A stretch of 64,000 bases of DNA from assembly GCF_003994335.1 (NCBI RefSeq), contig NZ_PNQZ01000013.1, positions 62,001 to 126,000 on the forward strand. Direction: 5' to 3'. Shown one piece after another: positions 1-64,000 of this stretch. Source of the DNA: Asaia sp. W19 (GTDB lineage Bacteria; Pseudomonadota; Alphaproteobacteria; Acetobacterales; Acetobacteraceae). Under the pieces are notes generated by a model. It had not been told where the DNA came from. It did not search any database and saw nothing but the letters and a program-made list of their open reading frames with translations. Position 1 is the stretch's first letter, and every line of letters starts with the position of its first letter. The position numbers were made by a program, and so were the translations under genes.

Positions 1-1
1 G

Positions 2-886
2 AGGAGTCTTGCCCGTTCCCCCTGGGGGCAATCCCTCACCCTTTCTCAGCCACGCCTGATCGATGCCCGCGGTCGTGGCTGGGGAGGGAAGACCCTGGTA
101 CTCGGCGTGAGCTTTCTTCACCCAGCCTCCATCCGCCTAGAATTTGGTGGACCGCAGATCTTCAAACCGAGCGACACCATGACCGTGACGAGTAGCGCTC
201 TTGAAGGACACTTCGTACCCGCCAGTCGTACATTGATCCTCGAAACACGGCAGATGTCCCTCGACATGCCCCCTGTCTCGGGTATCGAGACTCTCACGCT
301 TGGCCATGTCACAGTGCAACTTACCCCTGATGTGACGAAGGATCCTCCTGCGAGGGGCAATAAAGATATAACGCGGTCCTCCCCGCTTCCTGGAGGCGCG
401 GTGGAGTTGAGCGCCGAGTCGGTGTCGATCAAGCGCTCCGCCCAGGAGCGGAACGAAACCCTCACGCCAGATATCGGTCCGCTGCTGACCACCCTGCCCT
501 CGGCCAGCAAGCTGCATCTCATCATCGTGGCGCTGCGTGACGAAGCGGGACGGAACGCCTCGAAAACGGCATATGGACGCTATTTAATCCAGGAGGCCTC
601 ATTCCAGCTCGGCGCGCTCTCCTGCATAGCCCGCGGCACCCTGTCTGGCGCAGGAGAAGGCACCCTCTGGGCGCACCTGTCGGGCTTGCAGGGCTTCGTT
701 CGTTCCTGGATTGCCCTATTGCCCGAGTCCGGGCGGATTACGCCTGATTATGCGCCCCTTCTGAAGGCGCTGGATGAACAATCGGCAAGGATACCGGACC
801 ATCTCGACCTGCCCATACCAGTCGGCCGCGATGACATTTTATTGCAAAATCACATTTCCGCGATAATAACGGGGCATTCTCGATGA
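2..886 (+). CDS. DUF2125-like protein, 5' end cut by window edge
   Basis: The frame is open from the first bases of the window, so the gene starts upstream. A GTG at 107 is the first internal start, but the codons before it already read like protein (a W-G-Q stretch, then a GRGWGGKTL-like segment). That pattern of a W-containing strand followed by 'GW' and a short beta strand resembles the DUF2125 family, found in alphaproteobacteria as periplasmic or inner-membrane-anchored beta-rich proteins of unknown role. A signal anchor would lie off the window. It is followed after 85 bases by cioA on the same strand. The family call is moderate because the N-terminus is missing. Confidence 0.6.
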   Translation, partial: RSLARSPWGQSLTLSQPRLIDARGRGWGGKTLVLGVSFLHPASIRLEFGGPQIFKPSDTMTVTSSALEGHFVPASRTLILETRQMSLDMPPVSGIETLTLGHVTVQLTPDVTKDPPARGNKDITRSSPLPGGAVELSAESVSIKRSAQERNETLTPDIGPLLTTLPSASKLHLIIVALRDEAGRNASKTAYGRYLIQEASFQLGALSCIARGTLSGAGEGTLWAHLSGLQGFVRSWIALLPESGRITPDYAPLLKALDEQSARIPDHLDLPIPVGRDDILLQNHISAIITGHSR

Positions 887-971
887 ACCGGAGGGGAAGC
901 TGACGCCTTATGGGCGGTGGCAGTTAACCATTCCCCTTCACGACTGGCCTTGATGGCCGCGGATCCCTGCA

Positions 972-2381
972 ATGCCTGACATGAGTGCTCTCTTCCTTGC
1001 ACGATTGCAATTCGCGTTTACCGTCGGATTTCACATCGTCTTTCCCGCTTTCTCCATCGGTCTGGCAGCGTTCCTGGCCGTGCTCGAAGGGCTCTGGCTC
1101 AAGACGGACAAGCCCGTCTATCTCGACCTCTTCAAATACTGGCTGCGCGTCTTTTCGGTCGTGTTCGCCATGGGCGTCGTCTCAGGGCTGGTGATGTCCT
1201 ATGAGTTCGGCACCAACTGGTCGCAGTTCTCGCAAAAGGCTGGGCCAATCCTTGGTCCGATGCTGGCCTACGAGGTCATGACCGCCTTCTTCCTCGAAGC
1301 AGGATTCCTTGGCGTGATGATGTTCGGGCTCAACCGCGTGGGCAAAGGGCTGCATTTCGCGGCAACCTGCATGGTCTCGATCGGCACGCTCATCTCCATG
1401 AGTTGGATCCTCGCATCCAATTCCTGGATGCAGACACCCCAGGGTTACAAGATCGATGCCGCGACGGGCCGTTTCCTTCCGGCAGACTGGTGGGCCATCG
1501 TCTTCAACCCGTCTTTCCCGTTCCGCCTCGTTCATATGGCGCTTGCCGCTTTCCTCTGCGTGGCCTTTATCGTGGGTGGCGTGGGTGCGTGGCATCTGCT
1601 CAAGGCCAAGCGCCAGAAGCGCCAGCCGACCGACGCCGTGAAGGTCATGTTCTCCATGGCCATGTGGATGGCCGCCATCGTGGCCCCGCTGCAGATTCTG
1701 GCTGGTGATGCCCATGGTCTGAACACGCTGAAATACCAGCCCGCCAAGATCGCCGCGATGGAAGGCGACTGGGAGAGCGAGGGGCGTGCTCCTGAACTGC
1801 TGTTCGGCGTGCCGGACATGGAACATGAAGTAACCCGCTACAAGATCGGCATCCCGCTCGTTGGCTCGCTCATCCTGACACATAGTCTTGACGGCAAGGT
1901 CCCTGGGCTCAAGGACTTCCCCAAGGACCAGCGCGCGCCGATGTATGTGGTGTTCTACACCTTTCGTGTGATGGTGGCGCTCGGCAGCCTGATGGCATTG
2001 CTTGGCTTCTTCTCGCTGTTCCTGCGCTGGAAAGGCGGGTTCTATACCAACCCGATCCTGCTGCGCGGGGCGCTGCTCATGACACCTGCCGGATTCATCG
2101 CCCTGCTTTGCGGCTGGGTCACGACCGAAGTGGGCCGCCAGCCCTTCACGATCTATGGGCTGCTGCGCACGGTCGACAGCGTCTCACCCGTGACACTGCC
2201 GAACATGGAAATGTCCATGGTGGCCTTCGTCATCGTCTACTTCATCGTCTTTACCGCCGGTATCGGCATCCTGCTGCGCGACTTCGCCAAGGAACCGAGC
2301 TCGAACGAGCCTGAGCCCCCGCGCGATCAGCCGCATCGTGCCGCTGGTATCACCCAAGTCTCTCACCACCCGGCGGAGTAA
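972..2381 (+). CDS. cioA: Cyanide-insensitive terminal oxidase (bd-type) subunit I
   Basis: Quinol oxidase subunit I of the cytochrome bd / CIO family, reducing oxygen to water at the inner membrane with electrons from ubiquinol. It is 469 residues long with multiple membrane helices. Likely haem ligands are visible: His21 and His188, and Met334 in the FRVM segment. Glu101 and Glu109 sit where the conserved glutamates of helix III are expected. The quinol-loop signature QPAKIAAMEG is at about 256-265 and GRQP at 388-391. The short region between them indicates the CIO (short Q-loop) branch rather than classic CydA. A second ATG at 981 could be the true start. Stop and cioB start are 9 bases apart. 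Confidence 0.95.
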   Translation: MPDMSALFLARLQFAFTVGFHIVFPAFSIGLAAFLAVLEGLWLKTDKPVYLDLFKYWLRVFSVVFAMGVVSGLVMSYEFGTNWSQFSQKAGPILGPMLAYEVMTAFFLEAGFLGVMMFGLNRVGKGLHFAATCMVSIGTLISMSWILASNSWMQTPQGYKIDAATGRFLPADWWAIVFNPSFPFRLVHMALAAFLCVAFIVGGVGAWHLLKAKRQKRQPTDAVKVMFSMAMWMAAIVAPLQILAGDAHGLNTLKYQPAKIAAMEGDWESEGRAPELLFGVPDMEHEVTRYKIGIPLVGSLILTHSLDGKVPGLKDFPKDQRAPMYVVFYTFRVMVALGSLMALLGFFSLFLRWKGGFYTNPILLRGALLMTPAGFIALLCGWVTTEVGRQPFTIYGLLRTVDSVSPVTLPNMEMSMVAFVIVYFIVFTAGIGILLRDFAKEPSSNEPEPPRDQPHRAAGITQVSHHPAE

Positions 2382-2390
2382 GCGTTTACC

Positions 2391-3413
2391 ATGAACACCC
2401 TCGCCTATTGGTTGCCCATCATCTGGGCAACCCTCGCCTCTCTGGCCATCTTCATCTATGTCTGCCTTGACGGGTTCGACCTGGGGATCGGCATTCTGTT
2501 CCTCGGTGAGCACCGCAAGGAACATCGCGATGTCATGGTCAACACCATCGCACCGGTCTGGGACGGTAACGAGACCTGGATGATTTTCGGCGGTGCCACA
2601 CTGTATGGCGTTTTCCCCGTGGCGTATGGCACGATCCTGCCTGCGCTTTATCTGCCCATCCTGTTCATGCTGCTCGCGCTCATCCTGCGTGGCGTAGCGT
2701 TCGAGTTCCGCGTCAAGGCAAGCGGCATTTTCGGCATGGGGTTCTGGGATCGGTCCTTCTGCATCGGCTCGCTCGTGGCCTCCGTCATGCAGGGCATCAT
2801 TCTCGGCGAGCTGATCATGGGTGTGAAAGTCGAGAACAACACCTTCGTTGGTAGTGCCTGGGACTGGGTCGCCCCCTTCCCGCTCTTCTGCGGCTTTGCC
2901 GTGGCTGTGGGCTATACCCTGCTGGGCGCAACCTGGCTGGTGTGGCGCACGGAAACCGATCTCAAGGCGGTCATGCAGCGTCTTTCGGCGCCGCTCGGTC
3001 TGAGCATGCTGGTGCTGATTGCCATTGTCTCGGTCTGGACACCCTATCTGCATGCTAACTACATGCACCGCTGGACCGATTTCCCCGAGATCGTCTGGGT
3101 AGCCCCCGTGCCCGTCGCCGTGATCGTGTTGGCTGCGCTCTTCTTCCTGTCGCTGCGCAAGCAGACAACGCGTCTGACGCCCTTCCTCTGCGCGCTGGGC
3201 TGGTTTTTCCTGTGCTTCTCGGGTCTGGGCATCAATGTCTGGCCCTATATCGTTCCGCCCACAGTCACCATCTGGTCGGCTTCATCCCCGCCGGAAAGCC
3301 AGTTGTTCCTTCTGGTCGGTGCGTCGATCCTGCTGCCGATCATTCTGGCCTACACGATTTATTCCTACTGGGTATTCCGCGGCACCGTGACCGCCGATCA
3401 GCACTATCACTAA
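2391..3413 (+). CDS. cioB: Cyanide-insensitive terminal oxidase subunit II
   Basis: Subunit II of the bd-type quinol oxidase, 340 residues with eight or nine hydrophobic segments. It carries the family hallmarks DGFDLGIG near 27-34 and WDGNETW at 57-63 in the second helix region. It forms the heterodimer with the upstream CioA and is clearly in the same operon. After the stop comes a strong hairpin and then the small third subunit. No cydDC-type exporter genes are next to it, which is usual for CIO loci. Confidence 0.95.
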   Translation: MNTLAYWLPIIWATLASLAIFIYVCLDGFDLGIGILFLGEHRKEHRDVMVNTIAPVWDGNETWMIFGGATLYGVFPVAYGTILPALYLPILFMLLALILRGVAFEFRVKASGIFGMGFWDRSFCIGSLVASVMQGIILGELIMGVKVENNTFVGSAWDWVAPFPLFCGFAVAVGYTLLGATWLVWRTETDLKAVMQRLSAPLGLSMLVLIAIVSVWTPYLHANYMHRWTDFPEIVWVAPVPVAVIVLAALFFLSLRKQTTRLTPFLCALGWFFLCFSGLGINVWPYIVPPTVTIWSASSPPESQLFLLVGASILLPIILAYTIYSYWVFRGTVTADQHYH

Positions 3414-3431
3414 CGCAGACTGCGCGCAGTC

Positions 3432-3465
3432 GCCCCCATCCGAACGTCATGGTTTGGATGGGGGC
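3432..3465. other. Intercistronic hairpin between cioB and the small subunit
   Basis: A near-perfect inverted repeat: the arm 3432-3445 pairs with 3452-3465 over 14 positions (one G-U in RNA), leaving a six-base loop. There is no U-run after it, and a ribosome binding site for the next gene follows within about ten bases. It therefore looks more like a stability or partial-termination element that lowers expression of the third gene than a full terminator. Confidence 0.6.
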
Positions 3466-3485
3466 TGCCTCAAGGGAGATCGATC

Positions 3486-3617
3486 ATGCCTGTCACTACT
3501 GCGCCAAGGTCCTTCCTCGCCCGGCTCGGCTGGTTTGTCGGGCTATGGGCAGCCGGAGTCGTGACGCTCGCCATCGTCGCGACCCTGATCAAGATGATCA
3601 TCTTCCATCAGTTCTGA
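3486..3617 (+). CDS. Small CIO-associated membrane subunit, DUF2474
   Basis: A 43-residue protein with one hydrophobic helix (about residues 12-37) that starts with a short polar segment and contains RLGWFVGLW. Small single-helix DUF2474 proteins typically sit directly after cioAB and are the counterpart of CydX, which stabilises the oxidase haem site. An AGGGAG ribosome binding site lies 6-7 bases before the ATG. Its last ten bases overlap the 3' end of the convergent HAD phosphatase gene. Identification rests on position, length and the aromatic GWF motif. Confidence 0.8.
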   Translation: MPVTTAPRSFLARLGWFVGLWAAGVVTLAIVATLIKMIIFHQF

Positions 3618-4255
3618 ACGGCCGGAGTGAGATGAGGGCGTACATCGATCGCTCTCATCCCGGCATTATGGGCCGCCTCGAGCCCCTCTTCCGTATCCTC
3701 AAAAACGAGACAATGAGCGGGAGCGACTTTCAGACGTTCGGCGGCCAGGAGATAGAGATCAGGCGCGGGCTTGCCGCGCTTCACGTCTTCGATCGTGACC
3801 ACCGTATCGAAGAGCTCCAGCAGATCGAGCGTCTGCAGGGTAGACGTCACCGCAGATTTCATCCCCGCTGACGCGACAGCCATCGGCACATGGCCGAATT
3901 GCTCACGCGCAATCGTCGCGGCAAAACTATGCTCGCGCAGCTTGTCCAGATGGTTCTGGTAGAGCAGCTTGCAGCGCGCCAGCAGGGCTGGCCGATCCAA
4001 GATGAGGCCAAAGCTCTGTTCATAAGCGTTGAACAGCTTGTCACTCGACAGCCCGGTCCGAGCAAAATACCAGTCTCGCTCGAGCGTGTAACCCACCTCA
4101 CCCAGCGCCTCCTGAAAGGTCAGGAAATGCACGGGGAGCGTGTCGGCAATCGTCCCGTCACAATCGAAAATGAGCGCATCAAACGTGTGATTGCTCAGGG
4201 TAAATTCGGACGTCGCCGGGGTCGTCCCATCGTCATCGGATATGGCCGCACTCAT
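3608..4255 (-). CDS. HAD-superfamily phosphatase (phosphoglycolate phosphatase / beta-phosphoglucomutase-like)
   Basis: A 215-residue HAD hydrolase. Motif I is at residues 31-38 (DCDGTIAD, nucleophile Asp31 and acid/base Asp33), motif II is Ser129 in VASAG, motif III is Lys162 in RGKPAPD, and motif IV is the EDTEEG segment with Asp187. The helical cap between motifs I and II is the small C1 type typical of sugar-phosphate and phosphoglycolate phosphatases. The substrate cannot be named from sequence. A GGGAGG ribosome binding site precedes the ATG. It lies 17 bases after gloB, so the two are probably cotranscribed. Confidence 0.85.
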   Translation of the reverse strand: MSAAISDDDGTTPATSEFTLSNHTFDALIFDCDGTIADTLPVHFLTFQEALGEVGYTLERDWYFARTGLSSDKLFNAYEQSFGLILDRPALLARCKLLYQNHLDKLREHSFAATIAREQFGHVPMAVASAGMKSAVTSTLQTLDLLELFDTVVTIEDVKRGKPAPDLYLLAAERLKVAPAHCLVFEDTEEGLEAAHNAGMRAIDVRPHLTPAVQN

Positions 4256-4272
4256 GATCGGTCTGCCTCCCT

Positions 4273-4992
4273 TCAGAAATTGTCCTTGGCATGACGCAAC
4301 GCCGCAAATTCGGCCACGTCACGCGCTTTCAAAAACGGATTGGTCTGGCGCTCAACGCCGAGCCTCACCGGGACTGACGCGCGATTTCCCGCGCACAACG
4401 CCTTTACGTCAGCAACGCGCTGCTTCAAGGCCGCGTCATCAGGCGTTTGCGCCAAGGCGAAAGCTGCGTTGGACTCGGTATATTCGTGCCCGCAGCAAAC
4501 GAGCGTTTCGTCTGGGAGCGGCGCAAAACGCTTGAGGCTGTCGAAAAGCTCCTGCGCCGTTCCCTCCAGAAGCCGCCCGCAACCGAGGCTGAACAGCGTG
4601 TCACCGCAAAACAGGGCGGGGACGGATCGGAAGTAGAAGGCGATGTGACCGCGTGCATGACCCGGTGTGGCGATCACCTCACCCAGATCATGCCCGATGG
4701 CGATACGGTCCTCGTCATGAAGCAACAGGTCGAGCGGGGGCAGGCGCGCCTGGTCGGCCTCGGCCCCGGCGATACGCGCGCCGTATTTCTGGCGCAGCGC
4801 CTCGGCCCCGCCAATGTGATCATCATGATGATGGGTCAGGAGAATCAGATCCAGCCGCCCTTCTCCAATCGCGTTCATCACCGGCCCCGACTCACCCGGG
4901 TCAACCACGGCGACGGTGCCGGTCTGAGGATCTTTCAGCAACCACGCGTAATTGTCCCGCGCGAAAGGAATAGCTTTGATTTCGAGGCTCAC
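4273..4992 (-). CDS. gloB: Hydroxyacylglutathione hydrolase (glyoxalase II)
   Basis: A 239-residue metallo-beta-lactamase-fold enzyme that hydrolyses S-lactoylglutathione to D-lactate and glutathione. The metal motif T-H-H-H-D-D-H is at residues 53-59; further ligands are His112 (TPGH), Asp131 (CGDTLF) and His169 (CGHE). Length and C-terminal helical region fit GloB rather than other MBL hydrolases. It is divergent from the methyltransferase gene across about 250 bases. Its product D-lactate could feed the respiratory D-lactate dehydrogenase encoded at 29942-31663, though the two loci are not linked. Confidence 0.93.
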   Translation of the reverse strand: MSLEIKAIPFARDNYAWLLKDPQTGTVAVVDPGESGPVMNAIGEGRLDLILLTHHHDDHIGGAEALRQKYGARIAGAEADQARLPPLDLLLHDEDRIAIGHDLGEVIATPGHARGHIAFYFRSVPALFCGDTLFSLGCGRLLEGTAQELFDSLKRFAPLPDETLVCCGHEYTESNAAFALAQTPDDAALKQRVADVKALCAGNRASVPVRLGVERQTNPFLKARDVAEFAALRHAKDNF

Positions 4993-5240
4993 TATCCTGT
5001 TTTCCTTCTACTTGCTGATTCGGCCTGTTGGACGAAGACTAGCCTTGTTCAGGGGGTAACGTATCCTCACGCCTCTGAGATCACGACATAGGGAGGGGCA
5101 TCCTGCCCGCCCCCTGGCCGTATTCCCCTAACCAACGCATCCAGACGAGCGAGGGATGCGCTTGCCCAGCCTGGGCACCCCTTGCGCCCGTCGTCCCGAC
5201 CGGCCCGGCCCTCTGGCCGTCGAAGCCGGTTCGGTCTAGC

Positions 5241-6044
5241 GTGTTCACCATGCCGAAGCGTATCGCCCAGCCCATTCCACCCGACGCCGCCGGTTTCTAT
5301 GCCAGTCGGCGCGGAGAGCAGGTCACTGCGCTACTGATGGCGCGGCTTGCGCCTCTTCTCCCTGACCCGCGGGGACAGCGCGTCCTGGGGCTGGGGTTCG
5401 CCCAGCCGCTCCTCTCGCAATGGCGCGCACTCAGCGAAGCGAAATGGGTCGCCTCGGCCCAACTAGACACGCCGCTGACGCGCCGTCGCGGGATGATACC
5501 CTCGAGCGTGCCATTCTGGCCCTCCTGCCTGGTAGCGCCCGACTGCCTGCCCTTCGATGATCTGAGCGTCGATCTGGTGCTCATGATGCATGGGCTAGAA
5601 CTGGTCGATCCACAGCCTCTCCTGCGCATCGTCTGGAAGTTGCTGGCCGATCACGGTCGTCTCATTCTGGTCGTCCCCAATCGGACAGGCCTTGCCGCAA
5701 AAGACGATACGCTGCCCTTCGGCCATGGCAGCCCTTTTTCTGCCAGCCAGCTCGATCGCACTCTGCAGCGCGGATTGTTCCGGGCCGAGGCCAACGCAAC
5801 CGCCCTCAGCGCCCCGCTCGGTCTGCTGCCTCTGGGTGACAAGGCCACGCTGATGGCAGACAAGGTCTTTGGCGCTCTGGGGCGCCGCCTTGGCGGGGTG
5901 CATCTCGTGAATGCTTGCAAGGATCTCTATTCCGGCATGCCGGTGGAGGCGGAGCGGGCCACGCTCGGTTTTGCCCGTCGCGTCACCACACTCGCGGGCT
6001 CTGCCGGAAGCTATCAGACGGAACCCGAACGGCCGAAAGCTTGA
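5241..6044 (+). CDS. Class I SAM-dependent methyltransferase-like protein
   Basis: About 264-267 residues. The start is either the GTG at 5241 or the ATG at 5250; neither has a clear ribosome binding site. The Rossmann glycine loop is degenerate (RVLGLGFAQPL). A typical acidic-aromatic strand VDLVLMMHGLELV follows, then the helix-strand WKLLADHGRLILVVPN that is usual in methyltransferase type 11 domains. Such genes commonly sit opposite gloB in alphaproteobacteria. The substrate is unknown. It precedes psd by 31 bases and may share its transcript. Confidence 0.75.
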   Translation: MFTMPKRIAQPIPPDAAGFYASRRGEQVTALLMARLAPLLPDPRGQRVLGLGFAQPLLSQWRALSEAKWVASAQLDTPLTRRRGMIPSSVPFWPSCLVAPDCLPFDDLSVDLVLMMHGLELVDPQPLLRIVWKLLADHGRLILVVPNRTGLAAKDDTLPFGHGSPFSASQLDRTLQRGLFRAEANATALSAPLGLLPLGDKATLMADKVFGALGRRLGGVHLVNACKDLYSGMPVEAERATLGFARRVTTLAGSAGSYQTEPERPKA

Positions 6045-6075
6045 CCCCAAACGCAGGTATCGTAAGACTGCGCTC

Positions 6076-6753
6076 ATGTCCCTGATTCAATCGATCAAAT
6101 CCGTTCTGGCACCGCCGCACCGCGCTGCCCTTCCCTTTCTCGCGCTGACTGGCGGGTTGACCCTGCTCGGCCGCGCGACACCGTGGCGTGCCACGCGGAT
6201 CATCGGCAATCTGGCGCTGGGCGGGTTCGGCTTCTGCCTGTACTTCTTCCGAGACCCGAAGCGTTTTCCGCCTGCGCGCACGGACCTCGCCCTGGCTCCG
6301 GCCGATGGCCGCGTGGTCTCTGTCGAGCTCGCCACGCCCCCTGCCGCGCTGGGCATGGGCAGCGAGCCAGTATGGCGCGTGGCGACCTTCCTCTCGGTTC
6401 TGAACGTGCATATCAACCGCATGCCCGCCGCCGGGACGGTTACCAAGATTGCCTATCATGCGGGGCAGTTCCTCAATGCGAGTCTGGACAAGGCCTCCGA
6501 CCTCAATGAGCGCAACGAGGTTCGGCTGACACTGGAAGACGGTCGCCATATGGCCGTTGTCCAGATTGCCGGTCTCATCGCGCGCCGTATTGTCTGTTAC
6601 GTGGATGAGGGCAGTGTGGTCGAGCCGGGTGATCGCTTCGGCCTGATCCGGTTCGGCTCGCGTACCGACCTGTACCTGCCGCCCGGCGTGACCCCGCTGG
6701 TTAGCACTGGCCAGATCATGGTTGGTGGTGAAACCGTCATGGCCCATCTCTGA
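6076..6753 (+). CDS. psd: Phosphatidylserine decarboxylase proenzyme, short form
   Basis: Converts phosphatidylserine to phosphatidylethanolamine at the inner membrane. The ATG at 6076 gives 225 residues, typical of the short proenzyme class common in alphaproteobacteria and archaea. Two membrane-seeking segments lie in the first 60 residues. The self-cleavage site is Gly194-Ser195 in RFGSR, where the serine becomes the pyruvoyl group. The NVHINRMP segment (110-117) is conserved in this family. It is followed after 13 bases by pssA, so substrate-making and product-making enzymes are adjacent. Confidence 0.95.
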   Translation: MSLIQSIKSVLAPPHRAALPFLALTGGLTLLGRATPWRATRIIGNLALGGFGFCLYFFRDPKRFPPARTDLALAPADGRVVSVELATPPAALGMGSEPVWRVATFLSVLNVHINRMPAAGTVTKIAYHAGQFLNASLDKASDLNERNEVRLTLEDGRHMAVVQIAGLIARRIVCYVDEGSVVEPGDRFGLIRFGSRTDLYLPPGVTPLVSTGQIMVGGETVMAHL

Positions 6754-6766
6754 AACGCCCCTGACG

Positions 6767-7678
6767 ATGTCCGAAGCGCGCCCCGCACCCATGGCCGAAC
6801 TTCCGGTGCAGAGCCCTGGCGATGAGGGCACAGCTCCCCTGCGAGCAGGACGCAAGCGCCGTCGCCTGAGGCGTATCCGCCCCCGCCGTGTGCGCGTGCG
6901 CGGTCCGTCCTTCAACCGGCTCATCCCGAATCTGCTGACCATGCTCGGGCTGTGCGCCGGGCTCAGCGGCATGCGCTACGGGCTTGAGCAGCAATTTGCC
7001 TATGCCGCAGCAGCCCTGGTGATTGCAGCCTGTATCGATGGGCTCGATGGGCGCATTGCCCGGCTTTTGCATGGTACGTCGCGTTTCGGCGCCGAGTTCG
7101 ATTCGCTTTCCGATTTCGTCTGCTTCGGCGTGGCGCCGCCCTTTCTGCTCTATCTGTGGACCCTGCATGAAAATGGCGGACGCTACGCCTTTGTGCCCTG
7201 CATCTTCTTTACGGTCTGCATGGCCCTGCGTCTGGCCCGGTTCAATGCGAGCCTCGATGACGACGAGAAACCGGAATATTCCTATAGCTTCTTCACCGGC
7301 GTTCCCGCGCCCGCCGGGGCGGGCATCGTTCTCTTTCCCATCTTTCTGGGGCTGGAGGCGGAGAAGATGCACTGGCCGCTCATCGACGGTCTGGCGCGCT
7401 CTCCCCTTCTGGCCGCAGGCGCTCTCATCCTGACGGCGGCCCTGCTTGTCTCGACGCTGCCGGTCTGGTCTTTCAAGAACTTCAAGATCGCCTCACGCTA
7501 TGTGCTGCCGCTTATGCTCGGCACACTGCTCTACGCCGCGATCCTGCTGGCCGATCCTTGGCTTGCCCTGGCGGCAGCGGGTGTCCTCTATCTGCTGATG
7601 CTGCCTTTCAGCCGACGCAGCTTCCATCGCCTGAAGGCTCAGGCCGAGGCGCTTTCGGAAGATATCCCCGAAGCCTGA
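6767..7678 (+). CDS. pssA: CDP-diacylglycerol--serine O-phosphatidyltransferase
   Basis: Makes phosphatidylserine from CDP-diacylglycerol and serine. The complete CDP-alcohol phosphatidyltransferase signature is present and correctly spaced: Asp91, Asp94-Gly95, Ala98-Arg99, Gly108, Asp112 and Asp116. About 303 residues with several membrane helices. The first 45 residues are unusually arginine-rich (RRRLRRIRPRRVRVR region) and probably lie on the cytoplasmic face. The ATG at 6767 starts 13 bases after psd stops. The psd-pssA pair forms a two-step phosphatidylethanolamine unit. Confidence 0.94.
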   Translation: MSEARPAPMAELPVQSPGDEGTAPLRAGRKRRRLRRIRPRRVRVRGPSFNRLIPNLLTMLGLCAGLSGMRYGLEQQFAYAAAALVIAACIDGLDGRIARLLHGTSRFGAEFDSLSDFVCFGVAPPFLLYLWTLHENGGRYAFVPCIFFTVCMALRLARFNASLDDDEKPEYSYSFFTGVPAPAGAGIVLFPIFLGLEAEKMHWPLIDGLARSPLLAAGALILTAALLVSTLPVWSFKNFKIASRYVLPLMLGTLLYAAILLADPWLALAAAGVLYLLMLPFSRRSFHRLKAQAEALSEDIPEA

Positions 7679-7702
7679 ACCGCGCCGGGAGAAAGGGGCG
7701 GA

Positions 7703-7726
7703 TCAGGGGGGCGATGCCCTCCCTGA
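7703..7726. terminator. Hairpin between convergent pssA and receptor gene
   Basis: Arms 7703-7712 and 7716-7726 pair over ten positions with one bulged base and a three-base loop. It sits between two convergent genes, so it could serve both strands. No U-tract is visible, so strength is uncertain. Confidence 0.45.
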
Positions 7727-7737
7727 CGAGGCCGGGC

Positions 7738-10356
7738 TCAGAAAGCAAGCTCGACCTGTCCGCCAAATTGACGCGCCTCATTGTAATAGCCCTGCAGGCC
7801 CGTCGTAACGCCCAGCGTCTTGAAATATACATGCTGCTCGGCAAACAGGTTACGCGCCCAGAGCGAGAACGTGGCCTTACTGCCGGTATTCCCCAGCCGC
7901 ACATTGGACACCGCCACACGCCCATTGACGATCAGGCCGCTATCCCCTTTGGGCTGATAGACATTTTTCGGGTTTCCGGTGCCAAGATAGACCGGGTCGG
8001 TCGTGTTGGCATAATAGCCGCTATCGATATTCCCATCGAGATGCGCGAGCACGGTAAAGCCCTGGAACGGCCGCACGTAATCCACCTGAAAGCTCCCCGA
8101 ATGCGCCGGCGTATAGCTCTGGTAGATCGGCACCAGCATCGGGCTGACCACGCCGATCGAGTTCGGATAGGGGTTCGCGGTCGGAGGGATATGGACATAG
8201 TTATAGGCGTAGGAGAACCCGATTGTCAGGTAGCGCAACGGGGTGACATTCAGCTCCGCTTCGACACCACTCAAATCGCCATGGCCGGGCGCGTTGATGG
8301 TCGAGGTCGTCGTGCGCGTCGTCAGCTGATTACCGATTTGGTAAGGTCGGCTGAAGTCAACCTGGATGTCTTTGTAATCCCCCCAATACCCCGCAACATT
8401 GAAACGCGCGCGGTGATCGAGAAATTCGGTCTTGGAGCCGACTTCGAACATCGAGACCGATTCAGGGCCGAAGGCTTCGTAATCCTGCGCGCGTGAATTG
8501 GCACCACCCGGCTTGTAGCCAGTACTCCATTTCCCATAGAGCAGCACATGTCGGGTCAGGTCGCCGCTGATTTCGAGCAACGGATCAACACGCGACCATC
8601 CGGCACCGAAATCGATCGGGCCCGAGACGCCCGCCGTATTCACGGGAGCCTTGTTATTCACCGTGGTCAGTGTGCCCTGCTTGCCGTCATGCGACCAGCG
8701 CAGCCCCGCAGTCAGGTGCAGGGCATCGTGCAGCACGGGCGGGGTATAGACGGCGTTACCATAGACACCCCAGCTCTTGGACGTCACATGGCTGGCGCGA
8801 TCGATGGGTTGAAGGCTCCAGTCATCATAGGCCGGGCCGGAAAGCAGCTTGTAGGCACTGCCCGCCGCATCGGTGAACTGGTTGGTGTAGAAGGCCTGCG
8901 CATTATCGGAGGCATGCTCGCGATAATAGATAAAGCCACCCTGGTATTTCAGGCGCTTGGTATGCCCAAAGGCCTGGATTTCCTGACTGATCTGGTTCTG
9001 CCAGAATCCCGCGAGCGAGTTACGCGCAAAGTTCATGCCGAGGAAATTGCCCGAGGTATTGGACATACTGCCTGAAGCCATGCCGTTATCGAACTGGCTC
9101 TGACTGAGGGAGCGATAAGCCGTGATCGAACGAAACGCCAGATATTGGGGTATCGCCTTATAGTCGAGCGTCATGCGGTGCCCGCTATTTTTCCCGATGC
9201 TCGGCCGCTCGGGCACGCCGATATTGGCCTCTTTGGCGCGCGCAGTTTGTAAGGTCGCGAGTTTGGCGAGCTTGTTCGACCCGCCTTTCAGCAACTGCAT
9301 CCAGAGCGTGGTCGTGCTGTCATAGGAATTGTCATAGGCATAATCGGCGGAAAAATTATCGACCGGACGATAGAGCGCCTCAACATGCACGCCATGCTTG
9401 TCATACTGGTTGAACCCGCCCGTATCCGGCAGCGGATTCGAGACAAGGGGCGAGCGATGCGCAGTGACCGCATCGACCTTGATGGCGAGATCGTGAAAGG
9501 CGGGCAGATCAAGATGCAACTCGCCCTTGCTGCTGCTGTAATTACCGAAACCGCCCACCAGGCGCATTCCGAATTTTCCGGTTGGCTTGCGGGTAATGAT
9601 GTTGAGCGCACCAGCCTCGGTATTACGCCCGAAAAGCGTCCCTTGCGGGCCCTTGAGTACCTCCATACTCTCGACATCGAACAAGGCGGTACCCAGAGCC
9701 TGAGGACGCGCGACATAGACGCCATCGATATACACGCCCACGCCCTGGTCTCGTGCGGGCTGGTTGCTGTCTCCGAGAACGCCGACGCCGCGAATATTCA
9801 CGACAAGTGCTGAATTACGCCCCGAGAACTGGGCGATACGCAGCGAGGGGATGGAGCCGTCACCCAGATCGACAAGCGAAACGACATGACGATTGGCAAG
9901 TTGTTTGGCACTGAAAACCGTGATCGATGCCGGATCTTTCTGGACGTTGCGCCCATGACCGGTGCCGGTCACGCTGATGCTTTCTGGCGTCGAAACATGC
10001 GCTGCGTGCTTCTTTGCCGCCAGATGTGCCGCTTTCGATGGGGGGGCTGCTGCGACCTGCACCGGGTCTTTCGCAGCGCCAACGGTCGTTTCCTGCCCGG
10101 CAGCACCCCGGCGGCTGGCCGGATGACGTCTGGTTTTTCTGGGAACCTCACCCCGACGAACAGATCCGCCGATCATATCCTGGGGGGCGCCCCTCCCGGG
10201 AGGGGCACTGACTGAATCTGCCTTTTCTGCGCGACCCGATGCAATTCCAGTAGATGGGTCGCCCTGCCCTGCACTTCCCTGCAGGTCAGCGGCAAAGGCC
10301 GAGCCGGTACAGCAAAGAAAAGTGACCACAAGGCACAGTCTCTTACCTCTCAACAC
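7738..10356 (-). CDS. TonB-dependent outer-membrane receptor
   Basis: About 872 residues. The GTG at 10356 is the likely start: a strong CAGGAGAGAG ribosome binding site lies just upstream, and the protein then begins with a good signal peptide (LCLVVTFLCCTGSAFA, cleavage near residue 22). A low-complexity Ala/Arg/Pro-rich linker of about 100 residues follows, then a TonB-box-like ESISVTGTG near 125-133, a plug domain (IRGVGV, YIDGVYV, LKGPQGTLFGRNTEAGALNI) and the beta-barrel ending in Phe. No STN domain, sigma factor or anti-sigma gene is adjacent. The ligand cannot be predicted; the plug resembles siderophore or carbohydrate-type receptors. Confidence 0.92.
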   Translation of the reverse strand: MLRGKRLCLVVTFLCCTGSAFAADLQGSAGQGDPSTGIASGRAEKADSVSAPPGRGAPQDMIGGSVRRGEVPRKTRRHPASRRGAAGQETTVGAAKDPVQVAAAPPSKAAHLAAKKHAAHVSTPESISVTGTGHGRNVQKDPASITVFSAKQLANRHVVSLVDLGDGSIPSLRIAQFSGRNSALVVNIRGVGVLGDSNQPARDQGVGVYIDGVYVARPQALGTALFDVESMEVLKGPQGTLFGRNTEAGALNIITRKPTGKFGMRLVGGFGNYSSSKGELHLDLPAFHDLAIKVDAVTAHRSPLVSNPLPDTGGFNQYDKHGVHVEALYRPVDNFSADYAYDNSYDSTTTLWMQLLKGGSNKLAKLATLQTARAKEANIGVPERPSIGKNSGHRMTLDYKAIPQYLAFRSITAYRSLSQSQFDNGMASGSMSNTSGNFLGMNFARNSLAGFWQNQISQEIQAFGHTKRLKYQGGFIYYREHASDNAQAFYTNQFTDAAGSAYKLLSGPAYDDWSLQPIDRASHVTSKSWGVYGNAVYTPPVLHDALHLTAGLRWSHDGKQGTLTTVNNKAPVNTAGVSGPIDFGAGWSRVDPLLEISGDLTRHVLLYGKWSTGYKPGGANSRAQDYEAFGPESVSMFEVGSKTEFLDHRARFNVAGYWGDYKDIQVDFSRPYQIGNQLTTRTTTSTINAPGHGDLSGVEAELNVTPLRYLTIGFSYAYNYVHIPPTANPYPNSIGVVSPMLVPIYQSYTPAHSGSFQVDYVRPFQGFTVLAHLDGNIDSGYYANTTDPVYLGTGNPKNVYQPKGDSGLIVNGRVAVSNVRLGNTGSKATFSLWARNLFAEQHVYFKTLGVTTGLQGYYNEARQFGGQVELAF

Positions 10357-10902
10357 AAAACTCTCTCCTGACCGGATAGGGGCCGCCACGCGCCGTCCGG
10401 GCTCATTTCGAACCGAACACAATCCCGATCGGTGCAGCGCAGTGACAAACCGTATCGGGACAGTTTCAATTAATTCGAAAAAGAAATAGTTTTGTGGCGA
10501 AGTAAGTATGAACGATGAAGATATTATTTCATCGTCATAATTGATTCATATTATAGAATTATTACACGCTTGTTCCGCCGATGGTCGAGGGCGTAAGCAT
10601 AAGAGGCGGAAAAGCGTAAGACCTATCAGTAAGCGCTGGCCAGCTCGCTTTGCTACCGTACGCTGCCCCTTCCACCCGCAAATCCGACGTGGCGAGCTCA
10701 ACCGCATTACCGTGGAACTTTAGAAAGGTCGGCCTCCTTGATGGAGGCCGACTATTGACGCATTCATATCCCGGCAATCGGACACCCTCCATTGATGAAG
10801 TGTTCTTCACAGGCGAGAAAGCCTTCAATCTGCCCGCCAGAGCGTCTTCAGAAGCGATTTTGGCAGCATCGCTGCGATTCAAAGTCCGGGTATACTCGGC
10901 CC
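10357..10902. other. Intergenic region with receptor promoter and a hairpin
   Basis: No convincing gene. The part at about 10455-10565 is clearly A/T-rich against its surroundings and probably holds the promoter of the receptor gene read leftward. A perfect ten-base-pair hairpin at 10728-10752 stands about 150 bases past the end of the DUF2142 reading frame; read on the minus strand it is followed by CCTTTCT and may terminate that transcript. The remainder has ordinary composition and no recognisable motif. Confidence 0.5.
10728..10752 (-). terminator. Perfect hairpin, possible terminator of the DUF2142 gene
   Basis: Arms 10728-10737 and 10743-10752 are perfectly complementary with a five-base loop. 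On the minus strand a pyrimidine run (CCTTTCT) follows. It is the first strong hairpin downstream of the gene ending at 10903. Confidence 0.5.
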
Positions 10903-12300
10903 TTACGGAATGTAGTAACGCGCCGTCACGCGATACAGGGTGACGTCAACCGAGAGAAGCATCCAGCACAGTGCCAGTGCACGCGCACTCCAGGCGATAC
11001 GTGGGGCTTCCCGCATAGGCATGAGAAAAACCATAAATGGGAGAAGAGGAATAAAGTATCTCCCCTGTACGCCGAACACATAATCCGCTCCCACAGGCGT
11101 GAAAGTAATGTATTCGAGCAGGAAGATAAGGAAAATGCTTCCGGCAAGTATCAGGGTGATAAAGGAGGAGTTCAGCAAAGATCGCGCGTCAAGCCCAGCC
11201 CTCCATCCAGAGACGAGTACCGCAATCAGCACAAGCGCTGTCAGATCATAGAACCAGGCGGGGAGTACGACGTCGATCCACCCGAGAACTCCGATCATTT
11301 CCTTCTAAAAGGCAATGCCCTCCATTCCCTGATGGGAGGTAAACGCACTCACGACAAGACGTATGGCATGGAAAGGATGATGAAGCAGGAACAGAACCTG
11401 ACCGGATGAAGAGCGCCCCTCCCACATAGGTATCATCACGAAGAACTTGACGAGCAGAGACCACGCACCAACGATCAGCAGAGAGATTAGACAATACTTG
11501 AGAAGGCTGCGCCAATTTTCACGGGATGCAAAAAAGAACGGAATAAAGATCAGAGGAGCATAGGCAGGGCGCCCAAGCGTGAGAAGTGTTACGAGTACAA
11601 AAAGAACCCTGACCGCTGTATCCGGCCTCGAACTCGCCAATGAGCCGATGCGTGCCATCAAGGCGGCTGCCAGCGTCGCCGAGCAGATCATCAACCCATC
11701 CTGACTGATGGAGGCGAAAAGTGAGAGCGTCATCGGGAGGGAGAGAATGACAAACAGAAAAGTCGCCCCAACACCCGGCATCAGATAAATGGAGAGAGCC
11801 CCAAGCAGGACACAGGCAACGCCACCGAAAGCCCGACTGACGATCAGAGCGTGATGAAGGTTGACGTGAATAAGCCTCGCCATACCCAGACCCACAACGT
11901 TGGGAATGTAGAGGAGTGGCGAGTAGATCGCCGTATTGGAGAAATCCTGATATCCCCTGTTGCCGAGCCGGATCGCTGAACCGCGCCGGATCATGTCGGG
12001 TGTTACTTTCACTTCAGCATGAAAGCGCATGGCACCGTAGATCTGATCCAGTTGATCGATACCGACCTCGACCTTTCCCCCCGAACGCGCTGGTGTACCG
12101 TGTTTCCAGGCGATGAGATGACCGGTGAGAATCTGATCGACACGCTTGAGGTGGTTGAACTCGTCGGAGTTCTCAAAAGGGGGAACGATCGCCGCAAGAA
12201 ACGCGACGCAAATACAGCCGCAGAAAAGGTATAGGCTCGCCAGAAACCAGCTTTCCCGCACATGCGAGAAATTCTGACGCAATTTATCGAAGAAAACCAT
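10903..12300 (-). pseudogene. DUF2142 membrane protein interrupted by an in-frame amber codon
   Basis: Two minus-strand reading frames, 12300-11308 and 11298-10903, lie in the same frame and are separated only by TAG at 11307-11305 plus two sense codons. Joined, they give about 465 residues with many membrane helices. The N-terminal loop after the first helix, VPPFENSDEFNHLKR, matches the PPF-x-x-x-D-E-x-x-H pattern of DUF2142, a polytopic family often linked to surface polysaccharide loci. The second half resumes with IGVLGWIDVVLPAW, a conserved C-terminal DUF2142 segment, so nothing but the stop is out of place. The ATG at 12300 is preferred over a GTG at 12333. It is an orphan with no polysaccharide genes nearby. 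Confidence 0.75.
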
Positions 12301-12648
12301 ATTCCTGACCGATCTCCATAACGCTTCATACACGTCGACACCAATTCGGGCCCACTGACCTGCATCTCATCGCCCCAGACTGCGCGCAGCATCGGTTTAC
12401 CGCCAATCCCCAAACACTTGCGGGCTGGTTCTGCGAGAAACCGCTCCTCCGTGGCGTAATTTCGCGCGTCCATCGCTGCAGGATGTGAGTCGACATGCCT
12501 GAACGGGTTCCTCGTCGCACCCCGACGGTTTCATGGCAAGATGTTTACAGCTTCGATATGAGTCACAGGCAAAAGTTTAACTGGCATCACGATGCCCTAT
12601 TCTCCTGCCGCGCTTCAGGCCGGGCCCCTGAGCAAGTGCTCCAGCCGA
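12301..12648. other. Intergenic region between the channel gene and the DUF2142 gene
   Basis: No supported gene. It must contain the 3' untranslated part of the channel transcript and the leader of the DUF2142 gene. A short 6-bp inverted repeat (12583-12596, GGCATC / GATGCC) is visible. Nothing else stands out. Confidence 0.4.
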
Positions 12649-13611
12649 TCAAACGGGCCGATCAGCTTCCTTTTCGATGTCATGAAGGCGGCGATAGTCG
12701 ATGCGATAGGTTCCCTGTCCGTCATGGATCACCATGTCGACAAAGCGCATTCCCTTCATCATCCGGGCGTGGTCATAGCTGCGTTGCAGCAGAACAGCCT
12801 GGCCTGTGGCTTCATCCGTGCCGCGCACGGTCACCAGGATTTCGGCGTGGGTGGCATCAAGCTGCTCGAGGCTCAGCAATGTGAGCGGGCTGGTACTGTC
12901 GATCGGATGCACCAGCGTCTCGATGAAGCGCAGTTCGGGCACTTGGGATTGAAGCAGCTTCAACGGAGAAAAGATGCGCGTCGGGTATCCGCCCTCTCCA
13001 ATCACGAACTGGGAAAGCGAGAGCTGAACGTCCATCGCCAGGACGGCACTCTTGCGTGAGTTGGCGAGCCTTATGCAGAGTGCTGGCGGGCTGGCCTGCT
13101 GGCTGATCACCCCCACCTGACTGAACAGGATCTGGGCGCGCGGCCTGGAGAATCGCGCAAATACGACACCGGTCGAGAGCGCATTGACCATCATGCCCAG
13201 CAAGGCTTCAATCGACACGAGCGCGTTCGCCATGTGGCCTGTGGGGGCCATGACCCCATAGCCGACGGTCGAGAGAGTCTGCACGCTGAAGAAAAACAAT
13301 GCCAGCAGATCGAGATCAGCGGCGTTGTTGATACGCGCATCGCACAGGCGATAGAGCAGTGCGAAAGCCAGATTGACGACGACATAGGCGATGGTCGACC
13401 ACCCCATGAAGCGGGGCCAGGAGGTGGTCAGGGCGTGGTGATAGAGATCGGTCCAGAAATTGCTGCCGATGCCGATCCGTACCACCGCAGAACGCTCGCG
13501 TTTCTGCCCCGCATCCAGTTCATCCTCCTGCCCCTGGAGCGGCAACCCAACCCGACCCTTGAGGAGGCGGCCCCATTCGAGGGGTCCTTTCTGGCTCTGG
13601 TCGCCCTTCAC
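12649..13611 (-). CDS. Inward-rectifier-type potassium channel (KirBac family)
   Basis: About 320 residues from a GTG at 13611, preceded by AAGGGCGAAAAGGAC. An earlier ATG at 13701 would overlap gltX by 68 bases and add non-conserved sequence. Architecture is Kir-like: slide-helix region, TM1 near 70-90, pore helix and selectivity filter TVGYG at 115-119, TM2 near 130-151, then the FARFSRPRA signature at 151-159 leading into a cytoplasmic immunoglobulin-like beta domain. It should form a tetrameric K+ channel in the inner membrane. It is 22 bases after gltX and may be transcribed with it. Confidence 0.9.
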   Translation of the reverse strand: MKGDQSQKGPLEWGRLLKGRVGLPLQGQEDELDAGQKRERSAVVRIGIGSNFWTDLYHHALTTSWPRFMGWSTIAYVVVNLAFALLYRLCDARINNAADLDLLALFFFSVQTLSTVGYGVMAPTGHMANALVSIEALLGMMVNALSTGVVFARFSRPRAQILFSQVGVISQQASPPALCIRLANSRKSAVLAMDVQLSLSQFVIGEGGYPTRIFSPLKLLQSQVPELRFIETLVHPIDSTSPLTLLSLEQLDATHAEILVTVRGTDEATGQAVLLQRSYDHARMMKGMRFVDMVIHDGQGTYRIDYRRLHDIEKEADRPV

Positions 13612-13633
13612 GTCCTTTTCGCCCTTGCCCTGC

Positions 13634-14968
13634 TCAGGCCAGTGCAGCTTCTTCAAGGCGACGCAACACAAGGGCGCGCCCCATGAGCGGCAGAAGCGCA
13701 TGCAGTTCCGGTCCGGCCTCTTCCCCTGTCAAGGCGAGGCGCAGCGGATGGAACAAGGCCTTGCCCTTGCGGCCTGAGACCTCCTTGAGGGCGTTGATCC
13801 ACTGCTTCCAGACTTCGCCATCCCAGGATTCTGCAGGCAGGGTTTGCCGGGCTTGTGCCAGGAACTCCGCCTCGCCACTCAGGGAAGGCGGCGCAATCTC
13901 GCCCTGCACCACGTCCCACCAGAACGCGATCTCGCCGGTCAGATCGACATTGCCGCGAATGGCGTTCCAGAAGGCCTCGCTCGCGCCCTCGGGCAAGCGC
14001 GTCTTCACTGCCTCGAAATCGAGCGTATGAAGCAGACGGCGATTGAGCCCGAGCAGATGCTGCATGTCGAAACGCGCCGCAGAGCGCGAGACATGGGACA
14101 GATCGTAGCTGGCAATCGATTCCTCGAGCGTCATCGGCACAGGGTCATCCGAACTGCCGATCTTCGAAAGGTAGGAGACCACCGATTGCGGCTCCATACC
14201 GTCATGGCGAAGCGCTCTCAGAGAGAGGGAGTCGAAACGCTTGGACAGCTTGCCACCGCCCTCGTCCAGCAGGAGCGGCAGATGTGCGAAGGTAAAACGT
14301 GAAGAACGGCCGCCCAGAGCCTCGATGATGTCGAGTTGCACGCCGGTATTGGTGATATGATCCTCGCCCCGGATGATATGGGTCACGTCGAGTTCCATAT
14401 CGTCCACGACCGAAGCCAAGGTGTAGAGCACCGTGCCATCGGCGCGGACCAGAACAGGGTCGGAGATGGCCGTCAGCTTGACCGACAGATCTCCCATGAC
14501 CAGGTCGCGCCAGCTCTTATGGCCGTCCGACAGTTTGAAGCGCCAATACGGCACCTTGCCATTGGCCTCGGCCCGTTCGCGCTGATCGGCGGTCAGGCGC
14601 AGCATGGCCCGGTCATAGATGGGGGGCTTGCGTGCCTTGAGCCGCGCCTCGCGCTTGGCGGCCAGTTCCTGCTCGCTCTCGAAACAGGGATAGAGCCGAC
14701 CGGACGCCTTGAGGGCCTCAATGGCCTTGGCATAGCGATCGAGACGCTCGGACTGATGCGCCATTTCGTCCCAGTCCAGACCGAGCCATTCCAGATCGGT
14801 CTTGATGCCCTGCTCATACTCCGCCTTTGAGCGTTCCAGATCGGTATCGTCGATGCGCAGCAGGAATTGGGCACCATGCTTGCGGGCATAGAGGGCGTTG
14901 GCAATGGCCAGACGGGCATTACCAACATGAAGATAGCCGGTCGGGCTGGGGGCGAAGCGCAGTTTCAT
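13634..14968 (-). CDS. gltX: Glutamate--tRNA ligase
   Basis: Class I aminoacyl-tRNA synthetase of 444 residues. The HIGH-type motif is HVGN at 14-17 inside FAPSPTGYLHVGNAR, and the KMSKS-type loop is KLSKR at 240-244. The C-terminal anticodon-binding region is shorter than in the E. coli enzyme but usual for alphaproteobacteria, which often have two GltX copies charging tRNA-Glu and tRNA-Gln. Which type this one is cannot be decided here. It starts 76 bases after the DsrE-like gene. Confidence 0.93.
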   Translation of the reverse strand: MKLRFAPSPTGYLHVGNARLAIANALYARKHGAQFLLRIDDTDLERSKAEYEQGIKTDLEWLGLDWDEMAHQSERLDRYAKAIEALKASGRLYPCFESEQELAAKREARLKARKPPIYDRAMLRLTADQRERAEANGKVPYWRFKLSDGHKSWRDLVMGDLSVKLTAISDPVLVRADGTVLYTLASVVDDMELDVTHIIRGEDHITNTGVQLDIIEALGGRSSRFTFAHLPLLLDEGGGKLSKRFDSLSLRALRHDGMEPQSVVSYLSKIGSSDDPVPMTLEESIASYDLSHVSRSAARFDMQHLLGLNRRLLHTLDFEAVKTRLPEGASEAFWNAIRGNVDLTGEIAFWWDVVQGEIAPPSLSGEAEFLAQARQTLPAESWDGEVWKQWINALKEVSGRKGKALFHPLRLALTGEEAGPELHALLPLMGRALVLRRLEEAALA

Positions 14969-15044
14969 GCTGCTTCTATGCCAAGCGCGCGGGCAATTTG
15001 CCAGTGCCCGTGCGCGCCGAGCACGATCAGAACTTCAGGCGCGT

Positions 15045-15812
15045 TCAGAAAACGCGCGAGAAACCGGCGCGCTGCAACTCGGCCAGTGCGCCCAACGCGC
15101 TGGGTGTAACAATCGCCCGCTTGTCGAGATGATTCGTGAGCTGCGCCGCAAGCTGCTCCTGTGCGGGATTTCCCGGGACGGCACCCAGTGCCAGCAGACG
15201 CCCCGCATGAGCCCAGACCGCGTTATGGCAGGCCAGAAACACAACGCCGCGTGCCTGAAGTGCCGGAATACCGCGCCCCGCCGCGCCATACGCGCCCAAT
15301 TCGTCCTGATGGTGGCGAGAGCTCCCCGTAGCGCTCTGCTTGAGCGGCAGCGGAGATTGCCCCGGCGAGGTCAGGCGGGCGAGATCGAATTGCGACCATG
15401 CGGCCTCGTCATAAAGCGCAAGCTGCGCCTCGCCCCAGAGCGCCATGACCAGAAGCGCGTCGGGATGACCGAAGGCAAAGATCTCGCTGTTCAGCAGATT
15501 CTGAGCCTCGACGGGCCAGGCCCCGGAAAGGGCAGTCCCCGTCCCGATCATCCGCTCCGCCCCGCGATAGGCGCGCAGAGCATCGAAGGCGACGTCGTCC
15601 CACAGATCCGGATGATCCAGCAGCCGAGGCAGCGTCGTGAACTCACGACGACGCGGCAAAGCGGTCAACTGGCGGCTCAGATCCGGCAGATGGGTTTCGG
15701 GGGCCGGGGGCGCGGGGGTCGGTAGCACCGGCCGTGCGGCCCGCGCGGCGAAAGGAAGAACGACACCCAGAGAGGTAGCGGCGATGATGAGCTGACGACG
15801 CGGCAGGGTCAT
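15045..15812 (-). CDS. Tat-exported DsrE-like protein of unknown function
   Basis: A 255-residue protein with a twin-arginine leader at the very start (PRRQLIIAATSLG, cleavage after about residue 25), so it should be exported folded to the periplasm. A Pro/Ala-rich spacer follows. The mature part has alternating strands and helices, including LLVMALWGEAQLALYD, GVVFLACHNAVWAHAG and VTPSALGALAELQ. These match the general pattern of DsrE/DsrF-like proteins with one cysteine in the CHN segment, but the assignment is by pattern only. Its ATG shares one base with the stop of the acidic protein upstream (TGATG), so translation is coupled. Tat genes lie elsewhere in the window. Confidence 0.6.
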   Translation of the reverse strand: MTLPRRQLIIAATSLGVVLPFAARAARPVLPTPAPPAPETHLPDLSRQLTALPRRREFTTLPRLLDHPDLWDDVAFDALRAYRGAERMIGTGTALSGAWPVEAQNLLNSEIFAFGHPDALLVMALWGEAQLALYDEAAWSQFDLARLTSPGQSPLPLKQSATGSSRHHQDELGAYGAAGRGIPALQARGVVFLACHNAVWAHAGRLLALGAVPGNPAQEQLAAQLTNHLDKRAIVTPSALGALAELQRAGFSRVF

Positions 15813-16186
15813 CAGAGCTCTACCTCCTCGTCATCCTCCACAAGTCGTCGCGGGTCGAGCGTACGCCAGTCACGTTCCATGGGGGTGGCAGGCGTCGCCG
15901 CGAAATCCTCGAGTTCCGAGGCCGATTTCCAGCCATCATCCCCGGCTTCGACCACAATCGCGTCCTCACCAAACGAAAACCAGGCTTCCAGCACCTCACG
16001 CCCGACAGCCCCGCCAACACGGCAGCGTTCCACACTGTCACGCACATAGGCCCGGGCATAGGCATTGGCATGGGCAAGGTCCTGGAAGTCCTTGACCTCC
16101 TCGACGATCCCCTCCTCGGCGCCACCCGAATTATCAAGAATCCTGACGAACCAGCCGCGATCGGGTTCTGCTTCTGAGCTGCTCAT
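15812..16186 (-). CDS. Small acidic conserved-type protein, function unknown
   Basis: 124 residues, strongly acidic, especially the end (VEDDEEVEL). It has no signal peptide and no membrane helix. A GWFVRILDNSGG start suggests a beta strand, followed by helix-forming segments. I do not recognise a family. It overlaps pncB by four bases upstream and shares one base with the Tat-exported gene downstream, so it is translated within the DAHP synthase-pncB operon. The tight packing argues that it is a real gene. Confidence 0.6.
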   Translation of the reverse strand: MSSSEAEPDRGWFVRILDNSGGAEEGIVEEVKDFQDLAHANAYARAYVRDSVERCRVGGAVGREVLEAWFSFGEDAIVVEAGDDGWKSASELEDFAATPATPMERDWRTLDPRRLVEDDEEVEL

Positions 16187-17388
16187 GCGCCATTCTCCTT
16201 GGACTTGCTCTGTATCTTCTGAAGGAGGAATTCGCGGCCGACCTTGACCCGCTTCTCCCCGTCATAAGCGACGATATCGGCGGTGGCGTAGGTTTCGTTC
16301 CATTTGACCGGAATAAACGATCCGGTGCCGACCACATCGAGCGGGGCGTGGGAGTCGCGCATGGTCATGCATTTCTCCAGACCGAACCCTGAGGAGACGA
16401 TGATCTTCACTTCCGTGAAGCCCGCCGCATTCAACTGTTCACGCATCCACCAGATCGCGGCTGCCGAAACGCCCGTCCCGACCAGATCCTTCAATTCGTG
16501 ATCGGAGCGATAGCGCCTGATCGTGCCCGGCGTATGACGTTCCAGCACGGCATAGGACGACTGGGGATCAAGCCCCTCGATGAAGCGCCCACCATGGGTG
16601 TCGAGACGCACACTGATGCGCCCCTGCGCCGCCAGTTCCGGAAAACGATGGCAGACGGCCAGCGCATCAGTGATCTCCTGACCGAAATAATCGACCAGCA
16701 CCACCAGCGGATCGTCGGGATAGACCTCGCGATACATCTCGGCGGCGCGCAACGTGGAGCCGGCATAGCCGATCAGCGCATGGGGCATGGTCCCCAGCCC
16801 GTGATCCTGACCGAAGAAGGCCGCGGTCACGTCATTGGCACAGCCAACGAAACCACGCGCGCCCTCGCGTCGTGCAGCGCGCGACCCGATGGACGCCGCA
16901 TAGCCCATCATCTCCTGCATTTCGAACCCGGCGCAATGACGGGCCTCCATGGCCATGAAGGCGGCATCCGGCAAAGCGAGCGCCATCTGATAGGCATTAT
17001 GCGCAGCCACACAGGCCGAGCCGAGCTTCTGGAGCAGCAGGGTTTCCAGCGGAGCAAGCTTCGTAAAGGGGCCGGTCAGATAAAGCAGGGGCTCTCCTGC
17101 CCCGACCCAGCTTCCTTCCGCCGAGATGATGTCGATCGCGACCTCGAAACCCTGCTCGCGCGCCACGTTTTCGAGCCAGGCCACCATCAGCCCGTGCGCA
17201 GCAATCACCGGGCGCCGGATGAACAGCGCATAGGTGACCTCACACTCGCCGAAGCGCGACACAATGGCCTGGGTGCGATTGAAATACGCATCCGTCCGTG
17301 CCGCGATCTCGCCAGGCGTCAGCGAGAGTCTGGGGCTGAGCGCCGCATCGAGTGCTGCGCGTCCCTCATCCGCCTTGGGCGGGGTCAT
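16183..17388 (-). CDS. pncB: Nicotinate phosphoribosyltransferase
   Basis: 401 residues; joins nicotinate and PRPP to nicotinate mononucleotide in the NAD salvage pathway. The family block [14 protein letters not shown] is at about 204-217, next to a helix rich in acidic residues, and a VDYFGQE strand follows. The late phosphate-binding region shows VVGTGSFIP. It overlaps the DAHP synthase gene by four bases (ATGA) and the next gene by four bases, indicating translational coupling. Linkage of NAD salvage to aromatic synthesis may simply reflect shared transcription. Confidence 0.93.
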
Positions 17389-18779
17389 CCCCGAAGCGCC
17401 CCGTGGTCACGGAAATGGCCCGTCAGTTCCTCGGCGAGGAGGAAGGCCATCTCAAGCGACTGCTCCGCATTGAGACGCGGATCGCAGAAGGTTTCGTAGC
17501 GCCCGGCCAGGTCAGCCTCGGTCAGGCACTGGGCGCCGCCCACGCATTCGGTCACATCCTGGCCGGTCATCTCGATATGGATGCCGCCCGGACGGAGCCC
17601 GGCCTTCTGGAAGACGGAGAAGAAACCCTTCACTTCGCCCAGAATGGAGTCAAAGGAGCGCGTCTTGACCTTGTCAGCCGTGCTGATGGTGTTGCCATGC
17701 ATCGGGTCGCACAGCCATGTGACGGTGCGACCGCTTGCCTGGACCTTGTCGAGCAGAGGCGGCAGGAAATCCCCGACCTTGCTGGCACCCATGCGCGAGA
17801 TGAGCGTGATGCGTCCTGCCTCATCCTTCGGGTTGAGGATATCGAGCAGGTTTTCCAGATCGTCCAGCGTGGTCGTCGGTCCAACCTTGATGCCGATCGG
17901 ATTGCCCACGCCGCGCAGGAACTCGACATGCGCCCCATCGGGCTGGCGTGTGCGATCGCCGATCCAGAGAAAATGGGCCGAGCAATCGTACCAGTTCTCG
18001 CTCAGGCTATCGATGCGCGTGAGTGCCTGCTCATAGGGCAGAAGCAGCGCCTCATGAGACGTATAGAACTCGGTCTCGTTGATCTGGGGGGCGCTCTGGT
18101 TGAACCCACAGGCCCCCATGAAGGAGAGCGTCTCATCGATGCGCTGGGCCAGATCCTGATAGCGCTCGGCCAGAGGCGAACGCTTGACGAAGCCCAGATT
18201 CCAGCGATGCACCTCATGCAGATTCGCATAGCCCCCCGATGCGAAGGCGCGCAGCAGGTTCATAACGCCGGCAGACTGGAAATAGCCGGTTTCCATGCGC
18301 CCTGGATCAGGCAGGCGGGCGGATTCCGTGAATTCCGGCCCGTTGATGATGTCACCGCGATAGCAGGGTAAGGTGACGCCGTCTTGCGTCTCTGTGTCGG
18401 AAGAGCGCGGCTTGGCATATTGCCCCGCCATGCGACCGATCTTGATGACCGGCACCTTGGCTCCAAAGGTGAGAACGACTGCCATCTGCAGGAGCACACG
18501 GAACGTGTCGCGCACGATATCAGCCGTGAACTCGTTGAAGCTCTCGGCACAGGCACCGCCCTGCAGCACAAAGGCCTCGCCACGCGCTGCCTTGGCAAGC
18601 TGGCTCTTGAGGCGCCGCGTCTCACCCGCAAACACCAGTGGCGGATATCGCCGCAGACGGGCTTCGACAGAGTCGAGCGCGGCTGCATCCAGATATTGGG
18701 GCGCCTGGCGGATGGGGTGCGACCGCCAGCTCGACGGCGTCCAGCCGGCGTGCGCAGCGGATTCGCGGTTCGGGTGCAT
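17385..18779 (-). CDS. aroG: 3-deoxy-7-phosphoheptulonate synthase, class II
   Basis: First enzyme of the shikimate pathway, condensing phosphoenolpyruvate and erythrose 4-phosphate. 464 residues of the plant-like class II type, recognised by the start [12 protein letters not shown], the PPLVFAGE segment, the QGGACAESF metal-site strand, [14 protein letters not shown] and [10 protein letters not shown]. The ATG has an AAAGGAAG ribosome binding site. It heads the operon continuing through pncB, the acidic protein, the DsrE-like protein, gltX and perhaps the channel. The symbol follows common use for class II enzymes. Confidence 0.94.
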
Positions 18780-18840
18780 GAGAGCGTCTTCCTTTGGTTG
18801 AAAAAAGGGAACTTAGTATGGAGCCTAATAGCCCATACGC

Positions 18841-19497
18841 CTAGGGGCTATCCTGCGCCCTCACCCGGCGGAAGGTGAGATTCCATCGCAGCGCGCCGGT
18901 CAGCGGGTGCGTGCCCGGTTTGAGCGGGGCGATGCCGTGATAAAACAGCCGTGACCGGCCTCCCCAGACGACGACATCGCCGCTCAACAGGGGGATCTTG
19001 CGAACGGCGTCGGTCTTGGCCACCCCGCCAAAGAGAAACAGGGCCGGAACCCCCAGAGAAATCGAGACGATCGGACTTTCCAATGCCTCCTCGTCACGGT
19101 CCTGATGCAGCCCCATCCGCGCACCCGGTTCATAGCAATTGATCAGACAGGCTTGCGGCGTGAACCCGTCAAAACCTGCCTCTCGCGCCAGATCACGCGC
19201 GAGCCGGGACCATTCCCGGGGCAAACCGGGCCATTTCCTGCCGGTCAGAGGGTCGACGGACTCGTAACGATAGCCGCCCCTGTCCGAGTGCCAGCCCAGC
19301 TCGCCACAATTTGTCATGCGGACCGAGAACTGCCGTCCACCCGGTGTCTGCAATCGGCGAAGGGGAGAAAAAGCGGCAATTGCTTCTATCGTCTCGACCA
19401 GGTCGCGTTCCTGCTCGAGCGCCCGCCCGGGCAGGAAAACGGCATCCGGTCCCAGGGTCTCTGTCTGTCGTACCGCATTGAAGAGGTCGTCCATCAC
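18841..19497 (-). CDS. alkB: AlkB-family alkylated-DNA repair dioxygenase
   Basis: 218 residues; a 2-oxoglutarate/Fe(II) dioxygenase that removes N1-methyladenine and N3-methylcytosine lesions. The iron triad is His131 and Asp133 (LHQDRDE) and His187 (FYHGI). The 2-oxoglutarate-binding Arg-x-Asn-x-x-x-Arg motif is at 204-210 (RWNLTFR). NCYEPGARMGLHQD and the GDVVVWGG strand are as in E. coli AlkB. No ada gene is adjacent. It ends about 60 bases before the DAHP synthase gene on the same strand, with an ATAGCCC/GGGCTAT inverted repeat at its stop. Confidence 0.92.
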   Translation of the reverse strand: MMDDLFNAVRQTETLGPDAVFLPGRALEQERDLVETIEAIAAFSPLRRLQTPGGRQFSVRMTNCGELGWHSDRGGYRYESVDPLTGRKWPGLPREWSRLARDLAREAGFDGFTPQACLINCYEPGARMGLHQDRDEEALESPIVSISLGVPALFLFGGVAKTDAVRKIPLLSGDVVVWGGRSRLFYHGIAPLKPGTHPLTGALRWNLTFRRVRAQDSP

Positions 19498-19635
19498 GAT
19501 AGGCTCTTGCCGCCTCCGATCTCACGAATTACTTGGAGTCTCTGACTGCGCCAGAGATCGGGCTTATTTCCGAAATGGCAACCACCGTTCCTGTAGGCCT
19601 TGCCGAATGGGACGAAACTGCAAGGGAATGCTTCG

Positions 19636-20022
19636 ATGTCAACGCGCCGACGCGCCGCCTTACTGGCTGCCTCTCTTTTCGCCCTGCCCGCCGGAACGGC
19701 TTTCGCCCAGTTCACCGGGCAGAACGCACCCAGCGAGGCCCATGCCCCGCAGAACACGGCCAATGACACGGGCGTGGAATATCATGGCAAGGGCGAGCAT
19801 CTGACCGCAAAGGGGCGTCACTCCCTGCCGCCCGGCTATCAGGAAACACCGAGCACCGAGTTTCAGCATGGCCCCGATCCGGATCACGCCGATAATGTGC
19901 AGCGCGATGCGGTGACCGGCGCGGATCTGAGCAAGTTCGGCTCAGCCTATTCCAATAGCAGCCCTGTCCAGAGCGGTCAGCTGGGCGACGCCTCGGGTAA
20001 CGGCTGGGTTGCCCCGCGCTGA
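19636..20022 (+). CDS. Small secreted protein, function unknown
   Basis: 128 residues from the ATG at 19636, which has AAGGGAA upstream. A clean signal peptide (STRRRAALLAASLFALPAGTAFA, cut before QFTGQ) is followed by a polar, probably disordered sequence rich in His, Asn, Gly, Ser and Pro with no cysteine. I see no domain. It stands alone between alkB (divergent) and a hydrolase gene. It may be a periplasmic or surface protein of the acetic acid bacteria. Confidence 0.6.
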   Translation: MSTRRRAALLAASLFALPAGTAFAQFTGQNAPSEAHAPQNTANDTGVEYHGKGEHLTAKGRHSLPPGYQETPSTEFQHGPDPDHADNVQRDAVTGADLSKFGSAYSNSSPVQSGQLGDASGNGWVAPR

Positions 20023-20225
20023 TCACCTTATTGCGCCCCTGCCCGACATCTCTTCTCTGCCCGCTGTCACACGAGCCGACCTGAGAATGTGAGGCCAGCC
20101 CTGGTGGGTCTCACGCCCCGGTGAAAGCGCACTCCTGACCCGGGCAGGAACTCCCTGCCTCGGTCCCGGTTCTTCTTTCCGGAATCACCGCCCCCTATGA
20201 CGGGCGAACCGGAAAGGATGAGACC

Positions 20226-21056
20226 ATGCCCTCTCTCAAGCTGCGCGACGGAAATTCTCTCCATTACAAGGATATGGGTGTGGGTCGCCCCGTCCTGCTG
20301 ATCCATGGCTGGCCGCTCACCGGCGACATGTGGGAATACCAGACCCTCGCGCTGCTCGAGGCCGGTTACCGGGTCATCACCTATGACCGTCGTGGCTTCG
20401 GTCAATCGAGTCATCCCTTTGGCGGCTATGATTACGACACCCTCACCGCCGATCTGGCCGAGTTGATCGAAAGCCTCGACCTGACAGACCTCACGCTTGT
20501 CGGGTTCTCCATGGGGGGTGGCGAGGTCGCACGCTATCTGAGCCGGTACGGCACGACGCGTCTCGCAGGCGTCGCCCTGGTTGCCTCGGTCGTGCCCTAT
20601 CTTCTTCAGGACAGCAGCAATCCCGACGGCGTCCCTGTCGATGTCTTCGCGGATTTCAAGGCCCAGATACGGCGTGACCGCTTCGCCTTCCTGGCTGAGT
20701 TCCTCAAGAGCTTCTACGGCGTGAGCATGATCCGCAAGCCGGTCAGCCAGGCGCTGATCGACTGGAGCTTCACGCTGGGTATCATGGCAAGCCCGAACGC
20801 CACGCTGGATTGTATCGACAGCTTCAGCCGCACCGATTTCCGCCCCGATCTGGCGGCTTTCACCGTGCCTACGCTCGTCGTGCATGGCACGGGCGACAAG
20901 ACCGTGCCCTATGAACTGACGGGCAAGCGCGTGAAGGATCTCGTGCCCCATGCGCGCTATGTGGAGTATGATAGCGCCCCTCATGGCCTTTTCGCGACCG
21001 ATGCCGAGGCGCTCAATCGCGATCTTCTGGCTTTCCTGTCCAGCACGGCACTCTGA
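20226..21056 (+). CDS. Alpha/beta hydrolase, non-haem haloperoxidase-like
   Basis: 276 residues. The nucleophile elbow is GFSMGG with Ser95; the oxyanion region is HGWPLTG; the acid is the Asp of HGTGDKTVP and the histidine is in SAPHGLF near the end. RRGFGQS and the overall length match the cofactor-free chloroperoxidase/esterase subgroup. Natural substrate unknown, likely an ester or peracid. The ATG has an AAAGGATG ribosome binding site. A strong hairpin follows at 21066-21093. No signal peptide, so it is cytoplasmic. Confidence 0.85.
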   Translation: MPSLKLRDGNSLHYKDMGVGRPVLLIHGWPLTGDMWEYQTLALLEAGYRVITYDRRGFGQSSHPFGGYDYDTLTADLAELIESLDLTDLTLVGFSMGGGEVARYLSRYGTTRLAGVALVASVVPYLLQDSSNPDGVPVDVFADFKAQIRRDRFAFLAEFLKSFYGVSMIRKPVSQALIDWSFTLGIMASPNATLDCIDSFSRTDFRPDLAAFTVPTLVVHGTGDKTVPYELTGKRVKDLVPHARYVEYDSAPHGLFATDAEALNRDLLAFLSSTAL

Positions 21057-21065
21057 TACGCGTTC

Positions 21066-21093
21066 CACCCGGGTAATCTTCGTTACCCGGGTG
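21066..21093 (+). terminator. Hairpin downstream of the alpha/beta hydrolase
   Basis: Perfect 11-bp stem (21066-21076 with 21083-21093) and a TCTTCG loop, ten bases after the stop codon. No U-tract follows, so it may act as a weak terminator or 3' stabiliser. Confidence 0.55.
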
Positions 21094-21275
21094 ATGGGCC
21101 TGTCACGCGCCGCTTCATGGGCCATGCCATGGCCAAACAAGCGGCGACACTAAGCGAGCACTCTGCGGATGCCATGCCGCGACGAGGCTCGGGTCACTCC
21201 GTCCTTCCGGCAATATCATCGAAGCGTCACCTTACCACGCGCGCTCACGGTCTATCCTGCCTCATTCGTTCATGG

Positions 21276-22331
21276 ATGCACGGAAGGACCGTCTTGTTGT
21301 TCTACCCGAGAGGCGTGTTTGCAGGGCTGATCGCAATTTCATTGCTGTGCCCCTGCACGGTTTATGGTTGGGGCGAACGGGCGCATGGCGTCATCAATCG
21401 CGCGGCCATAGATGCACTCCCCGATGACGGTCCCGTCTATCTGAAGGCGCAAGAGGCGCTGATCGCGCGATCGGCCACCTTGCCCGATACTTGGCGGGCC
21501 GAAAGCGAGGCCTTTTCCAAAATGGAAGAAGACCCCAACCACGGATGGTTTCGCGAACAATTCGCCTTCATAACCACTATCCCGCGCTCGCGTATCGCTT
21601 TCCTTCTGTCGCTTTATCGCGAGCATGAGCGCCTTGCCCGGAGCGACCCGGGCACGGCACAACGCATGAACATACGCTGGACCGGCACTCTGCCTTATGC
21701 GGTATTGGAGGGATATGGCCGTCTGGTCGCCGATATGCGGCTCATACGGGCGTTGCGTCTGAAGGGCGTGGACACCACGCCGTTCGAGACCGATACGGCG
21801 TTTCTGGTGGCCTGGATGGGGCATTACATTGCCGATGGCTCCCAGCCCCTGCATGTCACCGTTCATCATGATGGCTGGGTCGGGCCGAACCCGGCGCATT
21901 ATACCCGCGATCCGGCTGTTCATGGCCGCTTCGAGACCGATTACGTCAACCTGATCGGCCTCTCGGAAAGCGATATTGTCCCGTATCTGGCGCCGGTCGC
22001 GCATCAGCACAGCGATGTCTTTACTGCCGTGCTTGCCTATCTCGACCGGTCGCATCGGGATGTCGAAACCGTTTACCGTCTGGACCGGGACGGCGCATTG
22101 CACGACGCCGGCAATCGGGAGGCCCGGAGCCTCGTCTATGAGCGTTGCGCCGCGGCATCGGCGATGCTGCGCGATCTGGTGACCCGCGCCTGGAAAGAGA
22201 GCGGCCTCTCCCCCCTTCCGCCAACCCATCCTGACGATCCGGACAACCCTGGCTACGACCCCGCCACCGGCTCGGCTCCGGCGCCTCTGTCGAGAAAACT
22301 GCCCGAACCCGTGCGCCACGCGGTTCCCTAG
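21276..22331 (+). CDS. Secreted S1/P1-type nuclease
   Basis: About 345-351 residues. The ATG at 21276 lacks a clear ribosome binding site; a TTG at 21294 with GGAAGG six bases upstream is an attractive alternative. Either gives a signal peptide ending at TVYG, so the mature protein would begin with Trp (WGERAH), the residue that ligates zinc through its N-terminus in this family. Other zinc-site residues appear in order: His of RAHG, His of NHGW, HYIAD with a later His (QPLH) and HGRFETD. It should cleave single-stranded nucleic acid, perhaps for phosphate or nucleotide scavenging. It stands alone and is convergent with gor. Confidence 0.85.
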   Translation: MHGRTVLLFYPRGVFAGLIAISLLCPCTVYGWGERAHGVINRAAIDALPDDGPVYLKAQEALIARSATLPDTWRAESEAFSKMEEDPNHGWFREQFAFITTIPRSRIAFLLSLYREHERLARSDPGTAQRMNIRWTGTLPYAVLEGYGRLVADMRLIRALRLKGVDTTPFETDTAFLVAWMGHYIADGSQPLHVTVHHDGWVGPNPAHYTRDPAVHGRFETDYVNLIGLSESDIVPYLAPVAHQHSDVFTAVLAYLDRSHRDVETVYRLDRDGALHDAGNREARSLVYERCAAASAMLRDLVTRAWKESGLSPLPPTHPDDPDNPGYDPATGSAPAPLSRKLPEPVRHAVP

Positions 22332-22369
22332 CCTCAGCCGGTAACTCGAGGCACGAAACGAAAGAGGCC

Positions 22370-22403
22370 CCAACCCGACGATGCGCGCGTTTGGCCGGGT
22401 TGG
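22370..22403. terminator. Inverted repeat between convergent nuclease and gor genes
   Basis: Eight-base arms 22370-22377 and 22396-22403 flank an 18-base loop. It lies between two convergent stop codons, so it may terminate both, but the loop is long and there is no U-run. Confidence 0.4.
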
Positions 22404-22422
22404 AAACGGTTCGGAAGGCGGT

Positions 22423-23817
22423 TCAGGAGCGGAGCGTGCGCTCGCGTTGACGCGTGGGCGTGCGCATGGTGACAAATTCTTCCGCTGTGGTCGGGTGAAT
22501 GCCGATCGTGCGGTCGAAATCGATTTTCTTGAGCCCGGCCGTGACCGCAATGGCGATGCCCTGCATCATCTCTGCCGCCGCATCGCCCATCATATGCGCG
22601 CCCACCACTTTCTGGCTTTCACGCTCGACGATCAGCTTCATGAACGCCTTGCGATCCCGCCCGATCAGGGTCTGACGCAAAGGACGAAACGCGGCAGTGA
22701 ACACCTCGATATCTGCCTCCCCCACGGCCTCTTCTTCCGTCAAGCCGACACTGGCGAGGGTCTCCGAGAAGAACACGGCCTTGGGTGTCGTCTCGAATGA
22801 CCAGCTTCTGGCCTGACCGGCATACAGGGTCTCGGCCAGGATATGCCCTTCCGCAATCGCGACGGGGGTGAGGTTGATCCGGTCCGTCACATCACCAATC
22901 GCGAAGATATTGGCGATATTGGTCGCCGATCGCTCATCGACTGCAACGGCGCCATTCTTGAGCGTCACGCCGACGGCTTCCAGCCCGAGCCCATCGATAT
23001 TGGGCTTGCGTCCGGTGGCAAAGAAAACAAGTCCGGTCTCGATGCTCTCGCCATTGCCGAGGGTGACACGATAACTGGACTCACCTAGTTTTTCGATCCG
23101 CTCCGGGCTCTGACCCGCATGGACCGTGATGCCATGATGCGGCAGCGCCTCATGCAGTTTCTCACGTAATTCCTGATCGAAACCGCGCAAAGGCAGGTCC
23201 TGACGGAAGACGAGATCGACCTGTGACCCCAGTCCGGCGAAAATCCCGGCGAACTCGACCCCGATATAGCCGCCGCCGATAATGCAGATACGCTCCGGGC
23301 GCGCTTTCAGGTGGAAGGCCTGATCGGATATGATGGCGTGTTCCGCGCCCTCGATGGGGGGGCGCGTGGGGCGTCCGCCCGTGGCAATCACGATGCGCTT
23401 GGCGGTGACCCGCCTCGGCTCCGCCTGCTCGTCCAGCGGTCCCGGGCCGATCTCGATGGTGTTGGCGTCGATAAGCTTGGCCCGCCCGATAAAAAGCTCG
23501 ACCCCTGCCTTGCCCAGCATGGATTTGTAGATCCCGTCGAGCCGCTCGATTTCCTTGTCCTTGGCGGCGATCAGTTTCTGCCAGTCATGCGCGCCGGTCT
23601 TGATGTCCCAGCCATAGGCGCGGGCGTCTTCTGCAGCTTCGGCACCCTCCGAGGCATAGACCATGAGCTTCTTGGGCACACAGCCCAGATTGACGCAGGT
23701 GCCACCCCAATGTCGGCTTTCGGCAATGGCGACCTTGGCCCCGTTCTGCGCGGCGATACGCGCAAAGCGGACACCGCCCGATCCGGCGCCAATCACGAAA
23801 ACATCGAAATCCGGCAT
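22423..23817 (-). CDS. gor: Glutathione-disulfide reductase
   Basis: 464 residues from the ATG at 23817, which follows a GGGGGAGGGG ribosome binding site. FAD-binding GAGSGG lies at 10-15; the redox disulfide is Cys41-Cys46 in TCVNLGCVPKK; the NADPH-binding fold begins with IIGGGYIGVEFAG; the second FAD motif is IFAIGDVTD. The catalytic His is in HPTTAEEF near the C-terminus. It reduces GSSG with NADPH, keeping the glutathione pool that GloB also needs. It follows fpr on the same strand, separated by a terminator-like hairpin. Confidence 0.93.
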   Translation of the reverse strand: MPDFDVFVIGAGSGGVRFARIAAQNGAKVAIAESRHWGGTCVNLGCVPKKLMVYASEGAEAAEDARAYGWDIKTGAHDWQKLIAAKDKEIERLDGIYKSMLGKAGVELFIGRAKLIDANTIEIGPGPLDEQAEPRRVTAKRIVIATGGRPTRPPIEGAEHAIISDQAFHLKARPERICIIGGGYIGVEFAGIFAGLGSQVDLVFRQDLPLRGFDQELREKLHEALPHHGITVHAGQSPERIEKLGESSYRVTLGNGESIETGLVFFATGRKPNIDGLGLEAVGVTLKNGAVAVDERSATNIANIFAIGDVTDRINLTPVAIAEGHILAETLYAGQARSWSFETTPKAVFFSETLASVGLTEEEAVGEADIEVFTAAFRPLRQTLIGRDRKAFMKLIVERESQKVVGAHMMGDAAAEMMQGIAIAVTAGLKKIDFDRTIGIHPTTAEEFVTMRTPTRQRERTLRS

Positions 23818-23840
23818 GAAGCCCCTCCCCCAAATGAAAC

Positions 23841-23864
23841 GCGGCCGGGAAACCTCCCGGCCGC
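23841..23864 (-). terminator. Strong hairpin between fpr and gor
   Basis: Perfect ten-base-pair GC-rich stem (23841-23850 with 23855-23864) with a four-base loop, located after the fpr stop and just ahead of the gor ribosome binding site on the minus strand. It suggests that the two genes are at least partly uncoupled. A second short hairpin lies around 23898-23912. Confidence 0.55.
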
Positions 23865-23918
23865 GCATGGCATAATCAGTATTCTGTCTTGCGCCCGTTC
23901 AGAACGGGACGAGAGGGC

Positions 23919-24803
23919 TCAACGTTCCGCAAAGGCCTTCTCGACGACATAGGAACCCTGGTTGCTCATATTGCCTTCGTCAAAGCCCATGGAAAGAAGG
24001 AGCTTTTCGGTATCGGCCAGCATCTCGGGCGACCCGCAGATCATGACGCGGTCATGCTCGGGGTCCAGCTTGGGAAGGCCCAGATCCTCGAAGATCTTGC
24101 CGTTCTCGATCAACGTGGTGATACGATCGGTCACCGGGAAGTCTTCACGCGTAACAGCCGGATAATAGCGGAGCTGCTTGGACACGAATTCGCCCAGGAA
24201 TTCGTGGTTCGGCAGATCGTGGCGGATATGGTTCATATAAGCCAGCTCGCCAGAGACGCGCACGGTATGGCTCAGCACCACATTCTCGTAACGCTCATAG
24301 CATTCCGGATCTTCGATCAGGCTCATGAAGGGTGCAAGGCCCGTGCCCGTTGACAGGAAATAGAGATTGCGGCCCGGGCGCAGATTATCGAGCAACAGCG
24401 TGCCCACCGGCTTGCGACCGACGAGCACGGTATCGCCCACCTTCACATGGCGCAGGCGCGAGGTCAGCGGACCGTCTTCCACCGCGATGGAGAGGAATTC
24501 GAGCTCTTCCTCGTAATTGGCTGAGGCAATGGAATAGGCGCGCAGCAGCGGCTTGCCCTCAACCTCAATGCCGATCATCGTGAACTGACCGTTTTCGAAG
24601 CGCAGTCCAGGGTCGCGGGTGCAGGTGAAGGTGAACAGACGATCGGTCCAGTGATGGACGCTCAGAACCTCGCAGGCCTGAAGATGCCCATATTCCTTGC
24701 TGGGCGGTGCCAGACGATACTGGCCGGGATGGCCCTCGAGAGGAAGGAGCCCCGAAAGCGGCTCGGCAATAATGGGCATCGGCAGGGAGACAGGCGCGTT
24801 CAT
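23919..24803 (-). CDS. fpr: Ferredoxin--NADP(+) reductase
   Basis: About 294 residues from the ATG at 24803; an upstream start would add a non-conserved proline-rich segment. The FAD site is RAYSIAS; the NADP fold shows GTGLAPFMSL and MICGSPEM, and the protein ends in the FVVEKAFAER-like tail common in bacterial type FNRs (here YVVEKAFAER). It exchanges electrons between NADPH and ferredoxin or flavodoxin, supporting Fe-S and oxidative stress functions. It stands ahead of glutathione reductase, another NADPH-linked redox enzyme. Confidence 0.92.
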   Translation of the reverse strand: MNAPVSLPMPIIAEPLSGLLPLEGHPGQYRLAPPSKEYGHLQACEVLSVHHWTDRLFTFTCTRDPGLRFENGQFTMIGIEVEGKPLLRAYSIASANYEEELEFLSIAVEDGPLTSRLRHVKVGDTVLVGRKPVGTLLLDNLRPGRNLYFLSTGTGLAPFMSLIEDPECYERYENVVLSHTVRVSGELAYMNHIRHDLPNHEFLGEFVSKQLRYYPAVTREDFPVTDRITTLIENGKIFEDLGLPKLDPEHDRVMICGSPEMLADTEKLLLSMGFDEGNMSNQGSYVVEKAFAER

Positions 24804-24919
24804 CGGCACTCTTTCGCAGGGAGCAGGGGGCGGGCGGTCTGACACCGCCCAAAGTGGCGAAATTTCTAGAGCATCCTTCCGCCGTTTGAAAACCCCACAG
24901 CTTCGTCTGTTTTAAATTA

Positions 24920-26608
24920 TTACGACGATTTTGGATGCGTCCTTGCGATAAACTGCGACACGTTATCGTGCATTTCCTTCAGCGCAGGCAGATGGGCGTA
25001 GACCATATGACCAGATGCATATTGCTTGATCTCGACATTCTTCGAGAGCGCGCGCGGGATTGGGAGGTGGCGCATCTCGTACACGCCCTCGAAATAGGGG
25101 GTACCGAGATCATAATAGCCCTGGTTCAGCATGACCTGAAGTGACGGGTTGGTCTTCATGGCCATGGCGAGGTCCGGCAGCACATTCGGCTCCCCCCGCG
25201 CCGCGCCGCGCTGGTCGGGCTGCTTGTGGGTGAAGCTCCATTTTCCGATGCTATGGGCACTCACGCGATATTCCATGTAGCCATCGCCAAAGGACGGATC
25301 GGCCCCGTAATGCAGCGTCTTGCGCGCGTAGTCATTGAACGCTGCGACATAAGCGGACTCCATCGCCGCAGATTGCGGATCATAGGCGGGCCGCTGGGCC
25401 AGCGGGTCCAGGCTCGGTCCCGAGAAGCGGCTGTCGAGGCGACCCGTATCCCGCCCCTCCTCACCCAGCAGCGTCTTGGCGAATTCGCCCCCGTTCACGC
25501 GCAGATCAGCCTTGATCAGGTAATCGACCGGCAGACCGGTATAGCGATGCAGCTTTTCGGCCGTGGCCTTGAGTTTTTCATCGCTGATCCCGGTGCCGTC
25601 CTGCAGGGCGGAGGTGTAGTCGGTCAGGGCAAAATGCTCGACCTCGGCAAGGAAGGTTTTCAGATCGGCAGGCTGATCAGGCAGCTTGTGATGATACCAG
25701 GCCGTCGCGGCAAAGCTCGGCAGGCCCAGCACATAAGGCTGATCGTTGCTCGGATTGCTCTGGGCGCGATCGATGGAATTCCCGTAATTCAGGATCTGCG
25801 ACAGCAGAATCACGCCATTGAGGTCGATCCCCTTCTCCGACGCCAGCGCATTGGCGACGATGGCCGAGCGTGTGGTGCCATAGCTCTCGCCGAAGAGATA
25901 TTTGGGCGAGTTGTAGCGCCCGTGACGGGCCAGAAACTGGGCAATGAAATCGGTAAAGGCCGCGGCATCGGGATCGGTGCCGTAGAAGGCCTTGTCCCGA
26001 TCCTTGCCGACCACGCGACCAAAGCCTGTTCCCGGGGCGTCGATAAAGACGAGATCGGTCGAGTCCAGCAGGGAATCGTCGTTATCCACCAGCTTGTACG
26101 GCGCGGCGGGGGTATGCACGTCGTCCGAGGTCACGACGCGCTTGGGACCGAGTGCGCCCATATGCAGCCAGACGGTGGAGGAGCCGGGGCCGCCATTATA
26201 GATGAAGGTGATGGGCCGGTTTTCGGGATGCGCACCCTTCTTGAGATAGGCGACGTAGAAAATGGAGGCGACAGCCTGCGGGACCTTGGGATCGGGATTG
26301 GCGTCATCCCAGCCTTCAGGATGAACGATCAGCGTACCGGATTCTGCCTGATACGGTATGACCTGACCGCGAATGGTGGCGCTGCCATCGCTCAGAACAT
26401 GCTGCGGCTTCATCAGATAGGCGGGGCCGTGCACCTCACCCGGGCCACCCATGGGACCACCTATAGGCCCGCCATCAGGGCCAGCACCGGGTGGAGGTGG
26501 CGGCCCCATATGCGGCGGCGGCATATCAGGCGCTGCGAGCGCCGTACTGCCCATCAGCGTTGCAGAAGCCAGAATGGCGGAAAGTCGTGAAGCTTTCTTG
26601 AACCGCAC
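24920..26608 (-). CDS. Secreted serine carboxypeptidase-like peptidase (S10)
   Basis: 562 residues with a signal peptide (cleavage near residue 25) and then a Pro/Gly-rich spacer (residues 27-58) of repeated P, G and M. The S10 domain shows the oxyanion strand NGGPGSS at 138-144, nucleophile Ser242 in GESYG, and a C-terminal YASGHMVY with the catalytic His. The acid Asp probably precedes it. It should act in the periplasm or outside the cell on peptides or small acyl substrates. Divergent from the helicase gene across about 120 bases. Confidence 0.88.
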   Translation of the reverse strand: MRFKKASRLSAILASATLMGSTALAAPDMPPPHMGPPPPPGAGPDGGPIGGPMGGPGEVHGPAYLMKPQHVLSDGSATIRGQVIPYQAESGTLIVHPEGWDDANPDPKVPQAVASIFYVAYLKKGAHPENRPITFIYNGGPGSSTVWLHMGALGPKRVVTSDDVHTPAAPYKLVDNDDSLLDSTDLVFIDAPGTGFGRVVGKDRDKAFYGTDPDAAAFTDFIAQFLARHGRYNSPKYLFGESYGTTRSAIVANALASEKGIDLNGVILLSQILNYGNSIDRAQSNPSNDQPYVLGLPSFAATAWYHHKLPDQPADLKTFLAEVEHFALTDYTSALQDGTGISDEKLKATAEKLHRYTGLPVDYLIKADLRVNGGEFAKTLLGEEGRDTGRLDSRFSGPSLDPLAQRPAYDPQSAAMESAYVAAFNDYARKTLHYGADPSFGDGYMEYRVSAHSIGKWSFTHKQPDQRGAARGEPNVLPDLAMAMKTNPSLQVMLNQGYYDLGTPYFEGVYEMRHLPIPRALSKNVEIKQYASGHMVYAHLPALKEMHDNVSQFIARTHPKSS

Positions 26609-26726
26609 CAGGGTCTCCTCGTGTCGTAACCGTGAGTTTCGTTCCGGTTGCGTATAGGAGGGCGAAAGTGGGGATGTCGCAAGTCTCCCGTTGCAGCGAA
26701 ACGTGTCCTATCGCACAAACGTATCT

Positions 26727-29303
26727 ATGGATTCAGCACTCTCCCCCGCCGATCACGCGCTCTCTGTTGCGATTGAGGAAACCGGCCTCTCGCCCAGCCC
26801 CAAGGAGGAGCCGCGCCTCCTCAAACTGATCGCGCGCAGCCTCGTACCGGGGACGAACACCATCCTCGCTTCGGAATATGAGCGGCTGATCTGCGACGTT
26901 CGACGGAAAGACTGGGCGGCGCAGCTCATGAACCTCACCCGCCGCGCGGGCGAGCTCTGGATCAGCAAGGCAGATATGCTCGATGCCGTGAGCCGCGTGC
27001 ACGACCCGCGCGCGACGCCGGATCTCCTGCGCGCCACGCTGGACGACACGCTGGCCGCGCGTTTTCGCGATATGGGCCATACGCCACGCGATGTACTGGA
27101 GGCCGTGCAGGCCGATCTGACCGATGCGGGCACTTTCCTCTCGGGCGGGCAGATCGATCGCCTTGCCCAGATCATCGCCTCGGCTTTCGGAGTGGAAGAT
27201 ACCGGCTTCGAGGCTGAGCTGATCGCAAGCGAGAAAGCGCGTCGCGAAGAGGAAGAGCGCATCGAGGCACGCGCCGAGGCACGCCGCAAGCGGGAAAACG
27301 AGCGCCTCAAGGCATGGGAAGATAGCCTTGTCGGGTTCGATCAGGTGCCGGCCATCCTGCATTGCACCCCGCGCGAGGCGCTACGCTGGATTGCCGAGAA
27401 CCGCCTGCCGGTCACCCGCCGCACTCCGCAACCCGACGGTACAGAGAAATTCGAGTTCGATCCCGAAATTCTCAAGCGCCTGCGTTCGCAGCTGGCCGAG
27501 TGGCGCGGAGGAGAAAAAGGCACGCCGGCTCTCGCCGGACGCAAGGTGGGGAATGCGGTCATTGCCCGTGTAGCGGCGCTTGATCGTTATGTCGCGCATT
27601 TCCGCACGGCGCGCTCGCTCAAGCGTCGGATCACGCTGGTCACCGGCCCGACCAACTCGGGCAAATCCTATACCGCGCTCAATGCTCTGGCCAATGCCGA
27701 GAGCGGTCTCGCGCTCGCGCCGCTACGCCTTCTGGCGCATGAATTCCGCGAGTCCCTGCTGTCTCGCGGTGTTCCCGCCTCACTCGCCACGGGCGAGGAG
27801 CGCATCGAGTTTCCCGGGGCGCGCCATCTGGCCGCAACGGTCGAGATGTGCCCGTTTCATAACCCGGTCGATGTTGCCCTGATCGATGAGGCGCAGATGC
27901 TGATGGACCCCGACCGTGGTGCCGCCTGGACGGCTGCCATCATGGGCGTGCCAGCGCGTCATCTTTACATTCTGGGAGCACCGGATTGTATTCCGCTCAT
28001 CAGGCGCATCGCCGAACTTTGCGACGATCCGCTGGACGAGATCAGCCTCGAGCGCAAGTCCCCGCTTCGCGCCGCCAGCGCGCCTTTGCGCCTGCGCGAT
28101 CTGGAGGCGGGCGATGCACTTATTGCCTTCTCACGTCGCGAGGTTCTGGATCTGCGCGCTGAACTTCTGACGCTCGGCAAGCGCGTGGCCGTGGTTTATG
28201 GCGCGCTGAGCCCTGAGGTGCGCCGCGCCGAAGCCGCGCGCTTCAATAATGACGAGGCCGAAATTCTGGTCGCGACCGATGCCATCGGCATGGGGCTCAA
28301 CCTGTCCATCAAGCGCGTCGTGTTCAGTGCACTGCGCAAATATGACGGCAAGCAGACGCGTGACCTGACGGCGCAGGAGATCAAGCAGATTGGCGGGCGC
28401 GCTGGGCGCTACGGCCATCATGAAAACGGCGTCGTCGCCGTGCTGGGCGAGGCAGGCACACCGGCCCATATCCGCAAGATGCTCGCTGCACCGCCCGAGC
28501 CCATCACGGAACTGCGCCCCCTTGTGCAACCGGATGCCGATATCGTGCGCGCCGTAGCTGAGGAAATCGAAACCGATAGCCTTTACGGTGTGCTCGTGCG
28601 CATCAAGCGCGCCGTGCTGCGCGCCGATGACCCGAATTACCGTTTGGCCGATATGGATCAGGCCTTCGAGATCGCCTCGGCGCTGGAAGGTGTGGAAGGG
28701 CTCTCCCTTACCCAGCGCTGGGTCTATGCCATGTGCCCCATCGATGAGCGCGATAACGGCATTTCGCGGCTGGTCGGCTGGGCCAGCGACCATGCGGCCG
28801 GGCGTCGTGTACCCCCGCCCGGCACGGGGCGTCTGGTTCAGCCCTCACAGGCCGGGCGCGAGGAACTCGAACGCGCCGAGAAGCGCCACAAGCGCCTCGT
28901 GGCGTGGCGCTGGCTCTCGCTGCGCTTCGCCGATGCCTACACAGACAAGCAGGCCGCTGAGGACAACACGACGGCGCTGAATGACTGGATCGAGGCCGTG
29001 CTGCGTCAGCAGAGCCGCGAGCGCGAACACCAGAAACGCGCCGCGCCCGGCAGGCGCGGCGGTGCCAGGGGCTTCGGTGACCGTGCCAGTGGTGAGCGAT
29101 CAGGAGGTGACCGTTCAGGGGGAAGCTATTCCGGCCCCGGACGTGGCCCCAGACCGCAAGGAGGCCACGCCCATGGCGGCGGGCGTGAGGGGGGACGCGA
29201 AAATAGCGAACGCCCGACTGGCGGCGCTCCCGGCAAGAAGCGTTTCAAGGGGGCAGGCGGCGGCGCCCGCAAGGGCTCGAATAACGGACGCAGGCGCGGC
29301 TGA
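26727..29303 (+). CDS. Suv3-like superfamily II RNA helicase
   Basis: About 858 residues from the ATG at 26727. The helicase core starts with Walker A GPTNSGKS near 307-314 and has DEAQ near 387 (motif II), an ATDAIGMGLNLS segment and QIGGRAGRYG (motif VI). This set is that of mitochondrial SUV3 and its alphaproteobacterial relatives, implicated in RNA turnover. A charged coiled region (EEERIEARAEARRKREN) precedes the core. The last 85 residues are an Arg/Gly/Ser-rich basic tail that probably binds RNA. Stop codon lies inside a terminator hairpin. Confidence 0.9.
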   Translation: MDSALSPADHALSVAIEETGLSPSPKEEPRLLKLIARSLVPGTNTILASEYERLICDVRRKDWAAQLMNLTRRAGELWISKADMLDAVSRVHDPRATPDLLRATLDDTLAARFRDMGHTPRDVLEAVQADLTDAGTFLSGGQIDRLAQIIASAFGVEDTGFEAELIASEKARREEEERIEARAEARRKRENERLKAWEDSLVGFDQVPAILHCTPREALRWIAENRLPVTRRTPQPDGTEKFEFDPEILKRLRSQLAEWRGGEKGTPALAGRKVGNAVIARVAALDRYVAHFRTARSLKRRITLVTGPTNSGKSYTALNALANAESGLALAPLRLLAHEFRESLLSRGVPASLATGEERIEFPGARHLAATVEMCPFHNPVDVALIDEAQMLMDPDRGAAWTAAIMGVPARHLYILGAPDCIPLIRRIAELCDDPLDEISLERKSPLRAASAPLRLRDLEAGDALIAFSRREVLDLRAELLTLGKRVAVVYGALSPEVRRAEAARFNNDEAEILVATDAIGMGLNLSIKRVVFSALRKYDGKQTRDLTAQEIKQIGGRAGRYGHHENGVVAVLGEAGTPAHIRKMLAAPPEPITELRPLVQPDADIVRAVAEEIETDSLYGVLVRIKRAVLRADDPNYRLADMDQAFEIASALEGVEGLSLTQRWVYAMCPIDERDNGISRLVGWASDHAAGRRVPPPGTGRLVQPSQAGREELERAEKRHKRLVAWRWLSLRFADAYTDKQAAEDNTTALNDWIEAVLRQQSREREHQKRAAPGRRGGARGFGDRASGERSGGDRSGGSYSGPGRGPRPQGGHAHGGGREGGRENSERPTGGAPGKKRFKGAGGGARKGSNNGRRRG

Positions 29304-29313
29304 GGCCGCTTTT
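29296..29313 (+). terminator. Intrinsic terminator overlapping the helicase stop codon
   Basis: GCGGC (29296-29300) pairs with GCCGC (29305-29309), loop TGAG, followed directly by TTTT. The stop codon forms part of the loop. Confidence 0.6.
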
Positions 29314-29941
29314 CAGCACTTGCTGTTCCATGTCGTGCCCTCCCCTTGCGGCTTCATAAGCCTCGCGGGGCGATGAGTGTCACTGCTGAGGCATGAAATC
29401 AGGCGCATCATATCGCTTCGCTTCAGGGGCAGGGTCGATGCACATGCCTGAAGGAAGATCGACGCTTTGCTCTTGCCTCAAAAGATCGAGTCGCTCGCCG
29501 AGTCGCAAACCGTCTCAGGAGAGGCTCGAGTGTCCCTCAAACCTCGATTTCCAGGACGTTTGAGCGCAGCGACATGATGGCGCGCTAAAAATTTTCCGGA
29601 AAACGACGCAAAAAGTTCTTCCATTCTTCACAAAAACCGCGCTAGCGTTTCCTTGCGGCAACGGAGATTGCTTCAAGTAATTCTTCAGAAATATTTCTGA
29701 AGTTGAAAGCAAACTTCGGACTCCGCGAAATAGTGCGCATCCTGCGCCATGTGAAGAAGGAATACAGATATGTCGTCTGGTTTTTCCGTAAGCACATTTT
29801 CGCCGAAAACTATGACCTCGGTCCGGGTTTTCTTTGCAGATGCCAAATATAAAGGAGTTGGCCCACCGTAAAGGTGCGCCTCGGCCCTTCGCCTCCTGCA
29901 TGAACAGGCCATGCGCAGGGCCACTCTTCCTCCTAATGTCC
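29314..29941. other. Lower-GC region between helicase and D-lactate dehydrogenase
   Basis: More A/T-rich than its neighbours, especially 29585-29850. The only candidate gene is the small reading frame listed separately at 29685-29924. A 12-base palindrome, TTTTCCGGAAAA, is at 29592-29603. Nothing else is recognisable. It might be the remains of a transferred or decayed segment. Confidence 0.4.
29685..29924 (-). CDS. Possible small gene downstream of dld, unknown
   Basis: 79 codons from a GTG at 29924, placed 17 bases after the dld stop. A perfect AGGAGG sits four bases ahead of the GTG, which is why I list it. The predicted protein starts basic (CRRRR) and then has an ankyrin-like GGPTPLYLAS stretch, but I do not recognise a family. 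Codon use is less GC-rich than that of its neighbours, so it is either acquired or not a true gene. The spacing is short for an AGGAGG site; an ATG at 29912 is too far. Confidence 0.3.
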   Translation of the reverse strand: MALRMACSCRRRRAEAHLYGGPTPLYLASAKKTRTEVIVFGENVLTEKPDDISVFLLHMAQDAHYFAESEVCFQLQKYF

Positions 29942-31663
29942 TCAGATACTTTCGGCTTTCCAGTTTCGTTCCTTTGTCGACCTTCCAATACCGGGATTGA
30001 GACAGTTGCACGGGTCCAGATCCCGGTAGTGAGACAATATCGCCTCCCCCGCCTCATAAAGATGCCCCAGATTATGCTCTGCCGGATAACGCGCGCCGCG
30101 CGCATCTAGCAGACGAAGCATCTCGTGCTCTACCGCCTCGGCGGATTCTCCCGGTTTCAGAACATAATCCTGATGCATCACGTGGCATAGAAAATGCCCG
30201 TAATGGAGCGCGCGTGCGATACGCGCTTCGAGTGATGCTGGCAGAGTTTCGAACCATGCGCGCTCATTGCGCCTGAGCGCTATGTCGAGAGCCACGATTT
30301 CTCCCGCTTTTTTTCCGTGGACCGCGCGGTATCGCAGCGCCGCACCGGCAGCAGCGAAACGATGCAGAAAGGCGCGCTTGCCCTCATCAGGGGTACAGGC
30401 GAACCACCCTCCTGCCTCGCCCTGCATGGTTGTCTTCAAATACGCCTCGATTTGCGGCGCGAGGCGCGATGACACACGAAGCATCAGATGATGCGCGAAA
30501 CGTTTTTCGAATTCCCGCATCTTTGCGGGTATTTGCTGCGGCAGGAGCCGGCCCAGCTTCTGCATGACCCGATCGGTCACATGGTCTGGCAGGAAATCAA
30601 ATCGGCCAAGCAGGTTATCGAGCCACGCCTTGGCGGCAAAAAGACGCGGGATGGACCGCGTGCCGATGATGCGGATGAGCGCCACCGTATCGCGACCATA
30701 TTCCTCGGCGATGCGAAAGGCATCGCGATGCATGTATTCACCTGCGATGGGCAACTCGTCATAGGCTGTCAGCAGATGGCGGCGCAGATCCTCCAGCGCA
30801 TCCGTGCTGTTCGTGCCGATATAGAAGACCCGGCTATCGGCATCTGCCGGGAAGCTGTCGACACGCACTGCAAACACGATGAGCTTGCCCGCGCAGCCCG
30901 ATGCCTCGAACCAGCGCTTTTCATCCTGATTGAAGCGCGCCGGGGTTTCGGCATCCACATCACGCACATGGGTGACATAGTCCTGATCATGGCCCTTCGC
31001 CCCTGACCATTCGATCTCGTCGCGGGTGAGAGCACCGCTTTCTAGTCGGGTCAGCGCCTTGATCGGGTCCGGGTCCAGACGGATCCCGAGATGGTTGACG
31101 AGTTCGAGTCGGCGATCTTCGGTCACCCGCGCGAAAAGCGCCATCTCGGTATAGGCCGGCCCTCGCTGCACCAGAGCGCCGCCGGAATTATTGCTTATCC
31201 CCCCCAGGACCGACGCCCCGATGCAGGAGGAGCCGATAACGGAATGCGGCTCGCGCCCATGGCGGGCCAGTGTGGTTTCAAGCTTGTGCAGCGTCGTACC
31301 GGGCAGACAGATCACCTGCCTGCCACCGGCCAGCAGATGCATCCCGCGCAGTCGGCGCGTATTGATGAGAATGACCGGGCGATCATACTCGTTGCCGTCG
31401 GGCGTAGAGCCCCCGGTCAGACCGGTATTGGCCGCCTGGACGATCATGATCTGATCGGCCGCCACGCAAAGCTCGGCCACGCGCCAGAGCTCGACGAGCG
31501 TACGCGGCCGGATCACCGCGCGTACCTTGCCGTCACCGAAGCGGAACCCCTTCGTGTAGGGCGCAGTCGCATGAGGAGCAACGAGCACATGAGACGTCCC
31601 GACAATTTGCCGAAGCAGGACCAAAAGGCGGTCAGCGTGAATTGTAGGTTCGGTCAGGCGCAT
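29942..31663 (-). CDS. dld: Respiratory D-lactate dehydrogenase (quinone), FAD-dependent
   Basis: 573 residues. The ATG at 31663 is chosen because GAAAGGA lies eight bases upstream and the conserved domain begins at once; the open frame continues upstream without family resemblance. The FAD-binding (PCMH) domain shows VQAANTGLTGGSTP and IGSSCIGASVLGGISNNSGG; the C-terminal half is the membrane-binding domain of this family. It oxidises D-lactate and passes electrons to ubiquinone, so it can supply the CIO oxidase encoded at the left of the window. The gene stands alone behind serS with a 300-base gap. Confidence 0.92.
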   Translation of the reverse strand: MRLTEPTIHADRLLVLLRQIVGTSHVLVAPHATAPYTKGFRFGDGKVRAVIRPRTLVELWRVAELCVAADQIMIVQAANTGLTGGSTPDGNEYDRPVILINTRRLRGMHLLAGGRQVICLPGTTLHKLETTLARHGREPHSVIGSSCIGASVLGGISNNSGGALVQRGPAYTEMALFARVTEDRRLELVNHLGIRLDPDPIKALTRLESGALTRDEIEWSGAKGHDQDYVTHVRDVDAETPARFNQDEKRWFEASGCAGKLIVFAVRVDSFPADADSRVFYIGTNSTDALEDLRRHLLTAYDELPIAGEYMHRDAFRIAEEYGRDTVALIRIIGTRSIPRLFAAKAWLDNLLGRFDFLPDHVTDRVMQKLGRLLPQQIPAKMREFEKRFAHHLMLRVSSRLAPQIEAYLKTTMQGEAGGWFACTPDEGKRAFLHRFAAAGAALRYRAVHGKKAGEIVALDIALRRNERAWFETLPASLEARIARALHYGHFLCHVMHQDYVLKPGESAEAVEHEMLRLLDARGARYPAEHNLGHLYEAGEAILSHYRDLDPCNCLNPGIGRSTKERNWKAESI

Positions 31664-31969
31664 GAGGCTCATCCTTTCAGCATCGTCGGAAGAGCGCGCG
31701 CCCTGTGCCGCAGTAAGGCACCGTAAGCTTTTTCCCGCCCTGTCAGCGGCCCCTTTCGGGCCGCGCGGCCCGTTTCCGACATCTCGGGCCCTTGCCATCA
31801 TTCCTTCCGCGTCCCCCCGGTGCACCAAGCAGCGCATCGGGTTCCGCAGGTTTTCGCTCTCCCCCTGTCGGGAGAGAACCTGCCCCCAGGGGCTCATCGA
31901 CGATCGCTCCGGCAGGAAAGCGCCACCGTGATCCCTGCGTCGCCGGGGATCGCGCGCCCGGAGAGGCCC
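31664..31969. other. Gap between dld and serS
   Basis: About 300 bases, GC-rich, with no supported gene. It carries the serS 3' end hairpin at 31746-31764 and must hold the dld promoter on the minus strand. I could not place -35/-10 boxes with confidence. Confidence 0.4.
31746..31764 (-). terminator. Hairpin downstream of serS
   Basis: Perfect seven-base-pair stem GCGGCCC/GGGCCGC with a five-base loop, about 205 bases past the serS stop. No U-run. Confidence 0.35.
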
Positions 31970-33232
31970 TCAGCCGATCCGCGTGATCCCGCCCATATAG
32001 GGATGCAGGGAAGCTGGAATCTCGATAGCCCCCTCCGCCGTCTGGCCGTTTTCCATGACCGCAATCAGCGTGCGCCCGACGGCCAGGCCGGAGCCATTAA
32101 GCGTATGCACGAAGGCGGGCCCGTTTTCGGTACGGTAGCGCGCATTCATGCGGCGCGCCTGAAAGTCGCGCGTGTTGGAGCACGATGAAATCTCGCGCCA
32201 CGCCTTCTGTCCCGGCAGCCAGCCTTCGAGATCGAAGGTCTTCGCCGCGCCAAAGCCGGTATCGCCCGCACAAAGCAACATGCGTCGATACGGGATGTTC
32301 AGCCGCTCAAGAATCGTCTCGGCGCAGCGCGTCATACGCTCATGCTCATCCGCGCTGGCTTCGGGGGTCGTGACCGAGACCAGTTCCACCTTGCTGAACT
32401 GATGCTGGCGCAGCATGCCACGCACATCACGCCCGGCGGACCCCGCCTCGGAGCGAAAGCAGCTTGAGAGGGCCGTCATGCGTAAAGGCAGTGCTTTCGC
32501 ATCGAGAATCTCGCCTGACACGCTGGCAGTCAGCGGAACCTCGGCGGTCGGGATCAGCCAGCGACCATCCGTTGTCTGAAAGGAATCCTCAGCGAATTTC
32601 GGCAGCTTGTCGGTGCCGTACATCGCTGCGTCGTTGACCAGAAGCGGAACGACGGTCTCGCTATAGCCGAATTCCTGCGTGTGGGTATCGAGCATGAACT
32701 GACCAAGCGCGCGTTCCAGCCGTGCCAGCGCTCCGCGCAGCACGGTAAAGCGCGCGCCGGACAGCTTGGCCGCGACCGGAAAATCCATCAGGCCAAGCTG
32801 CTCACCCAGTTCGAAATGCTGTTTGGGCTCAAAGTCGAAAACCGGAACCTCGCCCCATTGATGAACGACCTGATTCGCCTCCTCATCACGCCCTTCCGGC
32901 ACGGTCTCATCCAGACGATTGGGCAGGCCCGCAAGAATGGCGCTGATCTCGCCCTCGATCTGAGAGGCACGGACCTCGAGAGAGGCAATATGATCACGCA
33001 GTTCCACGGCCTTTTGCTCGAGCGCGCCAGTATCCTGACCAGCCTTCTTGCCCTGTCCGATCTCCTTTGCCAGCTCCTTGCGCTGTGCCTGTTGTTCCTG
33101 AAGCACCTGGAGCGCCGCGCGACGTTCTTCGTCACGACTGACCAGGTCACTGGCGACGGGCGACAGGCCACGACGGTTCAGAGCTGCGTCAAAACCAGCC
33201 GGATCGGCGCGGAGGGCACGCAAGTCATGCAT
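31970..33232 (-). CDS. serS: Serine--tRNA ligase
   Basis: 420 residues, class II synthetase. The N-terminal antiparallel coiled-coil arm is visible between about residues 28 and 105 (Gln/Lys/Glu-rich). Motif 2 appears as [12 protein letters not shown], then the [13 protein letters not shown] strand, and motif 3 is near [12 protein letters not shown] (here [12 protein letters not shown]). It ends the dgt-argS-SPOR-scpAB-tatBC series on the minus strand. The tatC-serS linkage is common in alphaproteobacteria. Confidence 0.95.
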
Positions 33233-33296
33233 TTCAGTCTTATCCCGTCAGTACGTGGTCTTCGGTTCTTGGTCTTTTGTGTACGGTCGTCGGCGC

Positions 33297-34076
33297 CTAG
33301 TCGATCTCCGCAGGGCGCGGCTCGGCAAAACGGGCCGTGACGATCGAGATTTCATACAGAAAGATCAGGGGCACGGCGAGGCCTACCTGGGTAATCACAT
33401 CGGGCGGCGCGAGCACGGCGGCAATCACGAAGGCCCCGACAATGGCATAGCGTCGGAATTTCTTCAGCCCAGCAGCAGTAATGATCCCGACACGTGCCAG
33501 GAGCGTGAGCACCACAGGCAGTTCGAAAGCAACACCGAAAGCCAGGATCAGCTTCATGACCAGTGAGAGATAGTCTGACACCTTGGCCTGCAACTCGATA
33601 TGCATGCCATGCGAACCCGCCGGTGCGGTCTGAAACGACAGAAAGAAGCGCCAGGCAATCGGAAAGATGAAGTAATAAGCGAGCGTTGCGCCTACGAGAA
33701 AAAGCACCGGGGTCGCGATCAGGAAGGGCGCGAAAGCCCGCTTCTCATTGCGATAAAGGCCCGGCGCGATGAAGATCCAGGCCTGCATGGCAATGATCGG
33801 GAAAGACAGGAACGCCGCACCGAAAAACGCCACTCGGACATAGGTGAAAAACGCCTCAGAGAGGGCGGTATAGATCAGATGCGGCTCTTCCCCCTGCTGA
33901 CGCATGATCCGCGCGAGCGGGTCAGCGAGAAACAGATAGATCTGCTCCGAGAAGTGGTAACAGATCAAAAAGGCAACAATGAACGCGGCCAGAGACCAGA
34001 TCAGCCTCTTACGCAGCTCGATCAGATGATCGAGGAGCGGCATCGCCTTGTCGTCGAGGGAATCGTTGTTCGTCAT
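33297..34076 (-). CDS. tatC: Twin-arginine translocase subunit TatC
   Basis: 259 residues with six predicted membrane helices; the receptor core that binds twin-arginine signal peptides. The start MPLLDHLIELRKRLIW (after a short polar leader) and the F-x-x-P and ALAYYFIFPIAWRFF-type regions are characteristic. It overlaps tatB by four bases (ATGA). A client with a twin-arginine leader is encoded at 15045-15812. Confidence 0.95.
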   Translation of the reverse strand: MTNNDSLDDKAMPLLDHLIELRKRLIWSLAAFIVAFLICYHFSEQIYLFLADPLARIMRQQGEEPHLIYTALSEAFFTYVRVAFFGAAFLSFPIIAMQAWIFIAPGLYRNEKRAFAPFLIATPVLFLVGATLAYYFIFPIAWRFFLSFQTAPAGSHGMHIELQAKVSDYLSLVMKLILAFGVAFELPVVLTLLARVGIITAAGLKKFRRYAIVGAFVIAAVLAPPDVITQVGLAVPLIFLYEISIVTARFAEPRPAEID

Positions 34077-34732
34077 GGCGCTGCCGGAAATTCTGTCTGG
34101 AAGGGCTGGGAGTCGGTGGCGTCGTGACCGGTCGATCCTGTGGCGGGAACCGTATCATCTATCTGGCGCGATACAGGGGGTGGATCGAGCGCGATACGTC
34201 GCCCGTTATGGATGACTCTGAGCGGGGGTATAATGGCCGGTGCGTGCCATAACGTCTCTTCATGACGCAGGCGTCTGGCTGTGGCAGGCGGCAGAATAGC
34301 AGGCCCGGGTCGATCGGTGGGCCTTGTTTCGGCAGCCGCAGGCTCCGTATGGGTCACCCCCGGACCGCTGACCGGCAGGGATGGGCTCGGCGCCTGACCG
34401 GCCAGGGCGCCCGTCGTACCGGTCGGAGCAGAGAGCGACGGCGGGGGCGTGAAATCGAGGCTCTTGCTGATCGTCTGATCGGAGTCGATGGTGCGGGCGA
34501 TGCGGTCGCGAAAGTCGAACCGCTTCAGATCACGCAGATGATCGCGTGCCTCGCCCAGATCTGCCTCGCGGATCATCTCATCCACATGGCCCTGAAATTC
34601 CGACGCCATGCGGCGTACGGCCTTGATCCCCCGGCTGACGGCGCGAATGGCGGTCGGCATGTCCTTGGGGCCGATGAAAACCAGCGCCACGACAACGATC
34701 AGCGCAATTTCCGACCAGCTAAAATCGAACAT
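34073..34732 (-). CDS. tatB: Twin-arginine translocase subunit TatB
   Basis: About 219 residues from the ATG at 34732 (MFDFSWSEIALIVVV...). It has one N-terminal membrane helix, the FIGPKDMP hinge (GP typical of the family), an amphipathic helix and a long, Pro-rich, poorly conserved tail. It partners TatC in signal-peptide binding. The gap to scpB upstream is only about 60 bases and holds no tatA, although tatA-tatB-tatC is the common order. The TatA subunit must be encoded elsewhere, or this protein must take over part of its role. Confidence 0.9.
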   Translation of the reverse strand: MFDFSWSEIALIVVVALVFIGPKDMPTAIRAVSRGIKAVRRMASEFQGHVDEMIREADLGEARDHLRDLKRFDFRDRIARTIDSDQTISKSLDFTPPPSLSAPTGTTGALAGQAPSPSLPVSGPGVTHTEPAAAETRPTDRPGPAILPPATARRLRHEETLWHAPAIIPPLRVIHNGRRIALDPPPVSRQIDDTVPATGSTGHDATDSQPFQTEFPAAP

Positions 34733-34795
34733 GTTCCTCACTCATTCCAAAACTGCGCCCCGCACCTGCGCACACCCTGACCAACGCCTGCATGG

Positions 34796-35392
34796 TCATG
34801 CCTGCAGACTGCCTTTCTGGGTCACGACACGATCATTGCGTCCCGACGCATCCGGGTCGAGCAAAAGCTCCTCCCTGCGTGGGAGCGCCCCCAGATCGCT
34901 CAGGCCGAAACTGCTCAGAAAATGCGCCGATGTGCCCCAGAGAATGGGCCTCCCCGGCACTTCCTTGCGTCCTTTGGTCATGATCAGTCCATCCTCGATC
35001 AGCGTGTCGAGCACGGTCTGACTCAGCGAAACACCGCGTATGCCCTCGATATCGGCACGGGTGCAGGGCTGATGATAGGCGATGATGGCAAGCGTTTCCA
35101 TGGCGGAACGGCTGAGACGGCGCGGTTTCTCCACCACGCGGGTCAGGGCAGGCGCGATTTCCGGACGCGTGCGGAACTGCCAGCCGCGCGCGACGGCCAC
35201 AAGCTCGACTGCATGATCGTCGTAGCGCGTCATGACGGCTTGCAGCACAGGCCCGAGCCCTGCCTCGTCTGCGCCCTGCGCCACCATGAAAGCCTTGAGC
35301 GCGTGCTCGGAGACCGGCTCAGCGCTCGCGAAGATCAGTCCCTCGACCAGTCGGGTGAGAGCCTCGAAATCAGACATGACGAACGCTTTCAT
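34796..35392 (-). CDS. scpB: Segregation and condensation protein B
   Basis: 198 residues; the winged-helix kleisin-associated partner of SMC-ScpA. Family motifs visible are LIFASAEPVSEHAL near 18-31 and ETLAIIAYHQPCTRADIEGIRGV in the second winged helix. The ATG overlaps the scpA stop by four bases; an internal ATG at 35377 is a second option. It acts with ScpA in chromosome condensation. The C-terminus is short. Confidence 0.93.
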   Translation of the reverse strand: MKAFVMSDFEALTRLVEGLIFASAEPVSEHALKAFMVAQGADEAGLGPVLQAVMTRYDDHAVELVAVARGWQFRTRPEIAPALTRVVEKPRRLSRSAMETLAIIAYHQPCTRADIEGIRGVSLSQTVLDTLIEDGLIMTKGRKEVPGRPILWGTSAHFLSSFGLSDLGALPRREELLLDPDASGRNDRVVTQKGSLQA

Positions 35393-36231
35393 ATCGTGTC
35401 GCTCTCTTGGGCGACATTGCCGGAAGAAGGGCCATGCGCCGGATCCTCTTCCCTGTCCTGCGGCGCACGAAGCATGATTTCGGCAAAGGAACTCTCCTGC
35501 CTGAGTTCCACGGCGCCGCTTTTCGCCATTTCCAACCCTGCCACAAGCGCGCTGGCCATGGCCGCTGCCCGCGCGCGCGGTGAGCTTGCAGATTGGGCAG
35601 GCAGGAGTGCTGTCAGCTTCTGCCAGCCAGCGACCTCGCTGGCATTGAGCAGACGCTGGAGCGCCGAAACAGCTTCGGTAACGGTCCAGTAGCGAGGCCG
35701 GGGCGGGGCATAAAAGCGTTTGCGGCCGCGACGACGCGTCATGGCCAGATAGGCGCCGATCAACCCCATCAGATCCACGCGCAGCCCCGAGCGGTCGATA
35801 CGGGTCATGTCTTCCGAACAGCCGCGCGCGAACACATGCTCGCCCAGGCGGGGGCGCTCATCGAGCCAAAGGGCTAGAGCGCGTATGGTCTCCAGTTCCT
35901 GCAATCTCGTCTGCAGAAGACCGGCAGCCTCCTCGGCCTCGCCATCGGGTTCGTTCTCGGCCGGAAGGAGCAACCGGGATTTGAGCCAGGTCAGCCAGGC
36001 CGCCATGACGAGCCAGTCTGCCGCCAGCTCAAGCCGGATCTGCCGGGCCCCCTCTACAAAGGCCAGATATTGCTCGACCAGTTGCAGGATCGAGATCTGC
36101 GCCAGATCCACCTTCTGGGCACGGGCCAGATCGAGCAGCAGGTCGAGCGGCCCCTCAAAACCGGTGAGGGAAAGATGGGGCGCGGTTTCCTGCTCCACGC
36201 CCGACAGAAAGACCGATCCCCCCTCACCCAT
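35389..36231 (-). CDS. scpA: Segregation and condensation protein A
   Basis: 280 residues from the ATG at 36231, placed five bases after the upstream SPOR stop. The kleisin N-terminal motif is LTGFEGPLDLLLDLARAQKVDLAQISILQLVEQYL. A middle segment reads RIRLELAADWLVMAAWLTWLKSRLLLP (here RQIRLELAADWLVMAAWL), also typical. It bridges the SMC heads and binds ScpB. The alphaproteobacterial neighbour nagZ, often between the SPOR gene and scpA, is missing here. Confidence 0.93.
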   Translation of the reverse strand: MGEGGSVFLSGVEQETAPHLSLTGFEGPLDLLLDLARAQKVDLAQISILQLVEQYLAFVEGARQIRLELAADWLVMAAWLTWLKSRLLLPAENEPDGEAEEAAGLLQTRLQELETIRALALWLDERPRLGEHVFARGCSEDMTRIDRSGLRVDLMGLIGAYLAMTRRRGRKRFYAPPRPRYWTVTEAVSALQRLLNASEVAGWQKLTALLPAQSASSPRARAAAMASALVAGLEMAKSGAVELRQESSFAEIMLRAPQDREEDPAHGPSSGNVAQESDTI

Positions 36232-36236
36232 ACCGA

Positions 36237-37373
36237 TCAGAAAACCGCCGGGGTGCAGGCAATGGAGCGCGCATGCAGGCGCACACAAAAGGCGCGCGCC
36301 GCCTGGGCCGTGTCGAACCCGCCAACGCGCAGGCGAAAGAAGACATGACCATTGATCGTCTTCTGCTCGATCATCGGGGTGCGATCGGCCAGCAGGTCAG
36401 TGGCCTGCTTGCTCAGCTTGCCCCAGGTCGCCTTGGCATCCGCCTCGCTCCCGAGCGCGGCGAGTTGCACCATATGGCCACCGGAAGCCTGTTTGGCGGA
36501 AGCCGGGGCTTCCGCAGCGGGGACCGCCGACGAGGCCGGAGGTGAATCGGCAGGAGAAGTGGCCGGGGTGCCGGATGCGACCTCATGCTTTGGTGCAGGC
36601 CGGGCCTCGGGCGACGCATCAGGACTGGACACGGATGTTGTTTCCGGGGCCTTGCGCGGTGCGGACTCCCGCGTTGCTCCTGGCGCCGAACCGGTTTCGG
36701 CAGGTGCTGCGGGAGTATTCTGGGCAGGTGCTACCCCGTCGCTGCTGGCAGGGCCATCGGCCGGGGAAGCGGGCGCATTCCCTGCTGCATCCTTGGCGGT
36801 CGGGGCCGCTGGTGTCTCGGGCGCAGCGCGGGCGGCAAGCGCCTCGGGTCGAGGCTGCTCGGGTTCAGGGGCCAGATGCGCTTCGCCCTGCCCCGTGACA
36901 TCCAGATCGGTACCGTCGCCCATGATCTGCATCCCGCCCGGATCGGCCGGGCGATCGCGCACGGGGCCAGGAGGCGGGCCGATGACAGGAATACCGCCCG
37001 AATGTCCGCCAAGCAGCGACCAGCCCCCCACTCCGATGACCAGCAGGGCGCCAAGCCCCGCTGCCCCGTAGACCAGGCGGCGCGTCAGCGCATCCGAGCC
37101 CAGCAAGGCCGAGAGCCCGCCCGCAGATCCGCCGGCACGACGCCGGAAAACCGGCTCCTCGTCATAATCGGCGCTCAGACGCTCGCGGGGCGGCGCGCTG
37201 CGACCCGTTTCTCGCGGGCCAGCTCCGGCGTCATCGGCATAGGAGGGCGGACGCGTGTCAGTAAAGCGCGGATCGCGCGAGCGACGTTCGGCATCCTCGC
37301 TCTGGCGGGGGCGCTCATAGCCGCCCTCATCGCCCGTGCGGTCGTCCCGCCAGTCCGGCGTGTCGTCTCTCAT
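36237..37373 (-). CDS. SPOR-domain envelope protein
   Basis: 378 residues. A polar cytoplasmic N-terminus rich in Asp, Arg and Glu (1-98) is followed by one membrane helix (about 101-121), a long periplasmic linker rich in Ala, Pro, Glu and Ser (125-295), and a C-terminal SPOR domain (about 298-378) that binds denuded peptidoglycan glycans at the division septum. The layout resembles FtsN or DedD. The gene overlaps argS by four bases. The linker is low complexity and probably extended. Confidence 0.88.
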   Translation of the reverse strand: MRDDTPDWRDDRTGDEGGYERPRQSEDAERRSRDPRFTDTRPPSYADDAGAGPRETGRSAPPRERLSADYDEEPVFRRRAGGSAGGLSALLGSDALTRRLVYGAAGLGALLVIGVGGWSLLGGHSGGIPVIGPPPGPVRDRPADPGGMQIMGDGTDLDVTGQGEAHLAPEPEQPRPEALAARAAPETPAAPTAKDAAGNAPASPADGPASSDGVAPAQNTPAAPAETGSAPGATRESAPRKAPETTSVSSPDASPEARPAPKHEVASGTPATSPADSPPASSAVPAAEAPASAKQASGGHMVQLAALGSEADAKATWGKLSKQATDLLADRTPMIEQKTINGHVFFRLRVGGFDTAQAARAFCVRLHARSIACTPAVF

Positions 37374-39175
37374 CGCATCTCCTCAACCGGCTCGACACCA
37401 AGAATGGCCAGACCGCAGCGCAGCGCGCTGGCAACCGACGCCACGAGCGCGAGCTTGGCCAGACTCGCCGGGCGGTCCTGCTCATGCAGGAAGCGCAGGG
37501 TCGTATCCTCACGGCCCTTGTTCCACAAGGCGTGGAAATCCGCCGCCAGCTCACCGCAGTAATAGGCGATACGATGCGGCTCGCGCGTCTGGGCCGCGCC
37601 CTCGACCACCCGGGGAAAGGTAGACAGGCGACGCAGCACGGCAAGTTCCACATCCGAGGCGAGGCGCGACAGGTCTGCCCCGAGCAGCGACGCATCGGAC
37701 GTCACCTCGGCTCCGAACATTGCCTCGGCGCTGCGCATGACCGAGCGGCAGCGCGCATGGGCATACTGCACGTAAAACACCGGATTATCGCGCGTCTGCG
37801 CCACGACCGCATCAAGGTCGAAATCCATCTGTGCGTCCGCCTTGCGGGTCAGCATGGTGAAGCGCACGGCATCACGACCGACCTCGTCCAGCAGATCACG
37901 CAGGGTCACGAAAGTGCCCGCGCGCTTGGACATGCGCACGGGCTCGCCGCTCTTCATGATCCGTACAATCTGGCACATCACGACTTCAAATGCGGTCTTG
38001 CCATCGGTCAGCGCGCTGACAGCGGCGCGCATACGCGAAACATAGCCGCCATGATCGGCGCCCAGCACGTCGATCAGAATATCGGCACCCTCGGCCTTTT
38101 TGGCGTGATAGCCGATATCATTGGCGAAATAGGTATTGCTGCCATCGGACTTGCGGAGCGCGCGATCCACGTCATCGCCGAACTGGGTCGAGCGGAACAG
38201 CGTCTGGGGGCGCGGCTCCCAGTCTTCAGGCGTCTTGCCCTTGGGGGGCTCGAGCACGCCCTCATAAAGCAGGCCCTTCGCATCGAGCGCGTTGATCGCC
38301 GAGTCCACACGGCCATTGGCGAGCGTTTCGGCTTCCGAGGCAAACACCTCGTGATGAATGCCGAGCAGGCCCAGATCGGTGCGAATTTCCGCCATCATCA
38401 CCTTGAGCGTCGCGGTGCGCACGATGTCGAACCAGACCGAAGGATCGGCTGCCTGCCCCTGATCATCGGCCAGTGCCTTGCCATGCTCCGCCGCCAGAGC
38501 CTCACCCACGGGGATCAGATAGTCGCCCTGATATTGCAGCCCTGTAGGAGTCAGTGCTGCAAAGGCCTCGGCATCGACCGCCGTGCCGATCGCCTGAAGA
38601 TAACGCCAGTACGCCGCCCAGGTGAGCGCGATGACCTGCGCCCCGGCATCGTTGATGTAATATTCCTTTGTGACGGTGTGACCTGTCTTGGCCAGCAGAT
38701 TGGCGAGGGCGTCGCCCACCACGGCACCACGGCAGTGACCCACATGCATCGGCCCGGTCGGGTTGGCCGACACATATTCCACATTCACACGCTTGCCTGC
38801 GCCCAGACGCGACTCACCGAAGCGCGGCCCTGCCTCGATCACGCTACGTGCGACCGATTGCAGCACGTCGGGGCTCAGAGTGATGTTCACAAAGCCCGGC
38901 CCTGCGGCTTCCGCCTTCGCAACGCCGGGAAGCGCCGTCAGGAGCGGGACCAGATCGGCGGCGATGTCGGCCGGGCGGCGACGGGCGAATTTCGAGGCCA
39001 GAAGGGCGGCATTCGTGGCCATGTCGCCGTGGGACGGATCACGCGTGGGGGTCAGTTCGACACGCGCGGCAATATCGTCAGGAAGATCGGCCACCACCGA
39101 GCGCAGCGCCTCGCGCACCTGATTCTGGTAGCGGGCGAAAAGGCAGTCTGTAGTTGGCGTAATGGTATCGGACAT
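37370..39175 (-). CDS. argS: Arginine--tRNA ligase
   Basis: 601 residues, class I synthetase. HIGH-type motif is HVGH in NPTGPMHVGHCRGA; a KMSKS-type loop is near RMSKRAGTF; the C-terminal anticodon-binding domain is present (ALRCGLAILGVEPVEEM end). The N-terminal additional domain typical of ArgRS is also seen. It precedes the SPOR gene with a four-base overlap and follows dgt by 40 bases. Confidence 0.95.
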   Translation of the reverse strand: MSDTITPTTDCLFARYQNQVREALRSVVADLPDDIAARVELTPTRDPSHGDMATNAALLASKFARRRPADIAADLVPLLTALPGVAKAEAAGPGFVNITLSPDVLQSVARSVIEAGPRFGESRLGAGKRVNVEYVSANPTGPMHVGHCRGAVVGDALANLLAKTGHTVTKEYYINDAGAQVIALTWAAYWRYLQAIGTAVDAEAFAALTPTGLQYQGDYLIPVGEALAAEHGKALADDQGQAADPSVWFDIVRTATLKVMMAEIRTDLGLLGIHHEVFASEAETLANGRVDSAINALDAKGLLYEGVLEPPKGKTPEDWEPRPQTLFRSTQFGDDVDRALRKSDGSNTYFANDIGYHAKKAEGADILIDVLGADHGGYVSRMRAAVSALTDGKTAFEVVMCQIVRIMKSGEPVRMSKRAGTFVTLRDLLDEVGRDAVRFTMLTRKADAQMDFDLDAVVAQTRDNPVFYVQYAHARCRSVMRSAEAMFGAEVTSDASLLGADLSRLASDVELAVLRRLSTFPRVVEGAAQTREPHRIAYYCGELAADFHALWNKGREDTTLRFLHEQDRPASLAKLALVASVASALRCGLAILGVEPVEEMR

Positions 39176-39215
39176 GAAGGGCCTTGCGTTCCTGACGTGT
39201 ATTCTGCTGCCTGTA

Positions 39216-40385
39216 TCAACCCAGCACGGAGAGTTCCGTCAACCGTCGATGTTCATCCATCGCAAATCGATCGGTCATTCCGGCGATATAATCGGCGACG
39301 ACGCGCCGGCGCCCGTTCTCATCGCCTTGTTGCGCCTTGTCGCGCCAGCCATCGGGCAGCAGGCTCGTATCTTCGGCCAATATCTCGAAAATGGCGGTGA
39401 GCGCCAAGCGGGCCTTGCGCGTCATGCGCTTCACCTTCCAGTGACGATACATCCGCGCATAGAGGAATTTACGGATTTCCTTGTTCTCCAGCGCCACCTG
39501 CGCGCTGAACCCGACCACCGGGCCGGAAGCCTGACGGATATCGTCGGAGGAGTCCGGCTTCAGTGCAGCCAGATTGGCGCGTGTGGTGGTGGTCAGATCG
39601 GTGACGAGCACATTGATGACCTGTCTGATGGTCTCGTGCCGGATGCGACGCTCGCGGTCATAGCGCTCCCCTGCCCGCGCGCCGCCCAAAGCGCGCTCAT
39701 AGGCCTGCCCCACGATCGGAAGACCCGCGATATCGTCGAAGCTCAGCAAGCCCGCGCGCAATCCGTCATCCAGATCATGCCCGTGATAGGCGATATCGTC
39801 CGCCAGAGCCGCGACCTGCGCCTCGGCCGAGGCGTAGCTGCCATAATCGAGATGATGCTGGGCGTCGTAGTCCAGCAGATACGGGGTGGGCCGCTTGACC
39901 GGTCCGTTATGTTTCGCGAGCCCTTCCAGCGTTTCCCAGGTAAGGTTGAGCCCGTCAAAGGCGTGATAGCGCCCCTCGAGCAGCGTCACGAGCCGCAGGG
40001 ATTGCGTGTTGTGATCGAACCCGCCGAAATCCTGCATGCAGGCCTTGAGCGCGTCCTCGCCCGCATGGCCGAAGGGCGTATGGCCGAGATCATGCGCCAG
40101 GGCCAGCGCCTCCGTCAGGTCTTCGTCGAGTCTGAGCTGACGCGCGATCGAGCGCGCGATCTGGGCGACTTCGAGCGAATGCGTCAGGCGGGTTCGGAAA
40201 AAATCGCCCTCATGATTGATGAAGACCTGCGTCTTGTACTGGAGCGTGCGGAACCCTGCGGAATGGATCACGCGGTCACGATCGCGCTGCCAGGGCGAGC
40301 GTGTCGGCGCGTCTTCCTCGGGGTGGAGACGACCACGCGCAGTCTCGCGACGCACGGCATAAGGGGCGACATCCTGACTGATCAT
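39216..40385 (-). CDS. dgt: Deoxyguanosinetriphosphate triphosphohydrolase-like protein
   Basis: About 390 residues; HD-superfamily dNTP triphosphohydrolase that trims nucleotide pools. The metal site is His69 (THSLEV), then His98-Asp99 (AHDLGHTPFGHAG) and an Asp in DDIAYHGHDLDDG. The ATG at 40385 has GGAGAG seven bases upstream. This length is the type 2 (dgt-like) class rather than the longer E. coli Dgt. It is divergent from the Fe-S gene with only 58 bases between the starts, so the two promoters must overlap. Confidence 0.92.
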   Translation of the reverse strand: MISQDVAPYAVRRETARGRLHPEEDAPTRSPWQRDRDRVIHSAGFRTLQYKTQVFINHEGDFFRTRLTHSLEVAQIARSIARQLRLDEDLTEALALAHDLGHTPFGHAGEDALKACMQDFGGFDHNTQSLRLVTLLEGRYHAFDGLNLTWETLEGLAKHNGPVKRPTPYLLDYDAQHHLDYGSYASAEAQVAALADDIAYHGHDLDDGLRAGLLSFDDIAGLPIVGQAYERALGGARAGERYDRERRIRHETIRQVINVLVTDLTTTTRANLAALKPDSSDDIRQASGPVVGFSAQVALENKEIRKFLYARMYRHWKVKRMTRKARLALTAIFEILAEDTSLLPDGWRDKAQQGDENGRRRVVADYIAGMTDRFAMDEHRRLTELSVLG

Positions 40386-40443
40386 CCACACTCTCCACTT
40401 TGCCCGCTTTAAGAGCGTGGCTACGCGCATTATATGGGAAAAC

Positions 40444-40815
40444 ATGAGCCAGACCACGCCCCCCTCCGACGCGGCCCAGACGGGTCGCTTTTCGGTCTCG
40501 CCCGGTGCCGCTGCCCGGATTGTCGAGATCATTGCCCAGCAGGACGAGCCTGAGGGGCTGGCCCTGCGCGTGGCGGTGCTCGCGGGGGGGTGCAATGGAT
40601 TCCAGTATCAGTTCAAGCTGGAAACTGGCCGCGCATCGGATGACGTTGTGATCGACCAGGATGGGGCGACTGTGCTTGTCGATCCCGTGAGCCTCGATCT
40701 GCTCGAAGGGGCGCAGCTCGAATTCGTGGACAAGCTGATGGGGGCACATTTCACGGTGACCAACCCCAATGCGGCGTCATCCTGTGGATGCGGCACGAGT
40801 TTTTCCCTCGCATGA
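40444..40815 (+). CDS. erpA: A-type iron-sulfur carrier / insertion protein (ErpA/IscA family)
   Basis: 123 residues from the ATG at 40444, with GGGAAA upstream. The three cysteines of the family are Cys50 (GGCNGFQY) and Cys114-Gly-Cys116 (SCGCGTSF), spaced as expected for Fe-S transfer. It delivers clusters to target proteins. The Gly-Gly-Cys-Asn-Gly-Phe-Gln signature fits ErpA-like members better than IscA, but this is not decisive. It overlaps the exonuclease III gene by four bases. Confidence 0.88.
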   Translation: MSQTTPPSDAAQTGRFSVSPGAAARIVEIIAQQDEPEGLALRVAVLAGGCNGFQYQFKLETGRASDDVVIDQDGATVLVDPVSLDLLEGAQLEFVDKLMGAHFTVTNPNAASSCGCGTSFSLA

Positions 40816-41579
40816 GCTTCACGTTTGCGAGCTGGAACGTCAATTCCATACGCCAGCGCGAGAAACACGTGCTCGACTGGCTCGACCGCAAGAAGCCCGA
40901 TCTGCTCTGCCTTCAGGAACTGAAATGCGAGACGCATCTCTTCCCGGCGAGCTTTGCCGAGGCGGGGTATCATCCGGTGGTGGTGGGGCAGAAAGCCTAT
41001 AACGGCGTGGCGATGCTCTCACGTACACCGGTCGAAATAGTGCATGAGAAGCTCCCCGGCTTCGATCATGACGTGGCGCGCTATGTCGAGATACGCATAT
41101 CGGGAATGGTGATCGGCAATCTCTATCTGCCTAATGGCAATTCCGGTGGGACGACGGGTTTTGCCACCAAACTCGAATTCTTCGACGCGCTTGCCCAGCG
41201 CGCACGGGCTCTACTCGATGCAGAGGAAGATTTCCTGTTTACGGGGGATTTCAATGTCTGCCCCACCGACGAGGATTTCGCGCCGGGCGCGCTGAGCCCC
41301 GATGACGCCCTTCTGCGCCCCGAAAGCCGGGCAGGATGGCGCCGTCTGCTCTGGCTGGGCCTGACCGACGCCCTGCGCGCGATTCGCCCCACCGGAAGGC
41401 ACTATACGTTCTTCGATTACCAGAACGCGGCCTTCCAGCGGAATGCCGGTTTACGCATCGACCACGCACTGCTCTCGCCACGACTGACCGAGCGTCTTGT
41501 GTCGGTTACGCCCGACCGTGACGAAAGGGCAAAGGACCAGCCTTCGGACCATATTCCTCTTGTGGTCACACTATCCTGA
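40812..41579 (+). CDS. xthA: Exodeoxyribonuclease III (AP endonuclease)
   Basis: 255 residues from the ATG at 40812, overlapping the Fe-S protein stop by four bases (ATGA). EEP-fold motifs are present: SWNVNSIRQR, CLQELKCE (metal Glu), GVAMLSR, GDFNVCPTDEDF, RIDHALLSP and SDHIPLV with the catalytic His. It cleaves abasic sites and acts 3' to 5' on duplex DNA in base excision repair. Coupling with an Fe-S carrier is noted but its meaning is open. Confidence 0.93.
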   Translation: MSFTFASWNVNSIRQREKHVLDWLDRKKPDLLCLQELKCETHLFPASFAEAGYHPVVVGQKAYNGVAMLSRTPVEIVHEKLPGFDHDVARYVEIRISGMVIGNLYLPNGNSGGTTGFATKLEFFDALAQRARALLDAEEDFLFTGDFNVCPTDEDFAPGALSPDDALLRPESRAGWRRLLWLGLTDALRAIRPTGRHYTFFDYQNAAFQRNAGLRIDHALLSPRLTERLVSVTPDRDERAKDQPSDHIPLVVTLS

Positions 41580-41606
41580 GTGCGGGGCACAGGAGCATGA
41601 TCCGGA

Positions 41607-43001
41607 TCAGATGATCCCATCCCGCTCCGCGCCACCGCGCCCGGCAATAACACCGCTGACGATTTGCAACGCATCCTCAAGTTCCTCACGGCTCCCTGGC
41701 GCGCCGAGACATAAGCGAAGCCCGGTATCAGCCTCATGCGAGACGCCTGAGGCCTCAGGGGGTGTTACTTCGACGCCCGCGCGGAGCAGCCGCGCCGTCA
41801 TACGTTCGGCCTCGATGGCGGGCATGGGTAGAAAGGCATGAGGAGAATGGGCGGCGCCGGGCGTTGCCAAGAGCTCGCCAAGAGCAGATTGCGCTATGAC
41901 CCAGCGTGCTGAGGCCTCCTGCTGGATTGCCCTCGCCATGGCCTCGATGCGGCCATCCTCGACCCATTGCATGAAGATCAGCGCCCCGAGGGCGGGAGGA
42001 CAATAGCCAAAGGCTCTCACGCCGCGGATTAGACGCTCCCTCGGCAGTTCGGCAGGCAATGCAAGGAAGGCCAGCCGCAGCCCCGGGCATATTCCCTTGG
42101 ACAGGCTGACGAGATAGAGCGTCCGTTCCGGCGCGAAACGGGCAATCTGCGGTGGGCGCAACGAATAGGCATAATACGCATCATCCTCAAGAATCAGCAG
42201 ATCACGCGCGCGCGCAACCCTGGCGACTTCCTCGCGGCGCTGCAGCGACATTGTCCGTGTTGTCGGGTTGTGCAGCGTTGGCAGGGTAAAAAGCATCCGG
42301 CTGCCCGTTTCGGCTGCAGCTCGATCAAGCGCTTCGGGACAAAGTCCTTGTTCATCCATCGCCACCCCATGAAGCCTTAGCCCGAGATGTTCGGCCGCCA
42401 TGCGCGCACCATAGAACGTGGTGGATTCACACAGAACCGTATCGCCCGGCCCACAGAAGGACGAAAATGCCAGAGCAATACCATGTTGGCCCCCATTGCA
42501 CTGGATGAGGTTTTCCGCAGCGACATCGAGGCCATAGCTTTCACCGATCCAGCGCGCTGCGGCCTGCCGTACAGGCACCAGGCCTGGCCCCTGTATATAA
42601 TGCAATGCGGGATCAAGAGCGCCGCGCTTCAATAGTTGTGTGAGCGCGAGATCGAGCTCCTGCATCAAGGGCACAGGAGGGGGCGTGTTGCACCGCAAAT
42701 CGATGATTCCGGCGCGCCCCCCGGAGCCACGTTCGAGAGCAGGGACATCAGGCACGGGGGAAGACGCCCCCCTGACGAATGACCCCCGACCGACATGCGC
42801 CACCAGAAGGCCCCGCCGCTCTGCCTCGGCATAGGCCCGAGTGACGCTTCCGACGCTGACACCCAGACGAAATGCAAGATCGCGCTGCGGGGGCAGACGA
42901 GCGCCTGCGGCAAGTGCGCCGCGCCGGACGTCGGAGGCAATAGCGCGGACCAGGCGCTCATAGAACGGCATCGGACCGGCTTCGATCTCAGGGTGCCACA
43001 T
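41607..43001 (-). CDS. MocR/PdxR-type transcription regulator with aminotransferase domain
   Basis: 464 residues. An N-terminal GntR winged helix (about 10-75: LPPQRDLAFRLGVSVGSVTRAYAEAERRGLL) is joined to a fold type I aminotransferase domain with the PLP lysine in SLSKGICPG near residue 305. Such regulators sense PLP or amino compounds. It is divergent from urcA-phzF across a palindrome-rich 121-base region, so those genes are the likely targets. The signal cannot be predicted; PhzF-family neighbours suggest a small aromatic or isomerase substrate. Confidence 0.88.
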   Translation of the reverse strand: MWHPEIEAGPMPFYERLVRAIASDVRRGALAAGARLPPQRDLAFRLGVSVGSVTRAYAEAERRGLLVAHVGRGSFVRGASSPVPDVPALERGSGGRAGIIDLRCNTPPPVPLMQELDLALTQLLKRGALDPALHYIQGPGLVPVRQAAARWIGESYGLDVAAENLIQCNGGQHGIALAFSSFCGPGDTVLCESTTFYGARMAAEHLGLRLHGVAMDEQGLCPEALDRAAAETGSRMLFTLPTLHNPTTRTMSLQRREEVARVARARDLLILEDDAYYAYSLRPPQIARFAPERTLYLVSLSKGICPGLRLAFLALPAELPRERLIRGVRAFGYCPPALGALIFMQWVEDGRIEAMARAIQQEASARWVIAQSALGELLATPGAAHSPHAFLPMPAIEAERMTARLLRAGVEVTPPEASGVSHEADTGLRLCLGAPGSREELEDALQIVSGVIAGRGGAERDGII

Positions 43002-43122
43002 CTGGGTAACGCGCCTCTATATTGTCATGGTTCAATATACTGATTGCCATTTATAAGATACCAATCAAAATAATACAATCGAATCGATTCGTTATAATTG
43101 TATCAGTACAATAGAGGAAATC
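43002..43122. promoter_or_regulatory. Divergent promoter region of MocR and urcA-phzF with inverted repeats
   Basis: An A/T-rich 121-base region with several symmetric elements: TATATTG (43018-43024) and CAATATA (43033-43039); ATACCA (43058-43063) and ATACAA (43073-43078) as imperfect direct repeats; CGAATCGATTCG (43080-43091), a perfect 12-base palindrome; and ATTGTA-TCAG-TACAAT (43097-43112). Regulators such as GabR bind ATACCA-type repeats, so these are candidate operators of the adjacent MocR protein. A ribosome binding site (AGAGGAAA) precedes the urcA start. Confidence 0.5.
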
Positions 43123-43560
43123 ATGAGACATCCCTGTCGAGCGAAAAGCGCCTTGCGCTGCCCGCCTGAACCCAGCCCGTCCCCTTCAGGGTTTGGTGCC
43201 ACACTCGGCGCCGTGACGGCATTGCTGATCGCAAGCATGCTCGCGGGCCTCCCCACGCCATGCCACGCAGCCCCGGAGAACGACGATGACCGCATCGAAC
43301 GCATTCCCGTCACCTATGAGGCCACCGATCTCACCGATCCGGTACGCGCCCGGAAGTTGCTCTGGCGTCTGGATAGCGCCTCGATGCAGGCATGTGGTGC
43401 CATGGATGGCATGTCGCTCCCGCTGCAGGAAGCGATCGAACGCTCGGACTGTCACCGCACAAGCCTGACCGCTTCGGTCTCTTCGCTCCACAGCCCGATA
43501 TTGTCGCAACTGGCCCAGGACATGATCGGGACGCGCGGTCTCGCACAGGAGGCACCCTGA
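43123..43560 (+). CDS. UrcA-family secreted protein
   Basis: 145 residues with a hydrophobic segment at about 28-48 that acts as a signal peptide (TPCHAAP end), after an unusual polar N-terminus. The mature part has the UrcA pattern: a Val-x-Tyr strand, then a helix reading LTDPVRARKLLWRLDSASMQACG and a second cysteine in ERSDCH, about 20 residues later. The cysteines probably form a disulfide. UrcA proteins are small periplasmic proteins of unknown function. Two bases separate its stop from the phzF start. Confidence 0.7.
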   Translation: MRHPCRAKSALRCPPEPSPSPSGFGATLGAVTALLIASMLAGLPTPCHAAPENDDDRIERIPVTYEATDLTDPVRARKLLWRLDSASMQACGAMDGMSLPLQEAIERSDCHRTSLTASVSSLHSPILSQLAQDMIGTRGLAQEAP

Positions 43561-43562
43561 TC

Positions 43563-44402
43563 ATGAAGCTCGCTTTCCATATGGTCGATGTCTTCGCGAC
43601 TGGCGCTTTCAACGGCAACCCATTGGCGGTTGTCGTCGGCGCGGACACTGTTTCCGTTACGCAAATGGCGGCCATCGCCAACTGGACCAATCTCAGCGAG
43701 ACGAGTTTCCTGCTCGCGCCCCGATCGGAGGCGGCCGATTATCGTGTGCGAATCTTCACCCCGCATTCTGAATTGCCGTTCGCCGGGCATCCCACACTTG
43801 GCACAGCCCATGTCTGGCAATCGCTCCATGGTGCGACGGGCAGCGAGCGCATTGTCCAGGAATGCGGCTCAGGGCTCATTTCCCTGCGCCAGACAAGCGA
43901 AGGACTGGCTTTCGCGGCACCACCCAGACAGCGTTCCGGTCCGGCGAGTCCCGCCGTGCTTTCCCGGGCCCTTAACGCCCTCAGGCTCCATCCAGACGAC
44001 ATTCTCGATGCGCGATGGGCCGATAACGGGCCGGGCTGGCTGGCTCTTCGCCTGCGTAGCGGCGCTCAGGTCCTCGCAGTAGAGCCGGATTGGGGTGCGC
44101 TGATTGGCCAGAAACTCGGAGTTGTCGGCGCCTGGGAGCCAGCAGAGCATCCTTATGGCGCGCATGTCGAGATCAGGGCTTTTGTCGGGGACGACCCGGG
44201 GTATGAGGATCCTGTCACAGGAAGCCTGAATGCGAGTATCGCCCAGTGGCTGATTGAGGAGGGCCTGGCCCCCGACAGCTATATCGCCGCGCAGGGAACG
44301 GTTTTGGGCCGCGCGGGTGCTGTCTCTGTCGAAAAACGGGGGGAAACAATCTGGGTGAGTGGACGTACGACAACCCGGGTGACGGGCACGATCGACCTAT
44401 GA
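43563..44402 (+). CDS. PhzF-family isomerase/epimerase-like protein
   Basis: 279 residues from the ATG at 43563. The duplicated hot-dog-like fold starts DVFATGAFNGNPLAVV; the catalytic Glu is in NLSETSFLL; and RIFTPHSELPFAGHPTLGTA is the second signature. The C-terminal half repeats the pattern: GDDPGYEDPVTGSLNASIA. Relatives catalyse isomerisations of aromatic or amino-acid compounds; the substrate here is unknown. A GGAGG lies about 11 bases upstream of the start. It is downstream of urcA in the same operon, probably controlled by the divergent MocR protein. Confidence 0.88.
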   Translation: MKLAFHMVDVFATGAFNGNPLAVVVGADTVSVTQMAAIANWTNLSETSFLLAPRSEAADYRVRIFTPHSELPFAGHPTLGTAHVWQSLHGATGSERIVQECGSGLISLRQTSEGLAFAAPPRQRSGPASPAVLSRALNALRLHPDDILDARWADNGPGWLALRLRSGAQVLAVEPDWGALIGQKLGVVGAWEPAEHPYGAHVEIRAFVGDDPGYEDPVTGSLNASIAQWLIEEGLAPDSYIAAQGTVLGRAGAVSVEKRGETIWVSGRTTTRVTGTIDL

Positions 44403-44462
44403 AATGAGACGCCACGGCCCTGCTCCGGCTCTGCCTGTCCCGAGCGGCGGTGGACACCGGGC

Positions 44463-44486
44463 GGGTCATCGGGTCATCGGGTCATC
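44463..44486. repeat. Three-copy 8-bp tandem repeat at the end of the EipB gene
   Basis: GGGTCATC occurs three times in a row (44463-44470, 44471-44478, 44479-44486). The EipB-like stop codon (44474-44476) lies in the second copy. Gain or loss of one copy would shift the tail frame of that protein. Confidence 0.7.
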
Positions 44487-45301
44487 GGACATGACGCTGC
44501 AGGCAGCGGGGTCAGAGTGTCGATCTGGCCTGAAAGCACGTAGTCGCCAAAATCGATGAGGAGCTTGTCCTCGACCCCGTTGGTCCAGAGACGATCGCTA
44601 TACGTCGAATCCGGCAGCAGCGCGGCGTCTCCTCCTCCGAAACTCGCGACCGAAATGGGGACGGCTTTGCCCCCCGCAAAGACAGCGCTGTCGAAGCCCG
44701 GTGTGGAAGGCGCGAGCTTGCCGAGCGTCACGTAATTCGGCGTTGCTCCGTCGATCGATGCCCCGTCGAAAATCTGGCTCTGAAGATGCAACATCCCCTT
44801 ACGGGCCGCCTGAAGCAACTGCCCGGTAAACTGAACAGGAAAGACTGTTGCCGCCGGAAGGGTGATCGTTTTCGTCTCGGGCTTCGTGAAGCGGACAACC
44901 ACCTGCCCGTTACGTTGGCGGCTGGCCTCGCCGGCCGTCTCGCTGGTCGTTTCGTCGTCCTGGCTCTGCACCGTGCGAAAGAGGAAATGACGCCCCGCCT
45001 TGTCTTCCAGCGTGGCGGATTGATAAGTCACCGTGCTCGTACTGCCATCGCCGCTCATGATCTGGACTTCCAGCCTCTGGCTGGACGACCAGGAATCGCA
45101 CGCATCGCGCAGTTGATAGCTCGCCTTCCCTCCGGCTGCCACCAGAGAACCCGCCTTGAGACGGGCAAGGTTGAGCGTGTAGCTAACCCTGTGCGGCAGA
45201 AGCACGGCAGCCGATGGGGCATCACGCCCGGAGGGAGCCGCCAGCGCGGGGAGAGCGGCAAGCCCGATCGCCATGGCCGCCGCGAGACATGTTCGTTTCA
45301 C
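44474..45301 (-). CDS. EipB-like (DUF1849) periplasmic protein
   Basis: 275 residues with a signal peptide (cut after about residue 21: LPALAAP). After LLPHRVSYTLNLARLKAGS the mature protein is a run of beta strands, with a Cys in DACDSW and a second Cys at SCPM near the end that may pair. This matches the EipB/DUF1849 pattern, a beta-spiral protein that supports cell-envelope integrity in alphaproteobacteria. The match is by pattern, not by alignment. The 3' end lies in an 8-bp tandem repeat. Divergence from aspS is not the case: both are on the minus strand, 21 bases apart. Confidence 0.7.
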   Translation of the reverse strand: MKRTCLAAAMAIGLAALPALAAPSGRDAPSAAVLLPHRVSYTLNLARLKAGSLVAAGGKASYQLRDACDSWSSSQRLEVQIMSGDGSTSTVTYQSATLEDKAGRHFLFRTVQSQDDETTSETAGEASRQRNGQVVVRFTKPETKTITLPAATVFPVQFTGQLLQAARKGMLHLQSQIFDGASIDGATPNYVTLGKLAPSTPGFDSAVFAGGKAVPISVASFGGGDAALLPDSTYSDRLWTNGVEDKLLIDFGDYVLSGQIDTLTPLPAASCPMTR

Positions 45302-45322
45302 CCACGCGTCTCCGCTTTCACC

Positions 45323-47164
45323 TCAGCCTTTCTGGTCGGCACCCTTTTCCGGATCTGCCTTGTCGCTGTCGCCCTTGACCATGGTAGCCTTGGGCTTGGG
45401 CGGCAGAATGGCCAGGGACAGCTCCTTAAGACGGGCGGCCTCCACGGGCGCCGGGGCTTCCATCATGAGATCTTCGCCGCTCTGATTGAGCGGGAAAAGG
45501 ATGACCTCACGGATGTTCGGCTCATCAGCCAGCAGCATCACGATACGGTCCACACCCGGAGCTGACCCGCCATGCGGCGGGGCGCCGTAACGGAACGCAT
45601 TCAGCATGCCACCAAAACGCGCCTCGACCACATCCTCGCCATAGCCCGCTATGGCGAAGGCGCGGATCATGACCTCAGGCAGATGGTTACGGATCGCACC
45701 CGATGACAATTCGATGCCGTTACACACGATATCGTACTGATAGGCCTTGATGGTGAGCGGGTCCTGCGAGTTCAGCGCCTCGAGACCACCCTGCGGCATG
45801 GAGAACGGGTTGTGCGAGAAATCGACCTGGCCCGTCTCTTCATTGAGCTCGAACATCGGGAAATCGACGATCCAGCAGAAGCGGAAGGCGTCCTGTTCGA
45901 TCAGATCCAGTTCCTGTGCGATACGCGTACGCACCTGACCGGAGAACTTGGCGACGGCATCGCCCTCACCTGCGGCGAAGAACACGGCATCGCCAGCCTT
46001 CAGGCCGCATGCCTCGCGGATGGCCTCGACACGATCCGCCTCGAGGTTCTTGGCAATCGGCCCCTTGCCGCCATCTTCCTCGAAAATGATGTAGCCAAGT
46101 CCACCGGCGCCAGCGTCGCGCGCCCAGCTATTGAGCTTGTCGAAGAAGCCACGCGGGCGCGTCCCGGCGCCAGGTGCCGGAATGGCACGCACTTCGCCGC
46201 CATTGGCCGCGATACGGGCGAACAGGCCGAAACCGGAATTGGCAAAGGCTTCGGTGACCGTGCTGATCAGCAGCGGGTTACGCAGATCGGGCTTGTCGGA
46301 GCCGTACAGGCGCATCGCATCGTCATAGGGAATACGACGGAACGGCGCGGTATCGACCTTGCGGCCTTTGCCAAACTCGGCAAACAGGCCGCTCAGCACG
46401 TCTTCCAGAACCGCAAACACGTCTTCCTGGGTTGCGAAGGCCATTTCGAAATCGAGCTGATAGAACTCGCCGGGGCTGCGATCGGCGCGAGAGGCCTCAT
46501 CGCGGAAGCAGGGCGCGATCTGGAAGTAGCGGTCGAACCCCGCCACCATGGCCAGTTGCTTGAATTGCTGCGGCGCCTGGGGCAACGCATAGAATTTGCC
46601 GGGATGCAGGCGGGCCGGGACGAGGAAGTCGCGTGCGCCTTCCGGTGAGGATGCGGTCAGGATGGGTGTCTGGAATTCGGTGAAGCCATGACCGATCATG
46701 CGTGCGCGCATGGAGGCAATGACCGCCGAGCGCAGACGGATATTGGCGGCCATCTTCTCACGGCGCAGATCGAGGTAGCGGTATTTGAGGCGCAGATCCT
46801 CGGGATAGTTCTCGGTGCCAGCCACCTGGAAAGGCAACACGGCCGCGTGGGAGCGCACCTCGATCGCGCTGGCGCGCAACTCGATGGCACCGGTCGGCAG
46901 ATGCGGATTGCGCTGGCCGTCCTCACGCGCCACGACCTCGCCCGTAACCGTAATGACGCTCTCGACACGCAGACGCTCGACCGTCTCCAGAAGAGTCGTG
47001 CCAGAGGGAATAACGATCTGGGTCATGCCGGTCTGATCGCGCAGATCGATGAACAGGAGCCCACCATGATCGCGCTTGCTGTGCACCCAGCCGGAAAGAC
47101 GGACAGTCTGCCCGGCGTCACTTTCGCGCAGGGCGCTACAGCTATGGGTGCGATAGGGGTGCAT
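45323..47164 (-). CDS. aspS: Aspartate--tRNA ligase
   Basis: 613 residues from the ATG at 47164. The N-terminal OB fold ([31 protein letters not shown]) binds the anticodon. Class II motifs follow: [19 protein letters not shown] (motif 2), and [22 protein letters not shown] (motif 3). A GAD domain lies between. The length matches bacterial AspRS. A tail of about 25 residues is rich in Lys, Asp and Glu. The gene follows the Rieske oxidoreductase by 86 bases. Confidence 0.95.
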
Positions 47165-47250
47165 GGGCGTCTTCCTGATTCGTGACCTCGGGGGTGCGGG
47201 GGTAGTCCCCCCGCGAATGAAGCGCAGGAAGCCGCTCCACCCCTTGTCTG

Positions 47251-48768
47251 TCAAGCATCGTCGAAGGTGACAGCCGCCTTGCCCATCTCTTTTGGTCGCG
47301 AGGCTGCTGCCAGACCGACTGTTTTATCCTGCGCAACGTACTGCGCCATGAAATCAAAGCTCTGCGCCGAACCATCGATCTGCACGGCGTCGTGCGGCTG
47401 CGGCCAACCCAGATATTCGATCTTGCGATCATATTGCTGGGTCCAGAACCAGGGCGTCGGCAGGTCGCCTCCCGGCAAGCCGAGCATGGTGCGCGCGGCA
47501 ATACGGGCCTGACATTGCGCCGTGCGCCAATGCTCGATGCGATAGCGCTGGCCCTCATGGCTCATGCTCGCAATATCGCCTGCCGCATAGACATGGGCAC
47601 CGACACGCATCGCCTCGTCGACATCGATCCCGCCCTGATCATTGATGGCGTAGTCCGGCAGGAAATCGAGCACCGGCTCCGCGCCAATCCCGGCAAGGAC
47701 CAGCGTTGCGCCGATACGCGTCCCGTCATCGAGTTCGACGCCGCTGACCGCCTCCCCTCCCGTGATGGCTTTGACCTTGCGCGAGGGAATGAAGGCCACC
47801 CCCTTTTCCTCATGCAGGCTGCGCATGGCGCTCGCGATATCCTTGCCCAGTTGCTTCTCAAAAGGCAGCGCGCTCTGCGACACAACGGTCACCCCCGCAC
47901 CGCGCTTGCGCAACGCCGCTGCGGCTTCCATACCGATAAAGCCGGAGCCGATGACGACAACACTGATTTTCTCGTCGACCGATGCGATGATCGCACGTGC
48001 ATCTTCAGCGCCGCGCAACAGCTTCACACCGGGAAGAGCTGCACCGGGAATATCGAGTGCCCGTGCGCGCGATCCAGAGGCGATCAGGATATGATCGGGC
48101 GTGAGCGTCTTTCCAGACCCGAGCGAGAGCGTGCGTCCCTCGATATCAAGCTTCGTCACACGGTCGGTAATGCGCTCGATATTATTGGCCTCGTACCAGG
48201 ATTCCGGGCGCAAGGCAGGTGGGGCCGCATCTTTCTCACCACTGCCGAGCACCATCTTGCTCAGTGCCGTGCGATCATAGGGAAGCTCGGCCTCAGGGCT
48301 GATGAGCAGCACGCGTCCGGCATAGCCTTCCTCGCGCAGGGTGACGGCAGCGGCTATCGCGGCAGCACCGGCCCCGATAATCGCAACCGTCTCGTGCTCG
48401 TGCATCGGAGCAGGCGGCTCGCGCCTGATAGCCTGCTTGCCCACAAGGACACGCCCGTCATGGACCTCCACCGGGTAGCGGTTCAGGGGATCGAGAGCGG
48501 GTGGCGCGATCAGCCTTCCACTTTCTGCGGAGAAACTTGCCTTGTGCCAGGGGCACACTAGTTGCACATCGCCATGCCGTGATTTGCAGGCGACGCCCTG
48601 CTCCATAGGCGCACCCTTATGCGGGCATTTGCCGTCGAAGGCGCGTATTCCGTCTGTGGAGCGGTAGAGCACCAGCGCCTTTTCACCGATGCTGACGGGA
48701 GTGATCACCTCGAGGGGGAGGTCATCAAGGGCCAGAACATCCGTCCAGTCCAGCAGGTCTTGACTCAT
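47251..48768 (-). CDS. FAD-dependent oxidoreductase with N-terminal Rieske domain (AIF-like)
   Basis: 505 residues in two parts. The first 110 residues form a Rieske [2Fe-2S] domain with Cys48-x-His50 (GKCPHKGAP) and Cys72-x-x-His75 ([10 protein letters not shown]). Then comes a pyridine nucleotide disulfide-type oxidoreductase with FAD-binding [11 protein letters not shown]-binding [11 protein letters not shown] and YAAGDIAS, plus a reductase C-terminal domain. Such proteins are called AIF-like or Rieske ferredoxin reductases and pass electrons from NADH to ferredoxin-type carriers. The partner is not encoded here. The start ATG at 48768 has no family-conserved residues before it. Confidence 0.88.
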
Positions 48769-48917
48769 CTTGCATCCAGTTCGATCAGGAATTTCGAAGC
48801 GATACCGGATGCAACGTGAGGAATGGGCTCGGGTTGAGGCGGTTCCTGTCTTTCGCCTGGGGACAGGTGTGATCCCAGCTTCGGAAAATACAAAAACCGA
48901 TCGATCCGTCCCCGTTC

Positions 48918-49691
48918 CTAGCTCAGTAATTCTGTCAGGAAATGGCGCACTTCCAGATTTGTCCGACCGAAGGAGAGCGGCGTGACGCTGACATGATGAT
49001 CGGCGATCGCTCTCGTTTCCGTACCGGGGGCATCGCTCTCGTGATCGCGTCGCAGATGGAGCCAGTGATAAGCCATGCGGCGGACATCCTCGCGTGCAAC
49101 GATATCGATATCGCGCAGCAATCCCCTGCCCTGCTCGGTCACCACGAGACCCTTGGCATCCTGAACGTCACAAGCGGGGAAATTCACATTGAGGCAGCAG
49201 GGTTCAGGCAGAACGTGGGAGGCGAGTTGGCGGATGATATCAGGCGCGAGAACACGTGCCGTCTCCCATGGCACCTCTTTCATAGGGCTGAAAGCCTGGC
49301 TGAGGGCAAAAGCAGGCAGGCCAAGCAGCATGGCGGTCATCGCGGCGCCGACCGTACCCGAAAACACGGTTTCGACCCCCAGATTGGCGCCGCGATTGAT
49401 ACCGGACAGGACGAGGCTCGGCGGTGCATCGCCCAGGATCTGCCGTGCGGCAATCGCCACGCAATCACCCGGCGTACCATTCACGGAAAAGCGCCGCGGG
49501 CCATGTTGATGGACGCGTAGCGGATCATGCAGGCTGAGCGCGTGGGAGATTCCGCTCTGATCACGCGCAGGCGCCACGACCCAGACATCATCGGAGAGAA
49601 GAGACGCAACCTCGAAAAGCACCGAGAGGCCGGGCGCATCGATCCCATCGTCATTGGTCAGAAGAATTCGGCGAAACAGGGGAGAACTCAT
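48918..49691 (-). CDS. surE: 5'-nucleotidase SurE
   Basis: 257 residues from the ATG at 49691; AAAGGA lies upstream. An upstream extension would run through a transcription terminator and is rejected. The metal-site motif is ILLTNDDGIDAPGL at 9-22, then SGISHALSLHD (with the conserved Ser) and NGTPGDCVAIA; SGINRGANLG carries the Asn ligand. It dephosphorylates nucleoside 5'-monophosphates. In many alphaproteobacteria it follows serS; here it is in a different place. Confidence 0.94.
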   Translation of the reverse strand: MSSPLFRRILLTNDDGIDAPGLSVLFEVASLLSDDVWVVAPARDQSGISHALSLHDPLRVHQHGPRRFSVNGTPGDCVAIAARQILGDAPPSLVLSGINRGANLGVETVFSGTVGAAMTAMLLGLPAFALSQAFSPMKEVPWETARVLAPDIIRQLASHVLPEPCCLNVNFPACDVQDAKGLVVTEQGRGLLRDIDIVAREDVRRMAYHWLHLRRDHESDAPGTETRAIADHHVSVTPLSFGRTNLEVRHFLTELLS

Positions 49692-49772
49692 GGCATGCGT
49701 CCTTTGACTAAGAGGCGGAACAGGCAGGGCCAGCACTCCCCGGAGTCTGGCACAGCGGACGCACAGGCAAAA

Positions 49773-49800
49773 GAAAACCCGGCACCAAGGCCGGGTTTTC
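49773..49800 (-). terminator. Intrinsic terminator after the DUF2076 gene
   Basis: An 11-bp perfect stem (49773-49783 with 49790-49800) and a six-base loop. On the minus strand the T-rich TTTTCTTTTG follows. It sits 40 bases past the DUF2076 stop and upstream of surE, separating the two. Confidence 0.85.
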
Positions 49801-49839
49801 ACTGATCAAGTCGGCGAGATTTACCGTGTCGACGGGGTT

Positions 49840-50634
49840 TCAGAAGGAATCGTCGCCCCAGCCACCGCCGCTATCGCCGCCCCAGTCACCCCCATTGTCG
49901 CCGCCACCATTGCCCCAGTTATCGGCGTCATAAGACTGGCCTGCATCCTGGCCGCTCCCCGCAAAGGGATCGTTTCCAGCACCAGCGCCATAATTGTTGT
50001 TGATGATCGTCTCGCCCCCGCCAAAACCCCCGGCAGCATCACCGCCATGATGGCCCGAGAACAGGCTCTCAATGGCATTGGCCGCCAGCATACCCCCGGC
50101 AACACCTGTGGCCGTTGTAAGGGCCGATCCGAGAAAACCCGATCCGCGCTGCTGGAACATGCCGGGTGAATAGCCCGGGGGCAGATTGGCCTGCGGCGGG
50201 GGAGCATAACCGTAATTCTGCCCATACCCTTGCTGCGGCCCCGGCTGCGGCTGACCGCCCCAGCCCGGCGGCGGGCCAGCCTGCTGCGTACGGTTACCCC
50301 CACCACCGAATAATCCGCCAAACAGGCCGCCGCCACCCTGCGGGCGCTGCTGCTGAGCCTGCTGCAACTGGGACTGCGCCTGCTGGAGCTGGAATTCGAG
50401 CTGACGGATGCGATTCTGCGCTTCGGCCAGCGCCACCTCCTGCACCACGGCCATCTGGGTCACGCGGTAACGGGCTTCAGGATATTTCTGGAAATTCTCC
50501 CCGATCCAGCGATCAGCTTCCTGATCGATGGGCGGCAGATTGGCCGGGGCCTGAGAGCCACCGAACCCGCTATTCGGCGCCCCGCCGACGCGGGCGACGA
50601 ACTGCGAAATAAGATCACGCTCTTGCTGGTTCAT
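49840..50634 (-). CDS. DUF2076 protein with coiled coil and glycine-rich tail
   Basis: 264 residues from the ATG at 50634 (MNQQERDLISQFVARV). DUF2076 is recognised by the first 75 residues, which end in DRWIGENFQKYPEARYRVTQMAVVQE. A Gln-rich heptad-like helix (LEFQLQQAQSQLQQAQQQ) follows, then Gly/Pro/Gln-rich low-complexity regions separated by one hydrophobic segment (LGSALTTATGVAGGMLAANAI). The tail is Gly/Asp/Trp-rich. It may be a periplasmic or membrane-associated assembly protein; function is not known. Confidence 0.8.
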   Translation of the reverse strand: MNQQERDLISQFVARVGGAPNSGFGGSQAPANLPPIDQEADRWIGENFQKYPEARYRVTQMAVVQEVALAEAQNRIRQLEFQLQQAQSQLQQAQQQRPQGGGGLFGGLFGGGGNRTQQAGPPPGWGGQPQPGPQQGYGQNYGYAPPPQANLPPGYSPGMFQQRGSGFLGSALTTATGVAGGMLAANAIESLFSGHHGGDAAGGFGGGETIINNNYGAGAGNDPFAGSGQDAGQSYDADNWGNGGGDNGGDWGGDSGGGWGDDSF

Positions 50635-51267
50635 GGGGATGACTCTCCATCCGGTCAAAATGATAACGCCACATAATGTGGTCGGAGCCCGAAAGAGTTG
50701 CAAGAGGCGCGCATCACCGCATCAAGCTGTTCGAGTGCGAACTGCCTGCGCTCCTTATGAGAACATGACGGTAGCGGCGACGCCGATGCCCGCGAAGAAG
50801 ATGTCGGCGCATCAGTCATCGCATGGCGCGACCGGCCATGAGTCCCATCCCCTGTAAAGAAGTGCGTCGGGCATATGGCTACCGACGGCCCAAAGTCTGA
50901 AAACTCGTCATAGACGGTGATCCCCCAGGAACGGACACGGTCCTCCTCTTCGGGCCGTTTCCATGGCCAGACGCGTTCATGGAACTGCGGAAGCGTCGCC
51001 CGGACCGGAGCCGATCCTGCGTACGGGTGCGCCTAAATAACTGATGAGCCCAGCATCAAAACCCAAGCGACCGCGAACCCCTTTTTCAGGAGATGCGGTC
51101 ATATCTGGGCCAGGGCCTGTCACGCTGTCAGACGTCTCATTTCTGTCCAGGCTTTGGACTGAAAACTATCTGGGACAAACCACAAGACCGTTACGTTGGC
51201 GCGAGATTGGCTTGTTCCCGCCATCGGGGTAGAACGGACCGACTGAACAAGACCGGAGCCTCGATCC
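50635..51267. other. Gap between the DUF2076 gene and glyQ
   Basis: About 630 bases of ordinary GC content. A 62-codon frame at 51044-51232 has no ribosome binding site or recognisable match and is not called. No tRNA, riboswitch or repeat was found. The glyQ promoter must be here, and a GGAG motif at about 51255 serves its TTG start. Confidence 0.45.
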
Positions 51268-52155
51268 TTGACCCCCTTGCCCGAAAACGGCGGACGCCCC
51301 CTTTCCTTTCAGGATCTGATCCTGCGCCTGCATCAGTTCTGGTCGGCACAGGGCTGCGCCCTGCTCCAGCCTTATGATACCGAACTGGGTGCGGGTACGC
51401 TCTCGCCGCATACGACGCTGCGGGCATTGGGGCGCAAGCCGTGGAAGGCCGCCTATGTGCAGCCCTGTCGTCGGCCCTCAGACGGACGCTATGGTGAAAA
51501 CCCGAACCGGCTCCAGCATTATTACCAGTATCAGGTGCTGCTCAAGCCAACGCCGGAAGACAGCCAGCGCCTGCTGCTCGACAGCTATCGTGCCATTGGC
51601 ATCGACCCGGAAAAGCACGATATCCGCTTTGTCGAGGATGACTGGGAAAACCCGACCATCGGCGCCTGGGGGCTGGGCTGGGAAGTCTGGTGCGATGGCA
51701 TGGAAGTCACGCAGTTCACCTATTTCCAGCAGGTTGGCGGCATTCCGACCGTCGTTCCCTCGACCGAACTGACCTACGGGCTTGAGCGTCTGGCCATGTA
51801 TGTGCAGGGGGTCGAGAACGTCTATGACCTCGACTTCAATGGTCAAGGCCTGAAATACGGCGACGTCTTCCTGCGCGCCGAGCAGGATTATTCACGCCAT
51901 AATTTCGAGCTGGCCGATACCGAAATGCTGATGCGCCATTTTCGCGATGCCGAAGCGGAATCCGTGCGTCTGGCTGAGGCGGGCGTAGCCCAGCCCGCCT
52001 ATGACCAGTGCGTCAAGGCCAGCCATCTGTTCAACCTGCTCGACTCACGCGGTGTCATTTCGGTGTCCGAGCGCGCCTCCTATATCGGGCGCGTGCGCAA
52101 TCTCGCGAAGCTCTGCTGCGAAACCTGGCTTGCTGGCGACGAGGAGTCGAAATAA
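51268..52155 (+). CDS. glyQ: Glycine--tRNA ligase alpha subunit
   Basis: 295 residues. It begins at a TTG preceded by GGAG about ten bases upstream; no in-frame ATG gives a better start. Class II motifs: [42 protein letters not shown] (motif 2), and [12 protein letters not shown] (motif 3). It forms a heterotetramer with GlyS. The stop and the glyS start share one base (TAATG), so translation of the two subunits is tightly coupled and balanced. Confidence 0.95.
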
Positions 52156-54224
52156 TGGCCGAATTCCTTCTCGTTCTCGATTGCGAGGAAATTCCTGCCC
52201 GCATGCAGGAAAGCGCCGGTCAGGATCTGGCGCGCCTTGTTTCCGAGGCCCTCTCTCCCCTCTCCCCTTCGGACATCACCCCGTTCTGGGGTGCACGCCG
52301 CATCGGCGTGGTCATGCAGATTGCCGAGCACATTGCCGAAACCACCCAATCAGAGCGCGGTCCGCGTGAGACGGCGCCCGAGCAGGCTTTGGCGGGTTTT
52401 CTGCGCAAGCACGGTGCCGATCGCGACGCGCTGGTGCTCGAAAACGGTTTCTGGGTGCTCAATCGCACGCTGCCCGCCATCAGTGCCGCCCAGCAGATTG
52501 CCGCAACACTCCCTGCCCTGCTCTGGCGCTTTCCCTGGCCCAAATCCATGCGCTGGGGCCGTGGCAGCCTGTTCACCTGGGTGCGCCCCTTGCGTCGCAT
52601 TGTATGTCTGCTCGACGGGACTCTCGTGCCTTTCACCCTGGCGACCGAGAGTGATGACGCCCATGGTCTGACCTCCGACGCGCAGAGCGAAGGCCATCGT
52701 TTCATGGCGCCGGGCGCGTTTACCGTCTCCTCCTACGCCCAGCTCACCTCCGAACTTCTCGCCCGCAGTGTCGTGCTCGATCCGGAAAAGCGCCTGTCAA
52801 TCATCCGCGATGGTCTCAAGGCACAGGCCGACAAGGCCGGTCTCACGCTTGTCGAGGATGAGAAGCTGGTCGAGGAAGTGTCGGGCCTGGCCGAATGGCC
52901 AGTCGCTCTCCTCGGCCGGATCGATGAAGCCTATATGGACCTGCCGCCTGAGGTGATGCAGGTCTCCATGCGCATCAACCAGCGCTACTTTGCCCTGCGC
53001 AGCGCAGACGGAACGGCAGCCCCGCATTTTGCCTTCATCGCCAATATGGATTTTGCCGATGGTGGCGCGCTGACCGTGGCTGGCAATGAGCGCGTGCTGC
53101 GCGCCCGTTTTGCCGACGCGCGGCATTTCTGGGATCTGGATCGCAAGACCAAACTGGCGGAACGCGTTGCTGCGCTGGATGGTGTGACCTTCCATGCCCG
53201 TCTGGGCAGCCAAGGCGCACGCGTTCGACGCATCGTCGCGCTCGCTGGGACTGTGGCAAAGGCCATGGGTCTTGATGCGCAAGCCCAGGCTCAGGCCCAG
53301 CGCGCGGCATTGCTGGCCAAGGCCGATCTGACGACCGGCATGGTCGGGGAGTTCCCGGAGCTCCAGGGCGTGATGGGCGGCTATTATGCCCGTCATGACC
53401 ATGAGGCAGAGGCTGTGGCCAATGCGGTGGCCGAGCACTACATGCCTCGCGGGCTGAGCGATGCCACGCCCCACGCACCGGTCTCGGTGGCCGTCGCGCT
53501 CGCCGATCGTCTGGATCTGCTGACCGCCTTTTTCGCCATGGGTGAAACGCCGAGCGGCTCGGGCGACCCCTATGCGCTGCGTCGTGCAGCGCTCGGAATT
53601 ATCCGCATCATCCGCGATAACGGGCTGCGCCTCGATCTGATCCCGCTCATCGCCGAGGCCGCGCGGAACCTCCCCGAGACTCTGCGTGAAGGGGGGGAGC
53701 TTCCGGCCCTGCCCGGCTTCCTGGCAGAGCGCCTGCGCGTTCAGTTGCGCGGCGAAGGCGAGCGTCATGACGTACTGGCAGCCACACTCGCAGGCGGGCT
53801 TGATGGCGATCTGGTGCGGCTGCTGGCACGCACCAGCGCTCTGGCCGAAATGATCGGGACCGATGACGGGCGTAACCTGCTGGCCGCGAGCAAGCGCGCT
53901 GCCAATATCCTGCGCATCGAGAACCGCAAGGACGGCCCGCACGAGGGCACGCCCGATGCATCCCTATTCGAACAGGATGAGGAACGCGCTCTGGGCGAGG
54001 CGCTCTTCGCCGCGCATGACGCGATCCACGCGGCACTGGGCGAGGAACGCTTTGCCGAAGCCATGGTCGCAGCTGCGGCGCTGCGTCCTGCGCTGGACAA
54101 GTTCTTCGAGGTCGTGACGGTTAATGACCCCGAGCCGGCACGGCGCCTGAATCGCCTCCGCCTGCTGGCCCATATTGGTGCAACGCTCGCCGAGATTGCG
54201 GATTTCAGCCAGATCGAGGGCTAA
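52155..54224 (+). CDS. glyS: Glycine--tRNA ligase beta subunit
   Basis: 689 residues, starting at the overlapping TAATG. The N-terminus [17 protein letters not shown] and the FPKSMRWG-like (PWPKSMRWG) and VFPEL-type (GEFPELQGVMGGYYA) motifs are diagnostic. The C-terminal HD-like and DALR anticodon-binding domains complete it (VNDPEPARRLNRL). It ends 42 bases before a perfect 14-bp hairpin at the convergent Hint gene. Confidence 0.95.
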   Translation: MAEFLLVLDCEEIPARMQESAGQDLARLVSEALSPLSPSDITPFWGARRIGVVMQIAEHIAETTQSERGPRETAPEQALAGFLRKHGADRDALVLENGFWVLNRTLPAISAAQQIAATLPALLWRFPWPKSMRWGRGSLFTWVRPLRRIVCLLDGTLVPFTLATESDDAHGLTSDAQSEGHRFMAPGAFTVSSYAQLTSELLARSVVLDPEKRLSIIRDGLKAQADKAGLTLVEDEKLVEEVSGLAEWPVALLGRIDEAYMDLPPEVMQVSMRINQRYFALRSADGTAAPHFAFIANMDFADGGALTVAGNERVLRARFADARHFWDLDRKTKLAERVAALDGVTFHARLGSQGARVRRIVALAGTVAKAMGLDAQAQAQAQRAALLAKADLTTGMVGEFPELQGVMGGYYARHDHEAEAVANAVAEHYMPRGLSDATPHAPVSVAVALADRLDLLTAFFAMGETPSGSGDPYALRRAALGIIRIIRDNGLRLDLIPLIAEAARNLPETLREGGELPALPGFLAERLRVQLRGEGERHDVLAATLAGGLDGDLVRLLARTSALAEMIGTDDGRNLLAASKRAANILRIENRKDGPHEGTPDASLFEQDEERALGEALFAAHDAIHAALGEERFAEAMVAAAALRPALDKFFEVVTVNDPEPARRLNRLRLLAHIGATLAEIADFSQIEG

Positions 54225-54265
54225 AACAATCAGGATCTCTGGCAATCGCATTGCCGGAGGCCCCT

Positions 54266-54296
54266 GTAACCCTGCCGCATGCTGCGGCAGGGTTAC
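54266..54296. terminator. Bidirectional hairpin between glyS and the Hint gene
   Basis: A perfect 14-bp stem (54266-54279 with 54283-54296) and a three-base loop, placed between convergent stop codons. A smaller hairpin, GGCAAT-CGC-ATTGCC, is at 54241-54255. Neither has a long U-tract. Confidence 0.7.
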
Positions 54297-54302
54297 CTCA
54301 AT

Positions 54303-57300
54303 TCAGGCGCAGAACCTGGGTGCCTCGATAATAGGGTCGACGCGGTAAGGAACCGTGCCTGTTACCTCGATATCGAGCAGCGCGGGCACCGTCGCTGTCA
54401 CGGAAGGCAGGTTCAGAAGCGCATAGCCTTCCGTCCAGCGCCCCAGTTCACAAAGCTCCGCAACCCAGCCCTCACGCTCGACCCCATCCAGATGGGTCCT
54501 GATCGGCAGCGCACGATCGGCAATCTGCAGGCTCACTTCACCGATACACACACCAAAGCGACGACGATCATCGACCCAGGGACCGATGAAGTCACAAGGC
54601 CGCGCCTGATGGGAAGCCAGACGTACAAACCGGACACCAGGCGGCAGGCTAAAGCGGCGACGTGCACCTTCGATCGCGATCGGATCGATGCGGGTTCCAT
54701 TCTCGAGGATCAGGCAGAAATCGGGATCCTCCGTCATGGCACCCGATCCCTGCAGCTTGCTCTCGAAGCCGAGCGACAACGCTCGCGCGACGAGTTTCTC
54801 ATGGACAGGCTGTACGAAATCGCAGGCCACATTCAGTGGAAGAGCCGCGTCAGAATGCCAGTCCCCCGGGATCTCCATGATACGTCCGGGGATCGAGGCC
54901 TGATGGGTGAACTGGCGTCGATGGCCGGTATTCAGATAGCTTTCCGTTGGGGTGTTATTGGCCAGGATGATGGCATGCCGCTCCATCTCGATATGGTAGT
55001 AGTGATAGATCGGCCGGGTGGTGTCGTAATAGATGCTCGTGCCGTTCACCAGCATACGCAGCGGAATGAATGCTCCCTCGAAAGGCATGCAATGTTCGCT
55101 CGTCATGTACAGATCGCGCGAGGGCACGCCGTCGGCCAGCGCATTCTTGCGGATACATACCGGATATCCGGCCTGATCGAGCGGCAGGTAGGGCTGATGC
55201 TGGTTCTGGCGCGAACCGATCCAGGAGATTTTCTGCGTGAACCGATGCTCCCCATCGAGACAAATGACCTCATCCCCGATCTGCAGATTTTCGACCGCAA
55301 CCTCTCCCTGGGCAGTCTGGATAAGCGTCCCGGCGAGAAAGCAGGGATCGAGCGCCACATGATCCAGCATGAGCACCCCGCCCTGCCCGACGACGGGCGA
55401 TGTCAGGGTTGCACCCGGCCCCGCCGAGAGGATCGCTCCGCTGCCCACCGAGGGAGACTGGACGTAGCCACCAGACGCCACAGTCACACGATCGACGTTG
55501 TATCCGCTATTGAACCAGGTGTCGTTCATGGAACTGCCCCCGGCTGCAATGGTCATGGGTACGGAGTTGAACTGGTTGCCGAGTGTGGTCCCCCCATCAA
55601 GCACGGAGACCGTGCCGTTGCGGATATAGGAGGCCATCAGCGTACCACCATTGGAAACATAGACGCTCACCAGATAGCCGGAGAGGTTCAAGGCGGTCGC
55701 ACCACTCATGACATAGAGGGTCGCGCCGTTACCCAGAGCGACGGAGTCCGAAACGACTTTTGTGCCGCTCTGATAGACTGTTTGACCCCACTCGTCCGCG
55801 ACGGCCGACCATGTTCCGGTAAGGGTTACCGCGCCGTTTGGTTCTGGTGCGGGCGGCACCCAGACATCGCCATTCATGGGAGAGGACGTAACGAAGACCC
55901 CCGCAGAGTCGACACTCACGTTGCCAAGATTGACGCCCGACTGAACGACCATCGATCCGCCATTGCCAATAGTGACGCCCTCCAGCGTTGCGCCAGCATA
56001 GACGGAGGTCACATCCACATTATAGCCGCTGTTATACCAGTCATCAGCCACTGACGAGGCGCCGGAGGAGATCGTGACAGGCGTGGAATTGAAGCCATTA
56101 TTGATGGACGATGCGCCCGAGGCCAGCGTCACACTGCCATTGGCGATACGGGAAGCCGTCAGAGTGCCCCCGCTCTGGACGGTCACGGTTATCGCAGTCC
56201 CGTAGATCGAGGACGCCGTTGCACCGGGACCGACAGTTAGAAAGGCGCTTTGTGCCATGGCGACGGGCCAGCTGAAACTGGTGGTTCCACTGGTATAGAC
56301 TGTCGCCCCCTGATCATAGACGGCCGTCCATCTGCCTGCGAGGAGCGGCGTGTTGTCGTAGCTGCTTCCGTCAATCATCATACCCGTGAAATATTGGGAG
56401 CCGGAGACCAGAGTCCCCCCCGACGTCGCACGATACTGGTCGACCGTGCCGCTCGCAAAAGACGCCGAACCGCCCTTGTAGACGGTGATATCGCTACCCT
56501 GCGCACCGGAGCTGACGGTGACGGAGCCACCCTGATCGACCACGGCCCCCCAGACCGAGGCACCGGACTGGAAAACCGCCGCGTCGACATTGTAGCCGCT
56601 ATTGTACCAGCGATCTGCCAATGATGAGGCGCCGCTGCCATAGGTGGTCGTCGTGGAATTGAGATAATTGCCCGTGGTCGAGCCACCGCTGGCAACGGTG
56701 AGGGTGCCGTTCTCGATGGTCGATTGATAGAGAGCCCCCCCGTTCAGGACCTGGACTGTGGTGGCAACGGCCTTGATCCCCGCAACCTGAGCGCCGCTGC
56801 TGATATACAGTGTCGCCCCTGACGCGAAGGTTACAGGCCACTGCACCGAAACCGAGCCGCTCCTGAAAACGGTTGTCCCATCGGAGTCTATTGCTGACCA
56901 GACACCGCTCAGGACGCGGGTGTTATCATAGCTGTTGTCGCCTACCAGAATTCCGGAATAGGTCATGGTTCCGGAAACGACCTTGCCGCCCGGGGCCGCC
57001 GTATAATTCTCGACACTGCCTGCGCTGAAAGTGGCCGTACCGGTACCCGAGACATAAATGTCATTCCCGGTCGCGCCTGTCTGGACCGACAGACTTCCAC
57101 CATTCAGAACCTGGGCACCACTGATGCTTGCTCCAGACTGAAACGTCGCGACATTGATATCGTAGCCGCTATTATACCAGACGTCGTTGAATGAGCTGCC
57201 CCCGCTCGCAACAGTCGTTGCGGTAGAGTTGAGAGCATTATTGGTCGAAGCCCCCCCTGCAGCGATCCTGACCGAACCGTTGATGATCACGGACGAGTCC

Positions 57301-58064
57301 AGATTACCCCCCGCCTCGATCACAACACTGACGAGATAGCCCGAGAGCTGAGACGCCACGGCCCCGTTCTTGATGTAAAGGACAGCGCTCGTACCAAGCA
57401 CGGCCGGACCGGACACGATCACGGTGCCACTTTGATAGACTGTACCTCCATCAAGGTTCACCGCCGACCATGTCCCGCTCAGAACGCTCGCATTGACAAG
57501 TTCAGTGCCGTTGACGGTAGAGCCGGAATAAAATGCTGTGCCCGACTGAACGTAGCCACCCGACATTGCCGTGAAACCATCGGTCGTTCCGGAGGCAAGG
57601 ATCGCTGACCCACCCGCCGAAACAACAACTCCTGCGGCACTGCCACCACTGGAAACGCGCAGATACCCTCCCTTGAGGATCTGGCTCTGCATGATCGATG
57701 CTCCGGCGGCAACGGTCACCCAATTGGCGTCATACCCGCTATTGAACCAGGTATCATTATAGGATTGAGCGCCGGAGCCGAGGGTCGTCTCGGTCGAATT
57801 CAGATTGTTGGTCTGGATGATCCCACCCGAGGCCACTGTGAGCGTCGAGTCATCGAGTTGGGAGTTTGCCAGCACACCCCCAGCAGCGACGGAAACACTC
57901 CCCTTCACAGCTGTCAGGCCATCGACAAAAGCCCCACTCGTGATCTTGAGCGACGCGCCGCTCCCGAGTGAAACCTGATCACGCACCCGAGCCGTGCCGC
58001 TCACGTAAACGGTTGCGTAACCATCAGATACAGCGGACCACGTTCCGCGCAATACGTAAGCCAA
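54303..58064 (-). CDS. Giant AIDA-repeat protein with C-terminal Hint_2 domain
   Basis: 1253 residues from a TTG at 58064, with GGGAG upstream. No signal peptide and no autotransporter barrel are visible. Residues 7-900 are beta-helix-like Gly/Ser/Val repeats of AIDA type, built from five modules; the first four start exactly 190 residues apart (7, 197, 387, 577), the fifth at 750. Each carries GTWSAV and a W-Y/F-NSGY motif. A Hint_2 (hedgehog/intein-like) domain starts at Cys908 (CFLAGTLIQT) and has TSEHCMPFEGAF (His991) and YYHIEMERHAIILANN. About 140 residues of a second conserved region (SLPPGVRFVRLAS, DDRRRFGVCIG) end the protein. It is probably extracellular, perhaps self-cleaving; this is inferred. 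Confidence 0.85.
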   Translation of the reverse strand: MAYVLRGTWSAVSDGYATVYVSGTARVRDQVSLGSGASLKITSGAFVDGLTAVKGSVSVAAGGVLANSQLDDSTLTVASGGIIQTNNLNSTETTLGSGAQSYNDTWFNSGYDANWVTVAAGASIMQSQILKGGYLRVSSGGSAAGVVVSAGGSAILASGTTDGFTAMSGGYVQSGTAFYSGSTVNGTELVNASVLSGTWSAVNLDGGTVYQSGTVIVSGPAVLGTSAVLYIKNGAVASQLSGYLVSVVIEAGGNLDSSVIINGSVRIAAGGASTNNALNSTATTVASGGSSFNDVWYNSGYDINVATFQSGASISGAQVLNGGSLSVQTGATGNDIYVSGTGTATFSAGSVENYTAAPGGKVVSGTMTYSGILVGDNSYDNTRVLSGVWSAIDSDGTTVFRSGSVSVQWPVTFASGATLYISSGAQVAGIKAVATTVQVLNGGALYQSTIENGTLTVASGGSTTGNYLNSTTTTYGSGASSLADRWYNSGYNVDAAVFQSGASVWGAVVDQGGSVTVSSGAQGSDITVYKGGSASFASGTVDQYRATSGGTLVSGSQYFTGMMIDGSSYDNTPLLAGRWTAVYDQGATVYTSGTTSFSWPVAMAQSAFLTVGPGATASSIYGTAITVTVQSGGTLTASRIANGSVTLASGASSINNGFNSTPVTISSGASSVADDWYNSGYNVDVTSVYAGATLEGVTIGNGGSMVVQSGVNLGNVSVDSAGVFVTSSPMNGDVWVPPAPEPNGAVTLTGTWSAVADEWGQTVYQSGTKVVSDSVALGNGATLYVMSGATALNLSGYLVSVYVSNGGTLMASYIRNGTVSVLDGGTTLGNQFNSVPMTIAAGGSSMNDTWFNSGYNVDRVTVASGGYVQSPSVGSGAILSAGPGATLTSPVVGQGGVLMLDHVALDPCFLAGTLIQTAQGEVAVENLQIGDEVICLDGEHRFTQKISWIGSRQNQHQPYLPLDQAGYPVCIRKNALADGVPSRDLYMTSEHCMPFEGAFIPLRMLVNGTSIYYDTTRPIYHYYHIEMERHAIILANNTPTESYLNTGHRRQFTHQASIPGRIMEIPGDWHSDAALPLNVACDFVQPVHEKLVARALSLGFESKLQGSGAMTEDPDFCLILENGTRIDPIAIEGARRRFSLPPGVRFVRLASHQARPCDFIGPWVDDRRRFGVCIGEVSLQIADRALPIRTHLDGVEREGWVAELCELGRWTEGYALLNLPSVTATVPALLDIEVTGTVPYRVDPIIEAPRFCA
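55365..58046 (-). repeat. Five large protein modules with a 570-bp period
   Basis: Modules: residues 7-196 (58046-57477), 197-386 (57476-56907), 387-576 (56906-56337), 577-749 (56336-55818) and 750-900 (55817-55365). The first three are exactly 190 codons each, the fourth 173. Positions of the NSGY motif repeat at 108, 298, 488, 678 and 852, again 190 apart except the last. Codons differ between copies, so the period is kept at protein level, not by recent DNA duplication. Confidence 0.85.
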
Positions 58065-58961
58065 AGGGCTTTCTCCCGACTTTATTGATTCGGGGAACTC
58101 CTTGCATAATCTGAACGAGCACTCATTAACCGGACCGTTATCTGCGTCGGTAATTGATATTATTCAACAAACTATGTCGAAAATTCAGGCATATCACCCT
58201 CATATCATCGATATGAATACTTGGATCGCTCTATTGAGCACGAAACTTCTCATCCCTCGCCTGACCCTCGTCACGGGGAAGCCTCTGAACGCACAGCAAT
58301 CGAACAGTCAAAGCACAAGGCGCTTACTTATCGGGGAATAAGATCGCGAGGAGAGGGGCGGCGAAATCCGCAGTTTAAGCCGTTTGGACAGACCTGGTGC
58401 CGATACAGGCTCACGGCGCAGAAAGACGATCAACCAGCATCCAAGCGAAGCCCGGTTGGTGGATCGGACGATTCCATGACGGTTCGCGGCAAGTCGATGC
58501 GCGCAAGCCATGACAGTCGCGAAGGCACGGATTGAGTCTATTTATGACAATAATGTTCGTTAACTGACATGATTATGAAGAAAATATGAAATTGATAATA
58601 AAAATAGAGAACAGGCGAAGCGCTGATAATTTTTCATCAATATTATAGTCACGTTCAACATGTGACTCCGCTTTCCTCCCACCTGGCGGCCCTGAATGAG
58701 ATCTGTCTCGATGCGATGGTTCTCTCTATCGAGGACCTGCGGGCAGTTGCCCCTAAAAGGCGCAGGCGCCACGCGCAGCTCAAACCAGACACCTGCCCGC
58801 CATACACTTCAGACCTTGCGAACCCCAAGAGCGCTGATCAGCCCCCCCTTCGCTCCAGTTATCCCGAGACCGGACGGCTTGCTCGGGTCACCATTCCTGC
58901 CGCTGACCATCCAGATTATGATCGCATGGTTTGCGCATACGGATTGTCAGGAAAAGCCCCA
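58065..58961. other. Long A/T-rich gap between the Hint gene and the DUF202 gene
   Basis: About 900 bases with no convincing gene. The half closest to the Hint gene (58070-58250) and 58535-58660 are A/T-rich and must hold the divergent promoters. Short frames exist on both strands but none has a good start plus a recognisable product. The DUF202 frame is open up to 58662 with a GTG, but conserved sequence begins only at 58962. Confidence 0.45.
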
Positions 58962-59336
58962 ATGATCGCCCGCTATACCGACCACGCCGCCAATGAGCGG
59001 ACCTTTCTTGCCTGGGTGCGCACGGCGCTCGCTATGGTCGCGATCGGATGCATGCTGGCAAAATTCAATATCTTCCTAAGGCTGATCAGCAATGAACATC
59101 ATGCCGCCATGCCACGCCTGCTGGGCTCCTCAGCGTGGATTGGCGTTGCGACGATCTGCGCAGGGCTTGCCCTCCTTCCCGCGAGCTGGTGGCGATTTCG
59201 CCGGGTCAAGGCAGCGCTATCCTCCGAGGAACCACGAGAGATTACACTGAACGGGCTAGAGGGGATCTTCTGCCTTTTCCTGTGCTTCCTCGTCGCGGGT
59301 ATTCTGCTCTCGCTGCTCGGCGTGCTGCCGTCATGA
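58962..59336 (+). CDS. DUF202 (YidH-like) membrane protein
   Basis: 124 residues from the ATG at 58962, just after AGGAAAAG. It begins with the DUF202 signature (ARYTDHAANERTFLAWVRTALAMVAIGCMLAKF), followed by two more membrane helices (WIGVATICAGLALLPA and IFCLFLCFLVAGILLSLLGV). DUF202 proteins are small inner-membrane proteins of unknown role. Its stop overlaps the LysR start (ATGA), so the regulator is translationally coupled to it. Upstream open frame was judged not part of the protein. Confidence 0.8.
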   Translation: MIARYTDHAANERTFLAWVRTALAMVAIGCMLAKFNIFLRLISNEHHAAMPRLLGSSAWIGVATICAGLALLPASWWRFRRVKAALSSEEPREITLNGLEGIFCLFLCFLVAGILLSLLGVLPS

Positions 59337-60211
59337 CTCTCGAACAGCTTCGCATATTTATTGCCGTTGCCGAGCGTGAACATGTGACACGGGCAGCCGA
59401 GGCCTTATGCCTGACACAGTCCGCCGTCAGTCACGCGATCATGACGCTCGAGCAGGAGTTCGGGCTAAGCTTTTTCGATCGGATCGGACGCGGCATCGCT
59501 CTTACACCCACGGGACGGGTTTTCTTGTCCGAAGCCCGCGCCGTACTCAGTCGTGCTGAGGCCGCGAGGTCCCGTATGACCGAACTCACGATGCTCAAAG
59601 GAGGGACGCTGCACCTCTGGGCCAGCCAGACCATCGCAAGTTACTGGCTTCCGGCTCGGCTCAACCAGTTTCACACGCGCAACCCTGATATCACCCTTTC
59701 TCTCACTATCAGCAACACTGAGGAAATCTGTCAGAACCTCGCCTCCGGGACGCTCTCGCTTGGCCTGATCGAGGGCGCCGGCACGGAAGCGGGGCTGAGC
59801 CTGACCGAGATTGCCCGCGATCAGCTGGTTCTGGTGGTAGCGCCCGATCATCCCTGGTCCAGAGAGCCGCCCCTGCCACGGGATCTGACCCAGGCAGGCT
59901 GGATCCTGCGCGAGAGGGGATCGGGAACGCGGGCCAGTTTCGAAAATGCCTTGAGTGACTGGGGTGTAGATCCTGCGCAGTTGACCATCGTGATGGAGTT
60001 GACCTCTAATGAGGCCATTGCGAATGCCATTAGCACGGGGCAGGCAGCGACGGTTCTCTCTGCCAGTGTCGTGGCAGGGCTCATTGAAAACGGATTATTG
60101 CATCACGTCGAGATGGCATTTCCCGACCGTCGCTTTGCGCTTGTCCGCAATGATCGCTCGCTCTCCCCGGCGGAACAAGCCTTCACCCAATTTCTGCGCT
60201 CCTCTCTCTGA
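59333..60211 (+). CDS. LysR-family transcription regulator
   Basis: 292 residues. The N-terminal winged helix-turn-helix is textbook (MTLEQLRIFIAVAEREHVTRAAEALCLTQSAVSHAIMTLEQEFG). The ligand-binding domain follows, with ASQTIASYWLP and GLIEGAGTEAGL. LysR proteins that carry this TIASYWLP-type region often respond to small organic or sulfur/nitrogen signals, but the effector is unknown. It overlaps the DUF202 gene by four bases, which suggests a functional pair. It is convergent with the DUF3293 gene. Confidence 0.9.
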   Translation: MTLEQLRIFIAVAEREHVTRAAEALCLTQSAVSHAIMTLEQEFGLSFFDRIGRGIALTPTGRVFLSEARAVLSRAEAARSRMTELTMLKGGTLHLWASQTIASYWLPARLNQFHTRNPDITLSLTISNTEEICQNLASGTLSLGLIEGAGTEAGLSLTEIARDQLVLVVAPDHPWSREPPLPRDLTQAGWILRERGSGTRASFENALSDWGVDPAQLTIVMELTSNEAIANAISTGQAATVLSASVVAGLIENGLLHHVEMAFPDRRFALVRNDRSLSPAEQAFTQFLRSSL

Positions 60212-60241
60212 ACGCGACAGACGAGTCTTTTGCGACCGACC

Positions 60242-60712
60242 CTATCGATCGGCCTCTATCGATCGGCCCGTATCGATAAGCGTCGCAGGCGTGCGTTTTT
60301 CCCGTCCGTGGGGCAGCTTCCGCCTGTCGTACAGCCAGATCAGGCGCGCCTTACGGCCCTTCACAACATAGACGAGAGCATTCTGCCCAAAACGCCTGCC
60401 CAAGACACGTGCTCGGTCCATAGGCAAGGCTACGGCAAGGAAGGACTCTCCCCAGCCACGCCAGTGACCATATCCCACCTGCGGATCAAAGACCGACAGA
60501 TGAGCGCGCAGATGGGCCATGGCTCTGCGATTGATCCCCTCGGGCTGGCGTCGCCCGCTTGGGTTGCAGGCACTGATGAGCACGAGCGCCCGTGACCGAA
60601 AGGGCCATGGGTCAAGCCGCTCGCCAATTCGGATCGTGTGCTGCGCCAGATCGTAGCATGTCTGGCTGTAGGCGCGGCGCGTGGACGGGGTTGGGGGTCT
60701 CGGCCGTTGCAT
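60242..60712 (-). CDS. DUF3293 protein
   Basis: 156 residues. The ITACNP-type segment (ALVLISACNPSGRRQPEGIN), the helical ALRAHL-like part and the conserved GRRFGQNALVYV match DUF3293. Role unknown; no catalytic residues can be named. The last codons are built from a 14-bp repeat. It starts 33 bases after rodA on the same strand, so it is probably part of the mre-mrd transcript. Confidence 0.75.
   Translation of the reverse strand: MQRPRPPTPSTRRAYSQTCYDLAQHTIRIGERLDPWPFRSRALVLISACNPSGRRQPEGINRRAMAHLRAHLSVFDPQVGYGHWRGWGESFLAVALPMDRARVLGRRFGQNALVYVVKGRKARLIWLYDRRKLPHGREKRTPATLIDTGRSIEADR
60243..60280. repeat. 14-bp tandem repeat at the DUF3293 3' end
   Basis: The palindrome-containing heptamer TATCGAT recurs at 60243-60249, 60257-60263 and 60271-60277, 14 bases apart, giving about 2.5 copies of a 14-bp unit. 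It overlaps the stop codon and last residues of the minus-strand gene and lies just after the convergent LysR gene. Confidence 0.6.
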
Positions 60713-60745
60713 GGTTCCCCTACCCTCTTCTCGGCTCCGCAGACT

Positions 60746-61900
60746 CTAGAGATCGGGATTACGCTCGATCGTGTCACGCTCGTTCCGATGCACCCAGGCA
60801 GAGAGCAGCAGACCAAAGCCGAACATCATGGTGAGCATGGCCGAGCCGCCATAGGAGATCAGCGGCAGGGGCACACCGCCCACAGGAATGACACCCATCA
60901 CCATCGAGAGATTGACCGCGCAATACAGGAAGAAATCGACCGAGATGCCAAGTGCCAGCAGGCGACCGAACTGGTTGCGACTGCGCATGGACATCAGCAT
61001 GCCGCCCACCACAAGCAGAGCCAGAAGACCGATAACCGAGATCGCCCCGGCATAGCCCCATTCCTCCCCAATCATGGTGAAGATGAAGTCGGTCTGTTTT
61101 TCCGGCAGAAAGTTCAGCTGTCCCTGCGTTCCCCGCAAATACCCCTCGCCCCACATCCCGCCCGAACCCAGCGCGATCTTGGACTGGATGATATTGTACC
61201 CGGCCCCAAGCGGGTCATGCTCCGGATGCAGAAAGGTGTCGATACGCGCCTTCTGGTAATCATGCAGATGGCCGTAAACGAATTTGCCGAGAAACGGCAC
61301 GGGGGCCACCAGAAGCGCGATCTGCCACAGGCGCATTCCCGCTGCAAAGAACATCGTCGCGCCGATAAGCCCGATGATGACCGCCGTGCCAAGATTGGGC
61401 TCCTTGAGTACCAGCGCCACCGGCAGCAGGGTCAGGAGCGCAGGTGGGATCAGGCGCAGTGGATTGCCCATGCGCTTGATGTCGATACGGTGAAACCAGC
61501 TCGCCAGCGCCAGGACGAGCGCGATCTTGGCAAATTCCGAGGGCTGGAACTGAAGCCCTGCCAGATTGATCCAGCGCTCAGCCCCTTTGCCCACATGGCC
61601 CATGCGGAGCACGAGCGTCAGCAATGTCACCGCGCCGAGATAGACGGGTATGGAGAGCAGGCGCAGCACGCGCGGGCTCGTCAGCGCCACCACAATCATC
61701 ATGACCAGACCAAAGCCGAAACGCACGATCTGCGGCCGGGCAAAAGGCTTGGCCGTGCCGCCCCCTGCGGAGTAGAGCGCCAGATAACCGACCCCGGCCA
61801 GAGCGCAGATGAGCAGCACGTAAAGCCAGTTGATCTGAAGCAGCTTGCCCAGAAGCCGGAAACTCGGCTCTGGACGCCACAGGCGTTTCTGCCAGTTCAT
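60746..61900 (-). CDS. mrdB: Rod shape-determining peptidoglycan glycosyltransferase RodA
   Basis: 384 residues with about ten membrane helices; the SEDS-family polymerase that works with PBP2 in lateral-wall growth. Visible are NWLYVLLICAL near the start, the LQFQPSEFAKIALVLAL segment (conserved SEDS), the ISYGGSAML segment at the end, and DFIFTMIGEEWGYAG in a periplasmic loop. Its ATG shares one base with the mrdA stop (TAATG). The symbol rodA is equally used. Confidence 0.95.
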   Translation of the reverse strand: MNWQKRLWRPEPSFRLLGKLLQINWLYVLLICALAGVGYLALYSAGGGTAKPFARPQIVRFGFGLVMMIVVALTSPRVLRLLSIPVYLGAVTLLTLVLRMGHVGKGAERWINLAGLQFQPSEFAKIALVLALASWFHRIDIKRMGNPLRLIPPALLTLLPVALVLKEPNLGTAVIIGLIGATMFFAAGMRLWQIALLVAPVPFLGKFVYGHLHDYQKARIDTFLHPEHDPLGAGYNIIQSKIALGSGGMWGEGYLRGTQGQLNFLPEKQTDFIFTMIGEEWGYAGAISVIGLLALLVVGGMLMSMRSRNQFGRLLALGISVDFFLYCAVNLSMVMGVIPVGGVPLPLISYGGSAMLTMMFGFGLLLSAWVHRNERDTIERNPDL

Positions 61901-63804
61901 TACTCTGCGTCCGCGACGGCCTGACCGGGGGCGTGATCGTGATTGACCGGATCGCGCTGAAGCGTATCGGTCATGATATCACGTGCCAGCGGGGCAGCGG
62001 CATCCGCGCCGCCATTCCCGTGCTCGATCACGACCGCAATGGCATAACGCGGCGCATCATAAGGTGCGAAACAGATGAAAAGCGCATGGGGACGCTCCTC
62101 CCAGGGGAGGTTCATCGAATTGAAGTGCCCACTCTCACGCAGTGCGCGCGACACGCGCCTGACCTGAGCCGAACCCGTTTTCCCCGCCATTGCCACATCG
62201 GGGATATTCAGCCGGGCTTTAGGCGCCGTTCCGCGCGGCGCATTCACGACATCGAACATGCCTTGACGAATGACCGAAAGATGCGCGTCGGGGATATCGA
62301 GCACAGGAGCGGCATCGAGCGGCGTATGCTCGGAATCGTGCTCGTTGATCTTGCGCACCAGATGCGGCGTCACGTTACGCCCGGAAGCGATGCGCGAAAC
62401 ATAGGTGGCGAGCTCAAGCGGCGTGACCTGCACGAAACCCTGACCGATGCCGGCATTGACGGTGTCACCCCCATTCCAGTGAAAGCCGTGTTTCTGGCGC
62501 CATTCGGGCGTGGGGATCACACCGGCGCGGGTATGGGGAAGCTCTATATCCAGCTTGGTGCCGAGACCGAAGCCATTGGCCATGGCCTTGATGGGCTCCA
62601 TGCCGATCTTGCGCGCCGCCAGATAGAAATAGACGTCGCAGCTATACATGAGTGCCTGCTGCATGGTGATGCTTCCATGCCCCCAGCGCGACCAGCAATG
62701 AAAACGGACCCCACCCATGTCGTAATAGCCAGGACAGGTGAACCGGTCCTGCGGGCTGACCAGCCCCGATTGCAGCGCAGCCAGAGCCACGGCAGGCTTG
62801 AAGGTCGATCCTGGCGGGTAGACACCGGCCACCGTCTTGTTGATGAGCGGGGTACGGACGTTATTCGTCCATTCGATCCATTGAGCGTGGCTCACGCCTG
62901 AATCAAACAGGGAGGGATCGAAAGACGGTGTGCTGACCATGGCCAGCACCTCGCCATTACGGCAATCCATCACCACGACGCTGGCAGCCTGATCGCCGAT
63001 GCGGTTGAGCACCATCTGCTGCAGCCCGGCATCGATGGTCAGGACGATCTCGTCACCCTGCTGGCCGTCGACGCGATCCATCTCACCCATGACGCGGCCC
63101 TTGGAGTTGACCTCCATCTCGACAGAGCCCGGCGCGCCGCGCAGCAGATCATCCTGGGTCTGCTCGATACCGGCCCGACCGGCGCGCATGCCCGGCAAAG
63201 CCATCATCGGGCTGGAGGCCACGTCGCGCTCATTGGGAGGCGCGACATAACCAACAATATGCGCCAATTGCGGTCCATAGGGATAAAGCCGCGTCGTGCC
63301 GACATCAATCAGTACGCCAGGAAGGCTCGGCGCGTTCAGTTCGATACGCGCCATGTCATCCCAGCTCAGGAAATCCTTGAGAGCGACAGGCACGTATTTA
63401 CGAATATGGCGCAGGTCGCGCTCGATACGCGCCTGATCACGCTCATCGAGCGCGATGATCTGGCCGAAACGCGCGATGGTCGCGTGGATGTCGGTTGTCT
63501 CCTCCGGCATGAGGAGCGCGCGCCAGTTAACCTTGTTGCCCGCCAGCTGGATGCCGAAGCGATCGACGATCTGCCCGCGTGCCGGGGCAAGCAGACGCTT
63601 GCTCGTCCGATTGCGGGCCGCCAGGTCGCGCAGATGATCGCCCTCATGCACCTGGAGATCATAGAGCTTCTTGCCCAGCACGCCGAGCACGCCTGCCTGG
63701 GTGGCAAGCACGAGCAGGGCGCGGCGCGTGAACACACCGCGCGAGGGCGTTACCTCCTCACGCTTGCTGCGAGTCCGGGATGACTGCGGGCGCTTTGACT
63801 TCAT
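61900..63804 (-). CDS. mrdA: Penicillin-binding protein 2 (elongation transpeptidase)
   Basis: 634 residues, ATG at 63804. One N-terminal membrane helix (about 28-48), a pedestal domain (GQIVDRFGIQLAGN), then the transpeptidase domain with SxxK at 333-336 (GSTFKP), SCD at 388-390 and KTGS at 542-545. This is the class B PBP that, with RodA, builds the cylinder wall. It is read after mreD and before rodA, the usual order. Its 3' end overlaps rodA by one base. Confidence 0.95.
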   Translation of the reverse strand: MKSKRPQSSRTRSKREEVTPSRGVFTRRALLVLATQAGVLGVLGKKLYDLQVHEGDHLRDLAARNRTSKRLLAPARGQIVDRFGIQLAGNKVNWRALLMPEETTDIHATIARFGQIIALDERDQARIERDLRHIRKYVPVALKDFLSWDDMARIELNAPSLPGVLIDVGTTRLYPYGPQLAHIVGYVAPPNERDVASSPMMALPGMRAGRAGIEQTQDDLLRGAPGSVEMEVNSKGRVMGEMDRVDGQQGDEIVLTIDAGLQQMVLNRIGDQAASVVVMDCRNGEVLAMVSTPSFDPSLFDSGVSHAQWIEWTNNVRTPLINKTVAGVYPPGSTFKPAVALAALQSGLVSPQDRFTCPGYYDMGGVRFHCWSRWGHGSITMQQALMYSCDVYFYLAARKIGMEPIKAMANGFGLGTKLDIELPHTRAGVIPTPEWRQKHGFHWNGGDTVNAGIGQGFVQVTPLELATYVSRIASGRNVTPHLVRKINEHDSEHTPLDAAPVLDIPDAHLSVIRQGMFDVVNAPRGTAPKARLNIPDVAMAGKTGSAQVRRVSRALRESGHFNSMNLPWEERPHALFICFAPYDAPRYAIAVVIEHGNGGADAAAPLARDIMTDTLQRDPVNHDHAPGQAVADAE

Positions 63805-63915
63805 CGCGTGGCAACATATCCGCGATACGGAGCGCGCATGGCTACAGGTCCACCTGTCGGGCGTCCGGTCGGAAACGCTGCGCTGCGACGGAACATCATG
63901 CTCAAAACCGGGCCT

Positions 63916-64000
63916 TCAGGCTTGTTCAGGGTCTGCCACCGTGCGACGCGCCCATGCGAACAGGGCGCTCAATGTCGGATAGATACCAATTGTCACCGCA
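63916..64000 (-). CDS. mreD: Rod shape-determining protein MreD, 3' end only
   Basis: Only the last 27 codons are in the window; they read as a hydrophobic segment (GIYPTLSALFAWARR) followed by a short polar end. That is the usual C-terminus of MreD, and the position directly ahead of mrdA-rodA supports it. The remainder lies off the right edge. Confidence 0.65.
   Translation of the reverse strand, partial: AVTIGIYPTLSALFAWARRTVADPEQA

What the first reader, a model, noticed from the sequence alone, without database searches (positions are those of the whole stretch)
54303..58064. Hint_2 domain on a modular beta-repeat surface protein
A 900-residue AIDA-type passenger is joined directly to a Hint_2 domain (Cys908 first residue, His991 in TSEHC, YYHIEMERHAIILAN) with a second conserved C-terminal region. 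No signal peptide, no beta-barrel and no secretion genes are adjacent. Hint domains can cut the chain at the N-terminal Cys; if so, the whole repeat part would be released or attached to a nucleophile after export. Export route, cleavage and anchoring are all undescribed here.
Basis: partly seen in the sequence, partly recalled or inferred. Interest (0 to 1): 0.8.

Follow-up and report, generated by a model that had tools for sequence, protein, structure and literature searches.

The report
Hint-tailed repeat protein, acetic-acid bacteria
A large repetitive, probably exported bacterial protein ends in a self-processing domain related to that of animal hedgehog proteins plus a second conserved domain of unknown function, and many acetic-acid bacteria carry several to over twenty such genes, which may be a way to cut or attach surface proteins that nobody has tested.

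Summary
The ORF at 54303-58064 (-) codes for 1253 aa: five 160-190-residue beta-repeat modules without any cysteine, then a Hint_2 domain (PF13403, E 1.5e-35, residues 907-1046) starting at Cys908, then a conserved ~190-residue C-terminal domain (CTD) without a Pfam match. It is one of about 25 copies in this genome (nearest named hit: Asaia) and of a large family in acetic-acid bacteria. Across 101 aligned copies Cys1, Thr81, His84 and Glu134 never vary. Glu134-Ser/Thr135 sit where inteins have His-Asn, so the domain should form an N-terminal thioester but not splice, like B-type bacterial intein-like domains and hedgehog. New beyond the finding: the constant unit is Hint_2 plus CTD, a hedgehog-'Hog'-like pair; TibC-type O-heptosyltransferase genes sit beside several family members while the genus nearly lacks autotransporter barrels; a type I secretion adaptor is in 137 of 138 sampled carriers. 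Best explanation: heptosylation (some members), type I export, then Cys908-mediated cleavage that releases or transfers the passenger. Cleavage, export and acceptor are untested. Hint-bearing secreted proteins and B-type autocleavage are already in print, so this is a new variant of a known kind.

The parts
54303..58064 (-). whole gene, 1253 aa, TTG start at 58064
   Evidence: N-terminus resembles that of at least four paralogues
55347..58052 (-). passenger: five beta-repeat modules (residues 5-194, 195-384, 385-574, 575-747, 748-906), no Cys, calculated pI 3.9
   Evidence: weak TIGR04415 match
54927..55346 (-). Hint_2 domain, residues 907-1046, nucleophile Cys908
   Evidence: PF13403 E 1.5e-35; AF2 model of residues 908-1253 mean pLDDT 91, matches BIL 2lwy, 6tmm/6y75, inteins and hedgehog 1at0
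55341..55343 (-). Cys908, presumed N-S acyl shift nucleophile
   Evidence: Cys in 101 of 101 aligned copies
55092..55103 (-). block B T-S-E-H (Thr988, His991)
   Evidence: Thr and His 101 of 101
54939..54944 (-). Glu1041-Ser1042, in the place of the intein His-Asn
   Evidence: Glu 101 of 101, Ser 90 / Thr 11; model residue 135 is the last one aligned in many intein rows
54306..54872 (-). C-terminal domain (CTD), residues 1065-1253: N-terminal helix then beta strands; RPxDxxGPxxDDRRxxGV, GW and RWT motifs
   Evidence: no Pfam family at E<=0.1 for this member and three single-member matches among 66

Best explanation
The gene encodes a non-classically exported, probably surface-destined, beta-solenoid protein whose last 346 residues form a constant processing module. 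Steps: (1) inferred: in the cytoplasm, members next to a TibC-type enzyme are O-heptosylated on their strand-loop-strand repeats; whether the window's own protein is a substrate is not known. (2) inferred: the chain, which has no recognisable signal peptide and no beta-barrel, leaves through the type I secretion system. (3) inferred from shown residue conservation and predicted fold: the Hint_2 domain performs an N-S acyl shift at Cys908 and, lacking the His-Asn needed for Asn cyclisation, stops at the thioester; this is resolved by hydrolysis (release of the passenger) or by an outside nucleophile (attachment). (4) speculative: the CTD, which follows each of the 25 near-complete Hint_2 domains of this genome, positions the module or its nucleophile, as the SRR/ARR does in Hog domains. 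Shown: architecture, paralogue expansion, invariant catalytic set, loss of His-Asn, linkage of some members to heptosyltransferases. Not shown: steps 1 to 4 themselves.
For: Hint_2 over cut-off. Cys1, Thr81, His84, Glu134 in 101 of 101 and His123 in 99 of 101 copies; the 76 named loci were chosen by a pattern that covers only positions 92-101. AF2 model of 908-1253, pLDDT 91.2, pTM 0.84, matches the Clostridium BIL domain 2lwy (Foldseek E 3.9e-5; Z 12.1), Tetrahymena BIL2 6y75 (Z 12.2), many inteins, and hedgehog 1at0 (Z 10.3, rmsd 2.7, 118 aligned). The unit is constant (332-360 aa in 76 named loci) while the part before it, counted from the preceding stop, runs from 135 to 1224 aa in the 72 that are not cut by the contig. 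Passengers are nearly Cys-free: 35 Cys in 34,893 residues, 76 of 98 with none, against 13.5 per 1000 in Hint+CTD; 2 of 98 have a moderately hydrophobic N-terminus (start taken roughly as the first Met). TibC-type genes: 9 of 9 genomes of the genus; 19 of the 26 near-full-length rows I used lie within 10 kb of a listed Hint_2 domain. Autotransporter barrel PF03797: over cut-off in 1 of 9 genomes of the genus. Type I adaptor TIGR01843 in 137 of the 138 Hint_2-positive genomes among 180 of the family. In another family (f19) 4 of the 10 Hint_2 proteins I could read (of 11 loci) carry 7-15 RTX-like GGxGxD motifs before the Hint domain.
Against: No adaptor match within the flanks (8 kb or less) of any of 76 named Hint_2 loci. 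The adaptor is in 38 of 42 Hint_2-negative genomes too, so the co-occurrence (Fisher p 0.011, no correction for kinship) is weak; one genome with 12 Hint_2 matches (G102) shows no adaptor at E<=1e-45 (9 of its 23 candidates were scored) and a broken ABC orthologue. A type I signal cannot be recognised with these tools, and RTX repeats are absent here. The window gene has no heptosyltransferase beside it, and only 8 of 76 named loci do, one of them in pieces. The residue before Cys is Val in 52 of 98, which is expected to make a thioester slow to hydrolyse (recalled chemistry). No cleavage has been seen.
Confidence: 0.5

Rival explanations
1. Hog-like transfer: the CTD binds an acceptor (a surface glycan, LPS or lipid hydroxyl, or an amine) and the Hint thioester is transferred to it, so the passenger becomes covalently anchored at its C-terminus and the Hint-CTD is shed.
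For: Each of the 25 near-complete Hint_2 domains of this genome is followed by a CTD match, and 47 of 52 plasmid best places found with the CTD are annotated 'Hint domain-containing protein'. The CTD is as strictly conserved as the Hint (Gly254, Asp259, Arg261, Gly264, Gly292, Trp293, Trp303, Thr304 in 101 of 101). Val before Cys disfavours plain hydrolysis (chemistry recalled). Analogies in print: Hint plus ARR/SRR Hog proteins (PMC2362128, passages) and the clip-and-link module of FrpC (PMC3034196, passages).
Against: The CTD has no detectable relation to a binding domain: Foldseek 0 matches at E<=0.001, best Z 5.8, within the noise range. Hint_2 proteins of family f19, and L154 of this family, have no room for the CTD. 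A CTD-like match occurs in two genomes without a Hint_2 match (G017, G086), not followed up. No acceptor is known.
Confidence: 0.2
2. The Hint_2-CTD is now a structural cap or export/anchoring signal and does not cut the chain in vivo.
For: I found no report of processing of these proteins in the listings of my paper searches. Some Hint-fold domains are inactive (recalled).
Against: Strict conservation of Cys1, Thr81, His84 and His123 (101, 101, 101, 99 of 101) across diverged copies (own-genome copies are 27-43% identical to the window's) is what an active site shows.
Confidence: 0.2
3. A toxin-like system in which Hint releases a C-terminal effector, as in polymorphic toxins, with the CTD as effector.
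For: Modular, expanded family with a Hint next to a C-terminal domain.
Against: In polymorphic toxins the C-terminus varies (recalled); here the CTD is the constant part and the N-terminus varies. No immunity-like gene among the 10 neighbours scanned.
Confidence: 0.04
4. Ordinary autotransporter (type Va) that lost its barrel, i.e. a decaying gene.
For: AIDA/SLS-like passenger with a weak TIGR04415 match; no barrel.
Against: Intact frame, conserved active site and constant Hint-CTD across the family; barrels over cut-off in only 1 of 9 genomes of the genus.
Confidence: 0.03

Closest known systems
B-type bacterial intein-like (BIL) domains / Pfam Hint_2 PF13403
   Same: Hint fold, N-terminal Cys, block B TxxH, block F His, C-terminal His-Asn motif missing; N-terminal autocleavage reported for the B type (PMC7765530, passages). 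That Hint_2 equals B-type BIL is my inference.
   Different: Here with an extra conserved CTD, at the C-terminus of beta-repeat passengers in acetic-acid bacteria; activity not tested.
Hog domains of hedgehog and hedgehog-related proteins (Hint + SRR/ARR)
   Same: Constant Hint plus C-terminal partner domain joined to diverse N-termini (PMC2362128, passages); Hint fold Z 10.3 to 1at0.
   Different: No detectable homology of the CTD to an SRR; cholesterol is not expected as acceptor in these bacteria (recalled); adduct unknown; bacterial, without recognisable signal peptide.
AIDA-I / TibA self-associating autotransporters with BAHT heptosyltransferases
   Same: Strand-loop-strand-like passengers; TibC-family enzymes encoded beside several family members (enzyme family in PMC4358343, passages).
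   Different: No signal peptide, no beta-barrel; Hint_2-CTD stands where the barrel would be; no such enzyme beside the window gene.
RTX proteins with Hedgehog/Intein homology, and the FrpC clip-and-link module
   Same: Type I exported proteins with self-processing modules; nine predicted RTX proteins noted as weakly Hint-like (PMC3034196, passages).
   Different: No RTX repeats here; the FrpC module cuts an Asp-Pro bond by a different chemistry.

Membership tests
Pfam Hint_2 (PF13403) | profile score over the curated cut-off | tested here: met
   123.1 bits against 28.4, positions 1-146 of 147
B-type BIL domain | intein motifs A, B and F present | tested here: met
   Cys1 101, Thr81/His84 101, His123 99 of 101; Hint fold
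B-type BIL domain | C-terminal intein motif (His-Asn) absent | tested here: met
   Glu134 101 of 101, Ser/Thr135 in all; position equated through the model alignment
B-type BIL domain | autocleavage at its N-terminus | not testable with these tools
   needs expression
Intein | penultimate His, terminal Asn and C-extein nucleophile | tested here: not met
   His-Asn replaced by Glu-Ser/Thr
Hog domain (Hint + SRR/ARR) | Hint fold at the start of the C-terminal module | tested here: met
   1at0 Z 10.3, rmsd 2.7, 118 aligned
Hog domain (Hint + SRR/ARR) | partner domain homologous to SRR/ARR | tested here: inconclusive
   CTD alone: no Foldseek match at E<=0.001, best Z 5.8
Hog domain (Hint + SRR/ARR) | transfer of the N-terminal part to a sterol or other nucleophile | not testable with these tools
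   needs mass spectrometry
AIDA-type autotransporter (type Va) | strand-loop-strand repeat passenger | tested here: inconclusive
   TIGR04415 19.5 bits, cut-off 30, E 7.6e-4
AIDA-type autotransporter (type Va) | signal peptide | tested here: not met
   no hydrophobic N-terminal stretch (hydropathy only)
AIDA-type autotransporter (type Va) | C-terminal beta-barrel PF03797 | tested here: not met
   no hit at E<=1
Type I secretion substrate | C-terminal uncleaved signal recognised by ABC/adaptor | not testable with these tools
   no predictor; adaptor and ABC present in the genome
Type I secretion substrate of RTX kind | RTX nonapeptide repeats PF00353 | tested here: not met
   no hit; 3 GGxGxD motifs in 101 family proteins without the window's

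The most novel reading that the evidence does not exclude
A bacterial counterpart of hedgehog processing: Hint_2 plus CTD is a self-contained, transferable tail that cuts off diverse, sometimes heptosylated, signal-less beta-solenoid adhesins after export and ligates their C-termini to a surface acceptor chosen by the CTD. It would be a sortase-like covalent display system for Gram-negative bacteria, expanded to 9-27 Hint_2 matches per genome in this genus.
Probability: 0.18. Interest if true: 0.92.

Novelty: new variant of a known kind. Interest (0 to 1): 0.58.

Why it matters
'Hint domain-containing protein' is a frequent, functionally empty annotation in acetic-acid bacteria (138 of 180 sampled genomes of the family have Hint_2, with up to 20 scored per genome). 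If the module cuts, it is a natural N-terminal thioester generator on exported proteins, and if it ligates, it is covalent surface display in Gram-negatives, a role I know mainly from sortases in Gram-positives (recalled). The pairing of signal-less SLS-like proteins with heptosyltransferases in a genus almost without autotransporter barrels also poses a direct question: how is an AIDA-like protein exported without its barrel? Tractable laboratory strains exist (a copy lies on a plasmid of Gluconobacter oxydans 621H).

Tried and rejected
Rejected: protein splicing (His-Asn replaced); type Va autotransport (no signal peptide or barrel); type II secretion as the common route (PMC4596401, passages, lists a type II system in Asaia bogorensis but none in Acetobacter pasteurianus and Gluconobacter oxydans, which do have family members; and no signal peptide); polymorphic-toxin reading (the C-terminus is the constant part).

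Led nowhere: direct PDB sequence relatives of the CTD (best 6shd, E 0.77); Pfam for the CTD; fold of the CTD (weak matches to beta-sandwich domains of glycoside hydrolases and unrelated chains, Z at most 5.8; a family not listed is not excluded); a 412-residue ORF with a CTD-like stretch in the genome (E 0.49) looked spurious; adaptor genes near Hint_2 loci (0 of 76); a literature search for the domain name alone returned mostly the unrelated HINT2 protein; biofilm paper PMC5588039 (passages) does not mention Hint. The CTD is not wholly confined to Hint_2 carriers: 111 of 180 genomes have a CTD match, including two (G017, G086) without a Hint_2 match; the places were not printed, so I could not read them. 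In G000 four further CTD matches with E<1e-10 lie in frames of 100-183 residues (C179, C15, C189:3502, C205); I take them for broken copies but read only the Hint part of C205.

Limits: genome G000 has 8.08% estimated contamination, so some copies may be foreign; C155 and C215 look like one gene twice (same domain sequence), so the 101 aligned copies include at least one duplicate. The 76 named loci come from the best 80 of 553 matches, i.e. near relatives. The TibC distance count used 26 of the 34 TibC rows (partial and weak rows dropped) and 61 hand-copied Hint_2 rows, whose list was itself cut off; the loci are orthologous between genomes and therefore not independent. The 2x2 table takes the two draws of 180 genomes to be the same set; where both lists print handles they agree, but 22 Hint_2-negative genomes were not printed. 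Own-genome fragment C205 was dropped from the alignment. The RTX-motif count had no shuffled control.
Full report
The observation. The ORF at 54303-58064 on the minus strand encodes 1253 residues from a TTG start. The start is credible: a GGGAG lies 8 nt upstream, and at least four paralogues (C190, C35:385428, C162, C201:117065) begin with a Met some six residues before the same G-x-W motif. Pfam finds one significant family, Hint_2 (PF13403), at residues 907-1046, E 1.5e-35, 123.1 bits against a cut-off of 28.4. The passenger consists of five modules of 160-190 residues, 35-47% identical pairwise, with no cysteine at all and a calculated pI of 3.9. 'AIDA-type' is weakly supported for this very protein: TIGR04415 strand-loop-strand repeat, E 7.6e-4, 19.5 bits, below the cut-off of 30. 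There is no barrel hit and no hydrophobic N-terminus (hydropathy only). Ten neighbouring ORFs gave hits to PhzF, EipB-like, class II tRNA synthetase, Rieske/oxidoreductase, SurE, DUF2076, glycyl-tRNA synthetase beta, DUF202, LysR and FtsW/RodA families and none to a secretion family.

It is one of a large family. The genome (G000, 3.94 Mb, 8.08% estimated contamination) has 27 PF13403 matches: 25 near-complete domains, the window's among them, of which C155 and C215 look like one gene twice, and two pieces of one broken copy (C205). All 9 genomes of the genus have 9 to 27 matches. 138 of 180 sampled genomes of the family have one. Over the class it is 17 of 289 genomes: 4 of this family and 4 of one other, f19, have 6 to 13 matches each (13 is a scoring cap), the other 9 have 1 or 2, most of them weak. 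The nearest named relatives are acetic-acid bacteria, best Asaia siamensis at 47% identity, so the window probably comes from Asaia (inference). On plasmids 199 records match the Hint-CTD region; of the 15 listed, 13 are annotated 'Hint domain-containing protein'.

The constant unit. In 76 named loci the part from Cys onward is 332-360 residues; the part before it, counted from the preceding stop codon, is 135-1224 residues in the 72 not cut by the contig. Aligning 101 copies (window, 24 from G000, 76 named) gives Cys1, Thr81, His84, Glu134 in 101 of 101, His123 in 99, position 135 Ser in 90 and Thr in 11; in the CTD Gly254, Asp259, Arg261, Gly264, Gly292, Trp293, Trp303 and Thr304 are 101 of 101. 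The search pattern that found the named loci covers only positions 92-101, so these columns were not selected for. The 76 are, however, the closest of 553.

Structure. AlphaFold2 on residues 908-1253 (34-row alignment A2) gives pLDDT 91.2 and pTM 0.84. Foldseek finds 13 PDB chains at E<=0.001, all intein-like (BIL) domains or inteins, led by 2lwy. The VIA-align second look gives 6y75 Z 12.2, 2lwy Z 12.1, hedgehog 1at0 Z 10.3 (rmsd 2.7, 118 aligned) and the Vint domain 8r2c Z 9.9. In many intein rows the last aligned model residue is 135 while the chain runs to, for example, 454 in PI-SceI or 440 in Mtu RecA; that these are the terminal Asn is recalled. So Glu134-Ser/Thr135 stand where inteins have His-Asn. 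Splicing by Asn cyclisation is therefore not expected; an N-terminal thioester is. The CTD modelled alone (66 rows, pLDDT 88.3) is a helix followed by beta strands with no convincing relative: no Foldseek match at E<=0.001, best Z 5.8, no Pfam, PDB profile search best E 0.77.

Is the CTD part of the unit? In G000 each of the 25 near-complete Hint_2 domains is followed by a CTD match; four further CTD matches with E<1e-10 lie in short frames and are probably broken copies. On plasmids the CTD alone finds 52 records; the best place of 47 is annotated as a Hint protein, and the other five read 'outer membrane protein', 'hypothetical protein', kdpA or none. Outside this group the CTD is not universal: the 10 f19 proteins that I could read (of 11 loci), and L154 of this family and L139, have only 192-209 residues from Cys to the end, too few for it. 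Over 180 genomes 111 have a CTD match, many of them weak, and two of these (G017, G086) have no Hint_2 match, so the CTD may have a life of its own there.

Glycosylation. TibC-type O-heptosyltransferases (TIGR04414) are over cut-off in 9 of 9 genomes of the genus. In G000 one such gene lies immediately upstream of a Hint_2 gene on the same strand (L051:8231-9496 and 4101-8213); another lies about 3 kb from the first Hint_2 domain of a tandem pair (C203), a third one ORF away (L050, an FkbM-type methyltransferase between). Of the 26 near-full-length TibC rows used, 19 lie within 10 kb of a listed Hint_2 domain, 6 more at 14-22 kb and one has none listed on its contig. Two neighbouring full-length TibC rows beside two Hint_2 domains recur in 7 of 9 genomes, so these are not independent events. 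Among the named loci 8 of 76 have a TibC-like match within the flank held, one of them in pieces, in six genera. The Autotransporter barrel PF03797 is over cut-off in 1 of 9 genomes of the genus. So at least some Hint_2 proteins are the likely substrates of these enzymes. The window gene has none beside it.

Export. One adaptor over the TIGR01843 cut-off exists in each of the 9 genomes; in G000 it sits with an ABC transporter (ABC_membrane + ABC_tran), a Sel1-repeat protein, two glycosyltransferases and a ChW-domain protein, some 13-15 kb from the nearest Hint_2 gene. Across 180 genomes: Hint_2 with adaptor 137, Hint_2 without 1, neither 4, adaptor only 38; Fisher p 0.011 without correction for kinship. 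The one exception, G102, has a broken orthologue of the ABC gene, while the four adaptor-less genomes without Hint_2 have only distant ABC proteins (36% identity or less). No adaptor lies within the flanks of any of the 76 named loci. In f19 4 of 10 readable Hint_2 proteins carry 7-15 RTX-like motifs before the Hint (no shuffled control), which ties Hint_2 to type I passengers there; such motifs are all but absent from the acetic-acid set (3 in 101 proteins: 25 of G000 including the broken C205, and 76 named). Passengers are nearly Cys-free (35 in 34,893 residues; 76 of 98 with none) against 13.5 Cys per 1000 in Hint-CTD. Together this favours type I export, moderately.

What is in print. PMC7765530 (passages): B-type BIL domains share intein motifs except the C-terminal one and can cleave their N-terminus. 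PMC3034196 (passages): nine predicted RTX proteins with weak Hedgehog/Intein homology might autoprocess; FrpC has a clip-and-link module. PMC2362128 (passages): Hog = Hint + SRR/ARR with diverse N-termini; a further bacterial Hint subgroup noted. PMC12487129 (passages): Hint and RTX domains over-represented in strongly responding Rhodobacteraceae. PMC11999647 (passages): a Hint-domain gene of unknown function among the mutations of a cellulose producer. PMC4358343 (passages): TibC/BAHT family. I found no paper on the Hint_2-CTD proteins of acetic-acid bacteria, their CTD, or their pairing with heptosyltransferases in the listings of searches; the library lacks most subscription papers, and the original BIL papers were not read.

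Verdict. Confirmed observation, partly supported interpretation. Most likely the Hint_2 domain cuts at Cys908 after export; whether it then releases or attaches the passenger is open. It works like a B-type BIL and, with its CTD, resembles a Hog module, but membership in Hog is not shown. New variant of a known kind.

Noticed in passing
L048:3335-14217 (G000 C35, about 361.3-372.2 kb): The type I ABC and adaptor genes lie in one same-strand run with a Sel1-repeat protein, a GT2-GT1 fusion, a ChW-domain protein and a GT4 glycosyltransferase, which suggests secretion coupled to glycosylation.
   Followed up: partly
L052:7628-15709 and L053:7259-9001: AMP-binding enzymes and a 2115-residue protein that looks by eye like a polyketide synthase lie beside the TibC / Hint_2 tandem locus (contigs C197 and C203).
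   Followed up: no
L162 (Cupriavidus sp. plasmid NZ_CP017750.1, 188721-207182): A Hint-CTD protein in a betaproteobacterium lies next to type II secretion (gsp) genes, with a filamentous haemagglutinin gene nearby.
   Followed up: no
G102 C1:67869-69826: A genome with 12 Hint_2 matches and no adaptor at the threshold has a broken orthologue of the type I ABC gene.
   Followed up: partly
L010 (C205), C179:2037-2552, C15:10889-11281: Apparently broken or truncated Hint_2 / CTD copies, which point to birth-and-death turnover of the family.
   Followed up: no
genomes G017 and G086: CTD-like profile matches (E 3e-5 and 1.4e-8) in genomes without any Hint_2 match; what they are fused to could reveal the CTD's function.
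   Followed up: no
L140, after the Hint_2 domain: A Hint_2 protein of another family (f13) carries about 120 extra residues that look unlike the CTD, so the partner domain may be exchangeable.
   Followed up: no
rows (G082, G124, G157): Some Hint_2 domains lie in open frames of 2900-4570 residues, possibly giant adhesins with the same tail.
   Followed up: no
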